Shown piece after piece: positions 1-64,000 of a stretch of DNA of 64,000 nucleotides. Location: contig MCFE01000087.1 of assembly GCA_002104905.1 (NCBI GenBank), positions 113,290-177,289 on the forward strand, read 5' to 3'. The stretch's first letter is position 1, and each line of letters begins with the position of its first letter. Position numbers and translations under genes: made by a program. The DNA is from Basidiobolus meristosporus CBS 931.73 (lineage: Eukaryota; Basidiobolomycota; Basidiobolomycetes; Basidiobolales; Basidiobolaceae). The notes under the pieces were generated by a model that did not search any database, was not told the origin of the DNA, and saw only the letters and a program-made list of their open reading frames with translations.

Positions 1-273
1 ATTGTCAGCAAGTCTTGCAAGCTTGAGTCTGTCTCTAAGAACTAAATCTTCCCAGATATTCCCTTGTTTATCCACTAGTTGGTAAGTTGCAAATGGACAT
101 TCTCTGATGATCTTGAATGGTCCTGTCCGTTATGGCTCAAACTTCTTCCGAGTGTTGTTTCTTGGCAATACAAAGTTCCCAACTCTCAATGCTTCTGGTG
201 CTACAGTCTTATCAAATCTCTGCTTCATCTTTTCTGCACTTTGAGATACTTTGGCCTGTGCCTCTTGTTGTCT

Positions 274-3200
274 TTATTCCAATTGCTGGTGTCTACTGGG
301 CTGACTAAGCTCATCTTCTAAGGCATCTGAAAGCTTGGGTTGTGTGAGATCTCCTGGAATCCTTAGTTTACATCCATACACTAAGTAAAGTGGTGATTGT
401 TGGATAGTGTTGTGCACTCTAACTCTGCAGGCAAAAAGTGCTTGATCTATATACTCATCCCATCTACTGACAGCTCCATTTGCATACTTGGTCAGCATTT
501 TTCCAAATAATCCATTAAAGAGTTCAGTGACTCCATTGGTTTGGGTTGATATGCTGAGGTTTTCAAGTGTTTAATCTGCTGTATTTCCAGGTAAGCCTCT
601 AATGTCTTTGCCATAAAGTTTGCTCCTCTATCAGATAAGATCTCCACAAGGCATCCAAACTTCACCAGGATCTCATGGTAAATGAGACTTGCAACTTCTT
701 GTTCACTGGCTATTGGTGCAGCTTTAGGAACTGGCCATTTAGTGGCATGGTTAATTGCTACTAGGATCCAACGGTTGCAATTCCTGGTGGTTGGCAGTCT
801 TCCAATAAAGTCAATTCCCCATCTCTCAAATGGTCTGACAGGCTGCAAAGGGAAGAGTTTGGCAATTCTTTGTGGCTGGCCTTGATTGATTTGGCAGTTT
901 GGGCATGTTTTCACTAGCTTCTCAATATCTTGTTTCATTCTGGGCCACCATGCTCTGACTTTCACAAGGCTATAGGTTACTTCAATCCCAAGATGTCCAT
1001 ATCCATTGTGCAGCTTATGTATTAAATCCAGGCAAGCAACATAGGGACAATAGGCAATAGGGCTTCCATTAACAATTTGGTAGAGTGTTTCATCTTGTAC
1101 AACAAATTTGCTGGCTTCATCCCGGACTATCATCTTTATCTCTTCATCCACCTCATTAGGAATGGCTTGGTCCTCCAAGTATTGTGGTAATAAGCTAGGC
1201 CAATCTGATTCATGCACCAAGTTGAGTTGTGCCACTTGTTCTAGTCTTGATAAGGCATCAGCAACTGTTTTGTTTTTCCCAGGGCAGTTGACAATCTCCA
1301 AGTCAAATTGCTGAATGTATTCACTCCATCTTGTCATTCTTCTGGATAGAACCCTCTGAGTAAATGTATACTTCAGTGAGGCATGATCAGTCTTTACAGT
1401 GCATTTGACTCCTTCAATATAGCATCTCCATATCTTCACGCAGTGTATTATAGCAAGCATCTCCTTCTCATGCCCAGGATAGTTTTGTTCTGCTGAGTTC
1501 AGTTTCTTGGACTCAAAGGCAACTGGGTAATCCTTTCCCTTGTGTTCTTGGCTTAGTACTCCACCAATTGCATAATCTGAAGCATCTGTGCACAGGGTAA
1601 ACTCTTTTCTGAAGTCAGGTACTCTTAAGCTTGGCAGCTTAGCAAGTTCATTCTTGAGCATCTGAAATGCAGTCTCACAGGCTATGTCCCACTTTTAGGT
1701 GTTGTCTTTCTTGAGGATATCAGTTGAAGGGGCTGCAATGCTTGCAAAGGACTTGACAAATCTCCAATAATAGGATGCCATTCCAAGGAATGATCTGAGT
1801 TCTGATATGCTATGGGGCTGCTTCAAACTCTTGATAGCTTCAGCCTTCTCAGGGTCTAAGGTCACTCCTGTGCTAGTCACTATGTGTCCCAGATATTCAA
1901 CGTGTTCCTTGAAGAATTCACACTTGGCTAGCTTGCCATATAGCTTGTTCTCTCTTAGTTTCTTCAAGACCTTTTCAATGTGTACCAAGTGATCCTCTTC
2001 TGTCTTGCTGTATATCAATATGTCATCTAGGTAGATTATCACAAACTTGTCTAAGTACTCCTGGAAGACAGCCTGCATCAGGGTCATGAATGTTGCAGGG
2101 GCATTGGTAAGGCCAAAACTCATGACTAAGTACTTTTAATGTTCATATCTGGTCCTGAATGCTGTCTTAGGAATATCATCTGGTTTCACCCTAAACTGGT
2201 TGTATCCTGACATGAGGTCAATCTTGCTGACTATGGTGGCTCCATTAAGTTGGTCCAAAAGCTCATCAATCCAAGGTATGGGGTACTTATTCTTGACAGT
2301 AACTGAGTTCAGGTCTCTGTAGTCAATGCACATCCTAGGTGTTCCATCCTTCTTTTTCACAAAAAGCACTGGTGCTCCCCAAGGTGACTTGCTGGATCTG
2401 ATATATCCTTGCTCCAATAGCTGATCAACTTGTCTCTTCATTTCCTTCAGTTCCAATGGACTCATTCTGTAAGGTGTCTTGCTCACTGGAGGGCTATCTC
2501 CTGTGTCAATGGCATAATCCACGTCTCTGACTGGTGGTAGGCTTACAAGCTCATCTGGAAACATGTCTGAATATTTCTTCAAGAGAGTCTGAACCTGCTG
2601 GGGTGCTGGGGTAGAGGAATCCTCCTGTAATACCGCCATGTGGAACATCTGAGTACCTTTTCTAAGTGCTCTACAGAACTGGGTCTTGCTAAGTTCACTT
2701 GTCTCACACATACTGGAATTGATCAAGTTGAAATCTAGCCTGGCAGGTAGTAGCTCATAGGTCTTGTTGTCCTTTTGGATCTGAGTAGCATGGGTTCTCC
2801 AGTTGATTGGTGGATTACAACAAAATAACCAGGTTTTTCCAAGTACAAGGTCATATTTGCAGTTCCCAAATATATAAGCCTGTAGGTCTTCTGCATATTC
2901 AATGTTCTTCATTCTTACTGGCTGGGTAATACGGTTGATTATGGGAGAGTTCCCATTAGCTGTGGAGACTGAAGTTGATTTGGTAGGTTCCAAGTTGATT
3001 CCAGCTTGCAAGGCAAATTGTTCTGACATGTATTCATGTGATGCTCCTGAGTCAATCATGATTTTGGCAGGTACTCTATTGATTACTCCATTTAAGTATA
3101 ATAACTTCCTTGAGTTTGAGGTCATTTGAGACAAGTAGTCTTCTGTCATATGGAAGGTGAGTTCCAAGTCTCCTTCAAGCTCATCCTCCATGCTACTGTG

Positions 3201-4069
3201 TTCACGGGACTCAATATGGTTGAAGGTTCTTGTTGGCTGGTGTCCATTTCTTCTCTGGAGGCAGTACTTTGAGATGTGTCCTTGCTGGTGGCAACTGAAA
3301 CAAAGTCCTTTCTTCCTGCATTCTTCTGAGGTGGGGTTCTTCTGCATAGCATCTATTTCCATTGGTACTGCTTCTGACTGCCTTCTTTGATAATGCTTGC
3401 AGCCTTTCTGATTAGTCACTGTAGGCTTCCCAACTCCAAACATAGCTGAGTCATAGTCAATGGCAATCTTGATGGCTTCTTCAATAGTCTGAGGTCTTTG
3501 ATAATTCACTTCCTTGCAAGTTCTTTCTTTCAACCCATCAATAAAGTATTCAACTTGATCCAGGGGGTCCATTCTTTCAATTTGTCCAAGTAGACATCTG
3601 TACTCAGAGATGTATTCTTGAACCATTCCGTTCTGTCTGAGTGTCTTTAACTTCCTTCTTAGTAGTGTCTGCTGGTGTGGAGGTTCAAAGCATCCTGAAT
3701 TTCCAACACAAACTCATCCCAGGTAGAGATAGTAGAGCATCCCATCATAGTGGCTGACCTGATCTTGTTGTGGTACCACTGTAAAGCTGCATCTGCCAGG
3801 TAAGAAGCTGCATAATGCAATTTGCTTTCTGGATCAACTCCTGTAGCCTTAAAAGCTTCTTCAATCTGAAAGAGCCAAGCTCCCAGGTTTTCATTGACTC
3901 TGCCATAGTACTGGTTGACCTTCACACTAAAGTTGCTCTTGACAGGGCTTTGCTGGCTCTGAGCCATGGTAGTCATTCCTTGTTGCTGTTGGCTGAGGAC
4001 CTGGAGTAACTGTTGCTGTTGGGCCAGGATTTGCTGCATGGCATTCTTCCATTCTTGATTGTCCAACAT
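274..4069 (-). pseudogene. gypsy gag-pol polyprotein, broken by frameshifts and stops
   Basis: Five open segments together cover one gag-pol. Gag N-terminus is 3659-4069 (Gln-rich). Gag C-terminus to RT is 2136-3626, with [14 protein letters not shown] near 3300 and the protease DSGAS near 3050. RT fingers and palm YLDD are in 1695-2123. RNase H and integrase are in 492-1661, and the integrase C-terminal part is 274-498. Breaks: a frameshift near 3630-3660, an in-frame TAA at 2136-2138 just before the RT segment around MSFGLTNAPATF, an in-frame TAA at 1695-1697 at the RT/RNase H junction, and a frameshift near 540-550 that destroys the reading through the integrase Glu region. The first two acidic integrase residues (GIDFIG, LSDRGANF) remain. 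Confidence 0.88.
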
Positions 4070-4116
4070 CTTGAGGGTGGTTTCTTCTTTCTTCAGGAGG
4101 GAGGTTTCTGGTTATT

Positions 4117-4126
4117 GCTGCTACCA
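4117..4126 (-). other. gypsy primer-binding site (3' end of initiator tRNA-Met)
   Basis: On the minus strand, directly after the LTR end ...TGTAACA and a short spacer, the sequence reads TGGTAGCAGC. TGGTA is complementary to the 3' TACCA of initiator tRNA-Met, a usual primer for LTR elements. The copia elements in the same window use a different, internal part of a tRNA. Confidence 0.6.
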
Positions 4127-4127
4127 A

Positions 4128-4345
4128 TGTTACAAGTCTTGGTATAAGAGTTGTAGAGGAATAGGGAGTTTAGCTAGTATTGTATTCACTAAAACTTGAA
4201 CTGATTTTTATTGAGGTTCCAGCAGCTCCTTATATACATTTTGCCAGATCATTTGCTGACAAATTATATTTCCTAATGTAGGCTGTGGCTGATGACTCAT
4301 TTGATTGCATCATCATCACTCAATTAGATCCTACTTAATATAACT
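4128..4345 (-). repeat. gypsy 5' LTR (outer boundary approximate)
   Basis: The inner boundary is set by TGTAACA (minus strand) followed by the primer-binding site. On the minus strand the region holds TATATAAGG (TATA box) and CAATAAAAATC (poly-A signal), in the right order for U3-R-U5. The outer end lies before recognisable copia sequence resumes at about 4346. A TG start could be at about 4322 or slightly beyond, so the length (195-218 bp) is uncertain. Confidence 0.6.
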
Positions 4346-5610
4346 ATATTGATGTGTCCAAATCTCCTGTACCAAAGCATTGGTGTTTCTTCATTTAAGT
4401 TACTTTTATGGGCTTCCAGATTTGATGGAATATAAGTTAACTTATACAGATTCTGATCTCTTATACGCAAAGCAATAAGGGCACCATTTTAATCAGTGAT
4501 CCTGCATCCAGAATTGTTAAAGCTGAAACTGAATCCTTCTGCTGTGGCCTTCCTTACAGATAGTAGGTTCTTGGCTATTTCTGGTACATCAAGTACTTAT
4601 TTAAAGGTCAGTATATGGCCTCCTTTACTGCTTTTAAGGTTTACTTGGATGGTCCTTCTACCACTGCATCAAGTGCTCTGTTGTCACCCATGAAAATATT
4701 CTTAATTGGAATTTCTTGATATTGGGTAAAAGTTCTTTTTGTTATATCAAGTGTTGAGATGCTCCACAGTCAATATACCACATCTGAGAATCCATGTTTG
4801 TGGTCCTATTTAGTGCAGATACTAATAGTCTATCCTCAGTTGTAGCAGCATTTCCATATTAAGGCTTTTTCTGCTGACCATCTCTCTTTTTCAAATACTG
4901 GTCTGATGTGTGTCCTTGCCTTCTGCAGTAGTTACAAAACAGGTTGCTGTTGCCTTTGAAAGGTATTGTGTATCTCCTTTGTTGGTTATCATTGTGTATT
5001 AAAGCATTTTCTTAATTCTTCATCCAGGAGCCTTCCATATACGAAATTTAAGGTCAAATCTTCAGTTCTGGACTCTAGGGCTGATACAAGGCCCTGAAAC
5101 TTGTCTGTCAGGCTATTCAGGATGGTAACTATCACATCCTCATCAGTAGTTGGTACACCCACAGATTCCATCTCATCCACTAGCAGGGTAATTCTGTTAA
5201 TTAGATTTTTCATTTCTTCTCTTGGCTGCATCTTTGTTGCAAGGAATTTATGTCTCAGATACCTTTTTTTAGCAGCTGAACATGACTGGCAGGTGTCTTC
5301 TAATGCCTTCCAGGCATTCTTTGCCACTTTTGCTCTTGAGCATTGAAGTAGCAATTTGTCTTTGGCATTAGAGCAAATGCAGTTAAAGGCACTTTGTTCT
5401 TTCTTCTGCTACTCTAAGGCTTCCTCTTCCACATTTTTAGGAGGGCATTCTTCTCCCATGACAATATCCCAGAGGCCTCTTTCTTGTAGCAGTATATCTG
5501 TCTTCACCTTCACCTTCAAAACTTGGTAGTTAGAACTATCCAACTTTTCAGTAGAATGAAAAATTCCAGTAATAGCAGTAGTAGATATTGCTGAGAGCGA
5601 TAGCTTGGGG
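4346..5610 (-). pseudogene. copia A gag-pol fragment
   Basis: Minus-strand fragments of gag are open at 4989-5354, which encodes the conserved stretch beginning LLQCSRAKVAKNAWKALEDT. A further gag N-terminal stretch lies at about 5409-5610. The downstream protease and pre-integrase homology to 4346 contains multiple frame breaks. No intact product is possible. Confidence 0.85.
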
Positions 5611-5619
5611 ATCATAGCC

Positions 5620-5964
5620 TGTTGTAAGAGTCTTGGAGATATTGGAGGTGATTGGGAGAACAAGTAGATTTTGTGGCTTTCACTTAATGATCTTTTGAGT
5701 GTAAAAGTAGTATTTATACTTTTACATGGTCTTGGCATTACAAACAGATAGAATAGGTTAAGAAAAGTTCCAAGAATATGTGTGCACAGTTTGGGGCTGT
5801 TTGAACAACTTTGAGAATTTTCATGTTCTGGGTACCTGGTAGTTTGGTGAAAATACTCTAAGTAAATCCAAGGAATATAGTTAGTGTTCCCCAGCATCTG
5901 AAGGTAATGATCCAAGTGACTAAGTTAGGTGAATATTTAGGTGGAATTACAAATTTTGACATCA
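5620..5964 (-). repeat. copia A 5' LTR, diverged
   Basis: It begins TGTTGTAAGAGTCTTGGAGA on the plus strand, the inverted form of the family LTR end, directly after the antisense primer-binding region (atcatagcc, itself mutated). It ends near ATTTTGACATCA, a decayed version of the family terminus TTTTACAACA. It differs from the D LTRs at many positions, so it is older. Confidence 0.8.
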
Positions 5965-6024
5965 TAGTGATCACTACCTCAGCTAGAATTGATTAAACAG
6001 CAACATTCCATCCTATTTGTTCCA

Positions 6025-6366
6025 ATATTCTGAGGAGTACTGGAAGTGATGTAGAGAACTAGAGAATTTACATTTTATTCACATATAGATTTGTTGATCA
6101 AGAGTAGGGTATTTATACTTTGGATAAAGTAGAGCAAACTAATGTGTATAGTATGTTGAGGAGGGTCCTAAAAATATGTGTACAAAGTTATGGGGCTTTT
6201 GGACAACTTTGAGAAAGATCATAATCTGGGTATTTGATAATTCAGTAGAAATATTTGAAATAAATCCCAACAAGGAATTTGGTCAGCAGAGAATGCTAAT
6301 CACAGAATAAGATCTATGTGACAAGGTTAGTATGGGTATTTAGGTGACAACTTATTAATTACAACA
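6025..6366 (-). repeat. old solo LTR relic of the copia family
   Basis: The segment keeps the order of family LTR blocks in minus orientation: gtatttatacttt, a variant of catgtgtgcaaagtttggggct, ggacaactttgaga, aaggaatttggtcag, and a terminal ATTACAACA. Divergence is high throughout and no internal sequence is attached. The rest of 5965-6472 shows no other feature I recognise. Confidence 0.6.
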
Positions 6367-6472
6367 CAACCAAGCTAAAAGTAGCAGAAATGGTATGCAA
6401 CAGTATAGTTTATAGTGTGATATTTTTGTATTTTTCTATTCATGAAATAAATGCTTCTGGACACCAGATTTT

Positions 6473-6820
6473 GTTGTAAAAATTTGTATTTCCACCTAAA
6501 TATTCACCTAACTTAGTCACTTAGATCATCACCTTCAAATCCTAGAGAATACTGACCAAATTCCTTGTCGGGATTTACTTAGAATATTTTCACCAAAATA
6601 CCAGGTACCCAGAACATGAAAATTCTCAAAGTTGTCCAAACAGCCCCAAACTTTGCACACATGTTCTTGGGACCTTCCTTAACCTATTCAACGTGTTTGT
6701 AATGCCAAGACCATGTAAAAGTATAAATACTACTTTTACATTCAATAAATCATTAAGTGAAAACCACATAATCTACTTGTTCTCCCAATCACTTCCAATA
6801 TCTCCAAGACTCTTACAACA
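6473..6820 (+). repeat. copia B 5' LTR
   Basis: The 348-bp LTR is bounded by TGTTGTAA and TTACAACA, an 8-bp inverted terminal repeat. It contains TATAAATACT at about 6722 as a TATA box and a CAATAAATCA poly-A signal at about 6742. Confidence 0.92.
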
Positions 6821-6832
6821 GGTTATGAGCCC
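6821..6832 (+). other. copia primer-binding site, half-tRNA type
   Basis: GGTTATGAGCCC follows the LTR directly. It is the exact complement of GGGCUCAUAACC, the anticodon stem-loop of initiator tRNA-Met (CAU anticodon). Drosophila copia and yeast Ty5 are known to prime from such an internal tRNA fragment. The ATG inside this site (6825) is also the first codon of the gag frame. Confidence 0.8.
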
Positions 6833-9539
6833 CAAGCTGTCACTCTCTGCAATGTCTACTACTGCTATTACTGGAATTTTTCCCTCTGCTGAAGAGTTGG
6901 ATGGATCTAACTACCAAGTGTGGAAGGTGAAGATGAAGATGCTGCTACAAGAAAGAGGCCTTTGGGATATTGTCATGGGAGAAGAATGCCCTCCTAAAAA
7001 CGTGGGAGAGGAAGCCTTGAAGTACCAGAAGAAAGAACAAAGTGCCTTTAACTGCATTTGCCTTAATGTCAAGGACAAATTGCTAATTCAATGCTCAAGA
7101 GCAAAAACGGCAAAGAATGCCTGGAAAGCATTAGAAGACACCTACCAGTCATGTTCAGCTGCCAAGAAAATGTATCTGAGAAGAAAATTCTTTACTACAA
7201 AGATGCTGCCAGGAGAAGAAATGAAAAATCTAACTAACAGAATTACCCTGCTGGTAGATGAGATGGAATCTGTGGGTGTACCAACTACTGATGAGGATGT
7301 GATAGTTACCATCCTGAATAGCCTGACAGACAAGTTTCAGGGCCTTGTATCAGCCCTAGAGTCCAGAACTGAAGATTTGACCTTAAATTATGTATATGGA
7401 AGGCTCCTGGATGAAGAATTAAGAAAATCAAGCGCCAATAAGAAGGAAGAAGAAAATGCTTTAATAAGCAATGATAGCCAACAAAGGAGGTACCCAAGAC
7501 CCTACAAAGGCTACAGCAACCTATTTTGCAACTACTGCAAAAGGAAAGGACACACATCAGACCGGTGTTTCAAAAAGAGAGATTATCAGCAAAAGAAGCC
7601 TGAATATGGAAATGCTGCAACAACTGAAGATAGACTATTCATATCTGCACTAAATATGACCACAAACAAGGATTCTCAGACGTAGTATATTGACTCTGGA
7701 GCTTCTCAACACTTTACACACCAAAAAGAACTTTTTACCCAATATCAAGAAATTCCAATTAAGAAGGTTTTCATGGGTGACAATAGAGCACTTGATGCAG
7801 TGGGAGAAGGAACTATTCAAGTAAACCTAAGAAGCAGTGAAGGAAGCCATACACTGACCTTTAAAGAAGTACTCTATGTACCAGAAATAGCCAAGAATCT
7901 ACTCTCTGTAAGCAAGGCCACAGCAGAAGGACTCAGTTTCAGTTTTGACAATTCTGGATGCAGGATCACTGATCAAAATGGTGCTCATATTGCTTCGGGC
8001 ATCAGAGATCAGAATCTATACAAGTTGACTTATATTCCATCATATCTGGAAGCCAATATAAGTAACTTAAATGAAGAAACACCAATGCTTTGGCACAGGA
8101 GATTTGGGCACATCAATTTTGATTATTTGCGCAAAATGATCAAAGATCAGCTAATTTCTGGACTAAAAATTGATCCCCCAGCTATTTTGGAGCACCGTGA
8201 AGCCTGCATATATGGGAAACAAGCCAGACAACCGTTCAAGAGCTCTGGGTTAATCAAAACTAAGAAAAAATTAGATCTAATTCACTCAGATCTGTGTGGA
8301 CCTATGCAAAATTTATCCTTAGGCGGGATGAAGTATTTTATCACTTTTATTGATGATTATACAAGATACACATGGGTCTACTTCATGGAGAGAAAGGAAG
8401 AAGCTCTGTCTAAGTTCAGGGAGTTTAAAGCCATGGTGGAGAGAGAAACTGGTGAAAAAATCAAGAAAATACGCTCTGACAATGGTGGAGAATATACCTC
8501 AAAACTCTTCATCCACTTCTGCAAAATTCATGGGATAAAGCAAGAGACTACTGTACCATACTCCCCACAGCAAAATGGAGTAGCAGAATGAGCTAACAGA
8601 TCAATAATTGATATGGCAAGATCTATGATCCATGATCAAAAATTATCCTATGATTTTTGGGCGGAATCAGTTGCCACTGCTGTATATCTTAAAAATAGGA
8701 GTTATAACAGAATACTTTGTGATTCTACTCCATTTGAAGCATGGTATGGATACAGACCAAGTGCAGAACATCTAAGAATATTTGGGTGTACAGCATATGC
8801 CAAAAAACTGGCCGGAAATCAGTCAAAATTCGATCCAAAAAGTGTAAAATGCATATTTTTGGGCTACTCCAATGAGAGTAAGGCATACAGACTCTACAAT
8901 ACCAAAGCAAAGAAGCTGATCAAGTCCAGGGATGTGTTGTTTGATGAAAATTCAAAATTTTCACAAAAAATGACATCAGATGATGACAAAAATTTGATCT
9001 CAAGTCCACCAATTGTCAGGATTGAATCAGAGCAAAACAATGAAAATTTTTTCACTCCAGAGGACTCTACAACCGTGGTTCAGCCAGAATCAGTGCCCAG
9101 GAATATCCCAGAAGTGATCATTCCAGTATCAAATGCCCGGAGATCAAATTGGACAAGAAATAGCCCAAATTACTATATTAATGAGGGTACAAACTTAGCC
9201 TATGCCTATTCAGTCCATATTGATGAACCCCAGACTGTAAAAGAGGCCCTATATAGCCCTCAGACAAAGTTTTGGAGATCTGCAATGACTGAGGAATATC
9301 AGGCCCTGATGGAAAATCAAACTTGGGACTTAGTCAAATTACCAATCAACCAAAAATCAATTGGATGCAGATGGGTCTTCAAGACAAAATACAAGGCTGA
9401 TGGTACAATTGAAAGATACAAAGCAAGACTTGTAGCCAAAGGATACTCTCAAACAAGAGGACTTGACTATACTGAGACCTTTGCACCGGTAGCCAAGTTT
9501 AATTCCATCAGATTAATATTGGCTATTGCAGCCAAATAA
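6825..9539 (+). pseudogene. copia B gag-pol, two nonsense mutations, truncated
   Basis: Gag (MSPKLSLSAMS start), the knuckle CNYCKRKGHTSDRC at about 7530-7570, protease (IDSGASQHFT), pre-integrase HHCC, the DDE core (SDLCGPM, RSDNGGEY, QQNGVAE) and the start of RT follow in one frame. A TAG at 7684-7686 replaces the Trp codon before YIDSGAS, and a TGA at 8589-8591 replaces the Arg codon after QQNGVAE. The HHCC Cys in LEHC is Arg here (LEHREAC). The frame ends with TAA at 9537-9539, where the element is truncated. Confidence 0.9.
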
Positions 9540-9695
9540 AAGTTTTTTATCCAACCTTTCACACACAAAATATATTATGGGTTGGTGCAAACATATGTAT
9601 CAACGTCATTATGCCAGAGAGTGCAATAATGAGCAAGATTGTGCTACATAGTGCAGAGTAATACAAGCACAATCCTGTCTATGGATAAGTATAAT

Positions 9696-10045
9696 ACATA
9701 GCAAGAGTTTTGGAGATACTGCAAGTGATTGGCAGTGCAAATAGATTATGTGGCTTTCACTTAATGATTTACTTAATGTAAAAATGGTATTAATACTTTT
9801 ACATAGTCTTGGCAAGACAAACATATAGAATATGCTTAGGAAGGCTCCAAGAGTATGTGAGCAAAGTTTGGGGCAGTTTGCATAACTTATCATATTATAA
9901 TGTTTGGGTTACCTAATGCATTGGTGAAAATACTTGAAGTTAATCCCAATAAGAAATTTGGTCAGTATTCTCTAGGATTTGTGAGTAATGATATAAGTGA
10001 CTAAGCTGAGTGAATATTTAAGTGGAATTACAAATCTTTACAACA
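9696..10045 (-). repeat. Diverged solo LTR of the copia family
   Basis: In minus orientation it carries the family blocks gcaagagttttggaga, tgtggctttcacttaatgat, acttttacatagtcttggca, cagtattctctaggatttg and a terminal CTTTACAACA. At about 350 bp it matches the family LTR length but has many substitutions. No element interior is attached. Confidence 0.75.
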
Positions 10046-10592
10046 TAATATTTTGCCAAATCAATTTTTGCAACCAAGGACAGCACTACATGCCCTGGCA
10101 CAGTCTGGTTAAACAAGTCCACTAATTTACCTAAGTTTAGGTAAGTAAATATGGTTTTTGGATCTTTTTCTTCAATAGAGATGGAAAAAAATGTGCATTG
10201 CACTCCATGACTTTTGTGCAACTTTCCACATTTGTTACCATCAATAAGATTGAATCAAGTAATAGCTTTAGATTGGCCCAGAGGTGAGCTATTGATGGGA
10301 GCACACAGGTGGCCTTATGGCTAAGAATCAGGCTGCTTTATTGGCTAATGAACACTGATGCTCTAGGTGTGCTACATCTTGCTAGAATATTACAAGTGGC
10401 TTAAAAGCCGCTGACTTTACATACTCATGTTTTTGGACCTTTGTAAGCATATCCAGTGCATCTGTAAAAATACAAGTGGTACTTTTGTACTGAATGTATA
10501 TTGAGTGGCAAGCATACCATATGCCAGTCCTCCTAGCCATTATCAATATCACTAAAGCACCCGCACCAAAAGTTTCCAAGTAACTGTAAGTA

Positions 10593-10597
10593 TATAA
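10593..10597. repeat. Left target-site duplication of element C (TATAA)
   Basis: TATAA immediately precedes the LTR start TGTTGTAA and is repeated after the 3' LTR at 14089-14093. Five-bp duplications are usual for copia integrases. Confidence 0.85.
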
Positions 10598-10947
10598 TGT
10601 TGTAAAAATTTGTAGTTCCACCTAAATATTCACCTAACTTAGTCACTTAGATCATCACCTTCAAATCCTAGAGAATACTGACCAAATTCCTTGTTGGGAT
10701 TTACTTAGAATATTTTCACCAAAATACCAGGTACCCAGAACATGAAAATTCTCAAAGTTGACCAAACAGCCCCAAACTTTGCACACATGTTCTTGGGACC
10801 TTCCTTAACCTATTCTACGTGTTTGTAATGCCAAGACCAGGTAAAAGTATAGATACTACTTTTACATTCAATAAATCATTAAGTGAAAAACCACATAATC
10901 TACTTGTTCTCCCAATCACTTCCAATATCTCCAAGACTCTTACAACA
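10598..10947 (+). repeat. copia C 5' LTR
   Basis: The 350-bp LTR has TGTTGTAA...TTACAACA termini, a TATA box variant (tatagatact) and an AATAAATCA signal. The primer-binding site that follows reads GGTTATGATCCC, one mismatch from the site in B, D and E. Confidence 0.92.
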
Positions 10948-10951
10948 GGTT

Positions 10952-13744
10952 ATGATCCCCAAGCTATACAAGTTGACTTATATTCCATCATATCTGGAAG
11001 CAAATATAAGTAACTTAAATGAAGAAACACCAATGCTTTAGCACAGGAGATTTGGGCACATCAATTTTGACTATTTGCGTAAAATGATCAAAGATCAGCT
11101 AATTTCTGGAGTGAAAATTGATCCCCCAGCTAATTTGGAGCACTGTGAAGCCTGCATATATGGGAAACAAGCCAGACAACCGTTCAAGATCTCTGGGTTA
11201 ATCAAAACTAAGAAAAAATTAGATCTAATTCACTCAGATCTGTGTGGACCTATGCAAAATTTATCCTTAGGCGGGATGAAGTATTTTATCACTTTTATTG
11301 ATGATTATACAAGATACACATGGGTCTACTTCATGGAGAGAAAGGAAGAAGCTCTGTCTAAGTTCAGGGAGTTTAAAGCCATGGTGGAGAGAGAAACTGG
11401 TGAAAAAATCAAGAAAATACGCTCTGACAATGGTGGAGAATATACCTCAAAACTCTTCATCCACTTCTGCAAAATTCATGGGATAAAGCAAGAGACTACT
11501 GTACCATACTCCCCACAGCAAAATGGAGTAGCAGAATGAGCTAACAGATCAATAATTGATATGGCAAGATCTATGATCCATGATCAAAAATTATCCTATG
11601 ATTTTTGGGCGGAATCAGTTGCCACTGCTGTATATCTTAAAAATAGGAGTTATAACAGAATACTTTGTGATTCTACTCCATTTGAAGCATGGTATGGATA
11701 CAGACCAAGTGCAGAACATCTAAGAATATTTGGGTGTACAGCATATGCCAAAAAACTGGCCGGAAATCAGTCAAAATTTGAGCCAAAAAGTGTAAAATGC
11801 ATATTTTTGGGCTACTGCAATGAGAGTAAGGCATACAGACTCTACAATACCAAATCAAAGAAGCTGATCAAGTCCAGGGATGTGTTGTTTGATGAAAATT
11901 CAAAATTTTCACAAAAAATGACATCAGATGATGACAAAAATTTGATCTCAAGTCCACCAATTGTCAGGATTGAATCAGAGCAAAACAATGAAAATTTTTT
12001 CACTCCAGAGGACTCTACAACCGTGGTTCAGCCAGAATCAGTGCCCAGGAATATCCCAGAAGTGATCATTCCAGTATCAAATGCCCGGAGATCCAATTGG
12101 ACAAGAAATAGCCCAAATTACTATATCAATGAGGGTACAAACTTAACCTATGCCTATTCAGTCCATATTGATGAACCCCAGACTGTAAAAGAGGCCCTAA
12201 ATAGCCCTCAGGCAAAGTTTTGGAGATCTGCAATGACTGAGGAATATCAGGCCCTGATGGAAAATCAAACTTGGGACTTAGTCAAATTACCAATCAACCA
12301 AAAATCAATTGGATGCAGATGGGTCTTCAAGACAAAATACAAGGCTGATGGCACAATTGAAAGATACAAAGCAAGACTTGTAGCCAAAGGATACTCTCAA
12401 ACAAAAGGACTTGACTATACTGAGACCTTTGCACTGGTAGCCAAGTTTAATTCCATCAGATTAATATTGGGTATTGCAGCCAAATATAAGTTTTTTATGC
12501 ATCAAATGGATGTAAAAACTGCATTTTTGAGTGGAGAACTTGATGAGGACATGTATATGGACCAGCCTGATGGGTTTGTTGACCAAAATAACCCCCATTT
12601 GGTCTGCAAGCTTAAAAGGTCACTATATGGTCTCAAACAATCACTGAGAGCCTGGAATTGCAAGATAGATTCTTATTTGGAATCCTTGAGTTTCAAAAGA
12701 GGTAATGCTGACTATAGTATATACTATAAGCCAGATAGAGCAAATCCAGTTCTATTAGCTCTATATGTGGATGATCCTATTATAGCCACCAATAACCTAG
12801 AAACATTGGAAGAGACTAAATCCAGCCTATCTAAGGAGTTCCAGATGTCCAATCTAGGAGAACTTAGTTACTACTTAGGGATTAAGTTCTCCATAGACAG
12901 AAGTACCCAGACTATCACCCTAAGTCAATCCAAGTATATTCAAGATATACTAAAGGAGTACAAAATGGAAGACTGTAAACCAGCAGCTACCCTAATGGAG
13001 ACAAACCTTAACTTGGTCAAAACTCAACCAAATCAAGAGAGCTTGGTGCCATCTGAAAGCCCTGACTTTCCTTATCAATCTATGGTTGGCAGTCTGATGT
13101 ATATCATGCTTGGAACATGTCCAGATATCTCATATTCAGTGGGAGTTGTCAGCCAACATAATCAGAACTATGGATCTGATCATATTGCAGCAGTTAAGCG
13201 GATTTTTAGATACCTAAAAGGAACTGCTGATATTTGCTTAAGATACACTTATAAGGACTCAGAACAAGATCTTGTGGGATACTCTGATGCAGATTGGGGA
13301 CGAAATTTAGAAGACAGAAGATCCACCACAGGATACACCTTTCTTTACTGTAAAGGAGCAATTTTGTGGAATTCAAGAAAGCAACCAACCATAGCACTTT
13401 CCACCACAGAGGCAGAGTATATGGCAGCCTGTAAAGCTACAAAAGAAGCAATGTGGTTAAGAAAGATGTTTACAGATTTAGGCCTATGTCAAAAAACGCC
13501 TATTACTTTATTTCAAGATAATCAAGGATGTATACAATTAGGTAGAAATCCAACTTTTCATGCTAGAACCAAGCACATAGATATTAGACATCATTTCATA
13601 CGTGAAGCTATAGAGTATAACTTGGTTAGCTTAGTTTACTGTCCTACAGATGAAATGATTGCAGACATATTTACCAAACCATTAGCTAGAGACAAGTTTG
13701 AATATCTTAGGTCAAAATTAGGACTAGTCAGTATGAACATTTAG
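10952..13744 (+). pseudogene. copia C gag-IN junction, integrase, RT and RNase H
   Basis: The ATG at 10952 in the primer-binding site is joined in frame (MIPKLYKLTYIPS) to the pre-integrase region by the internal deletion. A TAG at 11039-11041 (Trp of LWHRRFGH) and a TGA at 11537-11539 (after QQNGVAE, shared with B) interrupt it. From 11561 to 13744 the frame is open for 727 codons: the rest of IN, RT (YVDDPII, with Pro for the usual Leu) and RNase H ending GLVSMNI. The RT catalytic YVDD remains, but no functional polyprotein can be made. Confidence 0.9.
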
Positions 13745-13755
13745 CTGAGTGGGAG

Positions 13756-14088
13756 TGTTGTAAAAATTCGTAATTCCACCTAAATATTCACCTAACTTAG
13801 TCACTTAGATCATCACCTTCAAATCCTAGAGAATTATGACCAAATTCCTTGTCGGGATTTACTTAGAATATTTACCCAGAACATGAAAATTCTCAAAGTT
13901 GACCAAACAGCCCCACACTTTGCACACATGTTCTTGGGACCTTCCTTAACCTATTCTACGTGTTTGTAATGCCAAGACCAGGTAAAAGTATAAATACTAC
14001 TTTTACATTCAATAAATCATTAAGTGAAAAACCACATAATCTACTTGTTCTCCCAATCACTTCCAATATCTCCAAGACTCTTACAACA
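13756..14088 (+). repeat. copia C 3' LTR
   Basis: The 333-bp LTR has the same termini as the 5' LTR but lacks about 17 bp around the block ttcaccaaaataccaggt (tattTACCCAGAAC junction). The same shortened form is seen in the LTR at 55555-55886, so an LTR subfamily with this deletion exists. Confidence 0.92.
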
Positions 14089-14579
14089 TATAAGTGTAGG
14101 CATGAAATTGGCAAAACACTCTCAGCTGGCAGGATTCCTTTCTTGAGGTATTCTCACCTTGAATAGAGTGCATTATTTAATGGCGTCCATTGAAGCGCCA
14201 ATGACTTTTGTTAGGAGAGTTTCAGAGATGTTGGTAGTGACTGAGAGGACTGGTAGGTTATGTGATATTCACTTGTTGCTTAAGTTCAGATAGAGTACTG
14301 GTACTTTTGGGGAAGCTTTGTAAGGCCAACAACAAGAATGCTCTAAGAAAAGACCCAGGAAGTGGCTTACAAAGCTGAGGGTCCACTTCCGATATTCTGG
14401 GGTTGGGCTAGCTGGCATCATGTTTGGTCCGACTTCCAACCAACCTGGACATACACCAAATCAGACATTTGCATTCATGTGTGGGACTGTGGTTGTGAGG
14501 ATGAAGGTGCCAACTTGATGCGGGTAATTTACGTGATTTACACAATGAACGTTTATTGGGATATGAATGATTCTAAAGT
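14089..14579. other. Intergenic, includes right TATAA duplication of element C
   Basis: The first five bases are the right target-site duplication. The remainder to the LYS9 stop has no open frame with recognisable similarity and no LTR blocks after 14093. It marks the left edge of the transposon-free gene island. Confidence 0.5.
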
Positions 14580-16058
14580 TTACAAAATGGCTTCAATCAC
14601 TTGGATGCCCTCCTTTTCTAACGCCTCCATGATGGGATTGTTGATCTCGGGAGTCATGGGGGCGATGACTCCCTTCTCCTTCAACACACCATCCAGAATC
14701 AAATCAACGGCGATGGCGCATGGGATACCGACGGTCTTGGCCATGGCGCTAGGGCCGTTGGGCTCGCCGTACTCCAACAAAGTGGAGGTGCGGGTTTGTC
14801 TGGTTCCATCGGCAAGCTCCACCTCGAACTTGTGCTGCAACATGATCATGTCCCTCTCGCCCTCTTCGTAAGCCATCTTCTCCTCAAGGGTGGCGCACAG
14901 GGTGTCCAAGTAGGTTCCACGCTTGGTCACGTTCTTGTTGGAGAACAAGTCGAGCCACTTCATGCCATTGAGGATTCTCTGGATCTCGGTCTCGTCCTTC
15001 TCACTGATCTTGGCCTTGATCGCAGCTTCCAAATCAGCCGAAGCATCGGTGACTCCGATCAACTTGGCAAGAACCGATCTCCAAGTGACATCTTGGGCCT
15101 CGGGCTTGAGGTAGTCTTGCTCACTGTCATCAAGGAAGCCAATATCAACTAAAGCCTTGACAAACTTGGGGAAACCTTGATAGCGAAGGGTACCGCGGAT
15201 GATGGTCTGAGCCTCGGGGATGTTATATCTCTCCTTGTATGGGGTGGAGTCACGGTTGGCATAACCCTCGAAGGCGAATGCTGGGTAGATGTAGAGCGGC
15301 TTGGCGGAATCCATGAGCTCGGGTCCTGGGATGTCGACCACCTGGCCGTTTTCGTAGAACTTGGCGTTGTTACGCAAAGCCAACAAGACACCTCTGGAAG
15401 ACCAGCTGAACTTGTAACCCAAGGGGTTATTCGAGGCTTCGGGGGCAGGAAGTCCACCGCAGAAAGACAAGAAGGAGAGGATCTTGCCACCCTCCTTGTG
15501 AACCTCGTCGATAGTCTTCACAGCGTACAAATGATCGATTCCGGGGTCGAGACCGATCTCGTTCATGACAGTGATGCCAGCGCTCTTGGCCTGCTCGTCA
15601 TAAGCCAGCATAGCAGGAGAAACGTAACTGGTGGTGACGACGTTCTTCTTGAACTTGACGGCAGACTTGATGACAGTGGCGTGATGAATGTATGGGATCA
15701 AGCTAATGACCAAGTCATGTTGAGACACTGCCTCGTCAATCGACTGTTCGTTGTTGACATCCACGGAAATGGCAGAAGCGCCAGGGAATTGGGCAGCCAA
15801 GGCCTTGGCATTCTCAATGCGTCTGCAGCCTATACAACGATGAGTACACCAACCCCCAACGGATACAACAACCCAACCGACTTACCGATGGTGATTTTGT
15901 TCTCGGGGCGTCTCGAGAGATATTCCACACATGGGCCAGCAACGTAGCCGGATCCGAGAAGGAGAATTTTACTGATGTCCAAGGGGAAGGTTGAGGGTTA
16001 GGTGAGTAATGCTACGACGAAACTAGTATGAAAGGGAGGGAACTTACCGATCAGCCAT
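14580..16058 (-). CDS. LYS9: Saccharopine dehydrogenase (NADP+, L-glutamate-forming), LYS9 type
   Basis: This enzyme joins aminoadipate semialdehyde and glutamate to saccharopine, the penultimate step of fungal lysine synthesis. Exons on the minus strand: 16058-16048 (11 nt), 15971-15886 and 15829-14580, giving 448 residues, the usual length for the fungal enzyme. The N-terminal Rossmann motif is split by the first intron and reads KILLLGSGYVAGPC after splicing. Further on come DVNN, LVISLIPYIHHATVIKSA, GLDPGIDHLYA and FCGGLPAPEASNNPLGYKFSWS, which match the family. The C-terminus holds GPSAMAKTVGIPCAIA. The start is chosen because ATG at 16058 puts the Rossmann fold in frame across two good GT-AG introns. 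It is divergent from the methionine synthase gene, with about 1.06 kb shared upstream DNA. Confidence 0.95.
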
Positions 16059-17120
16059 GTTGATGCAATTAGGACAGATTGCCTGATGCCGCATTCGCCG
16101 GGCTGGTTTTAAAGGCTTCGGATTGGATGCACCGTAGGAACGATCAGATTCCGATAATCCTTATTTGGGAATCCCTCGAAATGTGTTTCAGTGGATCCTA
16201 TTTGAAAACAATGGAATTGAAGCAGGGTCTCGTCTGGTTTACGCACCATCAGGGTGGCAGTAAGTATTACTCATAGTTAGTACTTGAGAGTGAGATATGT
16301 ATCCATGATGACTGAATGATTACCAAATCTCGGATAATCTCCCCATCAGACGTCACCGGGTGGGCTCTGAGGGCCAGGGTTAGGGTTTGATCGCCACACT
16401 ATGGTCCAGCACGCTTTCATGAGCACGTTCCAAGAATTTGCTCTCTCCCCTGCTCGAATTCGTCTGGGGAGTTCAGAGTCACGTGACACAGTCCCTCCCC
16501 TTACACATTTAATCAGCATTTGGGAGATCGGTGATAAGGGGCTGACTTACTTAAATAATGTTGATCCATGCGCATGCGATGGGCTATCAATGATTATCTA
16601 GAGATAGTATCCCACATACCTACATACCCACATATCCACAAATTATCCAGAGATTAAATGCAAGGTAGCGACCCAAATCTGTGACCCAAATCGGCGACCC
16701 GGCCATGCAGGTTGGTTCAGTTCACCATCAGATCGCCATGGAAACTTGGGCAAAAACGATTGAATGATTTGGAGGTACATGTGCGGATTAGCTGCGATAA
16801 GGGCGGCTTGATAGGGCGATTTTGTCAGGTATATGTGATACTAACTACGTGTGTCTGGTTATTTTGCTGCCTAAGCTTCAAGCTTTGACTGATGTCGCCA
16901 TAGGCATGAGAGCCTGAGCAGTCCTGGATTGATCATCTATCTTGGGGAATCCACTAATTTAAGTAAAATCCGATTGGTAGTGCCTTTTTTTTACTTGCCC
17001 TTTAGAATAAGGTTGGCCGGAAATCATGCGCTTAAAAGATTCTAGGACCAATCTCAATTTCGATTAAATCTCTTCCTCCCTATCCTGCAGCTAGGCTTTA
17101 CCTTGGTCGGATATATCAAA
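16059..17120. other. Divergent intergenic region between LYS9 and methionine synthase
   Basis: This probably holds both promoters. It contains a palindromic GTCACGTGAC at 16478-16487 and a short imprecise repeat of GACCCAAATC at 16668-16690. No protein-coding frame with family resemblance is visible. Confidence 0.6.
16478..16487. promoter_or_regulatory. CACGTG E-box, candidate Cbf1-type site
   Basis: GTCACGTGAC is a perfect 10-bp palindrome containing TCACGTGA, the form bound by yeast Cbf1 upstream of methionine genes. It lies about 420 bp upstream of the LYS9 ATG and 630 bp upstream of the methionine synthase ATG. Function is inferred from the motif and location only. Confidence 0.4.
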
Positions 17121-20100
17121 ATGCCAGGAAGAATTGACGCCGCAAGTAAGTTGCTCATAGTGCTGTGAGGTGGGTGTGCAAAGCTAACCCTTATGTAGAA
17201 TACCTTGAGGAAACGCTTCCGAAGAGGATTATGTTCCTGGATGGTAAGTAACTTCAGCACACTACCTGTCCGTCAGGCATATCTAACAGACTCTTGAAAA
17301 CAGGCGGCATGGGAACAATGATTCAGAAGCTGAGGCTTGAGGAGGAGCACTTCAGAGGTCGGTATTCTTTTTGCTCCTACTCAGTACACCCACTCATTCT
17401 TTCTTCGACAACAGGCACCCGTTTCGCCGACCACAAGAAAGACTTGAAGGGGAACAACGATATCCTCGTTCTCACCCTTCCAGAGGCCATTGTTGACATC
17501 CATAAGCAGTATCTACTGGCCGGAGCCGATATGGTCGAGACCAACACTTTCTCCTCCACTTCTATTGCTCAAGCCGACTATGCGTTGGAGCATCTTGCCT
17601 ACGAGCTGAACAAGGTGGCAGCGGAAGTTGCCAGGAAAGCCTGTGATGAGGTCACTCTCCTCCAACCCGACAAGCCTCGTATGGTTTGCGGTTCCATTGG
17701 CCCCACCAACAGAACTGCCTCCATCTCCCCATCGGTGGAGAACCCATCCTACAGAAACGTCACATTTGACCAGCTGGTTGAAGCGTACAAAGAGCAAACC
17801 CGTGGGTTGCTTGATGGTGGCTCGGACATCCTGCTGGTGGAGACCATTTTCGATACGTTGAACGCCAAGGCGGCGCTCTATGCCATTGACCTTCTATTTT
17901 CGGAGGAGGGATACAAGGAGGTTCCTGTCCTTGTGTCAGGCACCATTGTAGATCAGAGTGGACGCACTCTCTCGGGACAGACCGGCGAGGCGTTTGTCAT
18001 TAGCGTGTCTCACTCCAACCCTACCGCTATTGGTTTGAATTGCGCTCTGGGCGCCTCTCAAATGAGACCGTTTGTGCAGAACATCTCCAACGCCACCTCG
18101 AAATTCCTGATCTGCTATCCCAACGCAGGCCTCCCCAACACATTTGGCGAGTACGACGAGACACCGGAAATGATGGCCTCCCAGGTGGAGGAGTTCGCTG
18201 CCGGAGGATTGCTCAATATCGTCGGCGGTTGCTGCGGTACCACCCCCGAGCACATCAAAGCCATCGCAGACATCTGTGCCAAATACGCGCCGAGAGTACC
18301 CCCGGAAGATATTTCCAAGAGCAAGATGCTTCTCTCCGGCCTGGAGCCGCTAGTCATAGACGAAACCACCAACTTCGTGAATATCGGTGAGCGGTGTAAC
18401 GTCGCAGGGTCCAAGAAGTTCGCCCGGCACATTCTCAACAACGAGTACGAAGAAGCGCTCGCCATCGCAAGAGCCCAGGTCGAGAATGGCGCGCAGGTCG
18501 TTGACGTCAACATGGACGAGGGGTTGCTCGATGGTGTTGCAGCCATGACGAAGTTTCTGAACTTGATCTCTACCGAGCCTGATGTATCCAAGGTTCCATT
18601 GATGATTGATTCCTCGAACTTCGAGGTCATCGAGGCCGGGCTGAAATGCGTCCAAGGAAAATGCATCGTCAACAGTATTTCGCTCAAGGAAGGTGAGGCG
18701 GACTTCCTAAAGAAGGCGACCATCATCCGTCGCTTTGGTGCTGCCGTGGTGGTGATGGCGTTCGATGAGGAGGGCCAGGCGGTGGACAGAGATCGCAAGT
18801 TGGAGATCTGTACTAGATCCTACCGTTTGCTGGTCGATAAGATCGGCTTCAACCCCAACGATATTGTGTTCGATCCCAACATTCTCACCATCTGTACCGG
18901 TATGGAGGAGCACAACCATTACGCGGTGGAGTTTATTGAGGCAGCCCGCATGATCAAGGCCACTCTGCCAGGTGCCAAGATCAGCGGCGGTGTTTCGAAT
19001 ATCTCGTTTTCCTTCCGTGGTAAGGAGGCGATCAGACAGGCCATGCACAGCGTTTTCCTTTTCCACGCCATCAAGGCAGGGCTGGATATGGGAATTGTGA
19101 ACTCTGGGTTCTTGACCATCTACGACGATATCCCCAAGGACCTGCTGGAGATCTGCGAAAACGCCGTCCATGATCTTGACCCCAACTCGACCGAAAAGCT
19201 TCTGGAGTATGCCGAGAAACACGGCAAGGTTGCTGGTAAAGTGACTGATGCTGAAGAGTGGAGAGAGCAAGACGTCACCAGCAGACTGTCCTATGCATTG
19301 GTCAAAGGCATCACCAAGTACATTGTTGAAGACACCGAGGAGGCAAGATTGGACAAGGGCAAGTATCCTCGCCCCTTGAATGTGATTGAAGGCCCTCTGA
19401 TGGATGGCATGAATATTGTGGGCCAGCTGTTTGGCTCTGGAAAGATGTTCTTGCCCCAGGTAATCAAGAGTGCTCGTGTGATGAAGAAAGCGGTTGCCCA
19501 TCTAATTCCCTTCATGGAGGTGGAGCGTCTTGAGCGCCTCAAAGCTGGGGGTATCACCGACGACGACGAGAGCAGCATGTACAACGGAACAGTGGTCATT
19601 GCCACAGTGAAAGGCGATGTGCACGATATTGGCAAGAATATCGTTGGGGTTGTTTTGGGCTGTAACAACTACAAGGTGATCGACCTAGGTGTCATGACCC
19701 CTACCGAGAAGATCATCGAAGCAGCAATTGCTGAGAAGGCCGACATCATTGGTCTTTCGGGACTGATCACTCCCTCGCTTGACGAGATGATCACTGTAGC
19801 CAAGGAGATGGAGCGCAATGGACTGAAGATCCCTCTGCTTATTGGAGGTGCTACCACATCCAAAACCCATACTGCCGTGAAGATCGCGCCCCGCTACTCT
19901 CAGCCCACGGTCCACGTCCTCGATGCCTCTCGCAGTGTGGTCGTCGTTTCCAATTTGCTGGATGAAAACTCCAGGGACGACTTCGTCGAGGATTTGGCGG
20001 AAGAGTACGAAGAGCTCAGAGAAGACCACTACGACTCTTTGAAAGACCGCAAATACCTGAGCCTCTCCCTCGTCCGTGAAAAAGGCCTGAAGATTGACTG

Positions 20101-21058
20101 GCAGGCTGAGGCAGCTCCAGTCAAGCCCAGCTTCCTGGGCACCAAAGTGTTCAAAGATTACGACCTGAAGAATACCCTGCCTTACATCGATTGGAATCCG
20201 TTCTTCCAAACCTGGCAGCTCAGAGGAAAGTACCCCAACAGAGGCTATCCAAAGATCTTCAACGACGAAACCGTTGGTGCCGAAGCCAAGAGACTGTACG
20301 ATGAAGCACAAGTCATGCTCAAGAAAATCCTTGATGAAAAGCTCTTACAAGCTAGCGGAATCGTTGCATTCTATCCGGCCAACAGCGTTGGTGATGACAT
20401 CGAGATCTATGCCGACGAGAGCCGTGCTGAACCCATTGGCACCTTTTACGGACTTCGCCAACAAGCCGAGAAGGACAAAGAATCCAACGAGCCCTATTAT
20501 TGCTTATCTGATTTCATCGCGCCCAAGGAGAGTGGAGTTGCCGATTACGTCGGTCTCTTTGCTGTAACATCCGGATTCGGAACCGACGAGTTGTGTGAAT
20601 CATTCCAGAAGGATCACGATGATTTCAATGTCATCATGGTGAAGGCCTTGGCGGATCGTTTGGCTGAGGCATTCGCGGAAATCCTACACAAAGAAGTTCG
20701 TACAGAGTATTGGGGATACTCCCCCGAGGAGACCCTGCAGACTAGCGATTTGTTGTCGGTGAAATACCAAGGGATCCGTCCGGCCCCCGGCTACCCCAGT
20801 CAGCCTGACCATACTGAAAAGCTGACCATGTGGAGTATCGCCAATATCCAGGAAAATTGCGGCATCGAGCTCACCGAGTCCCTAGCCATGGCTCCCGCCG
20901 CCAGTGTCAGTGGCCTGTACTTTGCCAACCCTAAAGCCCAATATTTCGCTGTAGGCAAAATCGACAAGGAGCAAGTGGCAAGCTACGCTGAGAGAAAGAA
21001 ATCGGATGTTGAAACCACCGAGAAGTGGCTTCGTCCCATCCTATCCTACGATACATAA
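17121..21058 (+). CDS. Cobalamin-dependent methionine synthase (MetH/MTR type)
   Basis: It transfers the methyl group of 5-methyltetrahydrofolate via cobalamin to homocysteine. Exons 17121-17145, 17199-17243, 17304-17357 and 17415-21058 give 1255 residues, close to bacterial MetH and animal MTR. Domains in order: the homocysteine barrel ([11 protein letters not shown], with zinc Cys in GLNCALG and [10 protein letters not shown], to about residue 330), the pterin barrel ([14 protein letters not shown], about 350-630), the cobalamin cap and binding domain ([17 protein letters not shown], the DxHxxG motif whose His ligates cobalt, about 650-890), and the reactivation domain with [12 protein letters not shown] near residue 1170. 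All four modules and key residues are intact. The third intron (17358-17414) is 57 nt, in frame and stop-free, so retention would insert 19 residues. Confidence 0.97.
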
Positions 21059-21335
21059 ACAACGCCCAAACCACTACCCCCTCACTACATACTATTTCTT
21101 TTCACCACAGAATGCTTTTCTACACATCTTATACGGACTCTTAAGTTGTATCTTTACAATATCACTTTCCATGGACACTCAATCACTATCATTATATAAA
21201 GGACTATATTTGCGATATTTATGATTTCACTATGACAATGGCCATTTGCCGATAATATTCGAGAGCCTCGTCAATCCGAATAAATTAATTACCTCGTTCT
21301 GTCCGCCACCTCATTCCTGTGGTTAGTTCAACGCG

Positions 21336-22106
21336 ATGACTTTAGAAAAATCCTTCTTCTTCGGGCCGCACAAGATCTGCCCGACCCAAATATTCTACGG
21401 GTCCAAGTTTGCCTACGGTCTCGTCAACCTTAAGCCTATCGCACCGTAAGTGGACACTTACCTACCATGTTCGTTTCCGAATTTTATTTGACGATTGTTA
21501 TGCATTCCAGTGGCCGTATCCTTCAAATTGCTCATACCTTCAACTGGACCCAAACTTTATAGACATCCTTAATTCAGTGGGCTTTTAGATGTTCTAGTGG
21601 TATCAAAACGACCGGTGGCACGCTTTACCGAATTGACTCCGGAAGAGGTCAGTGGCCCCATGCTACTCAGAAAGACTTGTTTCTCATGTCAGCTTCACTT
21701 CCTGCGCTCTAAACAGGTCAGCGACCTATTTATTAGCGCGCAGCATATTGGCCGAGTGGTGGAAAAAGAGTTTTCGGGAGACTCGCTGAGCGTGGTGGTT
21801 CAGGTAAGCCAGATAAATCGTACAGCGGAGCTCCATCACTAAGCAGCCATAGGATGGGCCATATGCTGGCCAAACTGTCCCTCATGTACATATTCATGTG
21901 ATACCACGTCGCCAAGGAGATTGGAAGAACAATGATGAAATTTACGATGATCTTAACAAGGTTGACAATGATGATCGAAAGCCTCGCTCCGCGCTTGAGA
22001 TGGTTAGCCACAGTCTTTCATCACCGCCCCTCTTCCCTGCTAACCACATGAATAGGCTCAAGAGGCGAACATGCTTCGAGAACATTTTCCAGAGAATCGG
22101 TGTTGA
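21336..22106 (+). CDS. Bis(5'-adenosyl)-triphosphatase, FHIT/HNT2-type HIT protein
   Basis: It hydrolyses Ap3A-type dinucleotides. Six exons fit: 21336-21445, 21511-21515, 21589-21647, 21717-21803, 21853-22002 and 22056-22106, totalling 462 nt or 153 residues (human FHIT is 147). The product contains FFGPHKICPTQIFY, the catalytic histidine triad HVHIHVIPRR and QDGPYAGQTV, all in FHIT positions. Exon 2 is only 5 nt (TGGCC). It is needed to read PGHVLVVSKRP across the junction, which is conserved in FHIT (PGHVLV). Skipping it shifts the frame. All introns are GT-AG. The gene lies 277 bp after methionine synthase on the same strand. Confidence 0.9.
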
Positions 22107-22484
22107 CATTCTATTGAATATTATGTAAATGAGCATTGAAAGGCGGATGTATTTGGCATCAAGCGGCGTTGTACGGAGTTGAACTAATAAATCCGGTTTG
22201 AGGCTAGTCTAAGTGAGCCATGTCAACCTCGTAGAAATCAGCAGGCTGGTATCTGTGTAAACATAGATCAATTAACGTAGGGCCGCGCAGGGCATGCTTC
22301 TTACATGTTTAATCGCCCCTTGATAAAAATATACAGAATTTAGTGACTGAGCTATTATTAAAGTTCCGATTTGTTTGCACTCCACTATAAAAGTCTTTTC
22401 CTGGAATGTCTGGCCTTACAGTTTCCGCTCACTCCTCCCTATCTCTAGACATAAGCCTTGGGTACTGGCGTTTTCTCAAATAAC
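22107..22484. other. Intergenic between FHIT gene and F-box gene
   Basis: It holds the 3' flank of the FHIT gene and the promoter of the F-box gene. A good TATA box is at 22386-22393. Nothing else is recognised. Confidence 0.5.
22386..22393 (+). promoter_or_regulatory. TATA box of F-box gene
   Basis: TATAAAAG lies 92 nt upstream of the chosen ATG at 22485, a suitable distance for a TATA box with a short 5' leader. Confidence 0.5.
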
Positions 22485-24236
22485 ATGAGCCCTAACTCAC
22501 TAATAGAAAGACACCATATCTCCCCCTGTTACATCGCACGACTTCCACAAGAGATCCTAGACTGCATCCTTGTCTACCTGAGGGAAGACATCACCGACCT
22601 GTGGTCTTGCTGTTTAGTGAACCGTCAGTGGAACCGCTCTTCCACTCCTGAGCTATGGCGCACTCCGGTCTTCTCTTCACAGAAGGCAATACGCGCGTTC
22701 AAACAGATCGTGACAACCAACATCAAAGGTATGATTGACGCTCGTTTTCTTATCATCTTCAACCTGGGCTAATGATACTCCCTGTGAATAGTGGCTAGCC
22801 TGGTAAAGGAGTTTGCCTTTGATGAGTATCGTTATCAAATCCGACCCATTGCTCGGGTTGAGGAGTTGATTCACTGCTTGCCAAATCTAACGTCCATTCG
22901 TCTGCCTCCCGTAATCCCACTTTTCCGGCCGAATTCCCTGCTCTCGTTTGTTTCTCATTCATTGCCCAGTATCAGGAGCTTGGGGTACCGTGACAAAAGA
23001 ATGGATCCCAACGAAATTGTAGAGGACCTGATCCGTGTGCTTGACGGGTGCCAGGATCTGGAGCATCTGATACTTGATTTCGAGGAGATCAAGCCGTTCC
23101 GCGAGGCCACTCTGGAAAAACTCCGAAGCTTGCCACCGATCGCTTCGTTGACATCGTTGGACGTGTGGAGTTACAGTGTCAAGGAGAACTTCTTCAGCTC
23201 CTTGTTTTTCTTGACACCCAACCTGAGCAAGATCTCCTTCACCACAACTCGGATCCCCATCGATGTCGTGAACCAAGTAATCAAGTATTGCCCAAAATTA
23301 ACCTCACTTCGGATCAAGTTTTTATACTCCGAAGAGATGGATCATAGATCAATGCAGCTGCTCTGCCACTGTCTCATCGATGGGTTCCGTGGAAGACTCA
23401 CCGAGCTAGGCCTCTCGTTTTTCAAAGACCCGAACATTCCCCAGGAGCTCTTGAGCCTGCTATGGGAATCGTCCCAGTGTCAGTGGGAAATTCTAAGCTT
23501 ATCCAACTTCATAATTTCCACACAGGCATTGATGCATTTGTCCGAGTGTATCACCAGCAAGCTTCGTGTGTTGGATATGTGCAATGTTATGGGCTCTGCT
23601 CCCCAGGATGTTAAGGCCTGGGACGCTCTGCTTGCGCAGTGCGGCTCGAATTTGTCTTCATTGTTCGTTGGTGGGAATTCTAGCCTTGACGACAGCATAG
23701 GCCAGATAATTGCGAAGCATTGCAAGAAACTTGAGAAGCTGTCGTTGAGAAACACCTCGGTCACCGATAAGACTGTAGTTGAGATAGTGAAAAACTGTGG
23801 GTCGACACTCTGCTATCTAGACTTGAGTGGAACCGCAACCGGCGTGGACACTATCAACACCATTTGCCATTCTTGCTGGTGCATAAGAGATCTCATTCTC
23901 CAGCGACCACTTTCTAGACTTGATGAATGCATGGATGGAACTATATTAATCCCCCTCATACAGAACCACGGGTCACGTCTCAGGCGGCTAAACATATACT
24001 CTTGGCGAATCTCTGACCAGGTTCTGGACACCTTCGCCACCTTTGGGAAAGGGATTCGTGAGCTCACCTTTATGAACAACCGGTATTTATCGGATGAAAA
24101 TCTTCGTGGAATGTTGGAAAAATGTCGGAAGCTTCGTAAGCTCTATATCTTTCCACCGTTCTGCCCGAAAGATAGCACAGCGTTTAGTTTGGAACTACTT
24201 GAAGAGATTCAAGAAAGATGTATCGATTACATATAG
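22485..24236 (+). CDS. F-box protein with leucine-rich repeats
   Basis: Probably a substrate receptor of an SCF ubiquitin ligase. Two exons (22485-22728, 22792-24236) give 562 residues. An F-box is at about residues 14-55 (ARLPQEILDCILVYL ... WSCCLVNRQWNRSSTPELWRTPVF). From about residue 120 onward there are degenerate AMN1-type leucine-rich repeats such as LEKLSLRNTSVTDKTVVEIV and LCYLDLSGTATGVDTI. The ATG at 22485 is preferred because the in-frame sequence upstream has no earlier ATG. The substrate cannot be predicted; such families are large and fast-evolving in early-diverging fungi. Confidence 0.88.
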
Positions 24237-25211
24237 GAAGCTCTTCTGTATACTTGTTTGTCTATTTTATATTACCATTATTCATTGTATGTATACCACC
24301 CCGATACCCTTCTAAAATACCAAGATTATAGAAACCTCTATGCAATAACACAACGTCACTCCATATCAAGCGCTGTTTCTAAATGCCACGACAGCTAGGA
24401 CTATTTGCGTCTCACATGCTGATACAATATTTCACTAATAGCAAGGAGCTTCCCAAAAACATTCCCTACCTGTTACACTCTCTCTGGAGAAAATGACCCG
24501 TACGCTGGTGCACGCATTGTTACATGATTGCTTAATTAGCGTCCAGGGAATATATAGCATATCAATGAGCACATGTTCTATTGGGTTACTACTATGGCCA
24601 ATTTAGCTGGCACCAATGGTGTTAGAAGCAATAGTATAAACCGATTTATTGATTTATGTCTCACAGTGAGCCCACTTCCATCAAGTGACATTGCGAAATT
24701 TCCAGTTTCTCTATGCTTGTATGCTCAGAAATCCGCGTCAAGGGTAAATGCGGGTTTTTAAAATGATCCCAAATGAAAAGGGGCTAAAGGGATGTACACG
24801 TAAGGGGAAGAAAGGGCAGGGCAGCATAGCTCTGAGTGTTTCCAAGGATTGCTGTGTGGATTTGTATCCCTATCAATTTCAATGCCACAAATATATCGAT
24901 CGATTACTATTGTCAACATTGCCATCAAAAAGAAGTCCAACTTCCTTACTTTTGATGACGCACAAATTGATGTAGTATTCAACCATTGGTCGATATCCCA
25001 GCAACGTACAACTTGTTTCCGTTCGTCACCCCCGGGCCCATTTAGGGGCTAAGCTTGGCTTTTCAGCGAAATCTTTTAATTAGCACCCAGCCACTCAATT
25101 CTCTTCAGTTACAATCGCTTTGCTTCTTTCTTTCCGACCCGTCTGACCTTACCTTTACTTTAGTACCTGTACCTCTAACCCTTATACTACACCTTAATTT
25201 ATTCCAACACT
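24237..25211. other. Intergenic, about 1 kb
   Basis: Downstream flank of the F-box gene and promoter of Rab GDI. Pyrimidine-rich stretches precede the GDI ATG. Open frames here are short, without motif or splice support, and no repeat family member is seen. Confidence 0.5.
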
Positions 25212-26838
25212 ATGGTAAGTTCCTATGCCGGTACTCTCTTCGTAGCCTGCTCCTAAACATTGGTCTCTTGTCAGGATGAACAATATGATGTTATCGTTCT
25301 CGGCACTGGTTTGACCGAATGTATCTTGTCTGGCCTGTTGTCTGTTGAGGGCAAAAAAGTCCTACACATGGACAGAAATGACTATTATGGAGGAGAGAGC
25401 GCAAGTTTGAACTTGAACCAGGTATGCTACCGCTCAATGCGTTTGCTATTGATGGGTTCTAACCCAGTTTTCTTAGTTATACAGAAAATTCCGGGATGGA
25501 AAAGAACCCCCATCTGAGTTGGGCCGGGAACGTGATTATAACGTCGATTTAACCCCCAAGTTTATGATGGCCAATGGAGAGCTTGTCAAAGTCCTTACTC
25601 ACACTGACGTTACACGCTACCTTGAATTTAAACAAATCTCCGGATCCTACGTCTATGGTGAAGGGAAAATCTACAAAGTGCCCTCCAGTGAGGTCGAGGC
25701 GGTGACCAGCTCATTAATGGGCCTCATGGAAAAGCAGAGAGCCAAGAAGTTCTTTGAATTTATGCAAAACTGGAAAGATGAAGATCCTTCCACTCACCAT
25801 GGTACGCAGGCATTGATCATCTGGTTGAGAGCATTGACAATTTAAATATTTTCCTTATTAGGCCTCGACCTTGACACAAACACAATGGCTGAAGTGTTCG
25901 CTGAATTTAAGTTGGAACCTGCTACTCAGGAGTTCATTGGGCATGCTTTGGCCTTGTATCTTGATAACGAGTAATGATTGGTTGATTCGGATTTGTTATC
26001 ATGCAGGAGCTAATGACTATTTCAAACCTTATTAGATACTTGAAGAAACCGGCACGTGAGGCATATGAACGCATCGTTCTTTACATGTCTTCTATGGCAC
26101 GCTATGGAAAGAGTCCTTACATCTATCCATTGTACGGTTTGGGAGAGCTTCCACAGGGCTTTGCTAGATTGAGTGCTATTTATGGCGGAACTTACATGTT
26201 GGATAAAAAGGTCGAGGAGGTTGTATGTGAAAACGGCGTATTCGTCGGGGTTAAGTCTGGTGGAGAAATTGCTCGTGCCAAACAAGTCATTGGTGACCCA
26301 TCCTACTTCCCTGACAAAGTCCGTAAGAGTGGCAAAGTAATCCGTGCCATCTGCTTATTGAAGCACGCTATTCCAAACACAGGGGACGCTGATTCCGTTC
26401 AGATTATCATTCCACAAAGCCAAGTGCAACGTAAACACGGTAAGCCTCTCACTATCCGTCGGATCCGATCACTACGTATAAATGCTGATTGTTCTCGTGA
26501 TAGATATATACATTGCCTGCGTTAGCTCAGCGCATAAGGTTTGCCCGAAGGATCATTACCTTGCCATTGTATCCACATTGGTTGAAACAGACAACCCGGA
26601 GGAGGAGATCAAGGCCGGTTTAGACCTTCTTGGCCCTATCACCGAGAAATTTGTAACCATCTCAGACCTTGAAGAGCCCGTCGAGGATGGCACCAAATCC
26701 AATATATTCATCTCTCGCTCCTACGATGCCAGCACTCACTTTGAAAGTGTATATGACGAGGTGAAGGATATCTACAAGCGTATCACCGGACAAGACTTGG
26801 TACTGAAGAAGAGAGTGAGGGAAGAGGAGCAGGCCTAG
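25212..26838 (+). CDS. GDI1: Rab GDP-dissociation inhibitor
   Basis: It extracts and recycles prenylated Rab GTPases between membranes and cytosol. Six exons (25212-25214, 25275-25421, 25477-25801, 25862-25970, 26036-26439, 26504-26838) give 440 residues, the family length. Seen: the N-terminal dinucleotide-fold motif [31 protein letters not shown], the Rab-binding platform region with [30 protein letters not shown] and the GDI C-terminal [13 protein letters not shown]. The first coding exon is just the ATG, followed by a 60-nt intron. The next exon begins [10 protein letters not shown], as in other GDIs (M-DEEYDVIVLG), so this start is well supported. Confidence 0.96.
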
Positions 26839-27615
26839 GCCATTCATCACCATTGTCTCATTTGCATTTGATGGAATCCTAGTCTTTCCTGAACCCCTAT
26901 TCAACAGATATGTAAAGTGGGAAATGGCTCGAAATTTCTCTTTCAATTGATTAATACGTGTTTATCCGACGAATAAAATCTAATCTTTGTTACTACATCT
27001 GCACGATACGACATGGTAGGGTGCGTAAGAACATGCGCGCGAGCTCTCAGAGATATCACCGTTGCACATGGAGATTTAGGCACGTTTCAAGGCAAATTGT
27101 GGAGTTAAGGTTGTGTCAATAGCTTGATGATACATGTCGGAAGGATATGGAAGATCGGACAAATGAATGGATCGTTAAACGGTAAGGAATCCACGGGGTT
27201 TCCTTAAACAGCCTGCAGCAAAGAATGCCATACGAATCCCTGTACGGCACATTATCTCTGATACATGCAACCCTGGGCAACCCTTTCCAACACCAACAGA
27301 TAAAAGAGCCATTTGTTTCCCTACGATGACATCAAGTTGGATTCTATTCATCCCTGAGTTCCTTGGATTGGTTCCATTCTTTGAATTGTTTGTAGCAAGA
27401 ATAGAGTCTTGTGAGAAGGGTTTGATTGGTGGTTGCTGAACATGCGCAGATCTCTAACGAAGGAATATAAATTGACCACCTCTACGCGTTCGGATTGATT
27501 TTCCCAAACCCCTATTGACCACCCTGAATTGCCCAGCCGTAGGTAACTCTTTACTTGATGCTGTTCAGTAACCGTCTTTAACCGCCCACTCCTACCTTAA
27601 ACTAGTCCGCCCAGC
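26839..27615. other. Intergenic, 777 bp
   Basis: Contains the 3' flank of Rab GDI and the upstream region of the Ser/Thr/Pro-rich membrane protein. No coding, repeat or RNA feature is recognised. Confidence 0.5.
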
Positions 27616-28410
27616 ATGTCGAGCTGGACTCATATCTTATTATTAACCGTGTTGGCCATCTCGTCTGCGAGACCGGCAGTCTTACCGATAAAACCCACCA
27701 ATGCGCCCCTATCCCTCAGCAGCCATGTCTCCCCCATTGCATTACCTAGCCCTTCCACCATCTCTCACTCTATCCCTTCGGTGGAAAAGCCTACTCCCAC
27801 GCCATCAACCTCGACCACTACTACACACCCTGCTCCCACGCCCGTCACCACAAATCTACCAAATATCACCGACTCGCTCCACCTGCCCGCACCGGAAATA
27901 TCCACGGGAGCTCCCAGCCAGAGTTCCTCGTCAATTCCTCTAACCGACTCCACCCCGGCTCCAGCCTCTACTCCCACCCCCACCTCCACCGTCTTGGAAT
28001 CCAGCACTCACTCGGAGTTGTCCGCATCCACTACCCACAGCAGCAGTAGCAGTAATAGTGGCAGCAGCGGGAGTGCGCCCGCAGCAATCAAAAAGCCCTC
28101 GATCGTCACGAAGGTCGCCATCCCAACGCCGCCGAGTTCTCTCAATGAGGACACCGAGCGGGCAAGCCATGCCAACGACGGGAACAACCGGTCCTTGATG
28201 GCTGCGGGAATCTCCGTGGGGGTCATAGTGTTTCTGGCCTCGGTGGGTATCTTCATCTTCCGAAAGTGGAAGCTCTCGCCATCGCACCGGTTCCGAACGA
28301 AACTGGAGGAGGGCAAACCGTACCTCCAGCTACCGTCACGGACCGGGTCGAGACGGGACCTGGTGACCAGCGACCAGGGCTCGGAATTCCTTAAGGAGTT
28401 GCATTCTTGA
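27616..28410 (+). CDS. Ser/Thr/Pro-rich single-pass membrane protein
   Basis: Unrecognised family. The 264-residue intronless frame starts with a signal peptide (about residues 1-19, HILLLTVLAISSARP). A 170-residue low-complexity ectodomain very rich in Ser, Thr and Pro follows, likely O-mannosylated, then a membrane helix at about 198-216 (GISVGVIVFLASVGIFIF) and a basic juxtamembrane stretch (RKWKLSPSHRFRTK). The cytoplasmic tail is about 45 residues. This layout resembles fungal wall-stress sensors and mucins (Wsc/Mid2-like), but no WSC domain or conserved Cys cluster is visible. Function is therefore only an inference from topology. Confidence 0.75.
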   Translation: MSSWTHILLLTVLAISSARPAVLPIKPTNAPLSLSSHVSPIALPSPSTISHSIPSVEKPTPTPSTSTTTTHPAPTPVTTNLPNITDSLHLPAPEISTGAPSQSSSSIPLTDSTPAPASTPTPTSTVLESSTHSELSASTTHSSSSSNSGSSGSAPAAIKKPSIVTKVAIPTPPSSLNEDTERASHANDGNNRSLMAAGISVGVIVFLASVGIFIFRKWKLSPSHRFRTKLEEGKPYLQLPSRTGSRRDLVTSDQGSEFLKELHS

Positions 28411-28619
28411 GGGGAGGGGAGATGTATTAATCCAGTAATTAGTTTATTATTTGTCATCGGCTTTGTATAAATAGATTAATCTCTAGAGTAGATAGCAGCA
28501 GCAAGAAGGTTGGGATGGGCGGTGGTGTTTGATTTGCAATAAATCCCATCCAATGGTTGGTTCCGTTCATGGACATCAAACGTCGTCTATTATTTAACAG
28601 TAAGAATCAGCACGTCGGC

Positions 28620-30258
28620 CTAGTTGGTGCGCGGCTTCTTGGCCGCGTCCTTCTTCGACGAGCGTTTTCTCTTCTTCTCTTCCGAGCGAGTGGTTTTCTG
28701 CTTCAGCTTACGGATCTCCTGTTTGGACCCGAAGTGGCTGTCGTGGAGATGCATGGTGGCCATCCGTTTGGCCGCCGATACTTCGTTGAGGATCTCCAGA
28801 ACCTTGGTCTCCGACACCTTGTATTCCTCTAGCTGTTTGTTGATTCGAGCCTCGATGTTGTGGACCAGCGAGATGTCTTTCTCCGTCACCAACGATACGG
28901 CCCTACCCCCACGACCAGCTCTGGCGGTACGACCGACACGATGAATGTAATCCGTCGGATCCCGCGGGAGGTTGTAATTGAGGACAAGCTGAACCGTGGG
29001 AATATCCAGACCACGAGAACCAACATCGGTCGCAATCAGGATGGGCACCACGCTGCTACGGAATTTCCCGAGACTGTTCAACCGCTCGTTCTGGTTCATC
29101 ATCGAGTGAAGCCCTGTGCAACGAATACCAAGCTCCACCAACATCGACCGAATGGTTTCGGCGGTCTGGCAACGGCCAACAAAGATGATGGTGCTCTTGT
29201 CCTTCAGCTCTTCCGACTGTAACAGATGGACCAGGTACGCCTCTCGGACGTACGAAGGCAAGAAGACGTAGTTCTGAGTCAAAGTGGAGACGGTGGAAAT
29301 GCGGCTGTCACATTCGTAGATGTGAGGGTTCTTGATCAACCCGTCCTCCGCCTTCTTCATCTCCAAGATCTCCTCTGTCATGGTGGCTGTGTAGAGCAAG
29401 GTTTGACGTTTTTGGTTGATGTTCTCGAAGATCGTCTCGAGGTCTGGTTTGAAGGTAGGGTCGAGCAAACGATCAGCTTCATCCATCACAAGGAACCGCA
29501 GGCGTTTGAAGTTATTCGTGTTGGCGCTGCTGAGCATATGATCGGCCAATCTACCGGGGGTGGCAATCACGATGTGAGGCTTGCGGGCAAGTTGGAGTGC
29601 TTGTGCCATCATGTCCATGCCACCAACACACACGCAGATCTTGAGGTTGATTCCCTTACCTAAGACCTCGAATTGCTCGGCGATTTGGAAAGCCAACTCT
29701 CTGGTGGGAGTCAGAACCAACCCAAACACACCATAGGGATCTTCGGATAGTTTTTGAAGAATGGGGAGTGCAAACGCGGCAGTTTTACCGGAACCGGTCT
29801 TGGCGCCACCAATGACATCTCTACCTATACGCGATGGTTAGATTGAAGCGAACTCGTGAAGGTCTTGGAAGAAACTTACCAGCAAGGATTTCGGGAATTG
29901 TGGCACGCTGAATCTCGGTGGGCGAGGTAATGGCCATAGCACTTAAGGCACGAATCAACCAGTTATCAATGCCCAGGGATTCAAAGGTTTTCTTTTGTTG
30001 TAGTTCGGCAGGGAGAGACTCTTCCTCGTCCTCTTCCTCCACTTGTTCGCCTTCGTCCTCCCCATTTTCCACCTCGTTGTTACTCTCCTCTTCCCCGTCG
30101 TTCTCTTCACCCGCCTCCTCCTCCGATTGAGAAGGCTCTGAATCGGACTTCGTCTCTAGCTCCTCCTGCTCAGAAGCCTCTACCTCCTCAGGCTCAGAGC
30201 TATCCCACTCCTCTTCCGAATCGATATTGTCCGGGACTTGGGCACTTTTTTTCACCAT
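28620..30258 (-). CDS. DBP8: DEAD-box RNA helicase, Dbp8/DDX49 type
   Basis: An ATP-dependent RNA helicase of the nucleolus needed for 18S rRNA processing in yeast. Exons 30258-29880 and 29824-28620 give 527 residues. A highly acidic Glu/Ser-rich N-terminus (about residues 10-85) precedes the Q motif (FESLGIDNWLIRALSAM), Walker A (GGAKTGSGKTAAF), PTRELAFQ, TPGRLADH, VMDEADRLL, TAT (motif III), RGLDIP and HRVGRTARAGRGG. The C-terminus is Lys/Arg-rich, as expected for a nucleolar protein. GGMDMMAQALQL and SRGLDIPTVQLV match Dbp8/DDX49 rather than other DEAD families. It is longer than yeast Dbp8 (431) because of the acidic extension. The ATG at 30258 is chosen because the upstream in-frame part overlaps an A/T-homopolymer leader. 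Confidence 0.92.
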
Positions 30259-30816
30259 ATTTCCAACTTCTTTCCAAGATACGCAACCAACCGAAAGCAA
30301 GACTACTCCAGGTGGACGTGGATTGTGCCAGACGATCGAGCCGACCATATCGTCGCTTTCCACAGGGCCGAAATTTTTTTTCCTTAAAAAAAAACTCTGC
30401 AGATCCTGATCCCCCTCGCTCCTGATCATCTGGATCCGGGTTTGGAGATTCATTGGGGGATTGCGCGCTGTGAAACCTAGGGGGCTCAGCTCATCCTGAT
30501 GTTCATGTGAGCCCTCCACCAACCTACCACAAGGCTTGGCAGTCCAATCATTATCACAATAACTCGAATGAAGATGACAGTGAAGCCACCATTACGTGAC
30601 ATGCACCCACATTACATAATGATCTTCAACGCGAGTCAGATTTATTAAATTTTCCTGGAGTTTAATGGGACGAGGATTACTGTACAGGGAGTATGAGAAT
30701 AGCAAGGTGCTCATGGCAATGCTTCCATATATCGATAATATAGCGATGGCAATGGGGCGAACGTTCTATGATACACGAGTGAAAGGAGGCTGGCTGTTGG
30801 GGGGGGGGAGATCTCC
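30259..30816. other. Intergenic between helicase and kinase genes
   Basis: Promoter side of the helicase gene and 3' flank of the kinase gene. It contains runs of T/A near 30375-30395 and an 11-base G run at about 30800. No gene is recognised. Confidence 0.5.
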
Positions 30817-32040
30817 TCAGTGTTTACCACCACTGGTGTTTCGTTTCAGTTCCATTTCCTCGGTGAAGTGTCGATGGTGCCCTTTGGAAGACTCACAATT
30901 ATCGCATACTTCGATGCTTTTGAACCATTCATCTTCCAGGATCTCCTCCATGGTGATGCGCTCCGCGGGATTTGGCTCCAGTATGCGCATGAAAAGCTCT
31001 CGACACCCTGGCGGCAGCTTGTTGAGAGGCTCATATGTGCCGAGGCGTCGAAGCTCCAGGTAGTTTTTGTAATTGGGGTCGTTCTTCGTGGCGGTTCGGA
31101 ATGGGATTCCGCGATACAGCATGGCGTAGTAGACGATCCCACAGGCCCAGATATCCACCTCACGCGCGTCATACTCTTTGTTGGTGAACGCCTCTGGGGC
31201 TATGTAAGGCTCAGAGCCACATATACCACGGGAAAGATGGGCCTGACGTTCCCAGCACATCCTGAATACGTCCGACACGCCGAAATCGGTGATCTTCAGG
31301 TGACCGTTGTAATCGAGGAGTAGGTTCTCCGGCTTGATGTCTCGATGGGCAACACCCATCGAATGAAGGTAGGAGACACCTTGAATCAGCTGTTTGAAGC
31401 AGCAGTTGATCTCGGTGGTTGACATGGTTCCGTTTTTAATCACGTTGTAAAGATCTCCACCCGGACAAAACTCCATCACCTCGCACCACTGTTCGTTCTC
31501 GTCCAGGACAAGGTCCACCGTCTCCACCACGTTGATGTGGTGCAAAGAGGAAGATATGCAGAATTCTGAGGTTAGCTTCTTGACGTATTCCCGTTCCCCT
31601 TCATCCTTTCTACGACGACGGAACGACTTCACCGCATATAACTTGTCACCGTTGGTCGAGTCGATCTTGTGGGCAAGACGGACAACCGCCGTCGCACCTC
31701 GTCCGATACATCCTTTGTCGCAGATGTATTTCTTGTTGAGGTAGTTGTCGCGCTTCCCGCACGAGCGTTTACTCTCCCCGCTTTCGGAAGGAGTGGGCGA
31801 GTTGAAAATGCGCTGCAGGAGGTTCGGCTTACTCTGTTCCGAGTCCGATTCGTCGGAATAGGTGTTGTCGTTGTCAGGCTCGGGAAGTGGGAGGGAAAAA
31901 ACATTGCTGGGGGTGGATTTTGGGAAAGGGGACTTCTCCCCACGCGGTGCCGGAGTTTCTCCGAACAGTCCTGGCTCCGCTCTGCGCCGGACGTTCGAAT
32001 CCATCGCAGGAGCCCAAAAATCAGGAGAGAAGGTGACCAT
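30817..32040 (-). CDS. Ser/Thr protein kinase, Sat4/Hal4-Hal5 family
   Basis: Fungal kinases of this family stabilise potassium and nutrient transporters at the plasma membrane. The 407-residue intronless frame has a disordered Ser/Pro-rich N-terminus (about 1-105) and a full kinase domain: glycine loop GCIGRGATAVVRLAHK, ATP-binding Lys in YAVKSFRRR, GVAHRDIKPENLLL, ITDFGVSDVF (DFG), GSEPYIAPEAF and DIWACGIVYYAML. EYVKKLTSEFCISSSLHH and the Cys-containing EVMEFCPGGDLY are typical of the Sat4/Hal group. The N-terminal region is short compared with yeast Hal4 and Hal5 (about 600-850 residues). It is divergent from the ABC transporter gene. Confidence 0.92.
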   Translation of the reverse strand: MVTFSPDFWAPAMDSNVRRRAEPGLFGETPAPRGEKSPFPKSTPSNVFSLPLPEPDNDNTYSDESDSEQSKPNLLQRIFNSPTPSESGESKRSCGKRDNYLNKKYICDKGCIGRGATAVVRLAHKIDSTNGDKLYAVKSFRRRRKDEGEREYVKKLTSEFCISSSLHHINVVETVDLVLDENEQWCEVMEFCPGGDLYNVIKNGTMSTTEINCCFKQLIQGVSYLHSMGVAHRDIKPENLLLDYNGHLKITDFGVSDVFRMCWERQAHLSRGICGSEPYIAPEAFTNKEYDAREVDIWACGIVYYAMLYRGIPFRTATKNDPNYKNYLELRRLGTYEPLNKLPPGCRELFMRILEPNPAERITMEEILEDEWFKSIEVCDNCESSKGHHRHFTEEMELKRNTSGGKH

Positions 32041-32826
32041 CTTGGCTGGTAAAGGTAGAGAGAGTAGCGAAGAAGGACTGGCTAAATAGAACGGTATAAA
32101 ATAACGATCAGAGGATCCCGTTCAAATCTCAAGTCAAAGAGGGGGGATTCGGTAGAGGAATTTGTTTTGGTCCAGAAATTCTAGGAATTCGTTTTCAGCC
32201 AGGTATTTATCCAGCGGAAAATATGCAGACTCGAATAAACATGGGGATCTCCTCATTGTGAGATCATTCCTCTAAATTCGATATTAACCAACTAATGTGG
32301 TGGGTGATTAAGCCCCTGCGGTGGACAACATAGTAGCTATTTTTCCAAACAACCACATGGAAGGAGTACTCCCCCAATTGGATTCACGCCAGACACCAGC
32401 CAGAGTTTGGAATTCTTTTTATCCGCGAAAGGTAGTGGGATCATAATAGCGATTTGCAGAATGATATGGTATCTGCAATCTGCGTAGCCAGCGATTGTTC
32501 GTGATTGCTCACAATGGGGATAAGGTTAACTTCGCCAAGAACAGGTTGGAGGCAGAGGGTATTGGGGTGGGCTTCTTTCGATGGTTTTTGCATAGCTGGC
32601 AAATAGGGGGCACTGGGAAATTGCCACTCTGGTTCTAGACTGATCGCCATGAAATCCCCGTATTCGCCATTGAAATGGTCGAGCAAATGAACCCCCATAT
32701 TTACCTTTGGAAATAGTGTCCCATAAGAATTCTACTTTTCACCACACTGATTAGAGATTTGATTATTTCCTTATTTCCAAAAGCTACACAAGCATACAAG
32801 CGGAGTAGCTATTTGGCCCTGGTAAA
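32041..32826. other. Divergent intergenic region, kinase/ABC transporter
   Basis: About 790 bp shared upstream DNA of two divergent genes. One short open frame on the minus strand (32441-32698) has no motif. No repeat is seen. Confidence 0.5.
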
Positions 32827-35074
32827 ATGTATACTCATTTGAACGCTTCGAAGCGTGGCATCCCACGCTCTTGTCAAGGCAGGGTTTCTTCTCAGCAGCT
32901 GCGACGCCTGCCACATGTCTCGTTAAATCGACTTCGCTCAAGTCGACTTGGCGTTGGCCTTCGAAGCATATCTACAACGATAGAGAACACCTCGTGTCGA
33001 AGCTTGTCCACACTACCAGGCGTTCTGGACATTTCGGAGAAAGTGGATTTCTGGAAGGAAATTATGCAATTAGAGCGTCAAGCGGCTGGCGATGCCAAAG
33101 AGCTCGTCGAAGTGGTCAAAGAGAAGCGGGAGAAGGGCGGCCTGGGGAAACTGCTGGCCTTGTCTAGCCCAGACCTTCCGAAATTATTCGGTAGGTGAAA
33201 GCAGTCTACTATGCCCTCGATAAGTTGATGTGGTTTTGCAAACACGCTTTCCTAACACGCTTATCTTACCTTTACAGCCGGTGTACTCTGTATGTGCACT
33301 TCCTCAGCAATCACACTGGTAAGCGTTCGCTTGACGCACCCCCTCCCTTCACGGCCAAGTCACTAAACACCTATCAACAGTCTGTGCCCTACCTTATAGG
33401 CCGTATCATTGACGTGGTCACGAAAAAAGCCTCGGCCCCTCTTGGCATGACACCAAACCAATTTTTCACTGCGCTGGCCGGGGTTTTCGTACTCGGCGGG
33501 CTCGCTAACTTTGGACGCGTGGTAACTTTGAAGCTAGCTAACGAAAAAATCACAGCACGTCTTCGAACCAGCCTCTACCGTAGCATTATGGGTCAGGAGA
33601 TCGCGTTCTTTGACGCCACACGTAGCTCCGACTTGGTCAGTCGGTTGACACTAGATACCACCGTGGCAGCTAAGACAGTAACCAGCAACGTGTCTGATGG
33701 ATTGAGGGCCTTGGCTTCGGCCTTTGTGGGCTTTGGTATGATGTCCTATATTTCACCGAAGCTTTCCTTGACCATGATGGGATTCGTCCCTCCGTTCGCC
33801 GTCGGTGCAGCCATGTACGGCAGACGGGTTAAGAAGCTTTCCCGCTCCACCCAGGATGCATTGAGCGATATCAACGTGACGGCGGAGGAACGCATCAGCA
33901 ACATCCGTACCGTTCGCGCCTTCACCAAAGAGAAGGCGGAAGTCGAGCTTTACGAAAACCAAGTCAACGGGATCCTGACGCTGGCCAAAAAGGAGGCCTA
34001 CGCCAGTGGAATCTTTTACGGGGTCGCCGGAATGTCTGGGAACCTCACGGTCTTGGCGGTGCTCTCGATGGGGGGAACCATGGTGCTGAACAACGAGATC
34101 ACCATCGGCGCACTGTCTTCTTTCCTCATATACACCGCGCACGCGGGTTATTCCATGATGGGACTGGCCTCTTTCTTTGCTGAAACCATGAAAGGTTTAA
34201 GTGCGTGCACCAGGCTCTTCCAGTTGCTGGAGCGTAGACCAGAGGACCTGGTCAATGGGCAACAAACCATCCCCAACCTCCAAGGAAAGATCGAGTTCGA
34301 CAATGTTGACTTCGCCTATCCCACTCGACCAGACAATCAAGTGTTCAAGCAACTTAATTTCTCCCTCGAGGCCCACTCGGTGCTGGCCGTTGCCGGTGCC
34401 TCTGGCGCTGGTAAGACAACCATCGCCTCACTTTTGCTACGCTTCTACGACCCCGAGAACGGGTCAGTCAAGATCGACGGAGTGGATCTGAAGGAGTTGG
34501 AGCTTCACTGGTGGCACAATCAAATCTCCATCGTCAGTCAAGAGCCGGTTCTGTTTGCCAGCACCATCCGCGAAAACATCCGCTACGGCAAGCCAGACGC
34601 GCAGGATTGCGAGATCGAGGAGGCCGCCAAAATCGCCAACTGCGGGTTTATCGAGGAGTTCCCAGATGGCTTAGACACCTACGTCGGAGAGCGTGGGGTT
34701 GCATTAAGTGGCGGACAAAAGCAAAGGTAATTGGATCGCAGGGCCATACCAAGCCATCAACTAACCGATCGTATCCCTTCGATAGAATCGCCATCGCCAG
34801 AGCACTCCTGTGTAATCCCGCTATCTTGGTCTTGGACGAAGCTACCAGCGCTTTGGACAGCGAGAACGAAAAGCTGGTTCAGGAGGCACTTGATCGGCTC
34901 ACCCGTAATCGTACAGTGATCACCATCGCCCATCGCCTCTCCACACTTAAGAATTCCGATGTCGTGATTTGTCTCGAGCATGGACAGATAGCCGAGATGG
35001 GCACTTACGAACAGTTGGTTGCCCATGAGGGTCCCTTCAAGAAATTGATTGAAGGCCAAATATTGGAAGTGTAA
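32827..35074 (+). CDS. Mitochondrial ABC half-transporter, Mdl1/ABCB10 type
   Basis: A half-size exporter of the mitochondrial inner membrane; the yeast relative Mdl1 exports peptides from the matrix. Exons 32827-33190, 33278-33318, 33381-34726 and 34786-35074 give 679 residues. The first about 70 residues are Arg/Ser-rich with few acids, fitting a mitochondrial presequence. The membrane domain follows, starting [26 protein letters not shown]. The nucleotide-binding domain has Walker A (GASGAGKTT), Q loop (VSQEPVLFA), signature LSGGQKQR, Walker B ([12 protein letters not shown]) and the H-loop His in TIAHRLST. The third intron splits the signature-adjacent codon RIAIAR. All catalytic residues are present. 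Exon 2 is only 41 nt. Confidence 0.93.
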
Positions 35075-35318
35075 CTAAACGGTAGAGCAAAAACCATCGT
35101 AAATTAATGAAACCCCCCAAATAAACTTCATCTGGTATTTCCGCGCAATCTAGCCAGCATCTCTACCATGCCGCAGCGGGCGCATACCTAATAGAATGGC
35201 TAGCTTATGAACTGCGCAAACAGGGTGATTCACGTTTAATGGGTTTACTGAATGATTCATGTTGATGGGGTCACTAGTCAACCATTCCAATCGAGATATA
35301 CAACACATGCAGTAGGGA

Positions 35319-35624
35319 TCAATCCTCATGCGCAACATTTCTGCGAACCGAGTTTGAGACATCCTCGGTGGATTTTGGAAGTTTCGAAGAGCCATTCGAA
35401 TCGGATGCTACAGGGGTTTCCACGGAGCTCTTGGTGGACCGGTTGTCGGATGTTTGGGGAGCTTGGTCGTTGGCGGATTCTTGTTTCTTTTTGGGATCTT
35501 CTGACCCATGATTGCCGTATCCTGAATAGCTCATGCTACGGAGGACCATCCTCGAGGTCCTTGGGGTGTTGAGGGCACGTAGAGCAATGTTGGTTGTCAG
35601 CATTGTGTTGGGTTGGTCGAGCAT
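35319..35624 (-). CDS. Small basic N-terminus protein, probably mitochondrial
   Basis: Not assigned to a named family. The 101-residue intronless frame (or 94 residues from the ATG at 35603) has an N-terminus with Arg and hydroxyl residues but no acids after residue 8 (NIALRALNTPRTSRMVLRSM), typical of a mitochondrial presequence. The motif MSYSGYGNHGSEDPKK follows, then a Ser/Asp/Lys-rich disordered tail. Short proteins with a similar SYSGYG motif after a presequence occur in other fungi, to my recollection without known function. The gene is convergent with the ABC transporter gene, 245 bp apart, and has TATATAA on its strand shortly upstream. Confidence 0.6.
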   Translation of the reverse strand: MLDQPNTMLTTNIALRALNTPRTSRMVLRSMSYSGYGNHGSEDPKKKQESANDQAPQTSDNRSTKSSVETPVASDSNGSSKLPKSTEDVSNSVRRNVAHED

Positions 35625-35866
35625 GTGCAGGGTATCCCATTATATACAACTTTTCAGCTATGGATGAGTAACGCAAGCCCTCAGTAAGGTTGGTCAACTA
35701 CATGCCAGCTAACCAAGTGACGAGGTAAATGATGGCATCAATGAGGTAATCTGACAATCGAATCGTAGCTTACATCCACATTACAATCACGAGGGATCGG
35801 ATTCCATGTTTCAGCGTCCGAGAATTCAGGCATGATTCACTCTAGAATCATATCACTTGGAATGGA

Positions 35867-35875
35867 ATCAGATAA
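35867..35875 (+). promoter_or_regulatory. ATCWGATAA GATA-factor site upstream of globin
   Basis: ATCAGATAA is an exact match to ATCWGATAA, the extended GATA motif bound by fungal iron-responsive repressors (SreA, Fep1, Sfu1). It lies 271 bp upstream of the globin ATG. A single copy is weak evidence by itself; four more copies lie upstream of the phytochelatin synthase gene. Confidence 0.4.
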
Positions 35876-36086
35876 GTGGGCAGCAGGTGGGATCCTACCA
35901 AATCTAGCTTAGATTTGATATTCACCAGAACATTTGTAATTGCCCTACGCGCCATTACCCTCAAGATGGATGGTATTTTCCAAGCTGGGGAGATTCCCAT
36001 TTTGGGACTTGATTTTTCATCAATCCGCTCGATCTAGAGCCTCGGCAATCAAATAAAGTTCCTCAGCTTAGGGAAGAGCGGAGAAG

Positions 36087-36094
36087 TATAAATA
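36087..36094 (+). promoter_or_regulatory. TATA box of globin gene
   Basis: TATAAATA lies 59 nt upstream of the ATG at 36146, a consensus match at a plausible distance. Confidence 0.6.
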
Positions 36095-36145
36095 GGAATG
36101 TGTCTAGGCTCCTCAACATTACTCGAAAATCGATCTACAATTAAC

Positions 36146-37249
36146 ATGTCTGCCGTTGAAAAGACCCTGTACGAGACCCTGGGTGGGGAAGAGACCATTT
36201 CCAAAGTGGTCGATGTGTTCTACAGCAAGTACGTCCTGAACGACGAAAGAATCAAGCATTTCTTCGTCGGCGTCGACATGGAGAAGCAGCGCGTCATGCA
36301 ATCCAAGTTCCTGTCATTCGCCTTCGGTGGCCCCGCCTTCAATGGAAAAAAGATGAACATCGCGCATCGCCATCTCAAGCTCACCGACGATCATTTCGAT
36401 GCGGTCATGGATGATCTCGGTAAGGCCCTACGCGACTTCGATGTTCCCGAGGAAATTATCGCCAAGGTGGCTGCAGTTGCGGAGACCACACGCAACGATG
36501 TCCTTGGTCGTTCCGAGAAAAACCCCGCTCCGAAGGAAATCCAAATGGACCACGTGGACCGCACCCTGCTCCATACCGATCCGGTTTATCGCTACAAGTA
36601 TGTTGCCAAGTTTGTTGATTTTTCCGACAAGGATGTCGAGGCTATCAAATCGGTGTCCGAGCAACTGGCTCCTCTCGGTGCAGTCCTGGTGGACGCGGTT
36701 TACGACAAACTCAGAGCCTTTGATATCACCTGGGAATCCATGGCCAAGCGCCACGAAGGGTATGCCGGGGAGGTGGTAGAGAACGTGCGCGATCTCAAGG
36801 TCGATAGCTCCCAGATTAAGTACCGAAAGGATATGCTGACCCGCTACATCGGCCGTCTTCTAACCAACCCGTACGACGAGAGAATGATCAAATACCTTGA
36901 CTGGGTCGCTAAGATCCATACCGACATCCCAGGAAAGAAGTCCAAAATCAACGTTGAGTACATCCATATCTCTGCGCTTCTTGGCTTCGTAGAAACCACC
37001 CTGATATGGGCGGTTAGCACTCTGAAGCTCGAGAGGGAGCACGAGCTTCAAGTGATTCTGGCCTTCAACAAGGTTCTTTGGCTTCAGAATGATTTCTTTG
37101 CTAAATACTACGCCAAAGATGGCTCCGACGTACCTGCATCCTTTGGTCTGCACGCACATCCAGCACCAGCGCCCAAATTTAACCTCAACAGCGCATTGGT
37201 CGGTGGGCTTGTAGCTGTTCTTGGATTATTGCTTGCTCAAAGATTCTGA
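36146..37249 (+). CDS. Two-globin fusion: group I truncated haemoglobin + protoglobin, tail-anchored
   Basis: A 367-residue intronless frame. Residues 7-120 are a group I truncated haemoglobin: LYETLGGEETISKVV, the B-helix FY pair (25-26), FFVGVDMEKQR, FAFGGPAFNGKKM, and a candidate proximal His at 74 in MNIAHRHL. Residues 150-325 resemble the protoglobin/sensor-globin family: FVDFSDKDVEAIKS, IKYRKDMLTRYIGRLL, YLDWVAKIHTD with candidate proximal His 258, YIHISALLGFVE and NKVLWLQNDFFAKYY. A Pro/Ala/His linker leads to a 17-residue hydrophobic segment (348-364, ALVGGLVAVLGLLLAQ) ending RF, a tail-anchor layout with both globins cytosolic. Two haems per chain would be expected. Likely roles are NO/O2 chemistry or redox sensing at a membrane; this is inference. 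There is no reductase domain, unlike fungal flavohaemoglobin. Lack of introns contrasts with most neighbours. Confidence 0.88.
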   Translation: MSAVEKTLYETLGGEETISKVVDVFYSKYVLNDERIKHFFVGVDMEKQRVMQSKFLSFAFGGPAFNGKKMNIAHRHLKLTDDHFDAVMDDLGKALRDFDVPEEIIAKVAAVAETTRNDVLGRSEKNPAPKEIQMDHVDRTLLHTDPVYRYKYVAKFVDFSDKDVEAIKSVSEQLAPLGAVLVDAVYDKLRAFDITWESMAKRHEGYAGEVVENVRDLKVDSSQIKYRKDMLTRYIGRLLTNPYDERMIKYLDWVAKIHTDIPGKKSKINVEYIHISALLGFVETTLIWAVSTLKLEREHELQVILAFNKVLWLQNDFFAKYYAKDGSDVPASFGLHAHPAPAPKFNLNSALVGGLVAVLGLLLAQRF

Positions 37250-37698
37250 ATTCCCGTCTTAGTCCAACCCTAATTACCATTTTAGTACATCATTGTGAAT
37301 AATCTACAGTAAATAAACCATTACGTTCTCCTGCGGATAATATGGGATTGTCAGTGATTTCCCACCATATTCCAACTCACCTATTCCAGGAAAGCCCAAT
37401 AGCAATTGTACGTGGGAAAGCGGAGACTGTTGGTAGGAAGGGCTGAGTTATCATTTGTGGCTTGGTTGAGATACCTGTTTATCTGTCAGTGACGAGTTGG
37501 TTGAAATCAAGGGGGAGGTAGTCTTCTCCTAATGGCGAGTAATACAGTCCCAAGATCACATGGATCAAACAATAGAGTCCCACTTTCCCACACCTTCAAC
37601 CAAAGCTCACGTCAGGTCAGCGAACGTTGTTTTCTCAACTACACCCAGGCAGCTATTCAACACAACCCTACGTCTATCTTCTACTCTACCCACTCAGT
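37250..37698. other. Intergenic between globin and BCKDHA genes
   Basis: About 450 bp of 3' flank and promoter. Nothing recognised. Confidence 0.5.
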
Positions 37699-39199
37699 AT
37701 GCTTGGACTTGCCGTACGCCTGATACCAGCCAACTCCAGATTACTTTTGAAGAAGCAAACACCTGCGGTGTTTGGTTCGGTATTTACACGTCAGGTAAGA
37801 CTACTGGGCGATTCCTTGGAACCCTCTCCTATCGACTAAACCCGCAACACCGTTAGAATTCCAACCGAACCGCAATCAGCCAAGCCCTTCGCAAGAAGGT
37901 TCCTTTTCCAGGCGCTTCAGATTCCTACTTCACCCAAGAGATGACCTTCATTGGCAAGACCGAGGCGATACCCACTTACCACGTCATGGATTCAGAGGGC
38001 AACATACTAGACCCCTCGCAGGAGCCTGAGGTTAGCGGCGATTTGAGCATATTGTATCCTGTGTATTCTCAACCATCGAAATCTAGGTTTCACCCGAGTT
38101 TGCGATAAAGATCTATGAGGATATGATCACTTTGAATATCATGGACTTGATTCTTTACGAAGCCCAGCGTCAGGGACGCATCAGCTTCTACATGACAAGC
38201 TATGGTGAAGAGGCGTACATAGGAAGCGCTGCGGGCCTCTCCAGCGAGGATATCGTCTTTGGACAGGTGAGCAACAGCCATCGAGGTCGTTAGTGAAGAA
38301 GTCATTACCAACTCTGTTGATTTTAGTATCGTGAAAGCGGGGTTCTGCTTTACCGCGGCTTCACTATGGACGAATTCATGAATCAATGCTATAGTAACGA
38401 GCTTGATTATGGCAAGGGTCGCCAGATGCCCGTCCACTACGGCTCCACCAAGCACAACTTCCACACCATATCCTCCCCTCTAGGCACTCAAATCCCCCAT
38501 GCCGCAGGCGCCGCATACACCCTGAAAATGGAGGGGAAGAAGAATTGCGTGATGTGCTACTTTGGCGATGGTGCGGCCAGCGAGGGAGACTTCCATGCTG
38601 CCTTGAACATGGCGGCAACCATGAAGTGTCCCGTGATATTCTTTTGCCGGAACAATGGGTTCGCTATCTCCACACCTACCTCCGATCAATATCGTGGAGA
38701 TGGTATTGCCAGTCGAGGAATCGGCTACGGAATAGACACGATACGTGTGGATGGTAACGATGTGTGGGCGGTATATAATGCAACCAAGGAGGCCAGAAGA
38801 CTCGCAACCGAAGAACATCGACCCGTCTTGATTGAGGCCATGACTTACCGAATTGGCCACCACAGTACTTCAGACGACTCCTCCGCCTACCGGTCGAAGA
38901 AGGAGGTTGAGGATTGGGAACGCACAGACAACCCGTTGGTCCGCATGCGCAAATACCTTGAAAACAAGGGATGGTGGAACGGAGAGAAGGAAAAGTCCTT
39001 CCGCAGTGACATTCGTATCAAACTGCTCAAGTCGTTCACCAACGCAGAAAAAGCCAAGAAACCCGCTGTGAAGGAGATGTTCGAAGATGTGTACGACCAG
39101 CTCACACCCAACCTGATCGAGCAGAAGGCTGAATTGGAGGGGATTCTAAAGAAGTACCCCGAATACTACCCATCTATCAAGAACCATGCCCAGAACTGA
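37699..39199 (+). CDS. BCKDHA: Branched-chain 2-oxoacid dehydrogenase E1 alpha subunit
   Basis: The thiamine-diphosphate E1 alpha subunit of the mitochondrial complex that oxidatively decarboxylates the keto acids of Leu, Ile and Val. Exons 37699-37794, 37857-38030, 38087-38266 and 38327-39199 give 440 residues, the family length. A basic presequence ([19 protein letters not shown]) comes first. [45 protein letters not shown] and [12 protein letters not shown] follow. Next come the ThDP motif [15 protein letters not shown] with [12 protein letters not shown], and the phosphorylation-loop sequence [17 protein letters not shown]. The last is nearly identical to animal BCKDHA, so this is not pyruvate dehydrogenase. 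S. cerevisiae lacks this complex. The E1 beta gene is not in the window. Confidence 0.96.
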
Positions 39200-39440
39200 G
39201 CGTGGCGATTGTTTATTGTTCATGGCCTTGATTGATTGTTACCCAATTTAACCATCGCATAATCAAATGGATCCCCACCCAGTAATAAACGCGAGAAGCA
39301 TTCTGTTATATTGTATTTGATTCTAGGTTTATTCATACGGTTGATTTACACACTAAAAATTGCCCGTTCGGCAATCTGATAGCTTTGGAATTAGACTATG
39401 GAACAGTGTCAAATATCATAATATTCAACGGCAGGTGGAT

Positions 39441-40648
39441 TTACAATGCAATGGCTTCGGGTGAGATTTGGAAGATCTCTGGGCGCAGGAAAGTGTGCTC
39501 TCTATTGGATTTTAGGATGAAATAGCCACGGGATAATCCGGTGGATTTGTCGACCTCGCACATGGATTTATAGATCCGCTCTACGGAGACATAGTAACTG
39601 GGGTATTTGGATCTAGAAGGACGAATTGGTGAGTACGGGCGCGAATGAAACTTCCCGGAACCTCCCGTTTATATATGGAATTTACCTAGTCACATCCATA
39701 ATCAGCACCTGTTGCCGGTCTGCATTGTATCCGCCAATGGGGGAGAAATGACCTTCGCCAGCCTGGTCAAGGCCTCGACGGGAAAACGAGAGCACGATGT
39801 GCTCGGTGCCTCTGGAGCAGACCCGTTTGAGGTCGTCAACGAACTCTTGTAGGGTTACATCTCTGGCTGATTTGGCCTCGACTTCGCAATGGTTTTGCGC
39901 CAATTCTATAGAACGACTAGATTTAGTCGGGGAGAGGGTGTGCCTCTATCTAACAGAATACTCACCTAAAAACTCTGAATCGTTCACGCCGTTGCACTTG
40001 AACTGCTTGGCAGGATCGAACCCTTCCAATAACTCCTCGCTGTACCTAGAATGGAAGAGTGAATACTCCATTGTCACGTGGTTACAACACCAGATATCCA
40101 CTAACCATCTCCAGTTGCCTTTCCACCGCTTCTTGGGATCGATCTCCATAGCATTCAACACCATTGCCAGAGAGCTAGGGCCACAATCTAGAATAATCCA
40201 TGAATATCTGCCACCCGAAGGAAATAAATCGACTAGATAGCTTACATGAGGGCTCTGACTGGGTTGTGAAATTGCCCACCAAGTTGAAATAGCCTTCCGC
40301 GTATCCTTGGCATAAGCTCTCCTTGAATATTTGTTTTCCCTCCTCTGAGGTAAACGATGTCAGACATGCAGGGAGCTTTTGGCGATAGTGGGTATTTAAC
40401 AGGACGCTGTAATCCCCACGACAAGGAAGCTTGAATGAGGAGTGTGGTTGGTCGACCTCAAGGGGAAGGTTGTTTAAAGCAACAGCGCGGACATTCTGCG
40501 TTTTCGAAACCATATGCCGAAGTAGGAGCTTATTGATTGGTCGAGAAAGTAAAGAGGGAGCATTATTCCGGGATACAATACGAAAACTATTCATCATATA
40601 CATGTGGCGAGGAAAGAGGGAACTGATTGTTTGTTCATGAGATCTCAT
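39441..40648 (-). CDS. PCS: Phytochelatin synthase (glutathione gamma-glutamylcysteinyltransferase)
   Basis: It makes phytochelatins from glutathione to chelate cadmium, zinc or other metals; it also cleaves glutathione conjugates. Five exons on the minus strand: 40648-40246, 40187-40106, 40045-39966, 39905-39686 and 39612-39441, 318 residues. The papain-like catalytic triad is intact: Cys in QSEPSYCGPSSLAMVLNA, His in GEGHFSPIGGY and Asp in LIMDVTRSKYP. Upstream, YRQKLPACLTSFTSEEGKQIF and FNLVGNFTTQSEP match the family, and KRWKGNWRWYSEELL is in place. Splice junctions are fixed by these motifs. The Cys-rich C-terminal domain of plant and S. pombe enzymes is missing; the protein ends soon after the catalytic core. 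The first about 50 residues are basic and Ser/Asn-rich, possibly a mitochondrial presequence. The gene is convergent with BCKDHA. Confidence 0.93.
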
Positions 40649-41327
40649 TCCCTATTATATATCTTTTCAACGCGACCCCCTATTTCCAGGGTGCCATCTC
40701 AATCTGATAGATGAAGACTTTTTTGGAAAGACGGAACGGTGTGGTTACTTGATGTGATACTCCTCAATAATCTGATTGTTTCATGACCAATCATTTGGCA
40801 GCGATGTAAAAATCTGATAACGCAATGTCTGGACTATGTAGTACCAACTTATTGCTAAGAAAAATCAGATAAAAATTGCTGGAAAATTATCAGATGCTCT
40901 GATGTAAGAAAGATTATTAATCTGTACTGCTTAGGAATTGGATGGTTGGCCTGAAATAGGAAGCATTCGTATTATCAGATTCCCCATATTCAATTCACTA
41001 GATGTAGAGTCCAATAAGAGTAACTTCTCTGCTAGAAAGAACCCATAAGGGAAACAGATTCCAATTCTAATCAGTTTATGTGCTGAAAAGACCCAATTAA
41101 GCAGTTTCCCAAAGAGATTTGATTTTAAACGCTACCAAATTTTCACATCCAATGTCCATGGACTCGTACGGAATTCGACGGATGATTTCTGCTGAACTTT
41201 CCATAACTCGGGCAACTAAATGCCATAGGATATGTAAATTACGTAACAAATTGATGGTACAAGACAAATCTGTTTATTGAAAATGTCACAATACCCAGCA
41301 AGCACCATGACAACATATCTATAAAAT
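40649..41327. other. AT-rich upstream region of phytochelatin synthase
   Basis: The 680 bp between the tandem minus-strand genes for phytochelatin synthase and eL20. It contains four perfect ATCWGATAA motifs at 40812-40980 plus near matches at 40702 and 40769. No coding feature is recognised. Confidence 0.6.
40812..40980. promoter_or_regulatory. Cluster of four ATCWGATAA GATA-factor sites
   Basis: Exact matches: ATCTGATAA at 40812-40820 (+), ATCAGATAA at 40864-40872 (+), and TTATCAGAT, its complement, at 40887-40895 (-) and 40972-40980 (-). They lie 164-332 bp upstream of the phytochelatin synthase ATG. ATCWGATAA is the motif described for fungal iron-responsive GATA repressors. By chance one match per tens of kilobases is expected, so four in 169 bp is striking. 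A near match (ATCTGATAG) is at 40702-40710. Confidence 0.55.
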
Positions 41328-41960
41328 TTAATAGAAAGTGGAAGGACGCTTGGCAATGAAGAGGCTGCGGTTGGCCTTGTTGGCAGGGCGAGCAACACGG
41401 TGAGGAAGAGGGAAACGAAGCTTGGGAACCATAAGCTGCTTGATGTAGGGACGACGGACATCAGCGTTAGCGACTTCAGCAACACGGATGATTTGGATGG
41501 ATCTGAAGCGAGCACGATGGCGAGCGGCCATGTCTTGGTAACAAGCCTCGACGGCGTCGTTTCTGGTCAACTCACGGTATTCCTTGTACATGTTGTGGGT
41601 ACCGGAGCGAGAGTCATAACGAAGCCAGATACCGAAGGTCTTGATCTTCAAGGGGTTCTTCTCGAAGATCTCGTTCAAGGAAACGATCTCACCGGCAGCC
41701 TTCTTGACCTTCTTGAGCTTGGTCAAGAAGTACCAGAAACGACTCTTGGCAACGACTTCATTAGGAGCGAAGATTCTCATACGGAAGAGTCTGGGAACGG
41801 GCTCCTTCTCGGAAGGGAGCTTGCGGCCAATGATTTGGTATTCGTGGAGCTACACATGAAGCGAGTTAACAACCAGTGAATAAGCGAAGGGTAATGGATG
41901 CATCACGAAGATTGATTGATGATTTCTACGCAACCAAGAATATGCACTTACTCTACCCAT
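41328..41960 (-). CDS. RPL20: 60S ribosomal protein eL20 (L18A)
   Basis: A structural protein of the large cytosolic ribosomal subunit. Exons 41960-41952 (9 nt, MGR) and 41849-41328 give 176 residues, the family length. It contains [79 protein letters not shown] and the terminal KRPSTFY, all highly conserved. The 9-nt first coding exon followed by a 102-nt intron is typical of ribosomal protein genes, where an early intron follows the start codon. Confidence 0.97.
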
Positions 41961-42421
41961 GATACTACAAGGATTCAAGCGATCTACACACGTAAAGGAA
42001 GAGGGTCAAAGAGGAATCTTCAGAACCTCTTTTAATCACTCATCACGGACATTTCTCAAATTCATTACCTGATTGGCTTTCCCGAATTTTTTTCTATCAC
42101 CCCAGCTCACTTTTTTTCCTTCATAAGATGGTGGTTTAGTAGCCTAGTGACTTGCACTATCTGTGCGAGATTGTGTTTAAATCGAAGTAGGGTTGGGGTT
42201 GGGATCAAGTATATGGATGAACCTACACTTATTTCTTTCGGTGCTTGTTGAACCAGACCCCTTCCTTTATTTTGTACAATTTAGTTTAATAAAATGATTC
42301 AATTAGATATAGAAGAGGAAGCTGAGGAGAGATGAAAACGCAAGGAATAGTTGACACGAAATTGGGGAACTTTTCTTCTATAGGAATGGAATAGATTACA
42401 CGGGAAGGGCATTCGACGAGC
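41961..42421. other. Promoter region of eL20 and 3' flank of reductase gene
   Basis: About 460 bp with pyrimidine- and T-rich tracts on the coding side of eL20. No other feature is recognised. Confidence 0.5.
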
Positions 42422-43868
42422 TTAACGGAATCGATAGTTGAACACAGGGTAAGGCTTGTTCCGTAAAACGGCCTCAATCTCACTCAAGACCTGTTCGTTC
42501 AGCTTGGGCAAAACTCCCAAAGCTTTGACGTTGTCTTTGACTTGTTCAGGGTTCGAGGCTCCAAATATGGCACTGGAGACCTGGGAGTTTTTGATGGTCC
42601 ATGCCAATGCCAGTTGTGCAGTTGTACAATCTAGTTTCTTGGCGATAGGCTGTGGTGAATAGATCGGGGTTAGTTTGCTGGGGAAAACAACTCATCACCG
42701 CTCCCACACGGTACCTGAAGCTCTTTAACTTTCTCGATCTTTGCTTGCCCTTCGGGGGTCGCCAACGAGTCACGGATTCTATTCAATGCCATATTTTCAT
42801 CTCCCGACAAACGCGAGCCTTCGGGAATCCCGTTATTGTACTTGCCAGTCAGGATACCCACTGCAAGTGGTGACCAAATAGTTGCTCCTAGTAAAGGCTT
42901 TTGTTGAGTACTCCGATGGTGGATCTATTCGATAATCACGCGTTTACCCATCTTGAGCGTCTCGAAGATAGATTGGTACTCAGTTTCGATTCGTTCGCGG
43001 TGGAACATGTTGTATTGCGTTTGTTCAATCTGAAAAGCGTGATGAGCATCTCGTTGTGAATCCAACTTCAAAGATTCCTACCACTGGTCCGACTAATCCG
43101 AGACGTTGCGCTACCATGTGGGCTTCAGTTACTCTTTGGGCGCCCCATTCACTGGTTCCTAGATGAATTAAGAGTATCGGTATCAGGTGTTGATACAGCT
43201 TCGCCAAAATTCTTACCCCAATAAAGTGCTTTTCCCTGCTGGATTACATGGTTAAAGGCTCGGACGATTTCTTCCATCGGAGTGTCAGGATCGGGTCTAT
43301 GGGCCAGAACAAGGTCCACATACTCCAGCTGTAGTCTTTTCAAGCTAGCATTTAGGCCTTCTACAATGTGCTTTCGAGAAAGACCACGATCGTTGGGACC
43401 TTGGTAACGAAGAGTGTTTATGATGTGAGTGCCGACATCGACGTGACTCGAAGTTCACTTACCATCGCCGCCCCAGAAAATCTTCGTGCTGATCACAAAC
43501 TCTGAACGTCTCCAGCCCGCCAATTTGATGACTTGTCCGATGGCAAGTTCCGCTCTTCCACCACCGTACACCTCAGCAGTATCAAAATAGTTGATACCCA
43601 AGCTGAACGCGGTCGTCATGCACGAATAGCATACATCTAGTTGAATTAGTTAGAGAACTTATGCCCTACCTCCCAAACCGCGGGTCGAAAGTTCGCAGAT
43701 ATGGGAAAAGGTTACGGACCTTGTGATACTTGGCCACCATAAGTAAGCCTAGAAGGGAATCCGTCAGCTAAAAAAGCAACTTTCTAACCCCACAGGTATA
43801 ACGAACCAGCTTCCAAGTCCGAGCACGGATACTTTCAGGCCTGTGTTTCCTAGTTTACGATACTCCAT
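42422..43868 (-). CDS. Aldo/keto reductase, Kv channel beta-subunit-like
   Basis: An NADPH-dependent aldo/keto reductase of the AKR6 (voltage-gated potassium channel beta) type, soluble. Roughly nine short exons splice to a product of about 330 residues starting [21 protein letters not shown]. It includes [21 protein letters not shown] (catalytic Asp and Tyr), [22 protein letters not shown] (Kv-beta signature), [49 protein letters not shown], a [13 protein letters not shown] block and the NADPH-site [13 protein letters not shown]. One intron near 42950 must use the donor after KMG so that GATIWSPLA follows; reading through would hit a stop. Exon borders are approximate in places. Confidence 0.9.
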
Positions 43869-44359
43869 ACGAACGGAAGCGCTCTGCTTGTTGCTATAAA
43901 AGAAAGCGTTCACAACACACACACTAGTATATAACCATGAAATCTTTTCAGAGATCCTATTGGATTACTGATGTATGATGAACATCCTCTAATCGTGACT
44001 CTCAAATCAGCATGGCATTGTTTCCGTATTTTTCACGACCTTTGAAAATTGTTTATCCGTTTTGCCTGCAAATGGTAAGGGTCCGAGATGGATCCAAATA
44101 TACAGCTCGATATACAGCTCGATTTACAGCTCGATATACTACTCAATATACTACTTAATATACTGCTCAATGTACCACTAAATTGAATGCTTGAATACTT
44201 GTGACTTATCTCGAATTGCTGCTAAATGGGGTAAGCTAAAAGCTCTTTCCGCTCGTCTACATGTTACTTTCGGCCATTCTACCCAATATTTTTGCCATCA
44301 CTTTTTTCGTTTGATTCGTTTGTTTGATTCCTTCCTACCCATCGAGTGAATTTGCTTCC
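43869..44359. other. Divergent intergenic region, reductase/Tvp38-like gene
   Basis: Holds both promoters. It contains an 84-bp 12-mer tandem array at 44100-44183, otherwise AT-rich unique sequence. Confidence 0.5.
44100..44183. repeat. 12-bp minisatellite, seven units
   Basis: Seven contiguous 12-bp units. The first two are identical (ATACAGCTCGAT), the third differs by one base, and the last four drift to ATACTACTCAAT-like forms and GTACCACTAAAT. It lies about 180-260 bp upstream of the Tvp38-like ATG. Confidence 0.85.
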
Positions 44360-45364
44360 ATGAGCCTAAATAGAAACAAGTCCAGAGGAAGCCTCGATTC
44401 CTTTGAGTTAGGCTCAGATACGGCCGACATTCGCGCTGAACATGGTGCAAGGGCACCCAAAAATATCTGGAGAAGGTTGCTTCAAAAATGGAAGCTATCC
44501 CTTGGAATGTTGGCTGCCATTGCGCTTTTGATAACCTCACTGGCGCTGTTTGCCCATTACAAAGACAGTTTATTGCCCAAGCTAGAGCAGCTAAGCCAAT
44601 GGATCCGGGACCGCGGGTTCCTGTAAGTCAGTTCATTTCCTTCTCGTAGGTTGAAAAACTGACCCTTTTCTTAGTGGGGGCCTTGTGTTGACTTTGTTGA
44701 TCACCTGCACCGGATTTCCACCCATTTTTGGTCTCAGCACCTTGACTACATTTTCAGGCTTTGTGTACGGCTTCCCACTGGGCTTCGTGCCAGCCTTCTT
44801 GGGGGCGTTCATAGGGGGCACTTGCTGTTTCATTATGTGTCGCAGGTACGGGCGCAGATACGTTCGAAAAGTGCTCACCGCTCATCACGTCATGGCGAGA
44901 ATAACCCAGGCCATCGAGAAAAAGGGCTTCAAGGTAAGCGAAGCACCGAGCGAAACTCAATACCAACACGTCGGTAACCATTCTCCATTCAGCTGTTTTT
45001 ACTCATACGGTTTGCACCCTACCCGTATAATGTTTTGAACGTGACCCTCGCTGGAACCACCATCCCAACCACCCAATTTCTGTTGGTTACTGGCATCTCG
45101 CTAATCAAGCTCCTGCCACAAATCTACATCGGCTCACAGCTCGTCAGCTTTGCCGACTCCATTACTGAACATCCATCTGCTTTGAAGATCCTTGGTGTGA
45201 TAGCAGCGATCACTCTGGGAGTGGGCTTGCTAGTTTATGTATACTGGCTATCCAAGAAGCTAGTGGATGAGGTTGTGGACGACGAAGAGGAGCAGGATGG
45301 GCTTGTTCATGGTGATCGCGATTCTATATGGGCGTTGGAGAGCCGATCAAGCGATGAGATCTAG
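44360..45364 (+). CDS. Tvp38/TMEM64-family (VTT domain) membrane protein
   Basis: A multi-pass membrane protein of the Golgi/ER VTT (DedA-like) superfamily; relatives include yeast Tvp38 and animal lipid scramblases TMEM41B and VMP1. Exons 44360-44622, 44675-44933 and 44993-45364 give 297 residues. A soluble N-terminus with Lys/Arg is followed by TM1 (LGMLAAIALLITSLALFAHY). The VTT core contains CTGFPPIFGLSTLTTFSGFVYGFPLGFVPAFLGAFIGG, cut by several helices, then RFAPYPYNVLNVTLAGT and helices to about 265. The C-terminus is acidic (DEVVDDEEEQDG). RFAPYPYN and FVYG are family hallmarks. Confidence 0.88.
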
Positions 45365-45479
45365 GCCAGAGTAATGATCAAGCGATGGGCTCCTCCATTG
45401 TCATAATAATCTTTATTAATGTATTATAAGAATGATGTCTTGGCCGTGGAGCAATAAACTCCGGATTTCAGCAGAAGTA

Positions 45480-48400
45480 TCAATGCTCTTTTCGCGACCA
45501 TCCAAATACACTCTCGCGATCCTTCACCAATTCCTCGGTTGGCCTACAGTAGCTAGTTAGATGGGGGGAGGCAGGGACATGGGAAGAAGCAGACCATGTA
45601 CCAATAGTGATAGTTCGTTTTTAACGTCAGAATCTCCGGGTGTCCCTCGAGGTTGACAAGCCTTATTCGTACGTATGTATTGTCAGGCGAGTTCTTGAGT
45701 ACTTCGAGCAGGACGTCTAGATTGGGTGTTTCCAGGCCATTCACATGTGTAATGAACTTGGTGGGTGCCTTAAAGAAATGAGCACCTGTCGCAGGCAGTT
45801 CCAACCATCAACGAAAGCTTACCAGTCCGTAATTGTTGGCTGGCGAGCCGAAATTACAGGAAGATACATAAACTCGGGAAGGGATGGTCTCCGCTTGACG
45901 TAGCACTGCCTTATATGGCTCTGAGACAGACAACACTAAGTGAATGGCATCATCGACAGTGGCGTAATCACGGAAGCTTTACCTTGAAGCACTGCTCCAC
46001 ACCATCTCACCACTCTAGTGGTACCCTCTCCTGAGCAAGGGGCGGTTGGGACGGTCATGGTCAACTCCTTCGAATCCCTCAAAATAGTCTGCTGGAAAGG
46101 TTAGCATGGTTTAGGCTAGTGACCAGAGCAGTGTTTACCATCTCGATATCAGTCCGATAGTATTGAACGTCCATGTCGATTAGCTGCGTACAAGGCTGTC
46201 CGTTCACCGCCAATATGATATCCAGCTCTTTTAAGACTCCCTGGCACGGGCTGCCCGCTTCAACTCTGTAGATCTGGAACACATCCAGACAAGCAGGGTT
46301 GGTTTCCTTGAAGAGCTTGATCCAGAAATAAGAGAAACCAATATCCCTAGCCTCATCAAACGACAACGTAGTCAACTCTATGGTAAGCGCCCTGAGGGTG
46401 GGATGCTTCCCATCTCTCAAATCATCCAGGATGGGGAGTATGATATCGATGGGAAGCCCGAGCTGGATCTCCTTTTCGCTTCCGTTGTCATCGGCTGATC
46501 CCAGGTAGTTCAGGAATAAGCCTTGAACGTGTCCCTGAGCATCCACAATGACTCCGTTGTCACAGGTGTACGGCACCGACGACCCAAGAGTAATTGCATC
46601 AAAGTTCACGCTTCTGCAGAGTGGCGTTATGTGATTCGAGCTTCGTAGGTAAATGCCATTCAAAACTGCTTACTTGAACCGAGGAGGATGATTCTCGCTA
46701 AATCCATAGTTCTTCACGTACGATACAGCCGTCTTGACGAGCACCGGGAGATCGGAATGGTTGAATCCGAAGAAATAGCAATCTTGCCCTAGGAAGCTAA
46801 CGGTCACTGGCTGATGGGTCGAAGCGGCATGCGCGCAAGTACTCACCGTCCTCCACCGGAACCTCGCTGATCTTAACATCCCTCACAATATCTTTATCCA
46901 CCAAGTTGGTGTCGTACGAGAGGAACACAAGATTGTGCTCGGGATGGAAATACACGATGTTTCCAGGGATTTTGATTGAATCGGCAATAATAATGGTCAA
47001 GTCACCCAGAGACACCGGAACTAGAGAGCGGCTGACAACAACAATCCCCTTCGTTGCGTCTACAATCACGCCATAGCCCTCTGTCTGAAATCCGTGTGTC
47101 AGGGATCATTGACACCAAGAAAGACAGAAAGAAGCGCTTACATTGACGAGTCGGAACCCATCCAACGTCAGCGGCATATAATACTTAATTTTGACAAATG
47201 AACGGATAAAATCCATATTGGATCGGCAAGTATCTTTTGCCAACATGTCTGCGGTTACACGACGGCGGAGCTCGGGTACTGGCGGCGGGCCCAGGTCGGT
47301 GAATAGCCAGTAACCCGATGAGTCTAGAAATGTTAGGCGTCAGACCATGCAAATACATAGAGGGCCAGGCTAGCTAACCATCTTTGACGGCGATCTTGAA
47401 TGGCGACCAGTGACGCTCCATTCGGACAATCTTCAGCCTCACGTCTCTCCGATTTGCGGCGTAGTGGTACTTGACTGGAAAATGCTCCCCATCCGAGATT
47501 CGCTTCATGATCTCAACGAATGCATCCAGGTTAGGAGTTGGTTCGTTGTTGGCCGAGGTGATGACTACCCCGCCTCCAAACCACATGCCGTAGCCTCCAG
47601 CAACATACACCCCGCCTACTGGTATCTTGTAGCTCATGGCAATCTGATAAGAGAGCTCGTTGAAGACACCACCGCCTATCATGACGTATCGATCGGGAGT
47701 ACTTCCATCAAAGAATCAGTACGTGAACAAAGCCTAAAAGCCACGAAACTTACAGCGAATGGAGGTCCTGGACAACGATGTCGAAATGCATGATTCTGTC
47801 CCCGCGCTCGATCGTCAATTGAACCTTCTCACCCACCGAGGTATCCAACACCTCTTCCAGGTGAGTAAAATCGATCGTGTAGTTTCCATTGAGCTTCACC
47901 AATATATCCCCCTCCTCCAAGGATCCAAATGCTGGCCCATTTGGAATGACGGAAGCAACAACAAGCATCCCCCTGCTCTCGGGGAAGGTGATTCGGATGG
48001 CTTTCTCCGTCTCTGGGAGCAGCCCCAGCCTACGCGTCTCATTGAACGGTTCGTACCTGGTCATGAAGCATGTCAGCTCCTCGGTCAGCAATGCAAGCGG
48101 GGCGAGACTCACATAAATCTCACTTGGATTGTGCCTCTAGTGATGGGCTCCCCGTTTTGGATGCACTTTAAGGCTCGAATTACGTGGTCCAAAGGGAGAT
48201 AGTAATTACTGGCCGCTTCATCGCTTCCGGCTGCGCCGATGGACATCAGTTAGGCGAGATCACATAGACGAGGTCACATCACTCCATACCAGATTGAAGT
48301 GCTACTGCTCTCCCATCAATGTCGATTACTGGGCTGCCGGAGCTACCACCGCTAGCACTTGAGGCAGCCTGATAATAGAACGTGCTGTTTCGAAAGGTCA

Positions 48401-49321
48401 GTGGTGGTAACGATATTAGAGCAATGGGCGCCCTACTTGAAGTCGCTGTAGTTGCCAGGCCCATAGATGCTGGTATTCCGGTGCAATTGGGAAATACATC
48501 CCGCAAGGATAGACAGCTGATCCCCGTTGTCGTTGCCTATCACACGGATCTCCAAACCCACCTCGGCCGCGGACGGCTCCAACGGGATTTCGGTGATGGG
48601 CATATACTTGATCTTGGATGGATCGAAACGAAGAAAGCTACACTAACCAATGTATCAAACAACCTTGCGTCCTCGGATACACAGGCTACTTACCCAAAGT
48701 CATGGACAGGATCGCTAGCATAGATGGCTGTGAGTTCAGGCTGTAAGACGAGAGGGTGAATGCAAATGCTCGAACCGATAAACCGGAAACACATCAACTT
48801 CCTCCAAGTCATGAAATATGGCTTCACCAACGAAAGGCCCAGGGGAGACTACATGTCTAACCAGTGGCTAAGTGGCCAGACCACTGTTTGGATAACTTAA
48901 GAAGCCCGTAAAATACCTATTGGTTAATATCAGCCCCCGCTTCGCGTCTACTATGAATCCCGTTGCTTGCGAGTTAAGCGGCTCTGAAGAAAGGGGTTTG
49001 CTTTTGATTTAGACGAAAGAGATCCCTTTACTTCAACCAGCTCATACCTTCGGTATCGAAAAACTCGATCAAACTGAACTTGATTGACACCACGGATTTT
49101 ATTCTTTTCTCGATTGTTTTTTGCCACTTGGGTTGTTGGGAGTTGGGGAAATGGGCCAGGGCAAAGGCGAAAAAATCGTTGGAGAGCTTGGCACTGCTAT
49201 CCTCGACTTTCTTGGTCGAGGTTGGTAGAGTTTGGCTACGCGGTATACCTGCGAATCTTCGAGCTGGAAGGCTGATATCCAGCATTCTTCGCTTATCTTC
49301 TGAAGGTTTATTTTGAATCAT
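45480..49321 (-). CDS. NMA111: Nma111-type PDZ serine protease (HtrA/DegP family)
   Basis: A nuclear HtrA-family protease; the yeast protein Nma111 is linked to apoptosis-like death and lipid homeostasis. About a dozen short introns interrupt a product of roughly 950 residues, near the family norm of about 1000. The first protease domain has its triad: His in [11 protein letters not shown] (intron just before the His), Asp in YRDPVHDFGFLRFD and Ser in [15 protein letters not shown] units follow (for example [19 protein letters not shown]). A second, degenerate protease-like domain and another PDZ (VEAGSPCQG) come next. The last exon reads [15 protein letters not shown] after a donor at HYW, as in other Nma111 C-termini. 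Start at 49321 is the first ATG of the N-terminal frame; further upstream exons are possible. Confidence 0.88.
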
Positions 49322-49956
49322 GTTTGATACAAGAGAGCATGCTTCGATGAGGGGTGAGGCAGGTATTTGTGTTGTCAGCACCTGACTGAAGGCTAGGAGT
49401 GAAAGGGAACCAACGGGTGAGGTTTGGTTTGATTGACCTGGCAGAAGCGTTTCAGCAACTGAAATCCGCGCTAATTATGGTTAGAAAGCCATTGTACATA
49501 CTATCGGTATTCAACGAAAGCAGCAGGTTTCATTTTGACCCATGAATCCGCCTATATAACGCTCACGAAATCCCATGGTTGCACTGAGGTTTTAGAAGGG
49601 AAAAGAAGGCCAAGATACCGACGATAAACAAGGCGTAGCTCAAATTGAGCAGTTAGGCGGCAGACATACGGTGTGATTGGAGTAATACCCAGCAGAGATA
49701 TTGGAGAATACCGGATACTGGGCAAATCGGGATATTTGCTAGCTGAAAAGGAAACCATTTTCAATGGGAATCAAGTAGAAAATTGCTAACTTCGTCCTCA
49801 TTTGAACATTTTTGTGAGAAGTGAGCGTATTAGGAATCAATGTTACACTTTAATATACAAGATCTTCGGATTAAGCTATGGGTGAGGTCAGGGCTGATTG
49901 CTTTTTCTTTAAATATTGGCAGCGCTCCGGAGTCTGCTTACATAGCTCTACGAAAA
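49322..49956. other. Divergent intergenic region, NMA111/Cys-rich protein
   Basis: Shared upstream DNA. A 5' exon of NMA111 could lie here, but none has motif support. Nothing else recognised. Confidence 0.4.
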
Positions 49957-50796
49957 ATGCACAAATTCTGGGACTGGTCACTGCTTGTTTTGCTCTCCAT
50001 TTTACTCATCACCCTCGAGGCCCAAGGGCTGCCCAACCTCAACGAGACATGCGTTTATCGAGCCAACCCAGTCAAGAGCCCCTGCAACGACGAGAGGTAT
50101 ACGTGTGACGGGACCACCAAAACCTGCGTGCTGAAGCAATGCAAGTATGATGCGGCCGACAACAAGCCCTACGACCTACCCTTATGCCCAGACAATTTCT
50201 ACTGCCCCTACGACCAAACCAAATGCCTGATGCAGATTGCCCTGGGAGGGAGCTGTTCTGTGTCAAGAGGCGATGTGTGCCAGGGCGCACCCGACGTTAT
50301 GTGCTTCCAAGGCACCTGCTCCACAAGATCAGTAGCACTGGGTGAATCTTGCGAGATTGACCACGTGTCGAATTACGAATATGACAACTGCCTGGGCAAC
50401 GCTTTTTGTTCTCCCACGACCATGGTGTGTGTCGCGCTGTTATCCTCAGGCTCATCCTGCTCGCATAGCCACCAATGCCAGTCAACCGACTGTTTTGAGG
50501 GGGTCTGTCGAGCAAGTAGCGACTCGGAGCTTTACCACTCGCTTGCGACCTGGGTGTATATCGTGATTGGTGTAGGCTGCTTTGTAGCTATACTGCTCTG
50601 TGCTTCATTTATATATTTCCGTCGCAGACGCCGCATGAGAAACTACAAGCAGATGCTGAGCTCATCCATCGCCAATCTAAATAAGAGCAATTCCGATCAA
50701 AGCCCAAATTCAAGCTTCCTGTCACCTCAGCCCTCGCTAAATTCAAGCTTCCGGTCACCCCAACCCTCATTAAATCCCTCCCCGCAAAGAGCGTAA
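49957..50796 (+). CDS. Cys-rich type I membrane protein, Dickkopf-like ectodomain
   Basis: Unassigned protein of 279 residues, intronless. It has a signal peptide (about 1-25, LLVLLSILLITLEAQG). An ectodomain of about 165 residues follows with 20 cysteines in spaced pairs (SPCNDERYTCDGTTKTC, LPLCPDNFYCPYDQTKC, GGSCSVSRGDVCQ, MCFQGTCS, SSCSHSHQCQSTDCFEGVC). A membrane helix (VYIVIGVGCFVAILLCASFIYF, cut here) comes next, then a stop-transfer RRRRR and a Ser/Pro/Asn tail with two copies of an 11-residue repeat. The Cys spacing recalls Dickkopf-type or EGF-like cysteine-rich folds often found in early-diverging fungi. Ligand or function cannot be given. The ATG at 49957 is preferred because it begins the signal peptide directly. 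Confidence 0.78.
   Translation: MHKFWDWSLLVLLSILLITLEAQGLPNLNETCVYRANPVKSPCNDERYTCDGTTKTCVLKQCKYDAADNKPYDLPLCPDNFYCPYDQTKCLMQIALGGSCSVSRGDVCQGAPDVMCFQGTCSTRSVALGESCEIDHVSNYEYDNCLGNAFCSPTTMVCVALLSSGSSCSHSHQCQSTDCFEGVCRASSDSELYHSLATWVYIVIGVGCFVAILLCASFIYFRRRRRMRNYKQMLSSSIANLNKSNSDQSPNSSFLSPQPSLNSSFRSPQPSLNPSPQRA
50707..50772 (+). repeat. 33-bp tandem duplication in coding sequence
   Basis: Two near-identical 33-bp units encode SSFLSPQPSLN and SSFRSPQPSLN in the cytoplasmic tail of the Cys-rich membrane protein, with only a few base differences, so the duplication is recent. Confidence 0.85.
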
Positions 50797-51210
50797 AACA
50801 TGTAACTAAATCCTAATATAGCCACCCGATCGTTAATAGAAACATCCACAAAATGTATTAAACTGCAACTTTTGATGATACATCCACGAAACGCTTTAAA
50901 CGGCGACTTACGATGCTTGCTTAAATCTGGCATTAGACCAACTCGATTTGATCGGTCTTCGGATCGTGAGAACTGAATTTAATATAGGCCTTTTCAAATG
51001 TCGCACATTTAGAGGCGATTAGGGAATCTTTCGGATGGTTTTTAAGTAACGTGATCGTTTGAGGGCTTTCCGACTTTCCCACGATTCATATTGCTCCATG
51101 GTGGGGATTAGGCTCAATAGCGATATGCCTTGGGGCATAAAAACCTCCCTGTAATATATATCTAAACCTCCCTATCCTGACAGGAATCTCTGTTTCGTCA
51201 AAGCTTTACC
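50797..51210. other. Intergenic between Cys-rich protein and HADH genes
   Basis: About 410 bp of 3' flank and promoter. An imperfect pair AACATCCACAAAATG / ATACATCCACGAAACG sits near 50842 and 50878. No gene is seen. Confidence 0.45.
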
Positions 51211-52449
51211 ATGTCTACCACTCGCTCATTTTTTGCACTCCGCAACACCGTATCAAAGGTATATTTTGAGTTGAGCTTTCTCCCCAATACCAAACCAACC
51301 ACCTCTATCTAGGCACGTCTCCATACGACTCGTTCCTTATGCGAGAATGCTAAGCCCTCTGCAAAGGACGTAAGTGGGCCGACTGTTGTCCACTTTCTTA
51401 ACATACACGTCTAATTCCCCGAAGCTTGGTATCTCACGAGTAGGAGTCTTGGGCGCTGGCCAAATGGGTGCTGGAATCGGTTTGGTTGCTGCCCGTATGG
51501 CCAAGGTGCCAGTGACTTTCGTTGACGCGAACCCCGTCCAGCTTGAAAAATCCAGCAAATTTTTGCGTGAGTGTTCCCTCTTGGGTGTACCACGTATATC
51601 CAGATACACATACCAATTCGTTTCATTTAGAGGCTCTGTTGGATAAAGACATCTCCAAAGGCAGACTTACTGGCGAGGAAAAGGAAGAAATCATGGGCCG
51701 TATGACCTGGTCCGAAAAAGTCGAAGAGTTCAACTCCGCCAACTTTGTTATCGAGGTGAGGGTCAATATTCCGAACGTAACATCAAGAATCATTCAATAA
51801 CCTTGCAACAGGCAGTTTCGGAGAATGTAGACCTTAAGCGCAAGCTGTTCGGGATCCTTTCTGAAGTTACCACACCAGAAACCATCCTTGCGACCAACAC
51901 ATCCAGTATCAGCATCACCAACATTGCCGCTGCTTCGAGTCGCCCCGAAAAGGTTTGAGTATTAATCTCGCCACCTGGTAGGAATGCTGGCTAACTATGC
52001 TCTAGGTTATTGGAATGCATTTTATGAATCCAGTGCCCGTCATGAAGCTTGTCGAGATTATTCCAGGTCTCGCCACTGATGAAAACACCCTCAAAACCAC
52101 CTTGGGGCTGTCACAAGCCATGGGCAAGGTCACAACTACCAGTCAAGATGTTCCTGGATTCATCGCCAACAGACTATTGATGCCCTACATTAATGAGGCT
52201 GTCATCGCACTGGAACAAGGAATCGCCACCAAAGAAGATATCGATACCACCATGAAGCTCGGCACCAACAACCCCATGGGCCCACTTACTCTCGCCGACT
52301 TTATCGGGCTCGACACCTGCTTGGCCATCATGCGCGTTCTTCACACCGAACTTGGAGACACCAAGTACAGACCCGCTGTGCTTCTGAAGAAGTACGTGGA
52401 CGCTGGTTGGTTGGGTAAAAAGTCCGGTCGTGGCTTCTATCAATACTAA
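51211..52449 (+). CDS. 3-hydroxyacyl-CoA dehydrogenase, mitochondrial (HADH type)
   Basis: An NAD-dependent oxidation of L-3-hydroxyacyl-CoA, third step of beta-oxidation (or 3-hydroxybutyryl-CoA dehydrogenase). Six exons: 51211-51258, 51313-51369, 51425-51566, 51631-51755, 51812-51952 and 52006-52449, 318 residues, near human HADH (314). An Arg/Ser/Thr-rich presequence ([18 protein letters not shown]) leads to the Rossmann motif [31 protein letters not shown] and the catalytic [17 protein letters not shown] (His) follow, then [18 protein letters not shown] and [19 protein letters not shown] mitochondrial beta-oxidation enzyme of this kind is absent from S. cerevisiae but found in many other fungi. 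Confidence 0.95.
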
Positions 52450-52812
52450 GCATTGGTCATCCTCATCCTTATCCCCTCACTCATCTATGCAATAAACGTG
52501 ACCATGTAGCCATGGTTGATCAGTACCTCCTTGCACATACGACATGTTGAGATGAAACCAAGTGAATGCATAGCTCCAACAGATGGTGTACAGCAAGCGA
52601 ATATATTTTCCATTCGATTTAAACAAAGGGTGTAGATGCTGGTTGGGTGGACGGGGCCGGGGACGGGGAAATAGTTATTTACACAAACGTACAACTCGTC
52701 AGAATACTAAAAACAATGGAAAACAGTTAAGGTGGACGTTAGGGAGATGGAATTAAACTCAGCAGATAAAGTAGTGCAAAAGCCAGTCAGCCGGGGACAG
52801 ATTAATATGGAT
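52450..52812. other. Convergent intergenic region
   Basis: About 360 bp of 3' flanks of HADH (+) and the RING protein (-). Nothing recognised. Confidence 0.5.
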
Positions 52813-54079
52813 CTAAGGGTTCCCCTCCCGAATTGGGAGCAACGGTGTATCTTCACTAGGACAAGTGTCTTGCTTACATATTGGGCACTGGATTCAATGG
52901 GCAAATGTTAGGGATAGCGCTAAAGATGATGATAGGCAATCACCGGCGTGCATTGGTACTTACAAATTTCTTACGAGTGGTGAGCCAAGGATCTAGGTTC
53001 ATTGGTAAATGCTATGGTTAGTTGTTGTCTTTGGGTAAAGCCTCTGGTGGATGCCAATTACCAATGCATTCAACATGGAACTCATGTTTGCACGGGAGGA
53101 TACGCAATTCATCCTCGTCTATATAGTCTTCCAGACAAATGGCGCATTCTTGTGGTTCGTTGCCCTTTCTTTTCTCCTTGTAGAATTTCTTTTTGGGGAG
53201 ATTCGATATAACACTTACAGGTGCTAGGTCACGCTTCTCGCGCTGTCTTTGGCGAAATCTCCATAGGCCGTAAATGAATGCCATCATGATAGTAGGGGAT
53301 AGCAGTGTAACGATTATAACGTCCAGCAAGGGCCTAACCGGAGAAAAAGTTAATCGCGCGCTACAGAAAAGTAAGAGCTGCTAGACTGTTACCAATCCAA
53401 CATGTCATCCTTAGTTAGTCGGATTAGCATGGGTTCATCTAGGAACAGAGAGAGGTATCGGATTTGCTTGTATTGAGACTGCTGAGTAAACACAGATGGG
53501 ATCTTCACATCGGTTGTATCTCCTATCCAATCCATATGTTGTCTTGAGTAAGAGAGCCAAGGTATCCTAACAAGTTTTTCAAGCTTACCTGAGGCATACA
53601 TCGTTACCAAGCTATCAAACTCAGCATCTCCTACAATTACTGCGATAGCTCCTGACTTTTGCATATTACGAACTTTTTCGATGAAAGAGCATTTTCCCCT
53701 TTCGACTAGAGCTATCCAGTCTGTAACGGTTGGTGGAGACACAACTGTGCAAGCATGCTTCAGTTCAGGTGCAAGCATCTCCAACGGAATTAGGGTTCCA
53801 TTGATGCCTTTTTCAGTAAGACGTGGGCCAAAGGCAGCAATGCGGTCCTAGAGAAAAGAATGTTAGCAGAAGGAAATCCAACACAACCAAAGGATGTGGA
53901 CATACTTGGTACGTATCGTTTGTAGACTAATTTTAAAATAAAACAAAGGTGTGAGTGAAGATTAGGGTGCAAAGAGAGCAATGTGCAATTACCAAAACAA
54001 TTATGGTTGCATGAACACACGAAGTAAGACCAATGGCGATCCCCAACAACAAAGTACTATATAGCTTCCACAATCTCAT
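52813..54079 (-). CDS. PA-TM-RING E3 ubiquitin ligase (RNF13/RNF167-like)
   Basis: A membrane-bound ubiquitin ligase of endosomes or vacuole. Several exons on the minus strand. A signal peptide is encoded in exon 1 (STLLLGIAIGLTSCVHAT). A protease-associated luminal domain contains LVERGKCSFIEKVRNMQKSGAIAVIVGD and DVKIPSVFTQQ. A membrane helix begins LLDVIIVTLLSPTIMMAFIYG. A C3H2C3 RING-H2 follows: CAICLEDYIDEDELRILPC, KHEFHVECIDPW and FCPICKQD. The tail ends LPIREGNP at the TAG 52813-52815. The PA-domain intron at 53523-53588 is 66 nt, in frame and stop-free. The ATG at 54079 begins the signal peptide. Confidence 0.9.
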
Positions 54080-54799
54080 CGCTGTCAAAGCTCAATACGC
54101 GCTCTATTCTGATATTTAAAGGTAGGTGGTGTATGGGTTAATACGGGTACAATTAGCAAAATTAATAAAGTAATAGCGCAATAGTAAGGTGCGGGATTTT
54201 GGGAGAAGGAGGACTAAGATGCTATTCAGAAAAAAAGGCTTTGATGACTGGGCTGTCCAAAAATAGAGAGGTCACCATCATAGGTTCTCCAAATAAATGG
54301 ATTTGGCCAATCTTTTATGTTGTCCAATCAGATGACAGTGGCTCCGCTGACCAACATGTGCGCAATGACTGCAGGACAGTCTCGAAATTGTGCCAGTTTC
54401 TATTAGATCATGTGACTTGCCAACCCTAGCTGTAATTGTTGAAAACAAACTTCATGCCATTGGTCGTGCCTTCTGATCGCACCTTCTGATCGCACAGCAA
54501 TGCACCTACTTATGAGTGCGCTTATAAAACAATCGCTCATCACAATGAATTGATGCTAGCTATACAGCCGTCTTTGTCCGCTATGCCACGCTTTTCCGCT
54601 CGATTAAGGGGCCGTGATATTTTGTACCATCGTCAATATATATACTCGCTGTGTCCAAATTACGGGGCCATTGGTTGACTGGTATATTAAATGTTTGAAG
54701 TGGCTGGGTAAACCTGTGTGTACTTCTATTTGAGCACTATGAATGTACTGGAAAAAAGTTGTTTGAGGAAGGCTCCAAGAAGCAATTTGGAGTGTGTGG
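54080..54799. other. Right edge of gene island, intergenic
   Basis: Upstream of the RING gene. Short AT-rich frames have no motif. Copia LTR similarity begins at about 54750-54800, marking the transition to repeats. Confidence 0.5.
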
Positions 54800-55080
54800 T
54801 TTATATGTTGGAGATGTTGGAAGTGATGGGTGGTGCAAGTAGATTATGTAGCTTTTGCTTAATAATATATGGAATGAAAGGTGGTATTTGTACATTTACC
54901 AAGTCTTGACAAAGCAAACATATGAAATATGTTTATGAGGATCCCAAATATATGTGTTTCAAGTTGGTGGCTTATTAGACAATTTTGAATAGTTTCATCA
55001 AAATATGATCTGAGATAGTGGAAATGTTGTGAATTGACAGTGCTAATGTTGTAGCTGGTGTCAGAAGTGGATACTTGAAT
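54800..55080 (-). repeat. Very diverged LTR relic (minus)
   Basis: Family blocks ttggagatgttggaagtgat, gtgcaagtagattatgt, tatttgtacatttacc and gacaattttga are recognisable in minus orientation, but with heavy substitution. Boundaries are approximate. Confidence 0.5.
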
Positions 55081-55082
55081 AG

Positions 55083-55330
55083 TGTTGTAGATTTTGTAGT
55101 TATGCCTAAATACTCACTGAACCTACAAATCCTAGAGTATTTTACTCAAATCCCTTGTTGGGATTTACTTGGGGCATTTTACCAAAATATCAGGTACCCA
55201 GAATATGAAAACCTGATAAGTTGTCCAAAGATCCCTTTATACTTTAAGTATATTATATGAGTTTGTTTTGCCAAGAATGTCTAAAAGTACAAATAGCACT
55301 TTCACATTTAATAAATCAACAAGTAAAAAC
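55083..55330 (+). repeat. Diverged LTR fragment (plus), 3' end missing
   Basis: It begins TGTTGTAGATTTTGTAG and keeps cctaaatactcac, cttgttgggatttactt, atatcaggtacccagaatatgaaaa-type blocks and tttaataaatca. It is cut where the next, opposite LTR begins at 55331. Confidence 0.65.
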
Positions 55331-55554
55331 TGTTGTAAGAGTCTTGGAGATTTTGGAAGTGGTTGGGAGGACAAGTAGATTATGTGGTATTCACTTAATG
55401 ATTTATTGAATGTAAAAGTAGTATTTATACTTTTACATGGTCCTGGCATTGCAAACACGTAGAATAGGTTTAGGAAGGTCCCAAAAACATGTGTGCAAAG
55501 TTTGGGGCTGCTTGGACAACTTTGAGAATTTTCATCTTCTGGGTACCTTGTATT
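55331..55554 (-). repeat. LTR fragment (minus), truncated by element E
   Basis: It begins TGTTGTAAGAGTCTTGGAG and runs to GGGTACCTTGTATT, lacking the outer third. The element E LTR starts directly at 55555. Similarity to the young LTRs is high (a few substitutions), so this insertion is fairly recent. Confidence 0.8.
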
Positions 55555-55886
55555 TGTTGTAAAAATTCGTATTTCCACCTAAATATTCACCTAACTTAGT
55601 CACTTAGATCATCACCTTCAAATCCTAGAGAATACTGACCAAATTCCTTGTTGGGATATACTTAGAATATTTACCCAGAACATGAAAATTCTCAAAGTTG
55701 TCCAAACAGCCCCAAACTTTGCACACATGTTCTTGGGACCTTCCTTAACGTATCCTATGTGTTTGTAATGCCAAGACCAGGTAAAAGTATAAATACTACT
55801 TTTACATTCAATAAATCATTAAGTGAAAACCACACAATCTACTTGTTCTCCCAATCACTTCCAATATCTCCAAGACTCTTACAACA
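55555..55886 (+). repeat. copia E 5' LTR
   Basis: A 332-bp LTR with TGTTGTAA...TTACAACA ends. It carries the same internal 17-bp deletion as the 3' LTR of element C. GGTTATGAGCCC follows. Confidence 0.92.
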
Positions 55887-55890
55887 GGTT

Positions 55891-56000
55891 ATGAGCCCCA
55901 AGCTGTCACTCTCTGCAATGTCTACTACTGCTATTACTGGAATTCTTCCCTCTGCTGAAAAGTTGGATGGCTCTAACTACCAAGTGTGGAAGGTGAAGAT
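55891..56000 (+). pseudogene. copia E gag 5' part (before nested element)
   Basis: The ATG in the primer-binding site starts MSPKLSLSAMSTTAITGILP and reaches the NYQVWKVK codons before element D interrupts the frame. It continues at 60689. Confidence 0.85.
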
Positions 56001-56350
56001 TGTTGTAAGAGTCTTGGAGATATTGGAAGTGATTGGGAGAACAAGTAGATTATGTGGTTTTCACTTAATGATTTATTGAATGTAAAAGTAGTATTTATAC
56101 TTTTACATGGTCTTGGCATTACAAACACGTAGAATAGGTTAAGGAAGGTCCCAAGAACATGTGTGCAAAGTTTGGGGCTGTTTGGACAACTTTGAGAATT
56201 TTCATGTTCTGGGTACCTGGTATTTTGGTGAAAATATTCTAAGTAAATCCCGACAAGGAATTTGGTCAGTATTCTCTAGGATTTGAAGGTGATGATCTAA
56301 GTGACTAAGTTGGGTGAATATTTAGGTGGAAAATACGAATTTTTACAACA
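56001..56350 (-). repeat. copia D 3' LTR
   Basis: It begins TGTTGTAAGAGTC and ends TTTTTACAACA on the plus strand. The purine tract of the element (antisense ctcccactc) lies immediately right of it at 56351. Confidence 0.95.
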
Positions 56351-56361
56351 CTCCCACTCAG

Positions 56362-59300
56362 CTAAATGTTCATACTGACTAGTCCTAATTTTGACCTAAG
56401 ATATTCAAACTTGTCTCTAGCTAATGGTTTGGTAAATATGTCTGCAATCATTTCATCTGTAGGACAGTAAACTAAGCTAACTAAGTTATTCTCTATAGCT
56501 TCACATATGAAATGATGTCTAATATCTATGTGCTTGGTTCTAGCATGAAAAGTTGGATTTCTACCTAATTGTATACATCCTTGATTATCTTGAAATAAAG
56601 TAATAGGCGTTTTTTGACATAGGCCTAAATCTGTAAAGAGCTTTCTTAACCACATTGCTTCTTTTGTAGCTTCACAGGCTGCCATATACTCTGCCTCTGT
56701 AGTAGAAAGTGCTACGGTTGGTTGCTTTCTTGAATTCCATGAAATGGCTCCTTTACAGTAAAGAAAGGTATATCCTGTGGTGGATCTTCTGTCTTCTAAA
56801 TTTTGTCCCCAATCAGCATCAGAGTATCCCACAAGATCCTGTTCTGAATCCTTATAAGTGTATCTTAAGCAGATATCAGCAGTTCCTTTTAGGTATCTAA
56901 AAATCCGCTTAACTGCTGCAATATGATCAGATCCATAATTCTGATTATGTTGGCTGACAACTCCCACTGAATATGAGATATCTGGACGTGTTCCAAGCAT
57001 GATATATATCAGACTGCCGACCATAGATTGATAAGGAAAGTCAGGGCTTTCAGATGGCACCAAGCTCTCTTGATTTGGTTGAGTTTTGACCAAGTTAAGG
57101 TTTGTCTCCATTGGGGTAGCTGCCGGTTTGCAGTCTTCCATTTTGTACTTCTTTAGTATATCTTGAATATACTTGGATTGGCTTAGGGTAATAGTCTGGG
57201 TACTTCTGTCTATGGAGAACTTAATCCCTAAGTAGTAACTAAGTTCTCCTAGATCGGACATCTTGAACTCCTTAGATAGGCTGGATTTAGTCTCTTCCAA
57301 TGTTTCTAGGTTATTGGCGGCTATAATAAGATCATCCACATATAGAGCTAATAGAACTGGATTTGCTCTATCTGGCTTATAGTATATACTATAGTCAGCA
57401 TTACTCCTTTTGAAACTCAAAGATTCCAAATAAGAATCTATCTTGCAATTCCAGGCTCTCGGTGATTGTTTGAGACCATATAGTGACTTTTTAAGCTTGC
57501 AGACCAAATGGGGGTTATCTTGGTCAACAAACCCATCAGGCTGGTCCATATACACGTCCTCATCAAGTTCTCCATTCAAAAATGCAGTTTTTACATCCAT
57601 TTGATGAATAAAAAACTTATATTTGGCTGCAATAGCCAATATTAATCTGATGGAATTAAACTTGGCTACCGGTGCAAAGGTCTCAGTATAGTCAAGTCCT
57701 TTTGTTTGAGAGTATCCTTTGGCTACAAGTCTTGCTTTGTATCTTTCAATTGTACCATCAGCCTTGTATTTTGTCTTGAAGACCCATCTGCATCCAATTG
57801 ATTTTCGGTTGATTGGTAATTTGACTAAGTCCCAAGTTTGATTTTCCATCAGTGCCTGATATTCCTCAGTCATTGCAGATCTCCAAAACTTTGTCTGAGG
57901 GCTATTTAGGGCCTCTTTTACAGTCTGGGGTTCATCAACATGGACTGAATAGGCATAGGCTAAGTTTGTACCCTCATTGATATAGTAATTTGGGCTATTT
58001 CTTGTCCGATTGGATCTCCGGGCATTTGATACTGGAATGATCACTTCTGGGATATTCCTGGGCACTGATTCTGGCTGAACCACGGTTGTAGAGTCCTCTG
58101 GAGTGAAAAAATTTTCATTGTTTTGCTCTGATTCAATCCTGACAATTGGTGGACTTGAGATCAAATTTTCGTCATCATCTGATGTCATTTTTTGTGAAAA
58201 TTTTGAATTTTCATCAAACAACACATCCCTGGACTTGATCAGCTTCTTTGCTTTCGGTATTGTAGAGTCTGTATGCCTTACTCTCATTGCAGTAGCCCAA
58301 AAATATGCATTTTACACTTTTTGGCTCAAATTTTGACTGATTTCCGGCCAGTTTTTTGGCATATGCTGTACACCCAAATATTCTTAGATGTTCTGCACTT
58401 GGTCTGTATCCATACCATGCTTCAAATGGAGTAGAATCACGAAGTATTCTGTTATAACTCCTATTTTTAAGATATACAGCAGTGGCAACTGATTCCGCCC
58501 AAAAATCATAGGATAATTTTTGATCATGGATCATAGATCTTGCCATATCAATTATTGATCTGTTAGCTTGTTCTGCTACTCCATTTTGCTGTGGGGAGTA
58601 TGGTACAGTAGTCTCTTGCTTTATCCCATGAATTTTGCAGAAGTGGATGAAGAGTTTTGAGGTATATTCTCCACCATTGTCAGAGCGTATTTTCTTGATT
58701 TTTTCACCAGTTTCTCTCTCCACCATGGCTTTAAACTCCCTGAGCTTAGACAGAGCTTCTTCCTTTCTCTCCATGAAGTAGACCCATGTGTATCTTGTAT
58801 AATCATCAATAAAAGTGATTAAATACTTCATCCCGCCTAAGGATAAATTTTGCATAGGTCCACACAGATCTGAGTGAATTAGATCTAATTTTTTCTTAGT
58901 TTTGATTAACCCAGAGCTCTTGAACGGTTGTCTGGCTTGTTTCCCATATATGCAGGCTTCACAGTGCTCCAAATTAGCTGGGGGATCAATTTTCACTCCA
59001 GAAATTAGCTGATCTTTGATCATTTTACGCAAATAATCAAAATTGATGTGTCCAAATCTCCTGTGCCAAAGCATTGGTGTTTCTTCATTTAAGTTACTTA
59101 TATTGGCTTCCAGATATGATGGAATATAAGTCAACTTGTATAGATTCTGATCTCTGATGCCCAAAGCAATATGAGCACCATTTTGATCAGTGATCCTGCA
59201 TCCAGAATTGTCAAAACTGAAACTGAGTCCTTCTGCTGTGGCCTTGCTTACAGAGAGTAGGTTCTTGGCTATTTCTGGTACATAGAGTACTTCTTTAAAG

Positions 59301-60335
59301 GTCAGTGTATGGCTTCCTTCACTGCTTCTAAGGTTTACTTGGATAGTTCCTTCTCCCACTGCATCAAGTGTTCTATCGTCACCCATGAAAACCTTCTTAA
59401 TTGGAATTTCTTGATATTGGGTAAAAAGTTCTTTTTGGTGTGTAAAGTGTTGAGAAGCTCCAGAGTCAATATACCACGTCTGAGAATCCTTGTTTGTGGT
59501 CATATTTAGTGCAGATATGAATAGTCTATCTTCAGTTGTTGCAGCATTTCCATATTCAGGCTTCTTTTGCTGATAATCTCTCTTTTTGAAACACCGGTCT
59601 GATGTGTGTCCTTTCCTTTTGCAGTAGTTGCAAAATAGGTTGCTGTTGCCTTTGTAGGGTCTTGGGTACCTCCTTTGTTGGTTATCATTGCTTATTAAAG
59701 CATTTTCTTCTTCCTTCTTATTGGCGCTTGATTTTCTTAATTCTTCATCCAGGAGCCTTCCATATACGTAATTTAAGGTCAAATCTTCAGTTCTGGACTC
59801 TAGGGCTGATACAAGGCCCTGAAACTCGTCTGTCAGGCTATTCAGGATGGTAACTATCACATCCTCATCAGTAGTTGGTACGCCCACAGATTCCATCTCA
59901 TCTACCAGCAGGGTAATTCTGTTAATTAGATTTTTCATTTCTTCTCCTGGCAGCATCTTTGTAGTAAAGAATTTTCTTCTCAGATACATTTTCTTGGCAG
60001 CTGAACATGACTGGTAGGTGTCTTCTAATGCCTTCCAGGCATTCTTTGCCGTTTTTGCTCTTGAGCATTGAATTAGCAATTTGTCCTTGACATTAAGGCA
60101 AATGCAGTTAAAGGCACTTTGTTCTTTCTTCTGGTACTTTAAGGCTTCCTCTCCCACGTTTTTAGGAGGGCATTCTTCTCCCATGACAATATCCCAAAGG
60201 CCTCTTTCTTGCAGCAGCATCTTCATCTTCACCTTCCACACTTGGTAGTTAGATCCATCCAACTTTTCAGCAGAGGGAAAAATTCCAGTAATAGCAGTAG
60301 TAGACATTGCAGAGAGTGACAGCTCGGGGCTCATA
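56362..60335 (-). pseudogene. copia D gag-pol with one frameshift
   Basis: From the ATG in the primer-binding site (60334) the frame is open through gag, the CCHC knuckle (CNYCKRKGHTSDRC), protease (WYIDSGASQHF), HHCC and DDE integrase (RSDNGGEY, QQNGVAEQANR) to about 58250. A one-base insertion (ACCGAAAGC versus ACCAAAGC in E) then shifts the frame. The other frame is open from there to 56362 with RT (YVDDLII) and RNase H (SDADWGQN, STTEAEYMAA), ending GLVSMNI. Apart from this single base, about 1325 codons are uninterrupted. The shift could be real or an assembly error. Confidence 0.92.
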
Positions 60336-60338
60336 ACC
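60327..60338 (-). other. copia D primer-binding site, half-tRNA type
   Basis: On the minus strand GGTTATGAGCCC directly follows the 5' LTR, identical to the sites in B and E. The gag ATG is inside it. Confidence 0.8.
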
Positions 60339-60688
60339 TGTTGTAAGAGTCTTGGAGATATTGGAAGTGATTGGGAGAACAAGTAGATTATGTGGTTTTC
60401 ACTTAATGATTTATTGAATGTAAAAGTAGTATTTATACTTTTACATGGTCTTGGCATTACAAACACGTAGAATAGGTTAAGGAAGGTCCCAAGAACATGT
60501 GTGCAAAGTTTGGGGCTGTTTGGACAACTTTGAGAATTTTCATGTTCTGGGTACCTGGTATTTTGGTGAAAATATTCTAAGTAAATCCCGACAAGGAATT
60601 TGGTCAGTATTCTCTAGGATTTGAAGGTGATGATCTAAGTGACTAAGTTAGGTGAATATTTAGGTGGAAAATACGAATTTTTACAACA
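60339..60688 (-). repeat. copia D 5' LTR
   Basis: A 350-bp LTR, one difference from the partner at 56001-56350. On the minus strand it has TATAAATACT and CAATAAATCA promoter and poly-A signals. Confidence 0.95.
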
Positions 60689-63600
60689 GATGAAGATGCT
60701 GCTACAGAAGAGCTTGGATATTGTCATGGAGAAGAATGCCTCCTAAAACATGGGAGAGGAAGCCTTAAAGTACCAGAAGAAAGAACAAAGTGCCTTTAAC
60801 TGCATTGCCTTAATGTCAAGGACAAATTGCTAATTCAATGCTCAAGAGCAAAAACGCAAAGAATGCCTGGAAGCATTAGAAGACACCTACCAGTCATGTT
60901 CAGCTGCCAAGAAAATGTATCTGAGACAAAAATTCTTTACTACAAAGATGCTGCCAGGAGAAGAAATGAAAAATCTAATTAACAGAATTACCCTGCTGGT
61001 AGATGAGATGGAATCTGTGGGCGTACCAACTACTGATGAGGATGTGATAGTTACCATCCTGAATAGCCTGACAGACAAGTTTCAGGGCCTTGTATCAGCC
61101 CTAGAGTCCAGAACTGAAGATTTGACCTTAAATTACGTATATGGAAGGCTCCTGGATGAAGAATTAAGAAAATCAAGCGCCAATAAGAAGGAAGAAGAAA
61201 ATGCTTTAATAAGCAATGATAACCAACAAAGGAGGTACCCAAGACCCTACAAAGGCAACAGCAACCTATTTTGCAACTACTGCAAAAGGAAAGGACACAC
61301 ATCAGACCGGTGTCTCAAAAAGAGAGATTATCAGCAAAAGAAGCCTGAATATGGAAATGCTGCAACAACTGAAGATAGACTATTCATATCTGCACTAAAT
61401 ATGACCACAAACAAGGATTCTCAGACGTGGTATATTGACTCTGGAGCTTCTCAACACTTTACACACCAAAAAGAACTTTTTACCCAATATCAAGAAATTC
61501 CAATTAAGAAGGTTTTCATGGGTGACAATAGAACACTTGATGCAGTGGGAGAAGGAACTATCCAAGTAAACCTTAGAAGCAGTGAAGGAAGCCATACACT
61601 GACCTTTAAAGAAGTACTCTATGTACCAGAAATAGCCAAGAACCTACTCTCTGTAAGCAAGGCCACAGCAGAAGGACTCAGTTTCAGTTTTGACAATTCT
61701 GGATGCAGGATCACTGATCAAAATGGTGCCCATATTGCTTTGGGCATCAGAGATCAGAATCTATACAAGTTGACTTATATTCCATCATATCTGGAAGCCA
61801 ATATAAGTAACTTAAATGAAGAAACACCAATGCTTTGGCACAGGAGATTTGGACACATCAATTTTGATTATTTGCGTAAAATGATCAAAGATCAGCTAAT
61901 TTCTGGAGTGAAAATTGATCCCCCAGCTAATTTGGAGCACTGTGAAGCCTGCATATATGGGAAACAAGCCAGACAACCGTTCAAGAGCTCTGGGTTAATC
62001 AAAACTAAGAAAAAATTAGATCTAATTCACTCAGATCTGTGTGGACCTATGCAAAATTTATCCTTAGGCGGGATGAAGTATTTAATCACTTTTATTGATG
62101 ATTATACAAGATACACATGGGTCTACTTCATGGAGAGAAAGGAAGAAGCTCTGTCTAAGCTCAGGGAGTTTAAAGCCATGGTGGAGAGAGAAACTGGTGA
62201 AAAAATCAAGAAAATACGCTCTGACAATGGTGGAGAATATACCTCAAAACTCTTCATCCACTTCTGCAAAATTCATGGGATAAAGCAAGAGACTACTGTA
62301 CCATACTCCCCACAGCAAAATGGAGTAGCAGAACGAGCTAACAGATCAATAATTGATATGGCAAGATCTATGATCCATGATCAAAAATTATCCTATGATT
62401 TTTGGGCGGAATCAGTTGCCACTGCTGTATATCTTAAAAATAGGAGTTATAACAGAATACTTTGTGATTCTACTCCATTTGAAGCATGGTATGGATACAG
62501 ACCAAGTGCAGAACATCTAAGAATATTTGGGTGTACAGCATATGCCAAAAAACTGGCCGGAAATCAGTCAAAATTTGAGCCAAAAAGTGTAAAATGCATA
62601 TTTTTGGGCTACTGCAATGAGAGTAAGGCATACAGACTCTACAATACCAAAGCAAAGAAGCTGATCAAGTCCAGGGATGTGTTGTTTGATGAAAATTCAA
62701 AATTTTCACAAAAAATGACATCAGATGATGACAAAAATTTGATCTCAAGTCCACCAATTGTCAGGATTGAATCAGAGCAAAACAATGAAAATTTTTTCAC
62801 TCCAGAGGACTCTACAACCGTGGTTCAGCCAGAATCAGTGCCCAGGAATATCCCAGAAGTGATCATTCCAGTATCAAATGCCCGGAGATCCAATTGGACA
62901 AGAAATAGCCCAAATTACTATATCAATGAGGGTACAAACTTAGCCTATGCCTATTCAGTCCATATTGATGAACCCCAGACTGTAAAAGAGGCCCTAAATA
63001 GCCCTCAGACAAAGTTTTGGAGATCTGCAATGACTGAGGAATATCAGGCACTGATGGAAAATCAAACTTGGGACTTAGTCAAATTACCAATCAACCAAAA
63101 ATCAATTGGATGCAGATGGGTCTTCAAGACAAAATACAAGGCTGATGGTACAATTGAAAGATACAAAGCAAGACTTGTAGCCAAAGGATACTCTCAAACA
63201 AAAGGACTTGACTATACTGAGACCTTTGCACCGGTAGCCAAGTTTAATTCCATCAGATTAATATTGGCTATTGCAGCCAAATATAAGTTTTTTATTCATC
63301 AAATGGATGTAAAAACTGCATTTTTGAATGGAGAACTTGATGAGGATGTGTATATGGACCAGCCTGATGGGTTTGTTGACCAAGATAACCCCCATTTGGT
63401 CTGCAAGCTTAAAAAGTCACTATATGGTCTCAAACAATCACCAAGAGCCTGGAATTGCAAGATAGATTCTTATTTGGAATCTTTGAGTTTCAAAAGAGTA
63501 ATGCTGACTATAGTATATACTATAAGCCAGATAGAGCAAATCCAGTTCTATTAGCTCTATATGTGGATGATCTTATTATAGCCGCCAATAACCTAGAAAC

Positions 63601-64000
63601 ATTGGAAGAGACTAAATCCAGCCTATCTAAGGAGTTCAAGATGTCCAATCTAGGAGAACTTAGTTACTACTTAGGGATTAAGTTCTCCATAGACAGAAGT
63701 ACCCAGACTATCACCCTAAGCCAATCCAAGTATATTCAAGATATACTAAAGAAGTACAAAATGGAAGACTGTAAACCGGCAGCTACCCCAATGGAGACAA
63801 ACCTTAACTTGGTCAAAACTCAACCAAATCAAGAGAGCTTGGTGCCATCTGAAAGCCCTGACTTTCCTTATCAATCTATGGTTGGCAGTCTGATGTATAT
63901 CATGCTTGGAACACGTCCAGATATCTCATATTCAGTGGGAGTTGTCAGCCAACATAATCAGAACTATGGATCTGATCATATTGCAGCAGTTAAGCGGATT
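60689..64000 (+). pseudogene. copia E gag-pol 3' part, frameshifted, cut by window end
   Basis: Gag resumes at 60689, but the first about 190 bp contain many one-base losses that destroy the frame. From 60915 the frame is open for 879 codons: the gag end, knuckle (GHTSDRCLKKR), protease, integrase with QQNGVAERANR (Arg intact, unlike B and C) and RT (DVKTAFLNGEL). Near 63498 a G is lost (AAAAGAGTAATG versus AAAAGGAGTAATG in D), ending the frame at 63554. YVDDLII and RNase H continue in another frame to the window end. Confidence 0.9.

Follow-up and report, generated by a model that had tools for sequence, protein, structure and literature searches.

A two-globin gene in Basidiobolus meristosporus

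The window analyzed here is a 64,000-nucleotide stretch of the genome of the gut-dwelling fungus Basidiobolus meristosporus CBS 931.73. On its plus strand, 367 codons are open from 36146 to 37249 and closed by a TGA stop, and they encode two globins of different lineages followed by a hydrophobic C-terminal segment. The features of the locus, in window coordinates, are as follows.

36087..36094, plus strand: TATA-like box TATAAATA 5' of the gene, read from the sequence
36146..37249, plus strand: truncated haemoglobin-protoglobin-tail gene, intronless, 367 residues; an open frame with five other full-length relatives
36164..36511, plus strand: group 1 truncated haemoglobin domain (residues 7 to 122), from a PF01152 match over residues 7 to 117 and matches to cyanoglobin chains (E 3.5e-26)
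36365..36367, plus strand: H74 codon (candidate proximal His in the truncated domain), invariant in the 27 rows of alignment A4
36512..36589, plus strand: linker (residues 123 to 148), lying between the domains and less conserved
36590..37123, plus strand: protoglobin domain (residues 149 to 326), from a PF11563 match of 127.3 bits
36917..36919, plus strand: H258 codon (candidate proximal His in the protoglobin), invariant in the 64 rows of alignment A3
37184..37246, plus strand: hydrophobic C-terminal segment (residues 347 to 363), then AQRF (364 to 367), from hydropathy and seen in 7 of 7 Basidiobolus rows

An alternative in-frame ATG at 36098 lies 3 nt past the TATA-like box and has no counterpart in the second fusion copy of this genome (contig C891; see below). 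Because it adjoins the box and is not kept in that copy, 36146 is the likelier translation start. The TATA-box stretch recurs in solo protoglobin genes and, partly, in the second fusion. The neighboring genes, an ABC transporter split over two frames (33195-35074) and a dehydrogenase E1 component (38366-39199), have no bearing on the function of the fusion.

In the protein database, the product of the window is split into two entries, P0108 (residues 1 to 122, 36146-36511) and P0007 (residues 134 to 367, 36545-37246). The gap between them is 33 nt long, which is below a workable intron size, and contains zero stop codons. The annotated gene structure here may need to be revised.

Domains, haem sites, and C-terminal tail

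Both halves of the protein scored far over the Pfam cut-offs, with 60.3 bits against a cut-off of 21 for PF01152 (residues 7 to 117; E 2.6e-16) and 127.3 bits against a cut-off of 25 for PF11563 (residues 149 to 326; E 6.7e-37). The two matches do not overlap, and the sole further Pfam match (E up to 1) fell far under its own cut-off; an NCBIfam scan of the fusion protein gave zero matches. A sequence-only reading of this DNA had placed two globins of different lineages in one intronless 367-residue frame, with proximal histidines at 74 and 258 and a 17-residue hydrophobic segment at the C terminus, and the profile matches of both halves, the invariance of the two candidate histidines, and the hydropathy of the tail all bear this out.

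The best solved-structure matches of the truncated half were cyanoglobin, over the full domain, and chains named group 1 truncated hemoglobin. Window residues Y26, Q48, M51, and Q52 align with Tyr, Gln, His, and Gln of cyanoglobin, which we take to be distal haem-pocket residues. Since M51 replaces the distal His of cyanoglobin, an open ligand site would be expected in the truncated half. One fusion of Basidiobolus ranarum, P0006, departs at the distal positions, with IIL against VMQ in the window. For the protoglobin half, the A3 profile gave weak matches to solved structures, namely, the 2w31 globin chain (E 0.012) and HemAT (E 0.4).

Within the tail, hydrophobicity peaks over residues 347 to 363, a 17-residue stretch with a mean Kyte-Doolittle value of 2.19 that stops 4 residues short of the end of the chain. 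By its sequence, the C terminus of the fusion is tail-anchor-like. Membrane segments outside the C-terminal tail were checked through Pfam only. Anchors of the outer mitochondrial membrane are typically short and moderately hydrophobic and have basic ends.

The fusion is conserved in two Basidiobolus species

A second fusion in the same genome, L009 on contig C891, encodes the 365-residue P0003 (K493DRAFT_312201), and B. ranarum has four (P0002, P0004, P0005, and P0006), making six fusion genes in two species. The five other full-length fusions keep the entire domain order at 77 to 84% identity, and five homologues are entered in the protein database as single proteins of 365 to 371 residues. 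Between the window and C891 copies, the truncated half showed a dN of 0.075 and a dS of 1.97, the latter near saturation, for a dN/dS of 0.038. In the linker, protoglobin, and tail, dS was saturated and no value was computable; the linker region (residues 121 to 147) has 65% identical residues between the two copies. The shared domain order of the five full-length relatives, together with the low dN/dS of the truncated half, argues that the fusion is more than chance. These comparisons confirm the fusion gene as real and evidently maintained by purifying selection.

A search with the whole protein matched 106 proteins among 6,803 candidates. A search with the truncated half matched 6 among 172 candidates of fusion-like length (five Basidiobolus fusions and P0051 of Gallionella) and 46 among 56 candidates of single-domain length. 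In these protein searches, which considered only proteins with 5-residue words in common with the query and could therefore miss distant cases, no fusion turned up outside Basidiobolus. Outside Basidiobolus, P0051 alone carried tags of both Pfam families in the whole-protein and fusion-length searches; we rejected it as a fusion, as it is a tandem of two truncated globins whose protoglobin tag overlaps the first one. P0140 was rejected as well, being a 122-residue truncated globin with an overlapping protoglobin tag, and P0142 bears the same kind of tag.

A 2012 census (PMC3287990) divides globins into the F, S, and T families and describes S globins as known widely in fungi and their role there as unknown. 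Among the papers listed in searches of the open-access literature, none dealt with a fusion of T and S globins, in keeping with the earlier reading, which knew of no described protein with this architecture; those listed on Basidiobolus and haemoglobin were medical by their titles. That reading proves partly supported overall. The domain order is confined to Basidiobolus in our searches, but it is no one-off, recurring in six genes of two species. Where that reading named flavohaemoglobins and single-domain forms as the known fungal globins, the census already has widespread S globins and, in Allomyces and Batrachochytrium, group 1 truncated globins. The novelty lies in the T-S join and not in its parts.

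The tail is common in early-diverging fungal protoglobins

We surveyed C-terminal tails in 105 rows, comprising the 106 whole-protein matches plus P0001, minus P0007 (the window itself) and P0051. The criterion was a hydrophobic 17-residue stretch near the end; we chose the threshold ourselves and grouped the rows by their genus names. By this measure, the tail is present in 7/7 Basidiobolus rows, 36/37 protoglobins of Mucorales and Umbelopsis, 3/3 other eukaryotes, 0/3 named bacteria, 0/26 Mortierellaceae, and 9/29 remaining rows. The counts across early-diverging fungal protoglobins indicate an anchor that either predates the fusion or also occurs widely apart from it. As judged from these sequences, many protoglobins of early-diverging fungi carry the putative tail anchor, which therefore did not arise together with the fusion, and the 36 tailed proteins of Mucorales and Umbelopsis rule it out as an innovation of the fusion.

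Three further observations concern protein ends and neighboring domains. Among the protoglobins of Mortierellaceae, of which P0009 is one, many finish with a brief run of aromatic and basic residues, for example, FFSRLWSLFF. P0138 is a truncated globin with a hydrophobic N-terminal segment and the FYxxYVLxD motif of the fusion, and it is perhaps another membrane-anchored truncated globin. In P0069 (Irineochytrium), the protoglobin is annotated behind an asparaginase-like domain (PF01112), possibly through a merged gene model.

Solo protoglobins resemble fusion genes without the truncated domain

The B. meristosporus genome holds at least 12 PF11563 matches, two of them in the fusions. The other 10 are six intact solo copies (L011 to L016) and four broken ones, of which L017 and L018 have internal stops and no frame from the starts searched, and L019 and L020 diverge after "KDMLT." Among the intact copies, L014 to L016 lie a few kilobases apart on contig C801, as do L012 and L013 on C564, and L011 is on C223. 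Minus-strand matches include L011, L012, L013, and L017 and, from the truncated globins described below, L003 and L008.

Four of the intact solo genes, L013 to L016, share with the window copy the 100 nt 5' of the start (scores of 18.5 to 23.5 against shuffled maxima of 8.0 to 11.5) and the first 51 coding nucleotides (13 to 18 against 6.5 to 8.5). In the protein alignment, they lack residues 16 to 112 and resume at the end of the truncated domain. In a quick protoglobin tree without bootstrap, the seven Basidiobolus rows form one clade (SH-aLRT 100), and within the fusion clade, the solo protein P0008 pairs with the window copy (SH-aLRT 98). Between the window and solo L014, dN/dS was 0.084 for the protoglobin and 0.074 for the tail.

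The shared upstream region and first codons, combined with the missing residues 16 to 112, suggest that the fusion came first and that L013 to L016 then lost the truncated core. On this sequence evidence, the solo protoglobins look like fusion genes minus the truncated domain. The converse, with solo protoglobins as ancestors of the fusion, is disfavored by the nesting of P0008 in the fusion clade and by the fusion-type start of four of the six intact solo genes. Counting against the fusion-first order, the linker DNA alone aligned no better than shuffles (scores of 3 to 7, with shuffled means of 2.9 to 3.5 and maxima of 10 to 14), and no fusion-type start was found for solo L011 or L012.

Origin of the truncated half

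At least 15 PF01152 matches were found in the B. meristosporus genome, two of them in the fusions. This leaves at least 13 single-domain group 1 truncated globins (L003 to L008 and L021 to L027), a large set for a fungus. These 13 are 39 to 47% identical to the truncated half of the fusion, several have long N-terminal extensions, and all lie on contigs lacking a protoglobin match. In a tree of 125 columns with long branches, which excluded P0138 and used 43 of the 44 other matches of the single-domain-length search, all 20 Basidiobolus rows fall on one side of a branch against the 43 database matches (100/99), and the 13 solo rows group together (99/92). The best tree does not unite the fusion rows, made up of the six fusions plus P0109, in a single clade, and constraining them together was not rejected (p-AU 0.083). 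In an earlier tree that included P0138 and used cruder trimming, P0138 adjoins the fusion rows on a very long branch.

The nearest prokaryotic relatives among the matches listed are 47 to 57% identical. Most belong to beta- and gammaproteobacteria, such as Gallionella, Ferrovum, and Methylobacter, and a few other phyla are represented as well. Because 2 to 5% of Basidiobolus gene models have been called bacterial transfers (PMC7466969), transfer of the truncated half from bacteria is plausible, although the sampling here cannot show it. A term search of the main text of that study (Tabima et al. 2020) gave no "globin" or "heme." A bacterial origin of the whole fusion is unsupported, given that no protoglobin was found at any of 80 bacterial truncated-globin loci. 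There, the A3 protoglobin profile gave zero matches at 80/80 loci and scored both positive controls; these loci are the best 80 of at least 458 confirmed stretches, and many end early at contig ends. Nine frames among these best 80 loci (L102, L104, L041, L058, L039, L047, L085, L060, and L082), with lengths of 267 to 439 residues and truncated-globin scores of 226 to 337 bits, suggest that some bacterial chains may carry two or three truncated globins.

Proposed function

The globin complement of the genome sets the frame for any proposal of function. Exon-by-exon searches, which could miss an intron-rich flavohaemoglobin, gave 0 matches to the F-family globin PF00042. All 15 matches to the flavohaemoglobin model NF009805 begin at model position 152 or later, which is its reductase part, and five of the matching frames resemble, by eye, cytochrome b5 reductases. 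The same type of search gave no match for NO synthase or copper nitrite reductase. With no detectable flavohaemoglobin beside the at least 15 truncated-globin and at least 12 protoglobin matches, the genome suggests that this lineage may have assembled its globins from families other than those employed by most fungi.

Our first choice, held tentatively and with somewhat less than even confidence, is that the fusion protein is a tail-anchored two-haem globin acting as an NO dioxygenase whose reduction is left to a separate reductase. In an ancestor shared by B. meristosporus and B. ranarum, a group 1 truncated haemoglobin would have been joined N-terminally to a fungal protoglobin already bearing a C-terminal anchor. 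The protein would most likely be inserted posttranslationally through its C-terminal segment into a cytosol-facing membrane, either the mitochondrial outer membrane or the ER, leaving both haems in the cytosol. There, it would most likely destroy NO, with ferrous-oxy haem and NO yielding nitrate, and the haem would be re-reduced by a separate NADH-dependent reductase, such as cytochrome b5 reductase with or without cytochrome b5, as for cytoglobin. Together with other globins, the fusion would stand in for the undetected flavohaemoglobin. Haem binding, the membrane and the side faced, the NO chemistry, and the reductase are all steps that we infer.

NO dioxygenation comes first because it is described as within reach of any globin, with repeated turnover requiring a reductase (PMC3287990), because cytoglobin in cells draws on cytochrome b5 and its reductase (PMC7948950), and because the usual fungal enzyme is apparently missing. 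Support also comes from the presence of both domains, the invariant H74 and H258, the recurrence of the fusion under purifying selection, the retained Y26, Q48, and Q52 with loss of the distal His, and the b5-reductase-like frames. Several points weigh against it. The genome searches found neither an NO synthase nor a copper nitrite reductase as an internal NO source, P0006 departs at the distal positions, and the 13 single-domain truncated globins could do the NO work instead. The solo copies persist under constraint, which suggests that the pairing is dispensable for the role of the protoglobin in them.

A less probable alternative is a membrane-bound gas or redox sensor, in which the protoglobin shifts shape on binding O2 or NO and signals via a partner and the truncated globin tunes the local gas. 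Consistent with this, the protoglobin half is an S-family globin related to bacterial sensor globins, its profile touches 2w31 and the HemAT aerotaxis transducer, and the solo copies retain the anchor and protoglobin without the truncated half; yet both structure matches are weak, and the chain has neither a fused output domain nor a known partner. We consider other membrane haem chemistry about equally unlikely as sensing. This could be nitrite reduction, peroxynitrite isomerization, a peroxidase reaction, the supply of O2 to mitochondria, or the buffering of haem. A Methanosarcina protoglobin is reported to have nitrite-reductase and peroxynitrite-isomerization activity (PMC4020757), but nothing here singles out any of these activities, nor is there a copper nitrite reductase match that would place the fusion in denitrification.

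Two separate products, a 122-residue truncated globin and a 234-residue protoglobin with the fusion merely an open frame, would accord with entries P0108 and P0007, the solo protoglobin genes, and an annotated 111-residue truncated globin of B. ranarum (P0109), but are highly improbable given that no stop codon separates the pieces, that five homologues are entered as single proteins, that the upstream region and opening codons of the fusion survive in four solo genes, and that P0008 is nested in the fusion clade.

Returning to the NO dioxygenase proposal, its most far-reaching form is that a membrane-anchored two-haem enzyme replaced flavohaemoglobin in Basidiobolus, with the T and S haems working as one unit and passing ligand or electrons between them at an organelle surface. 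We regard this as doubtful; if true, it would be the first described globin coupling the T and S families in one chain. A T-S join that occurs naturally, is conserved, and comes with a putative membrane anchor offers a handle on the role of fungal S globins, and natural variants without the T half in the same genome make the value of the pairing testable by paralogue comparison.

Comparison with known globin systems

Flavohaemoglobin shares only the proposed chemistry with the fusion protein, which by Pfam has no F-family globin and no FAD/NAD reductase domain. The group 1 truncated haemoglobins (cyanoglobin, HbN, and Chlamydomonas THB1) share with fusion residues 7 to 122 the PF01152 domain, the proximal His, and the distal Tyr/Gln; the fusion adds a protoglobin and an anchor and has M51 in place of the distal His of cyanoglobin. 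The group 1 T globins described in Allomyces and Batrachochytrium (PMC3287990) are likewise truncated globins of early-diverging fungi; the Allomyces one lies inside a 1,129-residue protein with other domains, and the Batrachochytrium one stands alone. The tandem truncated haemoglobins of proteobacteria, such as P0051, also have two globin domains per chain, but unlike in the fusion, both are truncated globins, with no protoglobin and no tail. The single-domain S globins of Mucorales, Umbelopsis, and Mortierellaceae lack the truncated domain, and those of Mortierellaceae also lack the hydrophobic tail (26/26). They nevertheless align along their length to fusion residues 134 to 330, with 43 to 56% identity in most fungal rows of A3, and most of those from Mucorales and Umbelopsis carry the same kind of tail as the fusion.
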